Part shown: piece by piece, positions 1 to 38,897 of the stretch
How the letters are laid out: every line of letters begins with the position of its first letter
Position numbering within the stretch: position 1 is the stretch's first letter
Assembly: GCA_020725405.1 (NCBI GenBank)
Contig: DYFB01000024.1
Span: 1 to 38,897 of the forward strand
Direction of reading: 5' to 3'
From: Symbiobacterium sp.
GTDB lineage: Bacteria; Bacillota; Sulfobacillia; UBA995; UBA9673
DNA: 38,897 nucleotides
Made by a program: the position numbers and the translations under genes
The notes under the pieces: generated by a model
The model's database searches: none
What the model was told of the DNA's origin: nothing
What the model saw: the letters and a program-made list of their open reading frames with translations, nothing else

Positions 1-1396
1 CACGGCCTTCGGCGGCCAGGCCCTGCTCGCCCGCCCGGGGGACGAGAGGCCCGTAGCTGACGGCGCTGAGAGCGAGACTCAGCCGGTCCGGAGGCAGTTC
101 GGCGAGGCGGTCGAGGACCTTCAGGGCGAGGTCCGTCGCCGGGCCGAGGTCGGCGAGGCGGACCCTCCACGAGGCGAGCTCGTCGAAGCTGGCCGGGGCG
201 ACGAGGACCTCGTTCCGGAGCCAGACCCGAGCTCCCACGCTTATCTCCCGCGCCAGTTCCACCGCCAGCCGGGTGTTGTCGTCACCGCGGTAGCGGGCCT
301 GGCGGAACACGGTCACGCAGGCGGCCGACACCCACGTCACCGGGGGCTGGCCGGCCTCGTGGGGAGGCGTGACGAGGATCATCGGCGGCCGGTGGTCCCG
401 GGAAGGAACGGCGAACTGCCACGGGTCGGGTCTCGGTACGAGCTCGCGGAGGAAGCCTGTCGCCCACGGGGACGGGTTGACGAGGACCGCCGTCCGCCCG
501 TGGGCGAACGAATCGAGGATTCCGGGGTTGTGGGTCGAGGGGTCAACCATCAGGGCTCCGGCTCTCTCTAGCGCGGTGAGCCAGGCGGCGGCGTCAGCCA
601 CCGCCGGTCCGGACCAAAAGTCGGCTGGCGGCGCGGGCGTCTCCCCGCTCAGGTGGGCGAGGAAGACGAGGTCGCGCAGGACGACGGCCGGGACCGGGGC
701 GGCCAGGGCGGGGGCGGCCTCCCAGCGGTTTTCGGCGTCGGAGAGGGCGGCAGCGGCCGCCGCGAACTCGTCCCGGGTCCAGCCTTCGGTCGCGACCCGG
801 GCCGGGTCGAGGCCGGCCTGCTCGAGCAGGTCCGCGTTGGCGAGCCAGGGCCAGAACATCATCCACCGGGGCCAGGCCCAGACGGTGCCGTGGACCTTGA
901 CGGCCTGCCAGGCCACGGGGTGGTAGCGGGCCCAGGTCTCGTAGTCGAGATAGAGCCCGATGGGCACCTGGAGGGCGGAACCGAGGGCTGGCGGACCGTA
1001 GGGCGAGCAGTAGACGTCAGGCGGATAGCCGGCGGTCAGAGCCTGGGCCATACGGGCTGGCCCTGTCGCGGGATCGAGGAGGACGAGGTCGACGGTCACG
1101 TTCGGATAGCGGGCCTCGAAGCGCCGGATGGCCGCCCGGGTGGCTTCATCGAAGGGCGCGCCTGAGGGCGACCGGAGGGGGAGGCGGTAGTCCCAGACGA
1201 CAAGATGGTAGCGCCTGGCGGGGTCGATGGGCGCTCTGGGGTCCACTCCTTCGGGGGGCGGCTTCCGCAGGCCGAGGCCGGCGAGGAGGTCGCCCGGCTC
1301 CAGGCCGAGCCAGAGCGCGGCCGTCAGGGAGGCCGCGGCCGCAAAGACCAGCCCGAAGAGGAGGATAGCGACGAGACGGGTCGCCGGTCTCGGCAC
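1..1396 (-). CDS. Extracellular solute-binding protein, family 1 (3'-truncated by window edge)
   Basis: Binding subunit of an ABC importer, probably for a sugar or related solute. The frame reads from a GTG at 1396 without a stop to the window edge, giving at least 465 residues. A GGGAGAG ribosome binding site lies about 6 nt upstream. An in-frame hydrophobic segment at residues 6-30 has no lipobox cysteine, so it looks like an uncleaved membrane anchor rather than a lipoprotein signal. The body has the usual family-1 pattern: a strand-rich start (YHLVVWDYRLP), a segment like FEARYPNVTVDLV, a Trp/Pro-rich middle and a VLVNPSPW strand. The codon frame matches exactly at both ends checked (1396 and 58). 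Any permease genes would lie left of the window. The fold is fairly sure; the substrate is unknown. Confidence 0.8.
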   Translation of the reverse strand, partial: MPRPATRLVAILLFGLVFAAAASLTAALWLGLEPGDLLAGLGLRKPPPEGVDPRAPIDPARRYHLVVWDYRLPLRSPSGAPFDEATRAAIRRFEARYPNVTVDLVLLDPATGPARMAQALTAGYPPDVYCSPYGPPALGSALQVPIGLYLDYETWARYHPVAWQAVKVHGTVWAWPRWMMFWPWLANADLLEQAGLDPARVATEGWTRDEFAAAAAALSDAENRWEAAPALAAPVPAVVLRDLVFLAHLSGETPAPPADFWSGPAVADAAAWLTALERAGALMVDPSTHNPGILDSFAHGRTAVLVNPSPWATGFLRELVPRPDPWQFAVPSRDHRPPMILVTPPHEAGQPPVTWVSAACVTVFRQARYRGDDNTRLAVELAREISVGARVWLRNEVLVAPASFDELASWRVRLADLGPATDLALKVLDRLAELPPDRLSLALSAVSYGPLVPRAGEQGLAAEGR

Positions 1397-1476
1397 GTCA
1401 TCTCTCCCTCCCCGGTGGGGTCCTCCGCGCTGCCTGCCGCCCCGCCCACCGCTGAGAGGCGGAAGGTGCCGCCGCT

Positions 1477-2535
1477 CTAGCGGTCGAGGTCGAGCAGGCA
1501 GAGAACGTCGGTGTCGACGACGCCGTCAACATTAAGCCCGTAGAAGGCCTCGAGGTTGCGGACGGCCGCGTCCGTCGCCTCACCGAAACGGCCGTCGGCC
1601 TCACCCGGGTCGAAACCCAGCCGCTGCATCTGCCACTGCAGGAAGACCACGGCCAACCCGCCCCAGCCGTCCTGCACGAGCGGAGGAACGGAGGCCAGCC
1701 AGTGCGGCGAAACGATGTGGACGGGCGTGCCAATGGGGACCCACTCGTAGAGCTCCTCCACGTGGTAGTTGAACATCCGGATGCATCCGCCGCTGGCGGC
1801 CGAGCCGATCGACCCGGGATTGTTCGTCCCGTGGACCCCGTAGGAACCCCACCAGATGCTGAGGCCCATCCATCTCGAACCGAACTGCGGGCCGAGGTGG
1901 ACGCCCTTGTTCCGGATGCGCCACTGCCCCGGCTGGCTCGGCGTCCACGGGGTCCCCACGGCCACCGGGTAGCTCTTGAAGGGGTAGCCGTCGGCGTAGA
2001 GAGTCAGACGGCGTTCCTCGATGTTGATGACGATGAGGAGCTCCCCCTCCGGGTGCTCCGTGGAGGTGGCCGAGAGGACGCCCGCTCCGGGGTGAGCCCG
2101 GTGCCATTCGATGGCCAGGGCCCGCCAGAAGGCAGGGTCCACCCGGGCGACGGGGGTGAGCCCGTGTCGGGCCCGCAAAGCGGCGACGGCCTCTCCGATC
2201 GCGGGAAGAAAGACTCCGTCGACCGGGCCCCCGTAGAGGCCGAGCTGGCGGAGGGCCGCCTGGAGCTCGGCCACGTCGCCCCCGCGCAAGGGCGGGTCGC
2301 GGAGAACCAGGACGCGCCCGGGGTGGCAGGTGGGGCTCTCGACGCCGAGCGCGGTCGGGAGGGGGCCCGGAAAGAAACCGGACCAGGCCTGAAAGGCGAG
2401 GAGGCCGACCGAGAGAAGGCCGAGGACGAGGAAGAGCGGTCCTTCCAGGGCCCGGGCGGCGGCCCGCCGCCGGGGACGGGCCCGCTTGGCCCGGCGTGCC
2501 TCGGACCCGGTCCGGTCCCGCCCGTTACCGCCCAT
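1477..2535 (-). CDS. L,D-transpeptidase (YkuD) flanked by two peptidoglycan-binding domains
   Basis: A 352-residue membrane-anchored enzyme expected to cross-link or remodel peptidoglycan outside the membrane. Order of parts: a very basic N-terminus (residues 1-30), one membrane segment (about 33-51), a PG_binding_1-like repeat (about 86-128), a YkuD catalytic domain (about 165-276) with His235 in VHGTNNP and catalytic Cys251 in SGGCIRM, then a second PG_binding_1-like repeat (about 292-345). The catalytic His-Gly and S-x-G-C-I-R motifs are intact. Most YkuD proteins carry one binding repeat or LysM on one side only, so the sandwich arrangement is notable. The ATG at 2535 is preceded by GGGGAGG at a rather long spacing. 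The product could act on vegetative wall or spore cortex; the sequence alone does not decide. Confidence 0.92.
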   Translation of the reverse strand: MGGNGRDRTGSEARRAKRARPRRRAAARALEGPLFLVLGLLSVGLLAFQAWSGFFPGPLPTALGVESPTCHPGRVLVLRDPPLRGGDVAELQAALRQLGLYGGPVDGVFLPAIGEAVAALRARHGLTPVARVDPAFWRALAIEWHRAHPGAGVLSATSTEHPEGELLIVINIEERRLTLYADGYPFKSYPVAVGTPWTPSQPGQWRIRNKGVHLGPQFGSRWMGLSIWWGSYGVHGTNNPGSIGSAASGGCIRMFNYHVEELYEWVPIGTPVHIVSPHWLASVPPLVQDGWGGLAVVFLQWQMQRLGFDPGEADGRFGEATDAAVRNLEAFYGLNVDGVVDTDVLCLLDLDR

Positions 2536-2815
2536 CCGGCGCCCCGCCTCCCCGGGAATCGGCCCTGCGCGCGCGTCGGCCGCGGGAACACCTTATGCCG
2601 GGAGCCGGAGGGGCAGACCGGACGAGGCGCGGTCGGCGGGACTCCGCGGTCCGGAGGGCCTATCTCCTCCAGAAGGCGGAGGCGGTCGGCAAGGGTGCGC
2701 GGGCTGATGCCGCGTGTCTTTGCGAGCGTATGCCACACTTTTCTTGGGTCGATTGGACGGGGAGCCGCGGGCCGTAGCAGGATAGGCCGCGCGGAGCCCC
2801 GAAAATGCCCGCGTC
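2536..2815. other. Divergent intergenic region
   Basis: This 280 bp lies between the divergent transpeptidase and MFS genes. Short frames here are Arg/Pro-rich shadows of GC-rich DNA. On the minus strand, CATACGCT at 2724-2731 resembles the -10 element of mother-cell sigma factors (sigma-E/K). No convincing -35 was found, so it is not called as a promoter. No other clear structure was seen. Confidence 0.4.
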
Positions 2816-4333
2816 ATGGAAGCCGTCCCTCCCCAGACCGAGCGGAACATCAGCTACAACGTCAGGCACGGAGTCGTCTCCGTTCTTGCCGCGAACCTCG
2901 TCGCTCCCTTTCTCGGTATCTTCGCCCTGCGCCTCGGGGCGTCGAACTTCCAGATAGCCCTTCTCTCCTCGGCGCCGGCCATCGTCTCCCTCCTGGTGAT
3001 GATTCCCGGGGCCGTCTACGTGGACCGGTTCCACCGCAAGAAGCGGGTCACGACGATGTTCATGCTGGCGAACCGGGTCTTCTACCTGATCCTCGCCGCC
3101 GTCCCGTTCCTTGACCCCGACCGCCGGGCCGCTGCTCTCGTCATCGCCGTGGCCCTGATGAACCTCCCCGGCGCCATCGGCAACGTAGCCTGGCAGTCCT
3201 TCATCTCGCGGGTCATCCCGCCGACACGGCGGGCCCAGGCTTTCGCCCGCCGCAACCGGGCGATGAACATCGTGGGGACCGTGGCCGTCGTCATTGCCGG
3301 CCGCGCCCTGGACATCATGAGCTTCCCCGTGAGCTATCAGGTGGTGTTCTGCCTGGGGTTCCTTATCGCCCTCGGGGAGATATACATCTTCCAGAGAATA
3401 GATGAGCCGGACGCCGGCCTCGAGCTATGCCCCGAGAGCGCGGACGGGAGCCGAGGGGCTGCGGCGGCCAGGCCGGTCGTGGGCCCGGCCGCGGCGGCGG
3501 GGACGGACCGGGGGGAGGGCCCGGCCGCGGCGGCGGGGACGGACCGGGGGGAGGGCCCGGCCGCGGCGGCGGGGACGGCCCGGGGGGAGGGCCCGGCCGT
3601 CTCTTCGGGGTGTGCGGGCCAGGGGGCCCGGTTGGGATGGGGGTCGTCGCGAAACGGCCGGGGCGAGCTACGCCGTCGTCTCATCCAGTTCCGGGGCTCC
3701 TTCCGCGAAGCGGTGGCCGACATCTTCGCCCACCCCCGCTTCATCCGGTTCACGCTGGCCTCCATGGTCTTCCACTTCATGTGGCAGACGGCCTGGCCGC
3801 TCTTCACGCTCTACCAGGTCAAGGTTCTCGGGGCCAACAACCTCTGGATCAGCCTGCTCACTCTGAGCAACACGGGCGGGGCCATCATCGGCTACGGCTT
3901 CTGGGCCTCCTTCGCCGACCGCCGCGGCCACCTGCGCTCCCTAGTCGTCTCGACCCTGGGCATCTTCATGGTCCCGCTCTACTACGCTTTCTCCCACAGC
4001 CTGACGACGATAACCGTCCTCAACTTCGCCACGGGAGCCGTCTTCGCCGGGGTCAACCTGTCCCTCTTCAACGTCCTTCTCGAGCACACCCCGGAGGAGC
4101 ACAAGACCACCTACATCGCCTACTACCACACGGCCATAACGCTCACCACGGTCTTCGCCCCGGTCTGCGGCGTCGCCCTCCTCGGCCTGCTCGGCTTCTT
4201 CTGGGCCTTCATCGCCTGCGCCGTCGGGCGGATTGTCGGCAGTATGGCCTTCTACCTGGTCCTCCGCTCCGAAGAGCGGGAGGTCGGCGCACAGCCGCCC
4301 GCGGCGGAGGCCTCCGGGGATCTTCCCGCCTAG
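2816..4333 (+). CDS. MFS transporter with a repeat-expanded central loop
   Basis: A 505-residue major facilitator family membrane protein; substrate unknown. Hydrophobic helices are seen in two halves, residues about 18-205 and 300-485, with an MFS-type loop after helix 2 (VDRFHRKKR). The loop joining the halves (about 206-285) is unusually long and made of Gly/Ala/Asp/Arg repeats. Three copies of a 12-residue unit (GPAAAAGTDRGE) lie at about 223-258, encoded by a 36 bp tandem repeat. The ATG at 2816 is chosen because the conserved N-terminal helix follows directly; no strong ribosome binding site is seen. The C-terminal half contains FNVLLEHTPEEHKTTYIAYYH, a pattern seen in uncharacterised bacterial MFS proteins. 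Role unknown, family confident. Confidence 0.88.
   Translation: MEAVPPQTERNISYNVRHGVVSVLAANLVAPFLGIFALRLGASNFQIALLSSAPAIVSLLVMIPGAVYVDRFHRKKRVTTMFMLANRVFYLILAAVPFLDPDRRAAALVIAVALMNLPGAIGNVAWQSFISRVIPPTRRAQAFARRNRAMNIVGTVAVVIAGRALDIMSFPVSYQVVFCLGFLIALGEIYIFQRIDEPDAGLELCPESADGSRGAAAARPVVGPAAAAGTDRGEGPAAAAGTDRGEGPAAAAGTARGEGPAVSSGCAGQGARLGWGSSRNGRGELRRRLIQFRGSFREAVADIFAHPRFIRFTLASMVFHFMWQTAWPLFTLYQVKVLGANNLWISLLTLSNTGGAIIGYGFWASFADRRGHLRSLVVSTLGIFMVPLYYAFSHSLTTITVLNFATGAVFAGVNLSLFNVLLEHTPEEHKTTYIAYYHTAITLTTVFAPVCGVALLGLLGFFWAFIACAVGRIVGSMAFYLVLRSEEREVGAQPPAAEASGDLPA
3482..3601 (+). repeat. 36 bp in-frame tandem repeat, 3.3 copies
   Basis: Units start at 3482, 3518 and 3554, with a partial copy from 3590. 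Units 1 and 2 are identical; unit 3 differs at one base. The repeat encodes the 12-residue Ala/Gly-rich unit in the cytoplasmic loop of the MFS protein, so changes in copy number would keep the frame. Confidence 0.95.
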
Positions 4334-4427
4334 CTCTTTTCTTGCTTCGACGGCTCCGTCTCGACACCCACATAGCCCCTCCCAGCCTCGGCAAGACTAG
4401 CCCCCAGCGGCGGGAGGTGAGACGGCT

Positions 4428-4715
4428 TTGGCCGTCAAGATAACCGAGGACTGCGTCTACTGCGGCGCCTGCGAACCGACCTGCCCCAACGACGCGATCA
4501 GTCCCGGGGACGACTACTACGTCGTTGACCCCGACCGCTGCACGGAATGCTTCGGGTTCTACACCGAGCAGCAGTGCACGGGCGTTTGCCCTACCGACGC
4601 CATCGTTCCGGACCCCGAGCACGAGGACAGCAAGGAGGACCTCCTCGCCCGCTACCGGGCTCTCCACCCGGATAGGCCGCCCGAGGAGGTCGACGCCTGG
4701 AACCCGCCCGATTGA
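4428..4715 (+). CDS. 2[4Fe-4S] ferredoxin, YfhL/Alvin type
   Basis: A 95-residue soluble electron carrier. The first cluster motif is CVYCGACEPTCP. The second is CTECFGFYTEQQCTGVCP, which carries the extra residues between its second and third cysteines typical of YfhL/Allochromatium-type low-potential ferredoxins. A C-terminal acidic helix (about 66-95) follows. The start is TTG at 4428, with GGGAGGTGAG about 8 nt upstream. A short GC hairpin (4716-4732) follows the stop. No partner oxidoreductase is adjacent, so the physiological partner is unknown. Confidence 0.93.
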   Translation: MAVKITEDCVYCGACEPTCPNDAISPGDDYYVVDPDRCTECFGFYTEQQCTGVCPTDAIVPDPEHEDSKEDLLARYRALHPDRPPEEVDAWNPPD

Positions 4716-4729
4716 GGCCCGTTTCGCGG

Positions 4730-4784
4730 GCCCGGTCTTGGCCGTCCCACCACATCGCCAGCCCGGTCCCAGCCGTCCCACCAC
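4730..4784. repeat. 31 bp-period direct repeat between genes
   Basis: Two 24-base copies, at 4730-4753 and 4761-4784, differ at three clustered positions. They lie in the 220 bp between the ferredoxin and hydrolase genes. Function unknown; they resemble the other short GC-rich repeats of this window. Confidence 0.75.
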
Positions 4785-4936
4785 GCCTCGCCGAGCCCAA
4801 CCGGGCGGAGGCACACGCCGGCCGACCTCAAGCCTGTTGCAGGCCAATCCCCGCCCCCGGCGAAAGCTTCCAGCGACGGTCTGGACCCCGCACCGCGCGG
4901 GCCGGGCCGACGACCGACATCAGGGGGTTTCCGAAC

Positions 4937-5815
4937 ATGAGCGAGGCTAAGGTACTTGAGGGACAGGAGGTCCGAACGGAGACCGGGCGGCTGCCGGGCC
5001 CCGGCGGGACGGAGCTCTTCTGGCGCGAGTGGGCCCCGGTGGGCGGACCTCAGACGGGCGTGGTTCTTGTCTTCGTCCACGGCGCCGGGGAGCACTCGGG
5101 GCGGTACGACGACTTCGGGCGGTTCTTCGCTTCGCGCGGCTATCCCGTTCTGGCCCTGGACCTCCCGGGGCTCGGGCGCTCCGGAGGGCCGCGCGGCCAC
5201 ATCGACCGGTTCGCGGACTACATCGAGAGCGTCCTGGCCGCCCGGGAACAAGCTCTGACCAAGCATCCCGATCGTCGCCCGGTCATCGTCGGGCACAGCA
5301 TGGGTGGGCTTATCGCCCTCTCCGTTGTGGAGGAGCACCCCCGAGCCTTCGAGGCCGCGGTGGTTTCGTCGCCCTGCCTGGCCCTGGCTGTGAAGGTGCC
5401 GGGCTGGAAGACGGCTCTGGCCAAGGTCATCGGTCGGCTCATCCCCAGGTTGACAATGGGGAACGAGATCGACCCGGCCACCCTTGCCCGGAACCCGGAG
5501 GTCGGCCGGAGGTACGCGGCCGACCCCGATGTCTGCCGAGTGGCCAGCGCCGGCTGGTACCTCGAACTCGTCGGGGCCATGGACCGCACCAGGGCGAGGG
5601 CCGGGCTCATCGAGGTGCCTGTGCTCATCCTGCAGGGGACCGAGGACAGGCTGGTCGACCCGGAGGCGGTCCGGGCCTTTGCCGACAGCCTGGGGGACAT
5701 CGGGAAGGAGTTCCGTGCCTACGCCGGACTCTACCACGAACTCTTCCAGGAGGACCAGCGCTGGGACATCTTCGCCGCGGTTCTCGCCTGGCTCGAAGCT
5801 TCCGGTCTAAAATGA
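4937..5815 (+). CDS. Alpha/beta hydrolase, monoacylglycerol lipase / S33-like
   Basis: A 292-residue cytoplasmic serine hydrolase of the Hydrolase_4 (lysophospholipase / monoglyceride lipase) type. Visible parts: oxyanion strand motif VFVHGAGEHSGRY, nucleophile elbow GHSMGG with Ser121, acid residue Asp237 in GTEDRLVD, and His267 in YHELFQE. The catalytic triad is complete. The open frame extends upstream to 4712, but that extension is Arg/Pro-rich. The ATG at 4937 with AGGGGG about 10 nt upstream begins the conserved protein. A role in acylglycerol or ester turnover is the family expectation; the substrate is not shown. Confidence 0.9.
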   Translation: MSEAKVLEGQEVRTETGRLPGPGGTELFWREWAPVGGPQTGVVLVFVHGAGEHSGRYDDFGRFFASRGYPVLALDLPGLGRSGGPRGHIDRFADYIESVLAAREQALTKHPDRRPVIVGHSMGGLIALSVVEEHPRAFEAAVVSSPCLALAVKVPGWKTALAKVIGRLIPRLTMGNEIDPATLARNPEVGRRYAADPDVCRVASAGWYLELVGAMDRTRARAGLIEVPVLILQGTEDRLVDPEAVRAFADSLGDIGKEFRAYAGLYHELFQEDQRWDIFAAVLAWLEASGLK

Positions 5816-5858
5816 CCAACGGTGTGTAAAGAGTCCTACAGAAGCACCGGTAAAGGAA

Positions 5859-5867
5859 TGCTATAAT
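5859..5867 (+). promoter_or_regulatory. Extended -10 promoter
   Basis: TGCTATAAT is a perfect extended -10 element (TG-n-TATAAT). No good -35 is present, as is allowed for extended -10 promoters. It lies 60 bp upstream of the small membrane peptide gene at 5928, in a locally AT-richer patch. Confidence 0.7.
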
Positions 5868-5927
5868 CCCTCGCGGACACCGGCCCGGCGACTCATCACT
5901 GGCTGGACAGCGAGGGAGGGTGTATAG

Positions 5928-6029
5928 GTGAAGATCCTTCTCATCTGCGGCATTCTTCTCGCAGCTATCCTACTCCTTGTTTTCATCTGGCCGACCAGGC
6001 CGGAGCAGGATGAGCCTGTGAAGAAGTAG
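5928..6029 (+). CDS. 33-residue single-span membrane peptide
   Basis: A short gene with its own signals. The start is GTG at 5928, with GAGGGAGGG ending about 7 nt upstream. The product has one hydrophobic helix (residues 2-21) followed by a polar, charged tail (PTRPEQDEPVKK). An extended -10 promoter lies 60 bp upstream and a GC hairpin with a T-run begins 22 bp downstream, so it appears to be a self-contained transcription unit. I do not recognise a family. It could be a small membrane regulator or stress peptide; no function is assigned. Confidence 0.65.
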   Translation: MKILLICGILLAAILLLVFIWPTRPEQDEPVKK

Positions 6030-6051
6030 GTCTTACGAGGACATGGTAGGG

Positions 6052-6091
6052 GCGGGGCCCACGGCTGACACGGCCGGGGGCCCCCGCTTTT
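6052..6091 (+). terminator. Intrinsic terminator after the small peptide gene
   Basis: GCGGGGCCC (6052-6060) pairs with GGGCCCCCGC (6078-6087) with one bulged base, followed by TTTT. It sits between the convergent small peptide and CPBP genes. Confidence 0.65.
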
Positions 6092-6110
6092 GGTGCGTCC
6101 GGCCGGGCCC

Positions 6111-6713
6111 CTACCGGATTCTCCCATGGTCCGGGCGGATGGGCCCCCAGCCCCCCGAGGTCTTGATCTTCACGCTGACGATGACGTTGTAGCCTGCGTG
6201 GACGACCATCGGGGCGAGAAGGGCCGAGGTCCACTGGTAGACCGCCCCCAGGATGAGACCGAGGAAGAAGGCTGTGAGCCCGTAGCCCCAGAGCTCCTTC
6301 CGGAACCCCCAGTGCAGGAAGGCGAAGAGGGCGGCGGCGGGGACAAGACCGATGACCTCCTGGAGGACTCCCCGGAAGAAAAGCTCCTCGGCCAGGCCCG
6401 CCGCCAGGCTCAAGACGACGAGGGCTCCCAGGCTGAGCGGGCTGAAGAGCAGATCGATGATGGGGTCAACCGATTCACGGTAGACCCGCCAGTGCGCCCT
6501 GGCGGCCAGGACGACCGCGGCCGAGCCCGCAGCGCCGGCCAGCCCGAGTAGGAGGTGGCCAGTCAGGCCGGAGCCCAGAAGCGGCTGCACCCCCGGCCCA
6601 GGAAGGATGCGGGCGAAGACGTCGCCTCCGGCGACCAGGCGCCCGAGAAGCCAGGCCAGAACGAGGAGGAAGCCCTCGGTCGCCACCGCGTAGGCGAGAA
6701 GGCGCCGGCTCAT
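6111..6713 (-). CDS. CPBP-family intramembrane metalloprotease
   Basis: A 200-residue multi-span membrane protein of the CPBP (Abi / CAAX-protease-like) family. The three family motifs are present: EELFFRG with Glu109, Glu110 and Arg114; FAFLHW with His134; and HAGYN with His172 and Asn176. About six hydrophobic helices are visible. Members cleave prenylated or other membrane peptides, or act in signalling and bacteriocin immunity; the target here is unknown. The ATG overlaps the stop of the upstream membrane protein gene by 4 bp (ATGA), so the two are very likely co-translated. Confidence 0.9.
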   Translation of the reverse strand: MSRRLLAYAVATEGFLLVLAWLLGRLVAGGDVFARILPGPGVQPLLGSGLTGHLLLGLAGAAGSAAVVLAARAHWRVYRESVDPIIDLLFSPLSLGALVVLSLAAGLAEELFFRGVLQEVIGLVPAAALFAFLHWGFRKELWGYGLTAFFLGLILGAVYQWTSALLAPMVVHAGYNVIVSVKIKTSGGWGPIRPDHGRIR

Positions 6714-7462
6714 CCTTCGGCCTGGACGAGTTCCTGGGCCGCCCTGGCCAGGGCGACGACGAGCGCCAGGCGCCGGCCGACGAGGTCGGGGCTTGACACC
6801 TTGCCTTCCTCGTGGAGGAAGACTCCGTAGCGGTTGACCTCGATGCCCCGGAAGCCGATGTCGCCGGCCTCGAGGAGCAGGGTCCGCATCGCCGGGGACA
6901 GGACCGTCTGGGCTTCCTCCACCCGGAGGGCGACGACCAGGAAGCGGCTGTCGAAGCTCTCGTCGCCCAGGGCGACCTGCCGTCCCTTAGGGACCTTCTT
7001 CAGGCGGGTCCGGTCGTAGATGGCGAACCCGGTCATCTTGACCTTGTGGTAGGCGGCTATCCGGGTGCTGTCGGGGGCCGCCGCGTCGAAGTCGAGGCCG
7101 AGCGGGACCCTGACGGTCACGGGCAGGCCCTCGTACTCGCCGACCAGGGCCGGCAGACGCCCGTCGATCTTCCAGCGGAAGACGTCGGGGTCGGCCGTGC
7201 GGCGCATGTGCGAGAGCCAGGTAGAGCGCTCCTCGTCGCCCTTGGCGACCAGGAGGTCGAGCCCGAGCCGGGCTCCGGCCTCCCGCAGGACGGCCGTATG
7301 CCGGGCGTGGACGACACGGGCGACGATGAAGTAGCTGAGGCAGCCCGCGGCGAGAACGGCTAGGGCCACGCGGCTCTTCTGGGCGGCGAAGGCGAAGGAC
7401 AGGACGATTCCGATGACGGTCAGAACGACGACGACGATCATCATCTTCCTTTGAAGCGTCAT
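6710..7462 (-). CDS. Unknown membrane protein with two N-terminal helices
   Basis: A 250-residue protein I do not assign to a family. Residues about 8-26 and 32-50 are hydrophobic helices. The remaining ~200 residues are soluble and probably cytoplasmic, starting with a His/Arg-rich segment and rich in strands (VTVRVPLGLDF, SRFLVVALRVEEAQ). An ATG at 7477 is also open, but the ATG at 7462 has GGAGGT about 6 nt upstream and is preferred. Its stop overlaps the start of the CPBP protease gene by 4 bp, suggesting the two work together. One possibility, not shown, is that it is a substrate or partner of that protease. Confidence 0.75.
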   Translation of the reverse strand: MTLQRKMMIVVVVLTVIGIVLSFAFAAQKSRVALAVLAAGCLSYFIVARVVHARHTAVLREAGARLGLDLLVAKGDEERSTWLSHMRRTADPDVFRWKIDGRLPALVGEYEGLPVTVRVPLGLDFDAAAPDSTRIAAYHKVKMTGFAIYDRTRLKKVPKGRQVALGDESFDSRFLVVALRVEEAQTVLSPAMRTLLLEAGDIGFRGIEVNRYGVFLHEEGKVSSPDLVGRRLALVVALARAAQELVQAEG

Positions 7463-7684
7463 GACCGTTACCTCCATCCCCTTTTCCGGTCGCTTGCTTT
7501 CCGGACGGCCCGGTCCGCGGGGCGGCCGGCGTCATGCGGGGCGCCGCCCGCTCCGGCTGCGGGCCGCATTTACTTTCAACCTTCCGCGTTCCGGTCCTCT
7601 CTCCGCTCCCCACAGAAACCTTCGAGCCCCGAAACCTTCTCGAGGTAATCTACGTCTCACCGCGCGAAGGGTGGTTCAGGGTCC

Positions 7685-8461
7685 ATGGGCTTGCCGCAGT
7701 CACGGCTCCGCTCGCCCTGGGACAGGAACGGCTCCGGGAGCCAGGAGTCCGGCCGGCCGACGGTGGCCGCGCTCGGGAAGTACGTCCACCTGGCCGAGAG
7801 AGTCCGCTACCGCGAGGGACAGATCCTCTTCACCCAGGGGCAGCGTGGACAGCGGGGCCTCTACTGGTTGAGGTCGGGTCGGGTGAAGTTCTCGCTGCTC
7901 ACCGATGACGGCCTCGAAAGAGTCGTCGGCTTCGCCGGCGAGGGGGATGTCTTCGGCGAGACCTCCGTTCTCCGGGACGCGGGGCACGTGGTGATGGCCG
8001 AGGCGGTTTCCGACTGCGTCGTTTATGTCTTCGAGCCCGCGGTCGTCCTGCGGGTCCTTCACGAGGATCCGGACCTGGCCGTCGAGCTGCTCGAGGTCCT
8101 CGCCCGCAAGCTGGAGTTCTCGGTGAAGCTCGTCGAGGAGATGACCTTCCTCGGAGTCAAGGAGCGCCTCGCCCGGACCATCGTTAGACTGGCGGCTGAC
8201 AGCGGCCCGCGGCCGGCCGACCGCTCCCGGCCCGCCTCCCTGCAGGTCACCCACCAGGAGCTTGCCAACATGATCGGAGCGTCGCGGGTGATGGTTACCC
8301 AGGCCCTGGCCGAGCTGGCGAGGGAAGGGGCCATCGAGCACGGCCGATGCCGCGTGGTGGTCCGCGACCTCGACCGCTTGTTGGACCACGGATGTCCCCG
8401 GGGAACCAGCGAGAGCCGCCCTGACGCCAAACGCGCAGAGCTCCTTTTGGAGCAGCCTTGA
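7685..8461 (+). CDS. Crp/Fnr-family transcription regulator
   Basis: A 258-residue DNA-binding regulator. A cyclic-nucleotide-binding-type beta roll covers about 32-125, followed by a dimer helix (about 130-155) and a winged helix-turn-helix (about 187-222, VTHQELANMIGASRVMVTQALAEL). The sensor pocket has GDVFGETSVL but lacks the Arg-Ser pair that holds cAMP phosphate in E. coli CRP. It also lacks the N-terminal cysteine cluster of FNR. Its effector is therefore unlikely to be cAMP or an iron-sulfur cluster. The ATG at 7685 has only a weak ribosome binding site. It is transcribed divergently from the gene at 6710-7462, a possible target. Confidence 0.88.
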   Translation: MGLPQSRLRSPWDRNGSGSQESGRPTVAALGKYVHLAERVRYREGQILFTQGQRGQRGLYWLRSGRVKFSLLTDDGLERVVGFAGEGDVFGETSVLRDAGHVVMAEAVSDCVVYVFEPAVVLRVLHEDPDLAVELLEVLARKLEFSVKLVEEMTFLGVKERLARTIVRLAADSGPRPADRSRPASLQVTHQELANMIGASRVMVTQALAELAREGAIEHGRCRVVVRDLDRLLDHGCPRGTSESRPDAKRAELLLEQP

Positions 8462-8465
8462 GCCG

Positions 8466-8509
8466 GCCGGGCCTGGTCGGACGGTGACGGCCGCCGACCC
8501 AGGCCCGGC
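8466..8509. terminator. Bidirectional hairpin between convergent genes
   Basis: Arms 8466-8480 and 8494-8509 pair over 15 bp with one bulge around a 13-base loop. No long T-run follows. The position just after the Crp-family stop and before the convergent E1-like gene end supports a shared terminator. Confidence 0.55.
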
Positions 8510-8529
8510 ACCCCCCCAAACCCGCGACC

Positions 8530-9435
8530 CTACCCACCCTCCGGCCACAGCTCGAAGACGGCCGCGTAGCCGGAGAGGGCGTCAAGGACGAGGAGCCTGC
8601 CCCTGAGGGGCTGCCCCACCCCCGAGAGGACCTTCACGACCTCCTGGGCCTGAAGCGCGGCGATCATCGCCGGGGTGGCCGACGGGTTGCCGACAAGGGT
8701 CTCGATTCCCCGGTCGCGCCGTGGGTCGAGGGGGCCGTAGAGCACCTCGGGGCCGGGGTCCCCCGGGAAGAACGTCGTGACGTGCCCGGAAAGACCGGCG
8801 ATGGCCCCGTGGACAAGAGGAGCCCCCACCGACGCGGCCGCCCGGAAGAGGGCGAATCTCGCCGGGACGGAGTCAAGGCAGTCCACCACGGCGGCCGTCC
8901 CCCGGAAGAGCCGGGCGAAGTCGTTCTCTTCCGCCCGCAGGCGGTGGGTCTCGACCGTCGTGGCCGAGTTGACCGCCGCCAGCCTCGCCGCGGCGACATC
9001 GACCTTGGGCCGGCCGAGGGTCTCCTCGGTGGCCAGGAGCTGGCGGTTGAGGTTGTCGTCGGTCGCAACGTCGGGGTCGACGAGGACGAGCTCTCCGATC
9101 CCGGCTCGGGCCAGGGTCTCGGAGACAAGCCCGCCGAGACCGCCGAGTCCGGCCACCCCCACCCTGGCCTCCAGGAGCCGCGCTTGCCCCTCGAGCCCCA
9201 GGGTTCCGAGGTTGCGGAGGTAGCGGCGGGGGGCGAGGCCGGCCCGGAGGGCGGCGATCTCCAGGCGGCGCTTCACCCTGGCCCGATTCGGGCCCGGTGG
9301 AGCGAGGCTTGCGGCCAGAGCGGCCACGGCCGGCTCGTCGACGGCCCGGACCGGCCGGCCCGGGGCGACTTCCGCGGGGGAGCTCAGGTCCCCGAGCCGC
9401 GCGACCGCGGTCCGGAAGGCGTCATCCGCTGCCAC
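8530..9435 (-). CDS. HesA/MoeB/ThiF-type E1-like adenylyltransferase
   Basis: A 301-residue ATP-using enzyme of the E1-like family, which adenylates the C-terminal Gly-Gly of a small sulfur carrier or other carboxylates. Order: an ~80-residue N-terminal region, the RYLRNLGTLG lead-in, the nucleotide loop GLGGLGG (96-102), Asp120 in LVLVDPD, the NLNRQ motif (Asn129, Arg131) and Lys144. The two CxxC zinc pairs of MoeB/ThiF are absent, and Cys186 (VVDCLDS) is the only cysteine in the middle region. The start is GTG at 9435 with GGGGAGGT upstream. No ThiS or MoaD partner is adjacent. The pathway could be cofactor thiolation or tRNA modification; not resolved. Confidence 0.85.
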   Translation of the reverse strand: MAADDAFRTAVARLGDLSSPAEVAPGRPVRAVDEPAVAALAASLAPPGPNRARVKRRLEIAALRAGLAPRRYLRNLGTLGLEGQARLLEARVGVAGLGGLGGLVSETLARAGIGELVLVDPDVATDDNLNRQLLATEETLGRPKVDVAAARLAAVNSATTVETHRLRAEENDFARLFRGTAAVVDCLDSVPARFALFRAAASVGAPLVHGAIAGLSGHVTTFFPGDPGPEVLYGPLDPRRDRGIETLVGNPSATPAMIAALQAQEVVKVLSGVGQPLRGRLLVLDALSGYAAVFELWPEGG

Positions 9436-9467
9436 GCCGGCACCTCCCCGGGGACATACTAGCCTCC

Positions 9468-10712
9468 GTGAAGGACAGCGGCAGGAGTGGACCTAAAGGC
9501 CGCAAGTCGGGGCAGGCCGGGGGCTTCAAGCTCGACGCTGGGTTCGCTTCCCTTCTCTTCGTGCCCTTCGTCATGGTCCTCGGCAACTCCATCCTCATTC
9601 CGGTTCTCCCGGCCATGGGGTCGGCCATGAACCTCACCCCGGCCCAGACCGGGCTCATCATCACGGCCTTCTCTGTTCCCGCGGCGGTCTTCATCCCCTT
9701 CGCCGGCTTCCTGGCCGACCGGTTCGGACGCAAGACGGTCATGGTCCCCAGCCTGGCCCTCTACGGTCTCGGGGGCTTCCTGGCCGTGGCCGCCGCCGTC
9801 TTCCTGGGCCAGAAGGCCTACGGCCTCCTCATGGCCGGGCGCGTCATCCAGGGGCTGGGGGCGGCCGGCACGGCCAACATCGCCATGGCCCTGACCGGAG
9901 ACCTCTACACCGGAGGGGCCCGCGGGCAGGCCCTCGGCCTCCTCGAGGCCTCGAACGGCTTCGGGAAGGTGGTCAGCCCGGTCCTGGGCGCCGCTCTGGG
10001 CCTCATTGTCTGGTTCGCTCCGTTCCTCTTCTTCGCCTCCCTCACCGTACCGGTGGCTCTGGGCGTGGGGCTCTTCGCCAGGGACCGCCGGCCGGAGAAG
10101 GCCGCGGCCGCCCGGGAGTACCTAGGGTCCATCCTCGGGGTCTTCGCCCGGAAGGGCGTCCCCCTCGGGGCGGCCCTGCTCTCCGGAATGGTCGTCCTTT
10201 TCCTGCTCTTCGGAGTCCTGTTCTATCTCTCCGAGACCCTGGAGAAGGACCTCGGGCGCCAGGGGGTCGTCAAGGGCCTCGTCCTGGCCCTCCCGATGCT
10301 GGCCAGTTCGGTGAGCGCCTACTTCACCGGGACCTATCTCCAGAAGGTGACCGACCGACGCTACCTCGTCGGCGGCGGGCTCACCCTCATCACCGCCTCT
10401 CTCGCCAGTCTCGCCCTGGTGACCAACCCTTACTACCTCTACGCGGCCATCGTCTTCATCGGGATAGGGAGCGGGGCCGCCCTAGCCACGCTGAACGTCC
10501 TCGTTACGGGGTCGGTCCCCCTAACCCAGAGGGCCATGATCACCTCCGACTACGGAGCCGTCCGCTTCCTCGGGGTCGCCCTCGGCCCGCCTCTCTTCGG
10601 CCTGGTCATGGGAGCGGGGAACGTCGTCCTCTTCAGCCTGGCGGCCGCCCTCGGGGGGCTGACGGCCGCCGCCGCCGTCGCCCTCATCGACCAGAAGGCC
10701 CTGACCGCCTGA
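9468..10712 (+). CDS. MFS transporter, DHA1-like
   Basis: A 414-residue, twelve-helix major facilitator protein, probably a proton-coupled exporter of drugs or metabolites. MFS motif A is clear after helix 2 (GFLADRFGRKTVMV). A helix-5 motif C-like stretch (GFGKVVSPVLGAALG) supports an antiporter of the DHA1 group. The frame opens further upstream, but that part lies antisense to the E1-like gene. GTG at 9468 gives a short basic lead (KDSGRSGPKGRK) before helix 1; its ribosome binding site is weak, so the start is uncertain by some codons. The gene is divergent from the E1-like gene with 32 bp between starts. Confidence 0.88.
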   Translation: MKDSGRSGPKGRKSGQAGGFKLDAGFASLLFVPFVMVLGNSILIPVLPAMGSAMNLTPAQTGLIITAFSVPAAVFIPFAGFLADRFGRKTVMVPSLALYGLGGFLAVAAAVFLGQKAYGLLMAGRVIQGLGAAGTANIAMALTGDLYTGGARGQALGLLEASNGFGKVVSPVLGAALGLIVWFAPFLFFASLTVPVALGVGLFARDRRPEKAAAAREYLGSILGVFARKGVPLGAALLSGMVVLFLLFGVLFYLSETLEKDLGRQGVVKGLVLALPMLASSVSAYFTGTYLQKVTDRRYLVGGGLTLITASLASLALVTNPYYLYAAIVFIGIGSGAALATLNVLVTGSVPLTQRAMITSDYGAVRFLGVALGPPLFGLVMGAGNVVLFSLAAALGGLTAAAAVALIDQKALTA

Positions 10713-10806
10713 GCGCCCGGTGCGGGCAACCGGCCCGCTCACCGCCCCGATTCCCCCGGCATAGTCTGAATTGGCCTCCGGGGAACCCGCCCCCGGCAGA
10801 AGGGCC

Positions 10807-10842
10807 GCCTCGCCGCCGGTTCCGCCCGGGGACCGGCGAGGC
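10807..10842. other. GC-rich hairpin upstream of comA
   Basis: GCCTCGCCGCCGGT (10807-10820) pairs with ACCGGCGAGGC (10832-10842) apart from one extra triplet in the left arm. It lies in the 215 bp between the MFS and comA genes. It may terminate MFS transcription or form comA leader structure. No T-run follows. Confidence 0.4.
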
Positions 10843-10927
10843 CGCCGGGCCCGTCCCCGAACAGAGCCGGGCGGCCCGGCGCGGGGACGGCGGACGAGAG
10901 ATAACGCGGGGGAGAGGGGGGACACCT

Positions 10928-11770
10928 GTGTCCGAGATTCTGGGCCTCAAGGCCATGAACGGGGTCCTCCACTCTCCGCTCGAAGGCCGCCGCACCAAGC
11001 CCCGCCAGTCGGGTCTGACCATGGTCATCGATAAGGGTATGGGTCTTGGCGAGACCACGGACCTTCTCACCCTAGGGGCCGACTACATCGACATCTTCAA
11101 GATCAGCTTCGGCACCGCCGCCCTCTATCCGCTCGAGCAGCTCCGGGCCAAGATACGGGCCATCCGCTCCCACGGCATCACGGTCTGCCCGGGCGGGACC
11201 CTTCTCGAGATAGCGGTTATCCAGAACCGGCTCTCGCAGTTCCTCGCGCGCGTCTCGGGGCTCGGCTTCGACGCCGTCGAGATCTCCGACGGAACCATCC
11301 GGATGAGCGCCGCGGTGCGAGGAGCGGTCATCACGGCGGCTCTTGACGCTGGCTTCGACGTCATCACCGAGGTAGGCAAGAAGGACCCGACCCAGCACCT
11401 CCCGCCGGAGGAGGTCGTCGACCGGGTCAGGTTCGACTTCGATTACGGGGCCCGGCTGGTCATCCTCGAAGCCCGGGAATCGGGTAAGGGGGTGGGCATC
11501 TTCACCGGGGACGGCTCCGTCAAGGAAGCCGAGCTCGAGACCATCCTCGGGGGTCTTGACCGACCCGAGGCGGTCATGTGGGAGGCCCCGCTGAAGAACC
11601 AGCAGGCCTACCTCATTCTGCGGCTCGGCGTAAACGTGAACCTCGGGAACGTCCAGCCGTCGGATGTCTACGCTCTGGAGGCGTTGCGCCTGGGTCTGAG
11701 GGCCGACACTCTCAAGGTCACGGTCGAGAGCGAGATCCCGTTCGCGCTGGAAGGGGGGGACAGGGTTTGA
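10928..11770 (+). CDS. comA: Phosphosulfolactate synthase (ComA family)
   Basis: A 280-residue cytoplasmic TIM-barrel enzyme that adds sulfite to phosphoenolpyruvate to give 2-phospho-3-sulfolactate. The family pattern is clear throughout: KPRQSGLTMVIDKG near the N-terminus, GADYIDIFKISFGTAALYP, the GITVCPGGTLLEIA strand, GFDAVEISDGTI, VITEVGKKDP and a C-terminal NVNLGNVQPSDVYALEALR. Length matches the family. The start is GTG at 10928 after a GGGGAGAGGGGGG stretch. In methanogens this reaction leads to coenzyme M. In spore-forming bacteria the same chemistry gives 3-sulfolactate, and comB lies 2.2 kb downstream. The stop overlaps the TTG start of the next mini-ORF by 4 bp. Confidence 0.95.
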   Translation: MSEILGLKAMNGVLHSPLEGRRTKPRQSGLTMVIDKGMGLGETTDLLTLGADYIDIFKISFGTAALYPLEQLRAKIRAIRSHGITVCPGGTLLEIAVIQNRLSQFLARVSGLGFDAVEISDGTIRMSAAVRGAVITAALDAGFDVITEVGKKDPTQHLPPEEVVDRVRFDFDYGARLVILEARESGKGVGIFTGDGSVKEAELETILGGLDRPEAVMWEAPLKNQQAYLILRLGVNVNLGNVQPSDVYALEALRLGLRADTLKVTVESEIPFALEGGDRV

Positions 11771-11874
11771 AGCTCTTCGGACGGCGGATCACCCTGGACT
11801 GGTGGTCCGTCATCCTGGCCTCGGCGCTGGCCATCGCAATCGTCGCCGGGTGGCTCCCGTCGGTTCCCTGGTAG
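11767..11874 (+). CDS. 35-residue membrane mini-ORF, possible detached first helix of the YeiH/PSE transporter
   Basis: TTG at 11767 overlaps the comA stop (TTGA) and is preceded by AAGGGGGGACAGGG, so translational coupling is likely. The product has a short basic lead, then LDWWSVILASALAIAIVAGWLPSVPW, one hydrophobic helix. As I recall the long putative sulfate exporter proteins, they begin with an (E)DWWAV motif entering their first helix. The gene at 11922 encodes the rest of such a transporter but lacks that motif. The likely reading is a split protein, in which this peptide supplies the first helix. An unrelated small membrane peptide is the alternative. Confidence 0.65.
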   Translation: MKLFGRRITLDWWSVILASALAIAIVAGWLPSVPW

Positions 11875-11921
11875 GCCCGGGACCCGACGCCGGACACACG
11901 TGCGTGAAAGGGGGGAAAGCA

Positions 11922-13019
11922 GTGGGTAACTCACCGTCCCCGGGCGGAGCTTCGCCGGCCGTCTCCGAGCCTACCGCCGCGGCGGCCGTCCCGTCCGCCC
12001 GTGAAACGGCGGCGTCCGGGGACATCCTCAAGAGAAGTCTGGTTTACGTGCCGGGTATTCTGCTTCTTCTCGCCGTGGGCTACCTAGGCAAGGTCACCGC
12101 CCCGTACGTTCCGCACACCGAGTACGTGATCTGGGCCATAGCCTTCGGGATGCTCATCCGGAACGTCGTCTCTATCCCGAAGATCTTCCTGCCCGGCATC
12201 GGCACCTACGAGCTCTGGCTCAAGACGGGCATCGTGCTCATGGGAGCGCGACTCTCCCTTCAGCATGTCCTGGCCATCGGGGGGATCGGCCTGACGATGG
12301 TCGCGGTGGAAATAGCTCTGTCCATCGCCGTGGCCGCCTGGTTGTCGCGACGCTTCGGCCTGACCGAGAAGCTCGGCAGTCTCATCGGTGTCGGCGTGGG
12401 CATCTGCGGGGTGTCGGCCATCATCGGGGCGACCGGGGCTATCGGGGCCAAGCAGGAGGACGCGAGCTACGCCATCGCCACCATCCTCATCTTCGGGGCC
12501 ATCATGGTCCTTGTCTACCCGTTCCTCGGCCACCTTATGGGTCTCAGCGACCTGCGCTTCGGCTACTGGGCCGGGCTGGCCGTGGACAACACGGCCGAGG
12601 CTGTCGCCACCGGTTTCGCCTACTCCGACGGAGCCGGCCGCGTGGCCACGGTCGTGAAGCTATGCCGCAACGCCCTGATGGGCGTGGTCATCCTCTACAT
12701 GGCCATCGCCTACGCCCGGCGGGGCCTGACCGCCGATGTCAAGGACAAGGGGAAGTTTCTCTGGGACCGCTTCCCGAAGTTCATCATTGGCTTTCTGGCC
12801 CTCTCGGTCATCGCCAGCCTGGGTCTTCTGGGTAAGGAGTCCATCACGGCCATGAACAATCTCTCCAAGTGGCTGTTCCTCGTGACCTTCGCCGGGGTGG
12901 GCCTCTCGACCGAGTTCTCGAAGATGAAGGCGGGGCTCAGGCCGTTCGCCGTAGGCTTCGTCGTGGAGGCGGTCGTGTCCGTGATAACCCTGGGCATGAT
13001 CTTCCTCCTCATCGCCTAG
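11922..13019 (+). CDS. YeiH/UPF0324 putative sulfate exporter family transporter
   Basis: A 365-residue polytopic membrane protein of the Cons_hypoth698 (YeiH/PSE) family. About ten helices are visible. Recognisable blocks are YVIWAIAFGMLIRNV, PGIGTYELWLKTGIVLMGARL, the glycine-rich GVGVGICGVSAIIGATGAIGAK, and FAGVGLSTEFSKMKAGLRPF near the C-terminus. GTG at 11922 with AAAGGGGGGAAA upstream is preferred. It gives a ~30-residue Ala/Pro-rich, probably cytoplasmic lead. The open frame extends further up to 11802, but over the preceding mini-ORF. Placed between comA and comB, it may move sulfite, sulfate or sulfolactate; this is inference, and transport by the family is only weakly characterised. 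Confidence 0.9.
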   Translation: MGNSPSPGGASPAVSEPTAAAAVPSARETAASGDILKRSLVYVPGILLLLAVGYLGKVTAPYVPHTEYVIWAIAFGMLIRNVVSIPKIFLPGIGTYELWLKTGIVLMGARLSLQHVLAIGGIGLTMVAVEIALSIAVAAWLSRRFGLTEKLGSLIGVGVGICGVSAIIGATGAIGAKQEDASYAIATILIFGAIMVLVYPFLGHLMGLSDLRFGYWAGLAVDNTAEAVATGFAYSDGAGRVATVVKLCRNALMGVVILYMAIAYARRGLTADVKDKGKFLWDRFPKFIIGFLALSVIASLGLLGKESITAMNNLSKWLFLVTFAGVGLSTEFSKMKAGLRPFAVGFVVEAVVSVITLGMIFLLIA

Positions 13020-13033
13020 GTTTGGAGGGGGGT

Positions 13034-13061
13034 GGGCCGGCGCCCTCTGGGGCGCCGGCCC
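13034..13061. terminator. 12 bp GC hairpin after the YeiH gene
   Basis: GGGCCGGCGCCC (13034-13045) pairs perfectly with GGGCGCCGGCCC (13050-13061) across a 4-base loop, 15 bp after the stop. There is no T-run, as is common in very GC-rich genomes. Confidence 0.6.
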
Positions 13062-13077
13062 GGGCCGGACGGAGGAC

Positions 13078-13111
13078 GGGCGGCCGCCGGACGGGTACCC
13101 GGCGGCCGCCC
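13078..13111. terminator. 13 bp GC hairpin before the convergent yqhV-like gene end
   Basis: GGGCGGCCGCCGG (13078-13090) pairs perfectly with CCGGCGGCCGCCC (13099-13111). It lies just beyond the stop of the minus-strand gene at 13120 and, with the hairpin at 13034, makes a double convergent terminator. Confidence 0.6.
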
Positions 13112-13119
13112 ACCTCCGC

Positions 13120-13395
13120 TCAGCGGGCGGCGATGAAGATGAGGATAACAGCCAGGATGATCAGGGTGATGCGCTCAACCGAGAGCCGCTCGGCCACCCC
13201 GACCAGCCCCACGAGCGTAACCAGGATGAGGATGCCCGGACCCATCAGCCCGAGGACGGCGTTGACCCGGAGGGCGTCCTCGACCCGGAAAAGGCGAAGG
13301 ATATACCAGGCGGCCGCGAATTCGATCAGGGCGGACAGGAAGCGGAGCGCGGCCATCATACGGAGGGTGCGGAGCTCGAAGTCCAGGGTGCTCAC
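13120..13395 (-). CDS. YqhV-like DUF2619 membrane protein
   Basis: A 91-residue membrane protein with about three helices. The pattern LRFLSALIEFAAAWYILR, then VEDALRVNAVLGLMGPGILILVTLVGL, then LSVERITLIILAVILIFIAAR matches my recollection of the B. subtilis YqhV/DUF2619 family, found in spore-formers near spoIIIA. Function is unknown. Here it lies on the opposite strand within the com locus, so it is probably not part of that operon. ATG at 13395 has a GAGGTGAGC-type ribosome binding site. Confidence 0.8.
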   Translation of the reverse strand: MSTLDFELRTLRMMAALRFLSALIEFAAAWYILRLFRVEDALRVNAVLGLMGPGILILVTLVGLVGVAERLSVERITLIILAVILIFIAAR

Positions 13396-13538
13396 CTCGG
13401 CAGGGCCCGGTGCCCGGCCCGGCGCGCCGGCCGGACAACCGTACCATATGTGGGCCGCCGGGCGGGTAGAAGGTTCGGGCGAACGCGGGAATTGCCGACC
13501 GGAGGGGGGAATAGCCTTCTTGGCGGGGAGGACTGGCC

Positions 13539-13988
13539 ATGACCCGCGAGTTGGCTCTCCTCTTGCTGATCCTCGGGCTGGGCATAGCCGGTCGCAACGC
13601 CCTGGTGACCTGGTCGGCCGTCGGGCTCATCGGGCTCAGGGTGCTCGGGCTGAACGAGGCCTTCGGGCTCATCGACCGGTGGGGCCTCCAGGTCGGCCTG
13701 ACCATCCTCACCCTGACCGTCCTCCTGCCGTTCGCCACCGGGGAGTCGAAGGCCGAGGACGTGGCCCGGGCCCTTTCCGGGGTCAAGGGCCTCACCGCGC
13801 TCACGGCGGGAATACTCGCGGCCTGGCTGGGCGCGAGAGGCGTCGACGCCCTCGCCGGCAGCCCGGAGATCATCACGGGGGTTCTCGTCGGGACGGTGCT
13901 GGGGACTCTGTTCTTCCGGGGGATGCCCGTCGGCCCCCTGGTGGCCGTGGGCATGGCCGTCGTTCTCTTCGAGCTTGTCGGTCCATGA
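13539..13988 (+). CDS. UPF0756/DUF441 (YtwI-like) membrane protein
   Basis: A 149-residue membrane protein with about four helices. The family pattern is clear: LLLLILGLGIAGRNALV, a middle block GLQVGLTILTLTVLLPFATGE, the SPEIITGVLVGTVLGTLFFRG segment and a final MPVGPLVAVGMAVVLFELV helix. This matches B. subtilis YtwI in order and length. Function is unknown. The ATG at 13539 follows GGGGAGGACTGGCC. Its end is 18 bp upstream of the comB start region, so it is very likely co-transcribed with comB. Confidence 0.88.
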   Translation: MTRELALLLLILGLGIAGRNALVTWSAVGLIGLRVLGLNEAFGLIDRWGLQVGLTILTLTVLLPFATGESKAEDVARALSGVKGLTALTAGILAAWLGARGVDALAGSPEIITGVLVGTVLGTLFFRGMPVGPLVAVGMAVVLFELVGP

Positions 13989-14006
13989 AGGAGGGTGAGC
14001 CGGCTG

Positions 14007-14900
14007 GTGGGCAGGCCAGAGTCTGAGACGGGCGGTCGTAAGGTCGTCGACGTCATCCCGACCCTGCAGACCCTCAAGGCCCAGGACGTGGCTGGCCGGA
14101 CCGCCGTGGTCGTCGATATCCTCCGGGCGACGAGCACCATCGTCACCGCCCTTGCGGCGGGGGCCAGGGAGATTCGACCCGCGGTCAGCCCGCGGGAGGC
14201 TCGGGCCCGCTACCTGCGTCTCGAGGCCGCCCTCGGGGGGCGCGACGGACTCCTTCTCGGCGGCGAGCGGTTCGGCCTGCGGATAGAGGGCTTCGATCTG
14301 GGGAATTCCCCTCTGGAGTACACGCCGGAGCGCGTGGCCGGCAAGACCATCGTCTTCTCGACGACCAACGGGACGAGGACCCTCCGCCGGGCCGCCGGCC
14401 GCCGGAGCGAGCCATCCGGAGCCGCCGCGCGCGTGCTCGTGGCCTCCTTTCTGAATGCCACGGCCGTGGCCGAGCGCCTGGCCGACCTCGGCGGAGACGT
14501 CGTCGTGGCCTGCGCCGGGACCCGGGGCGGGTTCTCGCTCGAGGACATCCTCATGGCCGGGCTGCTGGTCGACTACCTCCAGCGGCGAGCCCGGGACGGT
14601 GAGGACCTCATCTTTCGCGACCTTGCCCGGGCCGCCGCCGCCTTGTACCGGGCCATGGCCGGCGAGAGCGGAGAGAACCTGGCCCGGGCCATCGTCAGCG
14701 CCGACCACGCCCGCTACCTCTCGAGTCTCGGGTTCGGGGCCGACGTCGCCCGCTGCGCCACGTGCGACCTGACGGATATCGTCCCGGAGTACCGCGCCGG
14801 TCGGGTCACCGTCCCCGGTCGGGTCACCGTCTCCGGTCGGGTCACCGTCTCCGGTCGGGTGACCGCCCCCGGCCCGGGGCGCCGGGGATCGGGCTCTTAG
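14007..14900 (+). CDS. comB: 2-phosphosulfolactate phosphatase (ComB family)
   Basis: About 297 residues. Removes phosphate from 2-phosphosulfolactate to give sulfolactate, the step after ComA. Family motifs: TAVVVDILRATSTIVTAL, GGERFGLRIEGFDLGNSPLE, FSTTNGTRTL, a CAGTRGGFSLED loop and a C-terminal CATCDLTDIVPEY. After this last block comes an extra tail of four copies of a GRVTV(P/S) hexad encoded by an 18 bp repeat. The start is uncertain. GTG at 13995 directly abuts AAGGAGG, which is too close, whereas GTG at 14007 has a 12 nt spacing and is preferred. A third enzyme, sulfolactate dehydrogenase, is not in the window. Confidence 0.93.
   Translation: MGRPESETGGRKVVDVIPTLQTLKAQDVAGRTAVVVDILRATSTIVTALAAGAREIRPAVSPREARARYLRLEAALGGRDGLLLGGERFGLRIEGFDLGNSPLEYTPERVAGKTIVFSTTNGTRTLRRAAGRRSEPSGAAARVLVASFLNATAVAERLADLGGDVVVACAGTRGGFSLEDILMAGLLVDYLQRRARDGEDLIFRDLARAAAALYRAMAGESGENLARAIVSADHARYLSSLGFGADVARCATCDLTDIVPEYRAGRVTVPGRVTVSGRVTVSGRVTAPGPGRRGSGS
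14799..14870 (+). repeat. 18 bp in-frame tandem repeat, 4 copies, at the 3' end of comB
   Basis: Units start at 14799, 14817, 14835 and 14853. The middle two are identical and the outer two differ at one to three bases. They encode the GRVTV(S/P) hexads of the ComB tail, beyond the conserved domain. Confidence 0.95.
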
Positions 14901-14992
14901 CCCGGGAAATCGGGCGTCCGGCCCAGTACGGCCGGAAAGGCGTCCGGCTATGATATAGCGGAACTGGCCCTACGTAGCCCCCCCAATCCACT

Positions 14993-15023
14993 GGGACGCG
15001 GGAAACCGCGTCCTCCTTTTTTT
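14993..15023 (+). terminator. Strong intrinsic terminator after comB
   Basis: A 9 bp stem (14993-15001 with 15006-15014, including one G-T pair) closed by a GAAA tetraloop is followed by a run of seven T at 15017-15023. It lies 93 bp after the comB stop and 64 bp before the kinase-regulator start. It is the best intrinsic terminator in the window. Confidence 0.85.
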
Positions 15024-15086
15024 CCTCCCCCGACCGCGGCGGCATAGGATGAAGCGAAAGGGCGCCGGGAGGAGGGGTCGTCCGAG

Positions 15087-16703
15087 GTGCCCGCGCAGCC
15101 CCCAGGCAAGAGGGAGACCGACTACCGTGTCATCCGGGCCCAAGAGGAGGAGAGGAAGCGTCTGGCCCGCGACCTCCACGACGGGCTTGTCCAGTCCCTC
15201 GTGGGGATGGGCCTTAATCTAGAGCTGGTCGAGAGGCACATCGAGGCCGATCCCGTCCGGAGACCCGAGGCCCTGGAGATACTGGCCCGGCTGAGGGAGC
15301 AGATCGCCGGGAGTCTCGAGGAGGCCCGGCGCATCCTCAGCGACCTCCGCCCGCTCGACCTCAACGGGCGAAGCCTCTCCCAGGCTCTCAAGGACTACGC
15401 CGAGCGGTTCTCGACCGCGGCCGGGCTGCGGATTACCGTCGTCATCTCCGGTCAGGAGACGCGGCTTCACCCCTCCCTCGAGGCCGGCCTGTTCCGCATC
15501 TTCCAGGAAGTCCTCAACAACGTCCGCGACCACGCCGAGGCGGCCGAGGTCTCGCTCAAGCTGCGCTTCCAGCCACGGGCCGTCTCCCTGGAAATAGCCG
15601 ACGACGGCCGGGGGTTCGCCTTCGACGGCGACCTCAAGAGCCTCGCCGCGCGAAGGTGCTTCGGCCTCATCGGCATCAACGAGCGGGTCGAGCTCCTCGG
15701 CGGCACCTGGCGCCTGAGCTCCGCGCCGGGCCGGGGCACCGAGGTCCGGGTGCGGCTCCCGGTCTCAAGCCAGGGGGGCTTCTGGAGCCTGCTCACCCAC
15801 ATCGGGTCTCTCCCGCGGGAGGGCCCGCGAGAGGCGCGGCTCGGGGGCGGGACCGGCTTCCGGAGCGCCTCCAGCGTGCCGGACGGGAGCGGCCCGGATC
15901 GAGCGGTCGGGCCGCCGGTCCGTGTGGCTCTGGCGGACGACCACCGTGTGGTCCGTGAGGGGCTGAAGATGATGTTCGAGACCACCGGCGGCTTCGAGGT
16001 GGTCGGGGAGGCCGGCGACGGAGGCGCGACCGTCCGGATGGTCAGGGAGCTCGTCCCGGATGTCCTGCTTCTTGACCTCGTCATGCCCGGCCCCGGTCCG
16101 CTCGAGGTTACCCGGGAGGTTCGCCGGGCTTCGCCTCGGACGGCCGTCCTCATCCTGACCGCCCATTACGAGCCCGAGCAGGTCCGTGAGCTCCTGGCCG
16201 CCGGGGTCGCCGGCTACCTCCTCAAGAGCTCCGACTCGGCCGAGCTCCTGGGGGCCGTGCTGGCGGCTCATCGGGGAGTGAGCCCTCTCTCCCCGGAGGC
16301 TCTCCGGGCCCTATCGGGCGGGCAAGCCGCGGAGGAGCGGGCCGAGGTGGGTCGGGCCGCGTCCGACGGCGCTTCCTCCGCCGCCTCTCCGGCCGGCCCT
16401 GCGCCTTCCGCCGCGGCCGCCCGGGGAGGGCCTGCACCGTCCCCGTCCCTGCCGCCGTCGGCCGGACCCGTCTCCGGCCCGGCCCCGGCCGCCCTGGCCG
16501 AGCTCACCCTCCGCGAGCGGGAGATACTGGCCCTGGTCGGCGAAGGCTACACCAACGAGGATATCTGCCGGAAGCTCTTCATCAGCGAGAAGACCGTCCG
16601 GAACCACCTCGGAGCCATCATCCGGAAGCTCGGGCTCAGCGACCGGACGCAGGTGGCCCTGGTCGCCCGAGGTCTCCGCCCGGCCTCGGGCCGGGGCCGG
16701 TAG
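15087..16703 (+). CDS. Fused NarL/DegS-type histidine kinase and LuxR-type response regulator
   Basis: A 538-residue cytoplasmic one-chain two-component protein. The kinase half has a HisKA_3 H-box with His31 (RLARDLHDGLVQSL), an N-box (FRIFQEVLNNVRDHA) and a G-box (DDGRGF, then GLIGINERVELLGG). After a ~45-residue linker the receiver (about 278-395) has the acidic pair Asp284/Asp285, phospho-acceptor Asp330 (LLLDLVMPG), Thr358 and Lys380. An Ala/Pro/Ser-rich linker (about 411-470) leads to a LuxR/GerE helix-turn-helix (473-538). No membrane or sensor domain precedes the H-box. DegS/DegU-like systems are normally two genes, so the full fusion is unusual. Start GTG 15087, GGAGGAGGGG upstream. 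Confidence 0.92.
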   Translation: MPAQPPGKRETDYRVIRAQEEERKRLARDLHDGLVQSLVGMGLNLELVERHIEADPVRRPEALEILARLREQIAGSLEEARRILSDLRPLDLNGRSLSQALKDYAERFSTAAGLRITVVISGQETRLHPSLEAGLFRIFQEVLNNVRDHAEAAEVSLKLRFQPRAVSLEIADDGRGFAFDGDLKSLAARRCFGLIGINERVELLGGTWRLSSAPGRGTEVRVRLPVSSQGGFWSLLTHIGSLPREGPREARLGGGTGFRSASSVPDGSGPDRAVGPPVRVALADDHRVVREGLKMMFETTGGFEVVGEAGDGGATVRMVRELVPDVLLLDLVMPGPGPLEVTREVRRASPRTAVLILTAHYEPEQVRELLAAGVAGYLLKSSDSAELLGAVLAAHRGVSPLSPEALRALSGGQAAEERAEVGRAASDGASSAASPAGPAPSAAAARGGPAPSPSLPPSAGPVSGPAPAALAELTLREREILALVGEGYTNEDICRKLFISEKTVRNHLGAIIRKLGLSDRTQVALVARGLRPASGRGR

Positions 16704-16708
16704 CCCCG

Positions 16709-16975
16709 TTACCGGGAGCCGTCACCGTCGTCGCCAGCGCCAGGTGGAATCCCGGCCCGGCGTCGGGCGAGATGCCGCTCGGCGAGCTCGATAAGCCTGT
16801 CGACCATCGGCCCGTCCCCGCCCGGAGCGTTCCCGCCGGGCGCCGGGGAACGGTCCGGACCCGGTCTCCGCCTCCGCGCGGCGAGATTCTGTCCGACCTC
16901 GCGTTTCAGCTCGTCGAGAGCGGCCCGGAGCTCCGGCGAGCGCCTCCGCCGCGAGCGGCCGCGCCTCCCGCCCAT
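16709..16975 (-). CDS. Divergent alpha/beta-type small acid-soluble spore protein-like
   Basis: An 88-residue, very basic small protein. Two segments align by eye with alpha/beta-type SASPs, which coat spore DNA: ELRAALDELKREVGQNLA (15-32), like the AIDQMKLEIA helix, and GGDGPMVDRLIELAERHLA (52-70), like the GG-E-hydrophobic-x-KRL block. The GPR-protease site region reads REVG instead of the usual E-(I/F)-A. An Arg/Pro/Gly-rich insert separates the helices. ATG at 16975 has GGGAGGGAGAG about 7 nt upstream, and a sigma-G-like promoter lies 50-80 bp upstream. The promoter strengthens the family call; otherwise it would be a hypothetical basic protein. Confidence 0.65.
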   Translation of the reverse strand: MGGRRGRSRRRRSPELRAALDELKREVGQNLAARRRRPGPDRSPAPGGNAPGGDGPMVDRLIELAERHLARRRAGIPPGAGDDGDGSR

Positions 16976-17023
16976 GAGGATCTCTCCCTCCCGGTCCCGC
17001 TCATCGGCCTATCGCCTCCGGCC

Positions 17024-17053
17024 TAATATGCCTCCCGGGATGGGGCACCATCA
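17024..17053 (-). promoter_or_regulatory. Sigma-G/F-like forespore promoter for the SASP-like gene
   Basis: On the minus strand, TGATGG (17048-17053) and CATATTA (17024-17030) are separated by 17 bp. The forespore sigma-G consensus is about TGAATA-N17/18-CATACTA, so the -10 has one mismatch and the -35 keeps TGA. It lies 48 bp upstream of the start of the SASP-like gene. Confidence 0.5.
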
Positions 17054-17171
17054 GGTCGGGCGGCAGGGGGTGACATCGGGAAGGGCTGCGGCCAGGCCCG
17101 GACGAACCAAGACCGTGGGCCATAGGATGGAGCGGTCCGCTGATAGCCGCTTGGAAGGAGGGCTGTCTGGC

Positions 17172-17501
17172 GTGGTAACGGACACGGACCGGCCCCAGCG
17201 TCCGGGCGGGGAAGAGGAGGCGCCCAAGGCCGTTCCCCTGCTCGCCCTCAACTCCGAGGCGCTCCTCGCGTGGTTCGGAGGAGTTCTGGCCACCCGCGCC
17301 TGGGTGGACATGGGCCTTCTGGCCGACCCCATCAAGGGCGAGGTGGTCAGGGACCTGACGAGCGCCCGCCTGGCGATAGACGCCTACGATTGCCTGGTTA
17401 AGACGCTCAAGGCCAAGGGACGCCCGGACGGTGTGCGCGAGATGGAGGCGCTCCTCGCCGACCTCCGCCTCAACTTCGTGAGACAGGCGGCCGGCGAGTA
17501 G
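17172..17501 (+). CDS. DUF1844 family protein
   Basis: A 109-residue soluble protein. After a charged, disordered lead (1-20) the family block is visible: LLAWFGGVLATRAWVDMGLL, DPIKGEVVRDLTSARLAIDAYDCLVKTLK, and the C-terminal LLADLRLNFVRQ signature. DUF1844 proteins are small and of unknown function across many bacterial phyla. The frame extends up to 16974, but GTG at 17172 with GGAAGGAGGG about 10 nt upstream starts a family-length product. It overlaps the convergent small membrane protein gene by 32 bp. Confidence 0.85.
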   Translation: MVTDTDRPQRPGGEEEAPKAVPLLALNSEALLAWFGGVLATRAWVDMGLLADPIKGEVVRDLTSARLAIDAYDCLVKTLKAKGRPDGVREMEALLADLRLNFVRQAAGE

Positions 17502-17820
17502 GCCCGCGGTCCTCGCGTCGGTCAGACCCGCGGTTCTCGGATCCGGGGCCCGCGGTCCTCCGGCCCGTCTCCCAGCCGTCTCCGTCCTTGCTTCCGGAGG
17601 TCCTGGCCCTGGCCAGGTTGTCGAGATTCCGGCCGATGAGGCTGACCGTGATCCAGAGGAGCAGGGTGTGAAGAAGGGTGCGGACGACGTCGCGGGCCGT
17701 CAGGCTCAGGGCCAGGAACACGGTCAGGGCGGCGGCCAGGACGCAGCCGCAGAAGATGAGGACCTTGAACCCGGTCACGGACGGGGCCTGTCTCTCGGGC
17801 GGAAGCGGGGAGCGTCTCAT
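17470..17820 (-). CDS. Small two-helix membrane protein, unknown
   Basis: A 116-residue protein I do not recognise. Two hydrophobic helices (about 18-42 and 48-63, LIFCGCVLAAALTVFLALSL and LLHTLLLWITVSLIG) are followed by an Arg/Gly/Asp-rich tail. The tail is encoded by three degenerate copies of a GAGGACCGCGGGCC-like sequence and runs 32 bp into the end of the convergent DUF1844 gene. The ATG at 17820 has only AGGAAA upstream. The helices make a real gene plausible; the tail looks like repeat-driven extension. Confidence 0.55.
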   Translation of the reverse strand: MRRSPLPPERQAPSVTGFKVLIFCGCVLAAALTVFLALSLTARDVVRTLLHTLLLWITVSLIGRNLDNLARARTSGSKDGDGWETGRRTAGPGSENRGSDRREDRGPTRRPPVSRS

Positions 17821-17925
17821 GTTTCCTAGGGTCCCCGGTCCGGCCGGCTCTATCCGGCCCGCCGGAGGCGCGTGCCCGGTGGCGCCCTGGTTCGATTTGC
17901 CTGGCCTCTCCGGAGTCCCTGTCTG

Positions 17926-17954
17926 TTGACCCGCGCCTAGGGGAGTCCTATAAT
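17926..17954 (+). promoter_or_regulatory. SOS promoter of imuB-DUF6504-dnaE2
   Basis: TTGACC (17926-17931) and TATAAT (17949-17954) are spaced by exactly 17 bp, a near-consensus housekeeping promoter and the best in the window. Transcription would begin near 17961, at the LexA operator, 65-70 bp before the imuB start. Confidence 0.9.
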
Positions 17955-17962
17955 CGGAGTAC

Positions 17963-17976
17963 CGAACAAATGTTCG
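17963..17976. promoter_or_regulatory. LexA (DinR) operator
   Basis: CGAACAAATGTTCG is a perfect inverted repeat matching the Gram-positive LexA box CGAAC-N4-GTTCG. It overlaps the predicted transcription start of the promoter at 17926-17954, where a bound repressor would block initiation. Confidence 0.92.
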
Positions 17977-18027
17977 CCCTCAGGCCGCCCGGCGGCCGTT
18001 TTGCTCGGAGGGGGAGGGGAGGCCCGC

Positions 18028-19407
18028 GTGGGAGCTCCGGGTGTGGCGTGCGCTGTGGCCGTCGGGTTCTACGTGGCGGTTGAACGTCGGCTCCGGCCCT
18101 CGCTCGCGGGGAGGCCGGTCGCCGTCGTCCGCGACGGTCGAGCTATCGACCTTTCTTCTGACCTTCAGACCCGGGGATTGGTCCTCGGGACCGGCCGGAG
18201 CGCCCTCCTCCAGCTCTGCCCCGAGGCGGCCGTCGCGCCCTACGAGCCGGCCCGCTACGAGGAGGGCGGGCGGCTTCTCCTCGATCTCTACGCAAGGCAC
18301 GTCCCTGCCGTCGAGCCTCTTGACCTCACCCACGCCTTCCTTGACGTGGCCGGGGTCTCCCCGGATCCCTGTTCGCGCATCGGCCGGGAGGCCGCGATCG
18401 GGCTCGGGGTGACGGTCGGCTTCGGCCTCGGGCCGACGAAGCTCACCGCCCGCGCGGCCGGGCTGGAGCTCGTCGCCCGTGGTATCCGGCGGTCGGGGGA
18501 GACCCTCGCCGTTCCGGGCGACCTGAGCGGGACCGGCCCTGGAGGTGACGGGACCGCTCAGGTGAGGGCGTTTCTCGCCCCCCTGCCTGTGTCGTACCTC
18601 TACCCCCTGCCGGATGGAGTCGCCGAGAGGTTGGCCCGCCTGGGGTTCGGGACCATCGGCGAGGTGCAGGGTCTTCCCCTCCGCGAACTCGCCCGCCAGT
18701 TCGGCTGGCCGCTTGCCCGCCGGATAGCCGAGGCCGCGGAGGGGGGAGCGGCCGACCGCGTCCGCCCGGCCTGGCCGCCTCCCGCCCTCAGCGTCTCCCG
18801 GACCTTCGAAGGGGGCCTGGTCGACCGGGAGGGACTCGTCCGGACCCTCCGCGAGGCGGCCGGCCGCCTCGCCCGGGAGATGACCGGGCGCGGCCAGGCG
18901 TCCGACGAGGTCCGGCTGGTCTTCCTGACCGAAGGCGGGCGGCGCCTCGAGGCCTCCCGGCGCCTGGCGCGGCCGACCCGCTCCCCGGTGACCCTGGAGT
19001 GCATCTTGGCCGCCCTGGCCGGACGCCTCCTCCCGGCCGGTGGCGAACCTCCGGTGGCGATGGAGGCCCGGGTCGGGCGGGTCCGCCCCCTTCCAGCCGC
19101 CCAGCTCGAGTTCGGCTTCGGGGGCGGGGGAGGCCTCTCCGCCCCACCGCTCCCGGCGGGGGGGATAGGCCGGGAAGAAGCGCGGGACGTGGCTCGGGAG
19201 CTGGCCTGGTGCTTCGGGGGGAAGGTCCTCGCCGGCCCGGGCGAGGATGGGCTTCCCGCACCGGCTGGCTCTTCCGGGACCGCGGTGAAGGCCGGGGGCA
19301 CCGGAGCCGGCGGGGCCGGGGACTGCGGGGACATTGCGGCCGCGGCCCGCCGCTCGAGACGGGAGCGCTTGCTCATCTTCTACGATCCGCTCCGCGCCGG
19401 TGCCTAG
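18028..19407 (+). CDS. imuB: ImuB-like, catalytically dead Y-family polymerase homologue
   Basis: A 459-residue Y-family protein whose catalytic acids are gone. Where active Pol IV/Dpo4 have D-x-D before the FYA-x-VE motif, this protein has V10-A-V12 (AVAVGFYVAVE). Where they have the S-x-D-E block it has Thr101-His102 (LDLTHAFLDV). The palm, a helix-hairpin-like region (LARLGFGTIGEVQGLPL) and a little-finger domain (ALSVSRTFEGG) remain. QLEFGF at residues 359-364 could be a beta-clamp binding motif. The start is GTG at 18028 with GGGAGGGGAGG 5 nt upstream; TTG at 18001 is also open. It is the first gene of a LexA-controlled operon and is expected to bridge DnaE2 to the clamp. No ImuA gene precedes it. 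Confidence 0.88.
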   Translation: MGAPGVACAVAVGFYVAVERRLRPSLAGRPVAVVRDGRAIDLSSDLQTRGLVLGTGRSALLQLCPEAAVAPYEPARYEEGGRLLLDLYARHVPAVEPLDLTHAFLDVAGVSPDPCSRIGREAAIGLGVTVGFGLGPTKLTARAAGLELVARGIRRSGETLAVPGDLSGTGPGGDGTAQVRAFLAPLPVSYLYPLPDGVAERLARLGFGTIGEVQGLPLRELARQFGWPLARRIAEAAEGGAADRVRPAWPPPALSVSRTFEGGLVDREGLVRTLREAAGRLAREMTGRGQASDEVRLVFLTEGGRRLEASRRLARPTRSPVTLECILAALAGRLLPAGGEPPVAMEARVGRVRPLPAAQLEFGFGGGGGLSAPPLPAGGIGREEARDVARELAWCFGGKVLAGPGEDGLPAPAGSSGTAVKAGGTGAGGAGDCGDIAAAARRSRRERLLIFYDPLRAGA

Positions 19408-19651
19408 GTTCATCGAGCGACCGCTGGAGCAGGTGGGGCTGGGCCCGGGCGGGCGCCCCCTCTTCCTGCGCTGGCGAGGCCGGTCCTGGCGGGTGACCCG
19501 GACGGCCGACGTGTGGAAGGACGTCGGCTGCTGGTGGGAAGAGGAGGGGGAGAAGGTGTTCTACCGCCTCGAGGTCGACGGCGGCCGGTTGTTCGAGGTG
19601 TACCTCGACCGCCGGACGGGGAAGTGGTTTCTCTACCGTGTCTACGATTGA
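19400..19651 (+). CDS. DUF6504 family small protein of the mutasome operon
   Basis: An 83-residue soluble protein. The strand-rich pattern PLFLRWRGRSWRVTRTADVW, CWWEEEGEKVFYRLEVDGG, and a C-terminal RTGKWFLYRVYD match my recollection of DUF6504 proteins, found beside imuB and dnaE2 in Actinobacteria and some other phyla. GTG at 19400 overlaps the imuB stop by 8 bp, and its own end overlaps dnaE2 by 14 bp, so the three are tightly coupled. The biochemical role is unknown. Its position in an SOS operon lacking imuA suggests an accessory part of the translesion complex (inference). Confidence 0.8.
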   Translation: MPRFIERPLEQVGLGPGGRPLFLRWRGRSWRVTRTADVWKDVGCWWEEEGEKVFYRLEVDGGRLFEVYLDRRTGKWFLYRVYD

Positions 19652-22600
19652 GTTCGCCCATCTCCACTTCCACTCGCCCTTCTCTTTCCTCGACGGCGCC
19701 GCCCGGCTGGAGGAGGCTCTGCCGATGGCGGCGGATAAGGGTCTCCGGGCTCTGGCCCTTACCGACCACGACAATGTCTCCGGCGCCGTGCTCTTCCAGC
19801 GCCTGGCCCTGGAGGCGGGCGTGAAGCCCATCCAGGGGGCGGAGGTGACCCTGGAGGGAGGGCGGCACCTCACTTTGCTCGCCCGGGGGCCGGAGGGCTA
19901 CGCCACCCTCTGCTGCCTCCTCACCCGGGCCCACCTCGGGCCTCTCCTTACCCGAGCCCACCTCGGGTCTCCCAGGCGCCGCCCCGTTCTGACCTGGGCC
20001 GACCTCGAGGATGTCGTCGGGCGTGGAGGAGGGGTGGCCGGCGGTCGGACCGGCTGCTCCGGGCCCGGCCTCATCGCCCTTTCCGGCTGCCGCCGCGGTG
20101 AGATACCTTCCCTTCTCCTGGCCGGGAGGATGGCGGAGGCCCACCGGGCGGCAGCCCGCTACCTCGACCTCTTCGGCCGCGATGGTTTCGCCCTCGAGGT
20201 CCAGCGGGAGTTCCTCCCCGGTGGGTCGCGCCTGGAGGCCGGCCTGGTCGAACTAACCCGGAAGCTGGGCCTCCGCCTCGTGGCCACGAACAACGTCCAC
20301 TACGTCTGCAAAGAGGACTTCTGGGTTCACGACCTCCTGACATGCGCCCGGACCTTGACCACGGTCGAGGACGTCCACCCCGAGCGCCGCCTCAACGCCG
20401 AGAACTACCTCAAGTCGCCCGCGGCCATGACCCGCCTGTTCGCCGACCTCCCCGAGGCGGTCCGGGGGGCGGTGGAGATAGCCGAGTCCTGCTCCCCGGC
20501 CCTCGTCCCGGGGAGGAGGCTCCACCCCGCCTTCCCTCTCCCCTCCGGGGAGACGTCGTCCGCGGCTTTCCTTCGGAAAATGACCCTGGCCGGAGCCACC
20601 CGGCGCTACGGGCGGGTCAGCCGGCGCGTCCGGGAGCGCCTGGAGACCGAGCTCGACGTCATCTGCCGGCTGGGCTACGAGGACTACTTCCTTCTTGTCT
20701 GGGACCTCTGCCTTTACGCCCGCCGCCGGGGAATCCGCTTCGCCGGCCGGGGCTCGGCCGCCGACTCGGCCGTGGCCTACTGCCTCGGGATAACCAACGT
20801 GGACGCCGTCGGGCGGGGCCTCCTCTTCGAGCGCTTCATGAGCCTTGAGAGGGGGGAGAAGCCGGACATCGACATCGACTTCGACGCCCGCTACCGTGAC
20901 GAGGTCGCCGCCTATGTAACGGCCCGTTACGGCGGAGAGACCGGGCGGGCGTGGGGCGGGGCGGGCGGCGCGGCGGCTGGCGGCCCGGCTGCGGGCGGGG
21001 ATGCGGTGTGGGGCGGGGCGGGCGGCGCGGCGGCTGGCGGCCCGGCCGCGGGCGGGGGTGCGGCGTGGGCCGGGACGGGCGGCGCGGCGGCGGTGGGCCC
21101 GCGGGTGGCTTCCGTGTGCACCTACAATACCTTTCACGCCCGGTCGGCCGTCCGGGACCTCGGTAAGGCCCTCGGCCTTCCGCCCGCGGACCTCGACCGG
21201 TTGGCCAGGCACCTCCCCTACGCCGGCGGCGCGGACATCCCCTCCCTTCTCGAGTCCCTCCCGGAGCTCCGCGACAGCGGTCTCCCCTTCTGGAAGTTCG
21301 AGAGGCTCTTCGCCGCCGCCGCGAAGGTGGCCGGCTTTCCCCGCCACCTCGGGACCCATCTGGGAGGGCTCGTCGTCTGCCGGGAGCCCCTGACGACGGT
21401 CACGCCGCTGCAGTGGGCGGCCAAGGGGGTCGTGGTCTGCCAGTTCGACAAGGAGTACGTCGAGGACCTCGGTCTCATCAAGCTCGACCTTCTCTCCCTC
21501 CGGACCCTCTCGGCCGTCAACCAGGCCGCGACGGAGCTCGGCGACGGCTTCGACTACGACGCCATCCCGCCAGCCGACCCGGCCACTATGGCCATGATCC
21601 GGCGCGGGGAGACGGTGGGGGTCTTCCAGCTCGAGAGTCCGGCCCAGCGGGCCCTGCAGGCCCGGCTCGGGGTGACGAGCTACGAGGACCTCGTGGCCAG
21701 CGTGGCCCTCATCCGTCCCGGGCCGATAAGGGGGAACATGGTCGAGCCGTTCCTCGCCCGCCGCCGGGGTTTCGAGCCGGTCACCTATCTCCATCCGGCG
21801 CTCGAGCCCATCCTTAAGAAGACCTACGGGGTGGTTCTCTTCCAGGAGCAGGTCATCGAGATAGCCGTGGCTGTGGCCGGCTTCAGCCCCGGCGAGGCCG
21901 ACCGCCTGCGGCGGGTGATGACCCACCACCGCCGCGGCCCGGAGATGGAGGACATCGGCCGCCTCTTTGTGACCCGGGCCGTCGAGCGTGGCGTCGACGA
22001 GGAAACCGCCCGGCGCATCTTCGCCGGCATGGAGGGCTACGCGAGCTACGGGTTTTGCGAGGCCCACGCCGCCGCCTTCGCCGACACCGCCTACCGGACG
22101 GCCTACCTCGCCAGGCACCATCCGGCGGAGTTCTTCGCCGCCCTCTTCTCCCAGCAGCCGATGGGCTACTACCCCCCGGGGACGCTCTGCGTCGAGGCAG
22201 CCCGCCGCGGGGTCCGGGTCCTGCCGCCCGACGTGAACCTGAGCGGGGCCTGCTACCTCGTCGAGAAGGTCGAGGGCGCCGGCGGGGCGGGAAGCCTCGA
22301 GGGCGGCGAGGCTCGGGCCCGGACGAAGGGGGTACGGGTGTCCCTCCGGCAGGTCAAGGGGATGCAGCGGCGGGCGCTGGAGGCCATCCTCGGGGAGAGG
22401 GAGGAAAGGGGGCCCTTCTCCTCCCTTTGGGACTTCTGCCGCCGGTGCTGCCCGCCGGTGCCGCGCGACGTGGTGGAGGCCCTCATCCTCTGCGGGGCCT
22501 TCGACAGTCTCGACCCGAACCGCCGCCGCCTTCTCTGGGAGCTCCCGGGAGCCCTGTCGACGGCGCGGGGAGGGCCGGGGCTCCTGGAGGAGGGTGCCGA

Positions 22601-23054
22601 TCCGGCCGGCGCGGGCCCACCGGCGGAGGGCGGCGTCCGGGACTTCACCGCCGGGGAGAAGATGCTCCACGAGTACGATATCCTGGGGTTCTCGCCGGAG
22701 AGCCACCTCCTGGCCTACCTCCGCCCGCGTCTCGAGCGCTCGGGCTTCCTGTCATCGGCCGACCTGGGGAGGGCCCCCGCGGGGCGGCGGGTGAGGGTCG
22801 CCGGGCTCACCGTCCGGCCGCACCGCCCACCCACGAGAAGCGGGAGGACGGTCGTCTTCCTTTCCCTGGAGGACGAGAAGGGACTCATCGACGTGACCGT
22901 CTTCGACCGGGTCTACCAGCGGTACGGCCGACTCCTCTTCGCCGACCCATCCCCGCCGCTCGCGGTGGAGGGAACGGTCGAGCGGCGCGGGAGGGCGGTC
23001 ACTGTCGTCGCCCGCCGTATCGAGACCCTGGCCGCGGCCCTCGATCCGCCCTGA
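19638..23054 (+). CDS. dnaE2: Error-prone DNA polymerase III alpha subunit DnaE2
   Basis: A 1138-residue C-family polymerase for translesion synthesis after DNA damage. Order: PHP domain (HLHFHSPFSFLDG at 8-20, LTDHDN), palm with GRGSAADSAVAYCLG, the catalytic pair Asp410/Asp412 in KPDIDIDFD, the third Asp617 in IKLDLLSLRTL, fingers (FQLESPAQRALQ, LIRPGPI, LFQEQVIEIA), HhH region, and a C-terminal OB domain (about 1045-1130). Short overall size and lack of a C-terminal tau-binding part fit DnaE2 rather than DnaE1. A ~52-residue Gly/Ala/Trp repeat insert (about 436-487) lies soon after the catalytic pair, and a 9-residue duplication near residue 95. GTG at 19638 overlaps the DUF6504 gene. Confidence 0.95.
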   Translation: MSTIEFAHLHFHSPFSFLDGAARLEEALPMAADKGLRALALTDHDNVSGAVLFQRLALEAGVKPIQGAEVTLEGGRHLTLLARGPEGYATLCCLLTRAHLGPLLTRAHLGSPRRRPVLTWADLEDVVGRGGGVAGGRTGCSGPGLIALSGCRRGEIPSLLLAGRMAEAHRAAARYLDLFGRDGFALEVQREFLPGGSRLEAGLVELTRKLGLRLVATNNVHYVCKEDFWVHDLLTCARTLTTVEDVHPERRLNAENYLKSPAAMTRLFADLPEAVRGAVEIAESCSPALVPGRRLHPAFPLPSGETSSAAFLRKMTLAGATRRYGRVSRRVRERLETELDVICRLGYEDYFLLVWDLCLYARRRGIRFAGRGSAADSAVAYCLGITNVDAVGRGLLFERFMSLERGEKPDIDIDFDARYRDEVAAYVTARYGGETGRAWGGAGGAAAGGPAAGGDAVWGGAGGAAAGGPAAGGGAAWAGTGGAAAVGPRVASVCTYNTFHARSAVRDLGKALGLPPADLDRLARHLPYAGGADIPSLLESLPELRDSGLPFWKFERLFAAAAKVAGFPRHLGTHLGGLVVCREPLTTVTPLQWAAKGVVVCQFDKEYVEDLGLIKLDLLSLRTLSAVNQAATELGDGFDYDAIPPADPATMAMIRRGETVGVFQLESPAQRALQARLGVTSYEDLVASVALIRPGPIRGNMVEPFLARRRGFEPVTYLHPALEPILKKTYGVVLFQEQVIEIAVAVAGFSPGEADRLRRVMTHHRRGPEMEDIGRLFVTRAVERGVDEETARRIFAGMEGYASYGFCEAHAAAFADTAYRTAYLARHHPAEFFAALFSQQPMGYYPPGTLCVEAARRGVRVLPPDVNLSGACYLVEKVEGAGGAGSLEGGEARARTKGVRVSLRQVKGMQRRALEAILGEREERGPFSSLWDFCRRCCPPVPRDVVEALILCGAFDSLDPNRRRLLWELPGALSTARGGPGLLEEGADPAGAGPPAEGGVRDFTAGEKMLHEYDILGFSPESHLLAYLRPRLERSGFLSSADLGRAPAGRRVRVAGLTVRPHRPPTRSGRTVVFLSLEDEKGLIDVTVFDRVYQRYGRLLFADPSPPLAVEGTVERRGRAVTVVARRIETLAAALDPP
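19917..19970 (+). repeat. 27 bp in-frame duplication in dnaE2
   Basis: Copies at 19917-19943 and 19944-19970 are nearly identical and encode LLTRAHLGP/LLTRAHLGS, duplicating a 9-residue piece of the PHP domain region. Confidence 0.9.
20951..21098 (+). repeat. 57 bp in-frame tandem repeat inside dnaE2
   Basis: Copies start at 20951, 21008 and 21065 (third partial). The period is 57 bp, or 19 residues ([16 protein letters not shown] type). It makes a Gly/Ala linker in the polymerase palm/fingers region without shifting the frame. Confidence 0.95.
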
Positions 23055-23080
23055 GGGGGGGCGGAGGGGTCTGACCGGTC

Positions 23081-23470
23081 CTATTCGTCCCGGCGCTCGA
23101 AGGTTCCGCAGTTGGTGTCCTGGCACTCGTCGGCGCCCTGGCCGGTCACCTTTATCTCGTCGGCCTCGCAGAGGTCCCCGTCACGCCAGTACCGGCACGA
23201 CTCGACGATGCAGGTCACGGTCGGGGTGAGATCGCGACCCGACACGAAGGGCTCTCTCACCAGGCCCGTCCAGTTGACGTTGTCGAGCGAGCCGAGCAGG
23301 CTCGAGACCCCGCGACGGTCGTAGAAGGTCTTGCACTCAGTGTGCTCGGGCTGCTCGGCCATTCGCCCCTCCTCCTCGTGGAGAATGTCGATGTTGGCGG
23401 CTCCGCAGAGGTTCCCCGGGAGCCAGTGGGTGCAGGTGTCGACCTCGCAGGTGACGACTGGTCCGGACAA
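23081..23470 (-). CDS. Protein with two DUF1540 cysteine domains
   Basis: A 129-residue protein with two similar cysteine modules: VVTCEVDTCTHWLPGNLCGA...TECKTF (6-49) and TVTCIVESCRYWRDGDLCEA...TNCGTF (about 84-124). Each has four cysteines in the DUF1540 spacing (C-x4-C-x7-8-C ... C), suggesting metal or structural binding. DUF1540 proteins are common in spore-forming Firmicutes and their function is not known. The frame is open much further up, but TTG at 23470 with a GGGGGGT site about 9 nt upstream begins at the first module. It converges on dnaE2 with 26 bp between stops. Confidence 0.8.
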   Translation of the reverse strand: MSGPVVTCEVDTCTHWLPGNLCGAANIDILHEEEGRMAEQPEHTECKTFYDRRGVSSLLGSLDNVNWTGLVREPFVSGRDLTPTVTCIVESCRYWRDGDLCEADEIKVTGQGADECQDTNCGTFERRDE

Positions 23471-23572
23471 GCGGCCTACCCCCCGTGGAACGTAGTGGCG
23501 CGGGACCGCGGCTCGGCGGGTCCCGCTCGCCGCTATAGGGTTTGGTGGGAGGGCCTGAGTTATCCCGACGCA

Positions 23573-23640
23573 GGGCCCGGGCAGGTCGCAGGGAGCCGCC
23601 CGGGCCCGGGTAGGTCCGAGGGAGCCGCCCGGGCCCGGGA
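23573..23640. repeat. 29 bp intergenic tandem repeat
   Basis: Copies start at 23573 and 23602, with a partial third at 23631. They lie between the DUF1540 gene start and the YdjM-type gene end and have no coding role on either strand that I can support. Confidence 0.85.
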
Positions 23641-23655
23641 GCGGGGCGCGGGTCG

Positions 23656-24378
23656 TCAGAGGGCGTGGATGGTCTCGCGCATCTTCACCGTGACGTAGAG
23701 GCAGATGGGGAAGAAAACGAGGATGAACGCGGCGTAGTGGGCTATGTCGAAGACGAACCCGCTCAGGAAGAAGGCGAGGGCTCCGTAGACGACCAGGAAG
23801 GCCCACTGGAGACGGGTGAAGAGCTTAAGACGCCCGAGGAAACCGAGGCTGGTCCCCGTCCGCTTCGCCGCGGCGGCGAGGAAGAGGTAGTAGAGGCCGA
23901 AGGCCAGGTAGTCGGCTGCGCCGAGAAGGTTAGTCACGACGTGGGGGGCCTTGAGCCAACGCCAGAGGTGGATGTCGGCCACGCCGAACTGGCCGAGGGG
24001 CCAGAAGGCCTGGATGCCGCCGAACCAGACGAGGATGTCGAGGAGCATATGCGAGAGGATGCCCCCGCCCAGGCCGAGAGCGAAGCCCTTCAGGTAGTCG
24101 CTCGCCCGACTCCGGGCGACGAGCCAGATGACCGTCACCACCAGCACGGTCGTGAAAAAGCTGTGGGTGAACGTCCGGTGCATCTTGAGAGCCAGAGATG
24201 AGTTCACCAGGAACAGGGGGCCCAGAAGGAAAAAATCCACGTCCGGGATAAGGGCTCCCAGGACGAGCCCGAACTTGAGGCCCCGCGACCTCTCCTGACC
24301 GGCCGGCGCGTCCGGCGTCTTAACCCAGTACTTGGCCATGTAGGCCCCGGCCAGCCCGTGAAAACCGGCTTGCGCCAA
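23656..24378 (-). CDS. YdjM-type membrane-bound metal-dependent hydrolase
   Basis: A 240-residue polytopic membrane protein of the YdjM superfamily (PF04307). Conserved polar residues sit among the helices: Asp46 and Asp48 (ALIPDVDFFLLG), His67 and His72 (MHRTFTHSFF), and His110 with Asp114 (LSHMLLDIL). These are the presumed metal ligands. Three further helices fill the C-terminal half. The start is TTG at 24378 with GGAGGGG about 8 nt upstream. Substrate unknown. E. coli ydjM is LexA-regulated, but I see no LexA box here. Confidence 0.85.
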   Translation of the reverse strand: MAQAGFHGLAGAYMAKYWVKTPDAPAGQERSRGLKFGLVLGALIPDVDFFLLGPLFLVNSSLALKMHRTFTHSFFTTVLVVTVIWLVARSRASDYLKGFALGLGGGILSHMLLDILVWFGGIQAFWPLGQFGVADIHLWRWLKAPHVVTNLLGAADYLAFGLYYLFLAAAAKRTGTSLGFLGRLKLFTRLQWAFLVVYGALAFFLSGFVFDIAHYAAFILVFFPICLYVTVKMRETIHAL

Positions 24379-24463
24379 TGCGACCCCTCCTCGCTTTACA
24401 CGCGAATACTTCAGAATTCGAGGTCCGGCCGTCCCTTCCTCCGGGCGGGAGTCGGTGAGGGGT

Positions 24464-24550
24464 ATGGTTTGCCGGATAGTGAAGGAATACCCAGAACAAC
24501 GTAGAACGCAAGGCGGTGAGGCGGCTGAATCTGAGCTAACCCGCTATTAA
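24464..24550 (+). CDS. Possible 28-residue micro-ORF upstream of the MBL gene
   Basis: ATG at 24464, preceded by GTGAGGGGT, opens a 28-codon frame ending in TAA at 24548-24550. Base content is clearly lower in GC (about half) than the surroundings. The product is charged with no obvious domain. It could be a leader peptide or chance. A near-palindrome CCGC-t-ATTAAT-c-GCGG at 24541-24556 overlaps its end and could be an operator for the next gene. Confidence 0.25.
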   Translation: MVCRIVKEYPEQRRTQGGEAAESELTRY

Positions 24551-24620
24551 TCGCGGAAACTGGTACCGGCGGTTGCGGAGCGTCTTGCCTTGTGGTCGCC
24601 CTCCTTCGCGGAGGGCATCA

Positions 24621-25580
24621 TTGTCGAAACTCACCGCGGTCTGGCTTCTGGTCCTGCTGGTCCTGGCCCTGGGTTGGGCGGCCGGGGCCTGCCGGCCGGC
24701 GCCTGGGGATGAGGGGCCGCCCCCGGCCGATGGAGGCCAGGACGGCGGAACCGCTCCGGAGTCGCTCTCGTTCGAGGAGCTCCTGGCGGCTCCGGCCGCG
24801 GACGAACTGCCGGGCCGTCTGGTCGTCTATTTCCTTGACGCCGGACAGGCCGACGCCAGCGTCATCCGGACCCCCGGCGGGCGGATCGTCGTCATCGACA
24901 CCGGCGAGGGGCCCGAGCCGCTGGTAGGGTTCCTTGAGGCCAAGGGTGTAGAGCGGGTGGACGTGCTCGTCCTGAGCCACCCTCACGCCGACCATATCGG
25001 CGGGGCCCCGGCTGTCCTGGACGAGTTCGAGGTCGGCCTCGTCGTGGACAGCGGCTTCGCGCATACGACCCAGCTCTACAGGCGGGTCTTGACCAGAATC
25101 ATCGAGCTCCGGGACGCCGGGCGGATCCAGTGGGTGGCCGGGCGGGCCGGCGGGGTCATCGAGTGCGATCCCGAGATCACCGTTGAGATTCTCCACCCTG
25201 ACGAACCTCTGGGCGCAAGCGTCAACGAGGCCTCGGTGGTGGTCCGCGTGACCTTCGGGTCCTTCTCGGTCCTCTTCACCGGGGACATCGGCCACGAGAG
25301 CGAGAGGGCCATCCTGGTCCGCGGGAGACCGGTGGACTCGACGGTCCTCAAGGTGGCCCACCACGGGAGCGCCGGTTCGAGCGGCGAGGGGTTCCTGCGG
25401 GCCGCCGGCCCGACCGTGGCCGTCATCCAGGTGGGAGCGGGCAACCGTTACGGGCACCCGAGCCCGGAAGTTGTCGGCCGTCTCGAGGCCATGGGGGTGG
25501 AGGTCTATACCACGGCCCGCGACGGGACGGTCATCGTCCACAGCGACGGGAAGACCTTCACCGTCCTCGTCGGGCCGTAG
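24621..25580 (+). CDS. ComEC-like metallo-beta-lactamase-fold lipoprotein
   Basis: A 319-residue secreted hydrolase related to the C-terminal MBL domain of the DNA-uptake protein ComEC, but free of the membrane channel part. Signal peptide with lipobox WAAGAC (Cys24), then a Pro/Gly-rich linker, then the MBL core: VYFLDAGQADASVI, IDTGEG, the metal motif SHPHADHIGG (His120, His122, Asp124, His125), LFTGDIGHES, and a VAHHGSAGSSG motif typical of ComEC-type domains. TTG at 24621 with GGAGGG 5 nt upstream starts the signal peptide. A longer TTG start at 24573 would hide the signal. Probably a nuclease or phosphodiesterase at the cell surface. Confidence 0.9.
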   Translation: MSKLTAVWLLVLLVLALGWAAGACRPAPGDEGPPPADGGQDGGTAPESLSFEELLAAPAADELPGRLVVYFLDAGQADASVIRTPGGRIVVIDTGEGPEPLVGFLEAKGVERVDVLVLSHPHADHIGGAPAVLDEFEVGLVVDSGFAHTTQLYRRVLTRIIELRDAGRIQWVAGRAGGVIECDPEITVEILHPDEPLGASVNEASVVVRVTFGSFSVLFTGDIGHESERAILVRGRPVDSTVLKVAHHGSAGSSGEGFLRAAGPTVAVIQVGAGNRYGHPSPEVVGRLEAMGVEVYTTARDGTVIVHSDGKTFTVLVGP

Positions 25581-25601
25581 AGGCCGGAGGGAGGGGCGGC
25601 C

Positions 25602-25850
25602 GTGACGGAGTTCCCGGCGGTCATCGACCGCTTCGAGGGCGACTTCGCCGTCCTCTTGCCGGACGTTGAGGCGGCCGAGGGACCCGGGCCGTGGCTGAGC
25701 CTGATCTGGCCGCGGTCGCTCCTACCGGCTGGAGCCGGGGAAGGGTCACACGTCGTGGTGACGTGCCGGCTCGACCCGGAGGCTACGGAGAAGGCCCGGC
25801 GCCGGGTGGAGCAGCTCCTCCGGGAGCTTCAGCGCCTCTCCCGGGGTTGA
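25602..25850 (+). CDS. DUF3006 family protein
   Basis: An 82-residue soluble protein. The opening AVIDRFEGDFAVLL is the DUF3006 hallmark; a C-terminal Arg-rich helix (RRRVEQLLRELQRL) follows. DUF3006 genes commonly sit directly after ComEC-like MBL genes, as here, with 21 bp between. GTG at 25602 follows GGAGGGAGGGG. Function unknown; the pairing suggests a shared role with the MBL lipoprotein. Confidence 0.85.
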   Translation: MTEFPAVIDRFEGDFAVLLPDVEAAEGPGPWLSLIWPRSLLPAGAGEGSHVVVTCRLDPEATEKARRRVEQLLRELQRLSRG

Positions 25851-25934
25851 CTGCGGCGGGGTTATCGACTCCGGGTCCGGTCGGGGCGCTAAAGGCGCGA
25901 CGACCGGTTGGCCGGTCAGGGAGGGCGGCTAGGC

Positions 25935-27245
25935 ATGGACGCAAGGCGTCGACGTAGGAAAGCGGCGAGGCTTCTCCTTCTTCTCTTCCTATACTCCTGC
26001 GGGTTGGTCCTCACCGCCCTCGGGCTGGCGACGGCGGGGTGCCGCTTCGTTCCGGAGGCTCCCATAACCAGCCCGGTGACGGTGACCTTCTGGCACAGCC
26101 AGCGTGGGCCGGCCGCCGAGCTTCTCGCCGAGATGGCCGCCGAGTTCTCGGCCGCCAACCCGAACATCACCGTCGTGCCCGTCTACCGGGGTGAGCCCGC
26201 CCAGTTGGTCGCGGAGCTCAGGGATGGGTCGGCCCCGGGCGGGGCGCCCGTCCTGGCCGAGGTCCCGGAGACGGCTCTGGCGTCCCTGCGGGTGGCGGGG
26301 CTCCTCAGGCCCCTGCAGGGGTTCATCATGGGCCGCCAGTACGGTCTCAGCCTGACCGACCTCGAAGACTTCTGGCCGTGTTTCGTGGAGTCGAACACGG
26401 CGGGAAAGCAGGTCTGGGGCCTACCCTTCAGCCACCGGGTATACGCCCTTATCTACGACCCCGCACTGGTGGGTAGTCCGCCCACCACCTGGGCCGAGCT
26501 CACCGAGGCCGCCGCGGCCCTGACCCGCCGGGTCGCCGACCCGGCCCAATCGACGTTCGGCCTGGCCTTCCGGGCCGACGCCAACCTGTTCTACCTTTTC
26601 CTCCACCAGAACGGGGGCCGCATCGCCGCCGGCGACCCGCCCCGGTGCGTCATGAACTCACCGGAGGGGGTGGCCGCCCTCGATTACCTCTTCGAGCTCG
26701 CCTGCCTGCGCCGGTGCGTGCTCCTCACGGTGAGCCAACCCCTCCCCGCCGTCTCCGAGGGTCGGGCGGCCATGGCCATAGGGGCCCCGCGCTGGCCCGT
26801 GAACGGTCAGGACGGGGGGCGCCCCCTGGCCATCGCTCCGCTCCCGGAGGGCGTGACCCGGGCCACTTTGAGCCCGGGAAGCAGTCTGGTCATCCTGCGG
26901 GGACCGGACCCGGTCCTCGAGGAGGCGGCCTGGCGGTTCATTCAGTGGCTGACCAACCCGGGCAACGCCGCGCGGTGGGCGGCCGGGACTGGTGATGTCC
27001 CCATCCGCCGCTCGGTCTTGGGGAACCCGGTATGGCTCTACGGGCCCGGGCTCGACCCGGGCTGGCGGGCCGTCGTGGCCCAGATGGAGTACGCGGTGGT
27101 CACCCCCGGCGTGTCGGGGTGGGAGGAGGTCCACCAGAACCTGTCGAGCACCGTCTCCACCTACCTCCTCGGGCGGACCAACTCGGCCCAGAGCGTGCTC
27201 GACCGGCTGTCCGAGGCGGCCAACCGGGCCCTGTCGGCTCCCTAG
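25935..27245 (+). CDS. Sugar-type ABC substrate-binding lipoprotein, UgpB-like
   Basis: A 436-residue family-1 solute-binding protein. Basic lead, hydrophobic segment and lipobox LATAGC with Cys36. Then the UgpB/MalE-like pattern: VTVTFWHSQRGPAAELLAEM, ANPNITVVPVYRGE, a WGLPFSHRVYALIYDPAL block, TWAELTEAAAALT, FLHQNGGRIA, AAWRFIQWLTNP and a C-terminal helix. Likely binds sugars or glycerol phosphates (family inference). No permease or ATPase gene is adjacent, so it is an orphan binding protein. ATG at 25935 follows GGGAGGGCGG. Confidence 0.9.
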   Translation: MDARRRRRKAARLLLLLFLYSCGLVLTALGLATAGCRFVPEAPITSPVTVTFWHSQRGPAAELLAEMAAEFSAANPNITVVPVYRGEPAQLVAELRDGSAPGGAPVLAEVPETALASLRVAGLLRPLQGFIMGRQYGLSLTDLEDFWPCFVESNTAGKQVWGLPFSHRVYALIYDPALVGSPPTTWAELTEAAAALTRRVADPAQSTFGLAFRADANLFYLFLHQNGGRIAAGDPPRCVMNSPEGVAALDYLFELACLRRCVLLTVSQPLPAVSEGRAAMAIGAPRWPVNGQDGGRPLAIAPLPEGVTRATLSPGSSLVILRGPDPVLEEAAWRFIQWLTNPGNAARWAAGTGDVPIRRSVLGNPVWLYGPGLDPGWRAVVAQMEYAVVTPGVSGWEEVHQNLSSTVSTYLLGRTNSAQSVLDRLSEAANRALSAP

Positions 27246-27406
27246 GGAGGATTGGATCGGGTCCCGGCCCCAAGGGGGGCTGGGTCGCGCCACCACGACG
27301 CGAGACGCAAGTGGAAGGAGTCGGCCGCGAGGCAAGCTAGGAGTAACGGCCGGCTTCGGCGAATGAACACGGCCGGGGAAAGCGTGTCCTTGACGGAGGA
27401 AACTAC

Positions 27407-28258
27407 TTGCTCATACTCCTAACAAATGACGACGGAATTCACGCTGAAGGCCTGGCCGCCCTCTACGACCGGCTGGCGGGAACGCACGAGGTCTACGTGG
27501 TCGCCCCCGACCGCGAACGGAGCGGCAGCGCGCACGCCATAACCGTCTTCCAGCCTCTCATGGTCCACCGGACCCGGGTCGGCGGCCTACCCCTCCCCCC
27601 GTGGCAGAGGAGCGGCCGGTTCCCGGGGCCGGGTCCCGGCCCGGACCGGGAGGCCTGGGCGGTCGTCGGGACACCGGCCGACTGCGTCAAGCTCGCCGTG
27701 GCCAGCCTGCTTCCCCGTCGCCCGGACCTTGTGATTTCCGGCATCAACCGCGGCCCCAACCTCGGCACCGACGTCTTCTACTCGGGCACGGTCTCCGCGG
27801 CCATCGAGGCCGCCATTCTCGGCTTCCCGGCGATCGCCGTCTCCCTGGCCGCGTTCAAGGACCTCGACTACTCGTTCGCGGCGAGGTTCACCGACTACCT
27901 GGCCGGTCGGGTCCTGGAGCGTGGGCTCCCGCCGAACACGCTCATCAACGTCAACGTCCCGGCCACGGTGGGCGAGGCGGTGGCCGGGGTCCGGGTGACG
28001 AGGCTGAGCGGGCACAAGTGGCACGACACGTTCGAGGAGCGGGTCGACCCGCGCGGCCACTCGTACTTCTGGCTGGTCGGCGAACCGCTCAAGACCGAGG
28101 CCGAGCCGGGGACGGACCTCGCGGCCATAAGGGACAACTGCGTGTCGGTGACACCCGTCCACCTCGACCTGACCCATCACAGCCTGATGGCCGAGGTGGC
28201 AGGCTGGGGGCTGGACCTTGTCGAAGTGGACGGACAAGACGGACCCGGAGGTGCATGA
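27407..28258 (+). CDS. surE: 5'/3'-nucleotidase SurE
   Basis: A 283-residue cytoplasmic metal-dependent phosphatase acting on nucleoside monophosphates, often in survival or damage conditions. Motifs: ILLTNDDGI with Asp8/Asp9, VVAPDRERSGSAHAIT (Ser/Asn metal region), VVGTPADCVK, ISGINRGPNLGTDVFYSGTVSAAIEA, and a C-terminal VSVTPVHLDLTHH. Length is a little above the usual 250 because of a Pro/Gly-rich insert at about 60-82. TTG at 27407 follows GGAGGAAA at 5 nt. The stop overlaps the next start (ATGATG), suggesting co-translation with the DUF47 gene. Confidence 0.95.
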   Translation: MLILLTNDDGIHAEGLAALYDRLAGTHEVYVVAPDRERSGSAHAITVFQPLMVHRTRVGGLPLPPWQRSGRFPGPGPGPDREAWAVVGTPADCVKLAVASLLPRRPDLVISGINRGPNLGTDVFYSGTVSAAIEAAILGFPAIAVSLAAFKDLDYSFAARFTDYLAGRVLERGLPPNTLINVNVPATVGEAVAGVRVTRLSGHKWHDTFEERVDPRGHSYFWLVGEPLKTEAEPGTDLAAIRDNCVSVTPVHLDLTHHSLMAEVAGWGLDLVEVDGQDGPGGA

Positions 28259-28881
28259 TGGTTTTCAGACTCTCTCCGCGGGAAGAGAAGTTCTTCACCC
28301 TGCTTCAGGATGCGGCCAGGAACATCGTCACGGGAGCTACTCTCCTCCACCAGATTCTCGTCGAGTGGGAGGACGTCCCCGCGAAGGTCGAGGAGATCAA
28401 GCGGGTGGAGGACCGGGGCGACGATATCACCCACGAGATAGTGAAGCTCCTCAACGCCACGTTCGTCACCCCGCTGGACCGCGAGGACATCCTGACCATG
28501 GCCTCCCGCCTCGACGACGTCATCGACCGCATCGACGCGGCGGCGGCCCGGCTCCTCCTTTTCCGAATCAAGGCCCCGACCGAGCACGCCCGGACCCTCT
28601 CCCGCGTGCTGTGCCTGACGTGCGAACAGGTTTCCGAGGCCCTGGTGCACTTCCAGCGGCGGCGGTTCGCTGAGGTCGCCCAGGCTTGCGTGGAGATCAA
28701 CCGGCTTGAGAACGAGGGCGACGAGGCCTTGCGGCAGGCTCTGGAGGAGCTCTACGACGGTCGCTTTGAGGCCCTCGAGGTGATGAAGTGGAAGGAGATC
28801 TACGAGACCCTCGAGGAAGCCATCGACCGCTGCGAGGACGTTTCCGACGTGTTGGAGACCGTGACCCTCAAGAACGCCTAG
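28258..28881 (+). CDS. DUF47 / PhoU-like protein
   Basis: A 207-residue, all-helical protein of the DUF47 (TIGR00153, PhoU-like) family, which usually sits next to Pit-type phosphate transporters and is thought to regulate them. Pattern: LSPREEKFFTLLQDAARNIV, VEEIKRVEDRGDDITHEIVKLLNATFVTPLDREDI, LASRLDDVIDRIDAAA-like and a C-terminal KWKEIYETLEEAIDRCEDVSDVLE. The E/DxxxD motifs for metal binding are present. Two adjacent ATGs exist (28255, 28258); the second has a GGAGGT 5 nt away. Pit begins 12 bp after its stop. Confidence 0.93.
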   Translation: MVFRLSPREEKFFTLLQDAARNIVTGATLLHQILVEWEDVPAKVEEIKRVEDRGDDITHEIVKLLNATFVTPLDREDILTMASRLDDVIDRIDAAAARLLLFRIKAPTEHARTLSRVLCLTCEQVSEALVHFQRRRFAEVAQACVEINRLENEGDEALRQALEELYDGRFEALEVMKWKEIYETLEEAIDRCEDVSDVLETVTLKNA

Positions 28882-28892
28882 GGGAGGACCCA

Positions 28893-29882
28893 ATGTCGCC
28901 TCTCGTCTACATCCTGGTTATCGTTTTCCTGGCCTGGCTCTACGACTTCTACAACGGCATGAACGATGCCGCCAACGCCATCGCCACGACGATCTCGACC
29001 CGGGCCCTGACTCCCGGCCAGGCCATCATGCTGGCCTGGTTCTTCAACATCCTGGGGGCCTTTCTCACGACCCGGGTGGCGGCGACGGTGGGGAAGGGCA
29101 TCGTCGACCCGGTGACGGTCGAGCAGAGCGTGTGGGTCGCCGCCCTCATCGGCGCCATCCTCTGGAGCGCGTTCTGCACCCACCGCGGCATCCCGATAAG
29201 CATCACCCACTCGCTCATCGGGGGCATCATCGGGGCGGCGGTCCTGAGCTCGGGCCTGGCCGTCCTGAAGTGGGCCGGCATCCGGAAGGTCCTCATCGCT
29301 CTCGTCCTGTCGCCTCTGGTCGGCTTCATCCTGGCCTATGTCCTCATGCTCGCCGTCCTCTGGACGTTCCGCTGGATCCACCCCTCCAAGGCCAACCGGG
29401 TCTTCCGGCTCGGCCAGATCGCCAGCGCCTCGTTCATGGCCCTGGCCCACGGGTCCAACGACACCCAGAACGCCATGGGGATGATCACGGCGGCCCTTCT
29501 CGCGTCCGGTTATCTCAGCCAGTTCACCGTCCCCTTCTGGGTCACCTTCGGCTCGGCCTTCTTCATGGGACTCGGGACGGCCGTGGGAGGGTGGAAGGTC
29601 ATCCGGACCCTCGGGATGCGCATGGTCAAGATCGACCCGTCGCAGGGCTTCACCGCCGAGACCTCCGGGGCCGCGGCCATCATCGGGGCCACGCTCCTGG
29701 GCGCTCCCATCAGCACGACCCACGTCATCTCCACGGCGGTCATGGGCGTCGGGGCGACCCGCCGTCTGTCCGCGGTCAGATGGGGGATAGCCCGGGACAT
29801 CGTCATCACCTGGATCCTGACCATCCCCGGAGCGGCCATCTTCGCCGGGGCGGCCTGGTTTGTCGTCAGGGGGCTGTTCTGA
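28893..29882 (+). CDS. pit: Pit-type inorganic phosphate transporter
   Basis: A 329-residue polytopic membrane protein of the PiT family (proton- or sodium-coupled phosphate uptake). The duplicated family signature is present: YDFYNGMNDAANAIATTIST near the N-terminus and ALAHGSNDTQNAMGMITAAL in the second half. Each half also has the ITHSLIGG or ISTTHVISTAVMGVG helix. About ten helices. ATG at 28893 follows GGGGAGGACC. It forms an operon with the DUF47 protein, a well-known pairing. Confidence 0.95.
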   Translation: MSPLVYILVIVFLAWLYDFYNGMNDAANAIATTISTRALTPGQAIMLAWFFNILGAFLTTRVAATVGKGIVDPVTVEQSVWVAALIGAILWSAFCTHRGIPISITHSLIGGIIGAAVLSSGLAVLKWAGIRKVLIALVLSPLVGFILAYVLMLAVLWTFRWIHPSKANRVFRLGQIASASFMALAHGSNDTQNAMGMITAALLASGYLSQFTVPFWVTFGSAFFMGLGTAVGGWKVIRTLGMRMVKIDPSQGFTAETSGAAAIIGATLLGAPISTTHVISTAVMGVGATRRLSAVRWGIARDIVITWILTIPGAAIFAGAAWFVVRGLF

Positions 29883-29985
29883 TAGAGCCCCGGCGGCTTC
29901 ACCCGCCCAGCCAAAGAGCCCTGAAGCCCCAGACTGTGTACATGCGGGGCGGGGGGTGGAAATCCAACGACCCTGCCGCGCGGCA

Positions 29986-30009
29986 CCGGACCGGCCCCGG
30001 CCGGTCCGG
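29986..30009. terminator. Hairpin between pit and the convergent SASP gene
   Basis: CCGGACCGG (29986-29994) pairs perfectly with CCGGTCCGG (30001-30009). No T-run. It lies between the convergent pit stop (29882) and the SASP gene end (30024). Confidence 0.5.
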
Positions 30010-30023
30010 GGACCTGCCGCTTC

Positions 30024-30407
30024 CTAGGTTCTGAGCTCCTCCTGGGCTGTCCCCGTCTGGACGGCCCAGTACGGGAAGGGTCCGGCGGGCACGGCCCGGC
30101 TATAAGCGGGCCGCGCGGCCTCCCCGGTTCGGTAGACCTCAGGAGCGTGGAACGCCCGCGTCGGCCCCGGCGAGACTCCGGTCGCCGGCGACGCGACGGC
30201 CGCGGTTCGAGCCGCCGCGCGTCTTGCCGTATGCTCGGCGGCAAGCGCGGCTTCGGCTCTGGCTACGGCCAGCTTGACCAGATTCCCGCAGTCCCGGGCG
30301 CTGACACTGCCCCAGCCTTCCGTGGCGACGGTGTCATAGACACCGAGCTCCCTGGCCAGGTCGTACTTCAGGGCGTCGGACATCACCCCTCGCGTGCGTC
30401 TCGGCAT
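30024..30407 (-). CDS. Alpha/beta-type small acid-soluble spore protein with C-terminal extension
   Basis: A 127-residue protein. The first ~65 residues match the SASP subgroup seen in Moorella- and Desulfotomaculum-type spore-formers: RGVMSDALKYDLARELGVYD, EGWGSVSARDCGNLVKLAVARAEAAL. SASPs bind and protect DNA in dormant spores and are cut by the GPR protease on germination. The GPR site region here reads YDLA. Residues about 66-127 form an Ala/Pro/Arg-rich tail absent from typical 60-90-residue SASPs. ATG at 30407 follows GGGAGGTG at about 5 nt. No clear sigma-G promoter was seen upstream. Confidence 0.78.
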   Translation of the reverse strand: MPRRTRGVMSDALKYDLARELGVYDTVATEGWGSVSARDCGNLVKLAVARAEAALAAEHTARRAAARTAAVASPATGVSPGPTRAFHAPEVYRTGEAARPAYSRAVPAGPFPYWAVQTGTAQEELRT

Positions 30408-30606
30408 GACGGCACCTCCCTTCGAACGCCGGCGGCAGGGTCCCTCTTAGCTTTGACTGGCCGCCCCGGTCCCGACACGAGGGGGTTTGAGGCAGGCCGG
30501 CCAGCCGGCGGACCTCCAGGCCGGAGATGCCAGACCGGGTAATAGCCCCGAGCCGCGGCCCATAGAGTCGTAAGAAGGTGGGCCGTGCGGGGAGAGCCTC
30601 GGAAAC

Positions 30607-32319
30607 ATGTTTTTTTTCTACGTTCGTCGACCAGGTCAGAGGTCCCGGACCGGGTGGGGGAACCGTTCCGTCCTCCGCCTGGCGGTAGCCCTGGCGCTGG
30701 CCGCGGCGGCGGCCGGCCTTCTCGCGGTGGGTGTTCCCGCGGTCGTCCGGGGACTACCGGGCGCCCGCTCTCCGGTCCGGGACCTCTCCGTCTGGCACGG
30801 GGCCTGGACCTCCGAGCCGGCTCCCCTCGACCCGGCCCGCGCGGTCACGGTGGTTGACGGGGCAGCCTGCACCCTGGTCTACAACGGGCTCCTGCGGGTC
30901 GACGAGGAGGGCCGGCCGGTCCCCGACCTCGCCCGGGACTGGACCGTCTCGTCCGACGGGCTCGTCTACACCTTCTACCTCCGGAGCGGAGTGAGGTTCC
31001 ACGACGGGTCGGAACTTGACTCCTCCGATGTGGTCTTCTCCTTCCAGCGCATCCTCGACCCGAAGGTGGGGTCGAGCCGGGGGTGGGTCCTCGACTCCAT
31101 AAAGGGGGCCAAGGAGTTCCTGCGGGGCAAGGCGGCCGGGGTGGTCGGGCTGGAGGCCCCCGACCCGCTGACCGTCCGGATAACCTTGGCCCAGCCGCTC
31201 GCCCACTTCCCGGCTCTCCTGTGCATGCCGGCGGCCTTTGTCGTCTGCCCGGAGGCGGTTGAGCGTTGGGGGGAGGACTTCGGCTACAACCCGGTAGGGA
31301 CGGGGCCCTGGATACTGGAGAGCTGGCGCGAGGGCGTCGAGATGCGCTTTACGGCCAACGCCGACTACTTCGACACCCGCCCCCGGCTCGACCGTCTTGT
31401 CTTCCGCTTCGTGCCCGACGCGGCTACCCGGCAGGCCGAGTTCGAAGCCGGGAACTTCGAGGTCCTGACCCTCGGAGAAGAAAACGCCGATTACTTCCTG
31501 AAGCACCCGCGCTACGCGGCGTCCGTCCTGCAGGCCCCGGAGCTCGCGGTGGTCTACGTGGCCCTGAACACGCGGAAGCCGCCGTTCGACAACGTTCTGG
31601 TCCGCAGGGCTCTGAACCACGCCGTCGACCGGGCGGCCATCCTCGAGGCGGTCCGGCCCGGACGCTACGTCCTGGCCGACGGCTCCGTCCCGCCGGGTCT
31701 CGCCGGCCACCAGCCGACCTGGCCGGGATACGTCTACGACCCCGGGCTCGCCCGCGCCCTCCTCGCCCGGGCCGGGTATCCGGACGGCTTCGAGTTCGAC
31801 CTCCTGGTGCGGACCGGGGGGCTCTCGGCCCTCCTAGCCGAGCCCATCCAGGCCGAGCTCACCCGGGTGGGGGTGAAGGTCCGCATTCTCCAGCTCGAGG
31901 CCCAGGCCTTCATCGCGGCGACCGGTGACCAGGGGAACGCGGACGCCTGCCTCGTCTCCTGGGTGGCCGACTACGCCGACCCAGAGAACTTCCTCTATCC
32001 GCTCTTTCACTCCTCGAACGGCCCGTCGGCCGGCAACTCGGCGCGCTTCGGCGACCCGGTCTGCGACCGCCTGCTCGAGGCTATCCACCGGGAGGCCGAC
32101 CCGGACAGGCGAGCCGTCCTCTGCCAGGCGGCGGAGAAAGCCATCTTCGCCCAGGCCCCCTGGATCCCGCTCTTCTTCCCGGTGGAACTGGTCGTGGTCC
32201 AGCCGGAGGTCCGCGGCTTCCGCCTCTGGCCCGTCTACAGCGGCAACAAGATGACCGACGTCTGGCTCGACCGGGGCCACGGCGCGGCCCGACCACCCGG
32301 CGACGGAGGAACGGACTGA
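30607..32319 (+). CDS. Peptide/nickel-type ABC substrate-binding protein (family 5)
   Basis: A 570-residue extracytoplasmic binding protein for an Opp/Dpp-type importer. A basic lead is followed by a hydrophobic helix (about 23-48) without a lipobox cysteine, so it is probably membrane-anchored by that helix. SBP_bac_5 pattern: PLDPARAVTVVDGAACTLVYNGL, LARDWTVSSDGLVYTFYLRSGVRFHDG, SSDVVFSFQRILDP, NPVGTGPWILESW, VALNTRKPPFDNVLVRRALNHAVDR and WVADYADPENFLYPLF. ATG at 30607 has a poor ribosome binding site, but no earlier in-frame start is better. It overlaps the first permease by 1 bp. Ligand could be peptides or oligosaccharides. Confidence 0.92.
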   Translation: MFFFYVRRPGQRSRTGWGNRSVLRLAVALALAAAAAGLLAVGVPAVVRGLPGARSPVRDLSVWHGAWTSEPAPLDPARAVTVVDGAACTLVYNGLLRVDEEGRPVPDLARDWTVSSDGLVYTFYLRSGVRFHDGSELDSSDVVFSFQRILDPKVGSSRGWVLDSIKGAKEFLRGKAAGVVGLEAPDPLTVRITLAQPLAHFPALLCMPAAFVVCPEAVERWGEDFGYNPVGTGPWILESWREGVEMRFTANADYFDTRPRLDRLVFRFVPDAATRQAEFEAGNFEVLTLGEENADYFLKHPRYAASVLQAPELAVVYVALNTRKPPFDNVLVRRALNHAVDRAAILEAVRPGRYVLADGSVPPGLAGHQPTWPGYVYDPGLARALLARAGYPDGFEFDLLVRTGGLSALLAEPIQAELTRVGVKVRILQLEAQAFIAATGDQGNADACLVSWVADYADPENFLYPLFHSSNGPSAGNSARFGDPVCDRLLEAIHREADPDRRAVLCQAAEKAIFAQAPWIPLFFPVELVVVQPEVRGFRLWPVYSGNKMTDVWLDRGHGAARPPGDGGTD

Positions 32320-33245
32320 TGCTTGCCTTGGCCCTGCGGCGCCTCGCCGGCTCTATCCCGGTCCTCCTCGCAGTGAGCGTGGTGACCTTCACCCTGCTCT
32401 ACATCGTTCCCGGTGACCCGGTGACGGCCCTGGTCGGCGACCGGGCGAGCCCGGAGACGATCGCCAACCTGCGCCGCGAGCTCGGCCTCGACCTTCCGGT
32501 CCATGAGCGCTATCTAGCCTGGCTAAAGCGCGCTCTCTCCGGGGACCTCGGGCGCTCGTGGGTGACCGGAAGACCGGTGGCCCGGTCCATCGTCGCCCGC
32601 GTGCCGGTGACCGCCCGGCTGGCTCTGACGGCCTTCCTCGTCTCGAGCGTCGTCGGCCTCGGCGTAGGGGTCTACTCCGCCTCGCGCCACGGGCGCCCGG
32701 CCGACCACGTGGTGCGGCTCACCCTGCTCCTGGCCGGGGCCGTCCCGGTCTTCGTCGCGGCCACGGTGGCCATGTACGTCTTCGGCGTCAGGCTGAGGGT
32801 CCTGCCCGTCTCGGGCCTAGGCGACGGCTCGCTCCGCCACTTCATCCTGCCCGGGCTCGTCCTCGGCGTGTATCTCTCAATCTTCCAGGCCCGGATGACG
32901 AGGTCGGTCATGCTCGAGATAATCCGCCAGGACTACATCCGCACGGCCCGGGCCAAGGGCCTCCCCGAGCGGGTCGTCATCTGGCGGCACGCCTTCCGGA
33001 ACGCCCTCGTGAGCGTCATCACCCTGCTCGGGGGCTCGCTCTCCAACCTCCTCGTCGGGTCGGTCCTGACCGAAACCATCTTCAACCTCCCGGGCATCGG
33101 CCGCTTCACCGTCGACGCTGCCTACGCCCGGGACTTCCCGGCGGTGATGGGGTGCTTCCTCTTCCAATCCGTCGTCTTCGTGCTGGCGAACACCCTGGTC
33201 GACCTGGGGTACGCGCTGGCCGACCCGAGGGTCCGCCTTGGCTAG
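32319..33245 (+). CDS. Opp/Dpp-type ABC permease (DppB-like)
   Basis: A 308-residue, six-helix inner-membrane permease. Typical opening RLAGSIPVLLAVSVVTFTLLYIVPGDPV, then a periplasmic LRRELGLDLPVHERYLAWLKRAL block with GDLGRSW, and the EAA-like loop RTARAKGLPERVVIWRHAFRNAL that contacts the ATPases. ATG at 32319 shares one base with the stop of the binding-protein gene. It works with the second permease at 33238 as a heterodimer. Confidence 0.95.
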   Translation: MLALALRRLAGSIPVLLAVSVVTFTLLYIVPGDPVTALVGDRASPETIANLRRELGLDLPVHERYLAWLKRALSGDLGRSWVTGRPVARSIVARVPVTARLALTAFLVSSVVGLGVGVYSASRHGRPADHVVRLTLLLAGAVPVFVAATVAMYVFGVRLRVLPVSGLGDGSLRHFILPGLVLGVYLSIFQARMTRSVMLEIIRQDYIRTARAKGLPERVVIWRHAFRNALVSVITLLGGSLSNLLVGSVLTETIFNLPGIGRFTVDAAYARDFPAVMGCFLFQSVVFVLANTLVDLGYALADPRVRLG

Positions 33246-34056
33246 GGCCGCAGGCCTACCCATGGCCGTCGCCGGCGCCCTCCTCCTGACCCTGGTGGCC
33301 CTGGCCGCGGTCGCCGGCCCGTGGCTCGCCCCGGCGCACCCGGACGAGCTGTCGCTGGCCGAGAGCCTCCGACCGCCCGGGCCCGGGCACCCCTTCGGCA
33401 CGGACTACTTCGGGCGCGACGTCTTCAGCCGGGTCCTCTACGGCGCCCGGGTGTCGCTGGCCATAAGCCTCTCGGCCCAGCTCATCGCCCTAGTGGTCGG
33501 CGTCGCCCTAGGCGCGGCCGCCGGCTACTTCGGCGGCTGGGTGGACGGGGCGGTGATGCGCCTGGTCGACGTGGTCATGGCCTTCCCCGATCTCCTCCTG
33601 GCTATCGGCATCGCCGCCAGTCTGGGGCCGGGCGTGCCCTCGGTCCTTCTGGCCCTCGGGCTCGTAGGCTGGCCGGGCCTCTGTCGCCTCGTCCGGGGCG
33701 AGGTGCTCGCCCTGAAGGAGAGGGACTTCATCGACGCGGCCCGGGCCATCGGCGCCGGCGACCTCTGGATCCTCCGCCGGCACGTCCTGCCCAACGTGGC
33801 CGCCCCCATCCTCATCGCCACGACGCTCGGGGTCGGCAGCCGCATCCTCCAGGAGGCCAGCCTCTCGTTCCTCGGCCTGGGGGTCCAGCCTCCGGCGGCC
33901 TCCTGGGGGTCCATGGTCCACCACGGCCTCCGATGGCTTTCCCGCGCGCCCTGGCTGGTCATCTTCCCGGGGTTGGCCATCGCTGTGGCCGTGCTTGGGT
34001 CGAACCTCCTGGGCGACGGGCTGCGCGACATCCTCGACCCGAGGCTGAGGGACTGA
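33238..34056 (+). CDS. Opp/Dpp-type ABC permease (DppC-like)
   Basis: A 272-residue partner permease. Opening helix then LAPAHPDELSLAESLRPPGPGHPFGTDYFGRDVFSRVLYGARVSL, the DppC hallmark; EAA-like loop DAARAIGAGDLWILRRHVLPNV; C-terminal LGDGLRDILDPRLRD. The start is TTG at 33238, overlapping the previous stop by 8 bp. ATG at 33259 is an alternative that trims seven residues. Its stop overlaps the ATG of the first ATPase (TGATG). Confidence 0.95.
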   Translation: MARAAGLPMAVAGALLLTLVALAAVAGPWLAPAHPDELSLAESLRPPGPGHPFGTDYFGRDVFSRVLYGARVSLAISLSAQLIALVVGVALGAAAGYFGGWVDGAVMRLVDVVMAFPDLLLAIGIAASLGPGVPSVLLALGLVGWPGLCRLVRGEVLALKERDFIDAARAIGAGDLWILRRHVLPNVAAPILIATTLGVGSRILQEASLSFLGLGVQPPAASWGSMVHHGLRWLSRAPWLVIFPGLAIAVAVLGSNLLGDGLRDILDPRLRD

Positions 34057-35189
34057 TGGGCGGGGGGCGGGGTCAGAACCCGGACTGGGACCGAGGCCGG
34101 GGACCGGGCCACCGGGAGAGGGACCGGCCGCCCGGACCTGGACCGGGACGGCGGAAGGTCCGGAGCGCGGAGGGGGCCGTGGGGAGCCCTCTTCTCGAGG
34201 TCCTTGACCTCCGGGCCGAATTCCGCACGTCGCGGGGACGCCTCCCCGTCGTCGACGGCGTCTCCTTCACCCTGGACACCGGCGGCGGCCTGGCCATCGT
34301 CGGGGAGTCGGGCTCGGGGAAGACGGCGACAGCCCTCTCGCTGATGCGTCTCCTCCCCGACCCGCCCGGGCGGATAACCGGAGGTCGCGTTCTCCTCCGG
34401 GGCCGCGACCTCCTCGCCCTTCCCGAGGAGGCCCTGACGGCGGTCAGGGGACGCGAGCTGGCCATGGTCTTCCAGGAGCCGGCCACGGCCCTGAACCCGG
34501 TCATGAGCGTCGGCGAGCAGATTGCCGAGGCCGTCGTCCAGCACCGGGGCGTGGCGCGGCGCCGGGTCCGCCCGCTGGTCCTGGAGTCCCTGGACCAGGC
34601 CGGCGTCCCGGAGCCGGAGACCTACCTCGGAAGCTATCCCCACCAGCTCAGCGGGGGGCTCCGCCAGCGGGTGATGATAGCCATAGCCCTGGCCTGCGGT
34701 CCATCCGTTCTCATCGCTGACGAGCCCACCACGGCCCTGGACGTCACGGTCCAGGACCGGCTCCTCGACCTCCTCGCCTACCTCCGGCACCATCTGGGGC
34801 TGGCCCTGCTTCTCATCACCCACGACCTCGGCGTGGTGGCCAGGCTCGTCGACCGGGTCGCGGTGATGTACGCCGGACAGATCGTCGAAACGGCGCCCGT
34901 CGCCGTCTTCTTCCGCGGTCCGGCTCACCCGTACTCCCGCGGCCTTCTCCAGGCCGCCCGCCTGGAGGCGGTCGGACCGGAGAGCCGGGCCCGGCGGGGC
35001 GGCCGCCCGCGTCTCGAGGTCATCGGCGGTTCGGTCCCCGATCTCGCCGACCTCCCTCCCGGGTGCCGCTTCGCCCCGCGCTGCCGGTGGGCCGGCGGCG
35101 GGGGCCCCTGCTGGCGGGAGGTCCCCGGGCTGCGGGAGGTCGGCCCCGGGCATCTGGCCCGCTGCCGGCGACCGGGGGTGGGGCCGTGA
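34056..35189 (+). CDS. Opp/Dpp-type ABC ATPase (DppD-like)
   Basis: A 377-residue ATP-hydrolysing subunit. Walker [11 protein letters not shown]-loop [11 protein letters not shown], signature LSGGLRQR, Walker [13 protein letters not shown]-loop ITHDLG, and the C-terminal oligopeptide domain with [10 protein letters not shown]. The ATG at 34056 overlaps the permease stop but adds a ~41-residue Gly/Arg/Pro-rich lead built of degenerate GACCGG-like repeats. GTG at 34179, with GGAGGGGGCC upstream, begins at the conserved [11 protein letters not shown] and may be the real or a second start. Confidence 0.95.
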
Positions 35190-36166
35190 GCCTCCTCGTC
35201 TTCGACGGAGTGGTCAAGACTTTCCCCGTGGGACGGCCGGGACTCCTCGGCGGGCCGGGGCGGGTCAGGCGGGCCGTGGACGAGGTCAGCTTCTCGGTCG
35301 AGCGAGGCCGGACCTACGCCCTGGTGGGGGAGTCGGGGTGCGGGAAAACGACCGTCGCCCGGTTGGCCGCGGCTCTCCTCCGGCCGACCCGGGGCCGCGT
35401 CGTCTTCGCCGGGGGCGACGTCGGCCGCCTGCGGGGGAGGGCGCTCGCCGCCTACCGGCGCCGGGTGCAGATGGTCTTCCAGGACCCGGCCGGGGCCCTC
35501 GATCCCCGCCAGCGGGTCGCTTCGGCCGTCGAGGAACCGCTCCTGATCCACGGCCTCGGCGGGGCCGCTCGCCGCCGGGCCGAGGTCGGGCGGCTCCTCG
35601 AAGTCGTGGGCCTCGGGCAGAGGGAGGGCGCGCGCTTTCCGCACCAGCTCTCCGGCGGCCAGAAGCAGCGGGTCCTTATCGCCCGCGCCCTGGCCCTCCA
35701 GCCGGAGCTCGTCATCCTCGACGAGCCCGTCTCCGCTCTGGACGTCTCCGTGCGAGCCCAGATCCTGACTCTCCTCACCCGTCTCCAGCGCGAGAACGAC
35801 CTCACCTACCTCCTTATCAGCCACGACATCGGCGTGGTCGGCTACTCCGCTGACCGCGTGGGGGTCATGCACCGGGGACGGCTCGTCGAGGAGGGTCCGG
35901 CCGACGTCGTCCTCTCCCGGCCGGCCCATCCTTACACGGTCGGCCTTCTCCGGGCCGTCCCGGTGCCGGATCCGGCCAGGCGGCCGCCACCCCCGGCCGG
36001 GCCTCCGCCCGAGCCGCCCGAGCCTCGGACGGACTCCTCCCGGGCCTGTCTCTACGCCCACCTCTGCCCGCGGGCCGCCCGTTCCTGCGTCAGGCGCCGT
36101 CCCGCCCTGAGGACGGTCGCGGGACGGGCCGACCACCGGGCGAGCTGTCATCTCGCGGAGGATTGA
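35186..36166 (+). CDS. Opp/Dpp-type ABC ATPase (DppF-like)
   Basis: A 326-residue second ATPase of the importer. Opens with LLVFDGVVKTFPVGRPGLL; Walker A GESGCGKTT, Q-loop VFQDPAGALDPRQ, signature LSGGQKQR, Walker B LVILDEPVSALD, H-loop ISHDIG, then the AHPYTVGLL block and a cysteine-bearing C-terminus after a Pro-rich linker. GTG at 35186 overlaps the stop of the first ATPase by 4 bp (GTGA). Last gene of the five-gene operon. Confidence 0.95.
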   Translation: MSLLVFDGVVKTFPVGRPGLLGGPGRVRRAVDEVSFSVERGRTYALVGESGCGKTTVARLAAALLRPTRGRVVFAGGDVGRLRGRALAAYRRRVQMVFQDPAGALDPRQRVASAVEEPLLIHGLGGAARRRAEVGRLLEVVGLGQREGARFPHQLSGGQKQRVLIARALALQPELVILDEPVSALDVSVRAQILTLLTRLQRENDLTYLLISHDIGVVGYSADRVGVMHRGRLVEEGPADVVLSRPAHPYTVGLLRAVPVPDPARRPPPPAGPPPEPPEPRTDSSRACLYAHLCPRAARSCVRRRPALRTVAGRADHRASCHLAED

Positions 36167-36311
36167 TCGATCAGTCAGTCCCGGCTGTATCCCCCGGTCG
36201 CCGCCCGCCCACGGACTGGGAGGCGGTTGTAAGGAGTAAGTTTTGTAAACGACCAATAACACCAGGAAAAGTGCTGTCAAGAGAAGAAGCTCCGGCCCGG
36301 GAGGCCGGACA

Positions 36312-37643
36312 GTGACGGGTAGGGAGTGCCCCGCGGAGGCCCGCAGAGGGGTGCATGGAACCAGGGCCGGGCGGTTCATCCTCGAGTGGAGGAGGCCGGC
36401 GGCCGCGGTCCTCGCGGTCCTCTGCCTCTTCAGCTTCGGGTACGCGGGCGGCTCGAGGTCGTCGACCGGGGGCCCGCGCCCGGGGGACGAGGTCGGCTAC
36501 TTCACGACACGACACCCGGTGAGAACTCCATACGAGGTCCTCCTGGCCTGCCAGCTCCCGTCGGGGGCCTTCACCCTGAAGCCCGGTGACAGCCGGATAA
36601 TCCCCTATTTCGCCAATCTTGCCGCCATGGCCCTGGTCGACCGGCGTCCCCAAGCCGTGCGGCTCTATGTCGAGTGGTACCTCGACCGCCTCAACCTCCC
36701 CGACCGCTGGGGCCTTCACGGGACAATCTACGACTATCGTGTCGACCCCTCCGGGAAGGAGGAGCCGACTCACGGCTACGACTCGGCCGACTCCTATGCG
36801 GCCACGTTCCTCACCCTCGTCCGGGCCTACCTCGACCGGACCGGCGACCTCGATTTCGTGCTCGATAAGCTGCCCGCTCTCGAGACCGTGGCGGGGGTCA
36901 TCCCGGCCCTCCAGGACGCCGACGGGCTTGTCTGGGCAACGCCCGCGCGTCTCGAGAAGTACCTCATGGACAACTGCGAGAACTACCGAGGCCTGGTCGA
37001 CTACGCGGCCATCCTCGCCGCCGTCGGTCGGGACGAGGAAGCTGGCCAGGCCCTGGCCGCGGCCGGGCGGGTGCGGCGAGGCATCGAAGAGCGCCTGTGG
37101 AACGAGAAGAGGGGCAACTACGACTGGTGCATCTACACCCTCTGGCTCGGGGGCCTGCGCCTGGGCGAGGTCTCCCGGAAGTCCGATTGGAAGCGCTGGT
37201 ATCCCGATACGACGGCCCAGATATTCCCGGTAATTACGGGGGTCATCGACCCGGGAAGCCCGCGGGCCGCGTCCCTCTACCAGAACCTCGACCAGTGGCA
37301 CCCCGGCTGGGTCGGACAGGCCAAGGCCGACCCCCACCCGTGGTCGGTCCTGGGCTACGCCGCGGCGGTCATGGGCGACACCCAGCAAGCCCTGGCCTTC
37401 ACCCGGGCCACGGCGGCGACCTACATGGCCGAGGACGGCCCGTACTCCGGGCTGTCGTGGGAGATAGCCTGGCACCTCCTCACCGTCGGCCTCCTCGTCG
37501 GGCACGACGTCCCGCAGGCCGCGGGCGGGCCGTCGCTGAAGGCCCTCGAGGAGACCGGGCCCGACGTCACCGCGGTGAGCGCCTCAGGCGCGCCGGAACC
37601 GGGGGGCCCCTCCGACCCGCCGGCCCCGCGGCCGGCGCGGTAG
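36312..37643 (+). CDS. Membrane-anchored six-hairpin glycosidase-like protein
   Basis: A 443-residue protein. A basic lead and one hydrophobic helix (about 28-46) suggest secretion or membrane anchoring. The rest is helical with paired-helix repeats of an (alpha/alpha)6 barrel: LLACQLPSGAFTLKPGDSRIIPYFANL, RWGLHGTIYDY, THGYDSADSYAATFLTLVRAYL, LVWATPARLEKYLMDNCENYRGLVDYAAIL and GNYDWCIYTLWLGG. Aspartates in the YDSADSYAA segment could be catalytic. Such folds hydrolyse or bind glycans. GTG at 36312 follows GGGAGG at about 7 nt. It lies 145 bp after the ABC importer operon; a link to that importer's substrate is inference. An AT-richer patch (about 36225-36290) precedes it without a promoter I can define. 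Confidence 0.75.
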   Translation: MTGRECPAEARRGVHGTRAGRFILEWRRPAAAVLAVLCLFSFGYAGGSRSSTGGPRPGDEVGYFTTRHPVRTPYEVLLACQLPSGAFTLKPGDSRIIPYFANLAAMALVDRRPQAVRLYVEWYLDRLNLPDRWGLHGTIYDYRVDPSGKEEPTHGYDSADSYAATFLTLVRAYLDRTGDLDFVLDKLPALETVAGVIPALQDADGLVWATPARLEKYLMDNCENYRGLVDYAAILAAVGRDEEAGQALAAAGRVRRGIEERLWNEKRGNYDWCIYTLWLGGLRLGEVSRKSDWKRWYPDTTAQIFPVITGVIDPGSPRAASLYQNLDQWHPGWVGQAKADPHPWSVLGYAAAVMGDTQQALAFTRATAATYMAEDGPYSGLSWEIAWHLLTVGLLVGHDVPQAAGGPSLKALEETGPDVTAVSASGAPEPGGPSDPPAPRPAR

Positions 37644-37685
37644 CCGCGGGCGAGGGCCGTCAATCGCCGAGGCCGGGCATCGCCG

Positions 37686-38303
37686 TCAGTCGCCCGGACC
37701 GGGCGACACCGTCTTGACCAGCCAGCGTTTCTCGGCCTCCACGAACCGCACCACCACCTGGTCCGCGGCCTCGCGCGAGCGGATCTCGGCGGTCCCGGGG
37801 TTGACGATGACGACGTAGCGGACGGTTACGACACACTCGACGACCCGGTCGCCCTTCTGCTGGACGAGACCGCCCACCGATGAACGGAAGCCGGTGACCT
37901 GCACCGGCGTGAGGCGGCCGTCCGGGTTCTCCGGTCCGGCCAGAAAGAGGACAGGCGGCCCCCAGGGCCAGTCCCCGGCGGCCGTGCCCCGCTCTTCGGG
38001 GACGACGGCCTCCCGCAGCGCGAGCCAGGTTTCAGGGCCCGGCCGCGTCGCCCAGTCGGCCCTGGCCCTCTGGAAGAGCTCGGCCGCGGCCGCGGCCGGC
38101 GAGTCCGGGCCCAGGACCACGTCCCGCCGGGTGGCCCAGTCGGCGTAGTCGACCCGGGCCAGGCGCGAGCCGAGGACCACGGCCACCGCCAGGAGCACGA
38201 CGGCCGCAAGGCGGGTGTTCCGCACCCGGCGACGGATTTGCTCGAGGTCGGCGGGTCCCGACCGCCTCGCGTCACGGTCCGGTCCGCCAGGTCTTGGGCT
38301 CAT
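37686..38303 (-). CDS. Single-span membrane protein, unknown
   Basis: A 205-residue protein I do not recognise. A basic cytoplasmic lead (1-30), one hydrophobic helix (about 31-47), then a soluble outer domain with the strand-rich end VECVVTVRYVVIVNPGTAEI and ADQVVVRFVEAEKRWLVKTV, which resembles NTF2-like or conjugation-accessory folds only in general shape. ATG at 38303 lies 6 bp after the stop of the ABC ATPase gene, so it is in the same operon. It may be an accessory to that transporter; no function is assigned. Confidence 0.7.
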   Translation of the reverse strand: MSPRPGGPDRDARRSGPADLEQIRRRVRNTRLAAVVLLAVAVVLGSRLARVDYADWATRRDVVLGPDSPAAAAAELFQRARADWATRPGPETWLALREAVVPEERGTAAGDWPWGPPVLFLAGPENPDGRLTPVQVTGFRSSVGGLVQQKGDRVVECVVTVRYVVIVNPGTAEIRSREAADQVVVRFVEAEKRWLVKTVSPGPGD

Positions 38304-38309
38304 GGCTCG

Positions 38310-38897
38310 CTACCGCCTCCCGGGCGGGGACTCGGCGTCGCTCCCGGCCGTGACCCTCACTATCTCCCCGTCCCTCATGTGGAAGACACGGTCGGCGAGG
38401 TCGGCCATCCTGCGGTCGTGGGAGACGATGACGAAGGTCTGCTCCTGCTCCCGGTTGAGCCTCAGGAAGAGCTTGGCCATCTCGTCGCCGGTCCTGGAGT
38501 CAAGGTTCCCGGTCGGCTCGTCGGCGAGGACGAGGGCCGGGTCGTTGGCCAGGGCCCGGGCTATGGCCACCCTCTGCTGCTCGCCCCCCGAGAGCTGGAG
38601 CGGGAGGTGGGAGCGCCTGTCGGCCAGGCCAACGACGGCGAGAAGGTGCTCGGCCTTCTCCCGGACGGCCCGGGGCGGGCCGCCGGTGAAACGCATCGGG
38701 AGCATCACGTTCTCGAGGGCCGTGAGGTGGGTGATGAGGTTGAAGAACTGGAAGACGAACCCGATGCGGCGGCGGCGGAGAAGGGCGAGGCCGTTCTCGG
38801 TGAGCCGGCTGTAGCGCTGACCCAGGAGCACCACGTCGCCGCCGTCGGGCCGGTCGAGACCGCCGAGAAGGCTGAGGAGCGTGCTCTTGCCGCAGCC
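38310..38897 (-). CDS. MacB/LolD-type ABC ATPase (5'-truncated by window edge)
   Basis: At least 195 residues of an ATP-binding protein. The frame is open to the window edge. It begins inside Walker A (GCGKSTLL), then LLSLLGGLDRPDGGDV, a Q-loop FVFQFFNLITHLTALENVMLP typical of the MacB/LolD group, signature LSGGEQQRVAIARALAND, Walker B LVLADEPTGNLDS, and H-loop VSHDRRMADLADRV. This group powers export of lipoproteins, peptides or drugs through FtsX-like permeases. No permease is in the window; it may lie beyond the edge. Confidence 0.93.
   Translation of the reverse strand, partial: GCGKSTLLSLLGGLDRPDGGDVVLLGQRYSRLTENGLALLRRRRIGFVFQFFNLITHLTALENVMLPMRFTGGPPRAVREKAEHLLAVVGLADRRSHLPLQLSGGEQQRVAIARALANDPALVLADEPTGNLDSRTGDEMAKLFLRLNREQEQTFVIVSHDRRMADLADRVFHMRDGEIVRVTAGSDAESPPGRR

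Follow-up and report, generated by a model that had tools for sequence, protein, structure and literature searches.

The locus and its conservation

The window, by which we mean the whole analysed stretch of 38,897 nucleotides, carries on its minus strand a SASP-like ORF (16709-16975, with its ATG at 16975 and its end at 16709) whose product of 88 amino acids is MGGRRGRSRRRRSPELRAALDELKREVGQNLAARRRRPGPDRSPAPGGNAPGGDGPMVDRLIELAERHLARRRAGIPPGAGDDGDGSR. On the evidence of sequence comparison, this 88-codon ORF is a real gene, homologous to alpha/beta SASPs though divergent from them, and the elements in and around it are collected in Table 1. The gene lies tail to tail with a kinase gene (15087-16703), and its other neighbour, a DUF1844 gene, is arranged head to head with it; this head-to-head arrangement recurs at orthologues found in G002 (L011) and G003 (L012), which represent two other genera of the family. 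Together with the host genome (G000), this places the gene in three of the four family genomes; in the fourth, G001, which is 81% complete, neither the SASP-like gene nor the DUF1844 gene was found. A kinase gene also lies on the far side of the SASP-like gene in G002, with one further gene between the two, and the G003 contig ends before this point.

Table 1. Features of the SASP-like locus, in window coordinates.
Feature	Position	Strand	Basis or remark
SASP-like gene	16709..16975	-	88 aa, ATG start; ORF, PF00269 21.3 bits and third-position bias
Helix 2 (predicted), residues 55-73	16757..16813	-	AlphaFold2 model; profile alignment to SASP
DGPMVDR, replacing GGxMV[RK][RK]	16796..16816	-	[DE]GPMV in 3/3 orthologues; GG in 53/53 class SASPs
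Arg/Pro/Gly-rich linker of normal length, replacing the conserved GYWG...R..G linker	16814..16870	-	Class SASP alignment and lengths
Helix 1 (predicted), residues 13-35	16871..16939	-	AlphaFold2 model, block mean pLDDT up to 89; profile alignment to SASP helix 1
EVGQN at the GPR-site position, degenerate (mostly E[VI]Ax[ED] in class SASPs)	16886..16900	-	Class SASP alignment
GAGGGAG, probable ribosome-binding site	16984..16990	-	8 bases 5' of ATG
GGCATATTA, predicted forespore-type (sigma-F/sigma-G) -10 element	17024..17032	-	Identical in three orthologues; 2 genome copies
TGATGG, candidate -35, weak, not conserved	17048..17053	-	GHATR matched at 3/5 positions, spacing 17 or 18
DUF1844 domain of the divergent neighbour gene	17286..17480	+	Pfam; neighbour kept in three genera

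Several other genes in these surroundings deserve mention. Directly 3' of the SASP-like gene and on the same strand, G002 has a gene of 111 aa (L011:1029-1364, minus) with a counterpart of 127 aa in G003 (L012:203-586, minus); this gene has no Pfam match, and none like it turned up in G000 or G001. The kinase gene of the window encodes HisKA_3, HATPase, response regulator and LuxR-type HTH domains in one polypeptide of 538 aa, which shares 69% identity with its counterpart in G002 and resembles a fused DegS/DegU-type pair. Further along, 18001-23054 holds a Y-family polymerase gene (ImuB-like, with an IMS match) followed by a gene that by eye resembles DNA polymerase III alpha (DnaE2-like).

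Differences between the orthologues were richest at the third codon position in every pair (27/27/51, 19/16/37 and 18/16/31 substitutions at first, second and third positions), as expected for a gene translated on the minus strand, and comparison of the three sequences shows that the reading frame is under purifying selection. That the ORF is instead a chance product of GC-rich DNA, with either the antisense ORF 16772-17026 as the real gene or no gene at all, is barely conceivable. Two of the three antisense frames are indeed stop-free in each of the three orthologous genes, but the product of the antisense ORF had neither a Pfam nor an NCBIfam match and received no score from a model built from SASPs of the same class, and the minus strand is favoured by the codon-position bias, the synteny and the profile match; the conservation data thus already contradict a chance ORF. 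The antisense ORF was ruled out as a real gene on these grounds.

The host genome (2.23 Mb in 97 contigs, 95% complete) holds sigG (502 bits) and gpr (274 bits), and the Pfam SASP profile exceeds its cut-off at six places in it, two of which fall within one gene; from this we conclude that the genome belongs to a spore former.

Homology to alpha/beta SASPs

The sequence-only reading had described a loose match of the 88-residue product to the SASP helices and proposed a profile search against the family. The loose match was confirmed: the Pfam SASP profile (PF00269) aligned to residues 11-69 over profile positions 3-59 with 21.3 bits and an E-value of 2.6e-4, which is significant homology but falls below the curated cut-off of 22 bits. 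The orthologues scored 14.8 bits and no match against the same profile, and an NCBIfam search with the protein gave no match. A class model of 53 SASPs, which excluded the three orthologues and the SspF-like protein at 30024-30407, gave the protein 31.1 bits, a score reached by none of 2000 composition shuffles (maximum 9.4). The orthologues in G002 and G003 scored 20.7 and 10.8 bits, with maxima of 8.9 and 5.5 in 2000 shuffles each. In the reverse direction, a profile of the three orthologues picked up 47 of 154 class genomes at E<=1e-5; the best of these matches included ordinary SASPs (G026, G027, G012 and G001), those of the first three at E-values of 6e-9 to 5e-8, and some of the weaker ones contain stops and may be chance. 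Judged by these profile comparisons, the SASP resemblance of the 88-aa protein is significant and exceeds chance despite the Pfam score below the cut-off.

The protein shares with alpha/beta SASPs (PF00269; SspA/B/C/D) two predicted helices in the same order, the core ALDxLKxEV...MVxRxIxxAExxL, a small size and a basic character; its gene likewise has a forespore-type -10 element, in a genome that carries gpr and sigG. The excess of R+K over D+E is +9, +14 and +5 in the three orthologues. An AlphaFold2 single-sequence model has helices at 13-35 and 55-73 and a loose linker, which is where the alignment predicts them, but with a mean pLDDT of 68 and a pTM of 0.29 the model is too weak to serve as a test, and a two-helix model at this pTM would match many folds. 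Compared with solved structures, an ordinary SASP of the host genome matches the SspC-DNA complex (PDB 2z3x; E 0.0011), whereas the SASP-like protein did not match it at E<=10. The lone solved-structure match of the latter at this threshold, to Nop58 (E 0.87), was taken as chance.

In a tree of 57 proteins, the three orthologues formed one clade (support 100/98) with a stem of 3.54 and end branches of 0.73-1.12, although this tree rests on few columns and its long branches make placements unsure. When the profile of the three orthologues was run against the 154 class genomes, the orthologues themselves scored 134, 132 and 88 bits and the next match 37.5 bits, and because of this gap we count the clade in 3 of the 154 genomes. 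No member beyond the three was found, in a search that for many genomes scored 34 first-look candidates and that a very divergent member could escape. The long stem and end branches, together with the G003 linker, which is 18-19 residues shorter than that of the other two, are what would be expected of a decaying SASP gene heading to a pseudogene; we regard this as improbable, given that the frame, the [DE]GPMV motif and the -10 element are all kept in three genera and that substitutions are biased to third codon positions.

Linker, GPR site and helix 2 motif

An Arg/Pro insert between the helices, as first described, is not what we found. The GPR P1 residue and the MV of helix 2 are 30 residues apart here and 29 in G002, an ordinary distance next to the 28-41 residues (mode 29) of the 53 class SASPs, so that an insert is ruled out by length and the linker is better described as replaced in sequence: an Arg/Pro/Gly linker stands in for the GYWG...R..G..GG of alpha/beta SASPs. 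In G003 the same distance is 11 residues, most of the linker being absent.

The sequence-only reading had also proposed a spore-DNA protein with an altered GPR cleavage region, of which the second part held. Among the 53 class SASPs, the positions of the GPR region are occupied by E (47), V/I (51), A (53), any residue, and E/D (48). The orthologues have REVGQN here, RDIAAS in G002 and GEATGR in G003, the last with an unsure alignment, as the residues after E adjoin the shortened linker; the cleavage pattern E|(I/V)A-x-E/D is found in none of the three, so that the site of this clade is degenerate and inconsistent among orthologues. For comparison, the four C. difficile SASPs are reported to hold an 'EIA' cut by GPR (PMC8452069).

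As judged from the alignment, the alteration goes beyond the GPR site, since the GG motif before helix 2 and the first basic residue within it are also changed. GG is present in 53/53 class SASPs, which have R/K at the first basic position in 53/53 and at the second in 49/53. In place of GGxMV[RK][RK], the orthologues have DGPMVDR (here), EGPMVTR and EGPMVAH, with D, E and E in place of the first Gly of GG and Asp, Thr and Ala at the first basic position of helix 2. Acidic residues at positions that are Gly or basic in ordinary SASPs argue against SASP-like DNA binding, and with both positions replaced in all three orthologues, the 'spore-DNA protein' of the sequence-only reading is doubtful in its canonical sense. 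Because strict membership of the alpha/beta SASPs fails at the family cut-off, the GPR site and the GG/basic motif, we call the protein SASP-derived.

The protein might still be an ordinary minor alpha/beta SASP that has drifted but retains SASP-like DNA coating and GPR cleavage at RE|V, a possibility that we take seriously but consider unlikely. The P1 Glu and P1' Val are kept in the protein, and 11 of the 53 class SASPs also miss [ED][IVFLAT][AT]x[ED]. Against this, G002 has Asp at P1, G003 has Ala at P1', and the P2' Ala is kept only in G002, and the loss of the first Gly and the first basic residue is common to the whole clade. The first Gly of GG is presumably Gly52 of SspC. The substitution G52A is reported to make SspC a poor DNA binder (PMC11392383), but sspA G52V of C. 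difficile is reported not to impair UV protection (PMC8452069), which tempers any strong conclusion from the loss of GG and is consistent with a drifted but working SASP.

A predicted forespore-type promoter element

TGATGG-N17-CATATTA had been pointed out 48 bp 5' of the gene on its own strand, and this was borne out, with TGATGG at 17053-17048, CATATTA at 17030-17024 and 48 bases between the latter and the ATG. The consensus of B. subtilis sigma-F/G promoters is GHATR at -35 and CATWHTA at -10. The closeness to this forespore consensus claimed for the site holds for the -10, which is a perfect match and part of a 9-mer (GGCATATTA) common to the three orthologues, but not for the -35, where three of five positions agree with GHATR. 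The best -35 likewise reaches 3/5 in the other two orthologues, the sequences are not alike among the three, and nothing similar to TGATGG could be aligned in the upstreams of the G002 and G003 orthologues. Of the two promoter halves, the -10, predicted to be forespore-type, is therefore well supported by its conservation, and the -35 is a weak candidate.

GGCATATTA ends 48, 25 and 22 bases before the start codons here, in G002 and in G003. A shared 9-mer of any kind arose in 17 of 3000 dinucleotide-shuffled sets of three 200-base upstreams, and GGCATATTA has two sites in the whole 2.23 Mb of the host genome (one in the backward-read control), the second of which (C73) lies among ORFs that by eye resemble glycosyltransferases. 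The shorter CATATTA has 9 sites in G000 (both strands), 4 in G002, 5 in G003 and 8 in G001, against 26, 22, 15 and 25 in backward-read controls. When the other eight sites of G000, three of G002 and four of G003 were read by eye, three genes recurred behind CATATTA in more than one genome: the SASP-like gene, ytfJ and a gene whose product begins ESRAAYLSGLVRGLDL. G000 and G003 both have the element in front of ytfJ (PF09579, 82 bits), where GAATA precedes the -10 by 18 bases. One G003 site precedes an L13-like ribosomal protein gene, which counts against specificity, and most other G000 sites precede no gene that could be named, both as read by eye. The ESRAAYLSGLVRGLDL gene, preceded by GGCCATATTA in G000, G002 and G003 (L127, L134 and L138), is a candidate forespore gene in its own right, and Pfam gave no match to its G000 protein at E<=1.

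The same AT-rich element could instead act for the DUF1844 gene on the other strand, or for a sigma factor of the mother cell, given that it sits between divergent genes and that the -10 elements of sigma-E (CATACANT) and sigma-K (CATANNNTA) also begin with CATA. We find this very unlikely: 25 and 22 bases separate the element from the start codon of the SASP-like gene in G002 and G003, the distance from the element to the DUF1844 gene seems to vary, as far as the uncertain DUF1844 start codons allow, and ytfJ has this 7-mer too, preceded by a -35 of forespore type. A sigma-E or sigma-K promoter was ruled out by the bases following CATA, which misfit both consensus sequences.

Among the SASP genes of the class, CATWHTA was found in 14/57 upstreams (11/54 without the three orthologues) and in 3/57 on the antisense strand, after dropping repeated proteins and loci with fewer than 100 upstream bases; the background in loci at large was 0.019 per 140 bases. 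Six other SASP genes of the host genome had no CATNNTA in the 140 bases before the matched stretch, which for the one at C4:41 begins inside the gene. Sigma-F and sigma-G promoters are reported to resemble each other closely, the former having a G upstream of the -10 and the latter an A downstream of it (PMC3789822), and three SASP genes are named among the genes under both sigma factors with sigma-F-like promoters (PMC7438776). A G directly precedes CATATTA in all three orthologues. Of the sigma-G-like promoter originally proposed, the forespore-type -10 thus stands, while sigma-F and sigma-G are indistinguishable here, and owing to this likeness we call the element forespore-type without choosing between the two.

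Possible role

SASP homology and a forespore-type -10 are, from comparative evidence, the well-supported properties of this gene. Beyond them, we consider it reasonably probable that the product is a minor protein of the forespore, derived from SASPs, which binds nucleic acid via Arg-rich tails and is a poor GPR substrate. The gene would be transcribed in the forespore by sigma-F or sigma-G, and its product, keeping two SASP-like helices, would bind nucleic acid mainly through the Arg-rich N-terminus and the linker, as opposed to the canonical GG/KR interface. Made beside ordinary SASPs, it may form a minor component of the nucleoid, and as a poor GPR substrate it could outlast germination.

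The gene is a modest variant within the well-known SASP family. SASPs are normally recognised by a near-fixed linker, the GG motif and the GPR site, all three of which this clade has lost in three genera; by keeping its frame, its position and a forespore-type -10, it shows which parts of the SASP framework are dispensable and offers a natural test for SASP-like roles beyond coating DNA and feeding germination. More speculatively, and with the odds against it, the clade could be a SASP paralogue, seen in one family, that has lost the protease site and the canonical DNA-binding interface and has been repurposed as a persistent forespore protein. With its Arg-rich tails, such a protein would bind nucleic acid or have a regulatory function, and it would survive germination while other SASPs are degraded.

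Other SASPs of the host genome and the class

The best other match of the protein in its own genome is the paralogue G000:C4:85693 (MPRRRRHVLPEAGEALDRFKYEVAEDLGL...; E 0.001, 38%), which shares the Arg-rich start and the PE..ALD..K of helix 1 but differs in retaining the usual linker, the GG motif and the GPR site. The window holds another divergent alpha/beta member at 30024-30407 (PF00269 18.9 bits; class model 37.1 bits), which has a C-terminal extension of about 65 residues and which, by eye, we take to be an SspF-like protein with a long C-terminal tail. This SspF/Ssp4-type SASP differs from the 16709 protein in retaining KYDLARELG and the GWGSVSARDCGN linker, and stands apart from it in the 57-protein tree, with the long branches noted above. 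A further variant has a duplicated first helix, with two ALDxLKxEVA-like helices before GGxxGGxxGGxMV. It was seen in 11 of 15 stretches across the class, a count that gives no frequency as the stretches were chosen mostly for the pattern: one in the host genome (L108; G000:C4:40700-41600, minus), the others being L109, L110, L112-L118 and L120, with a twelfth, weaker case in L119.
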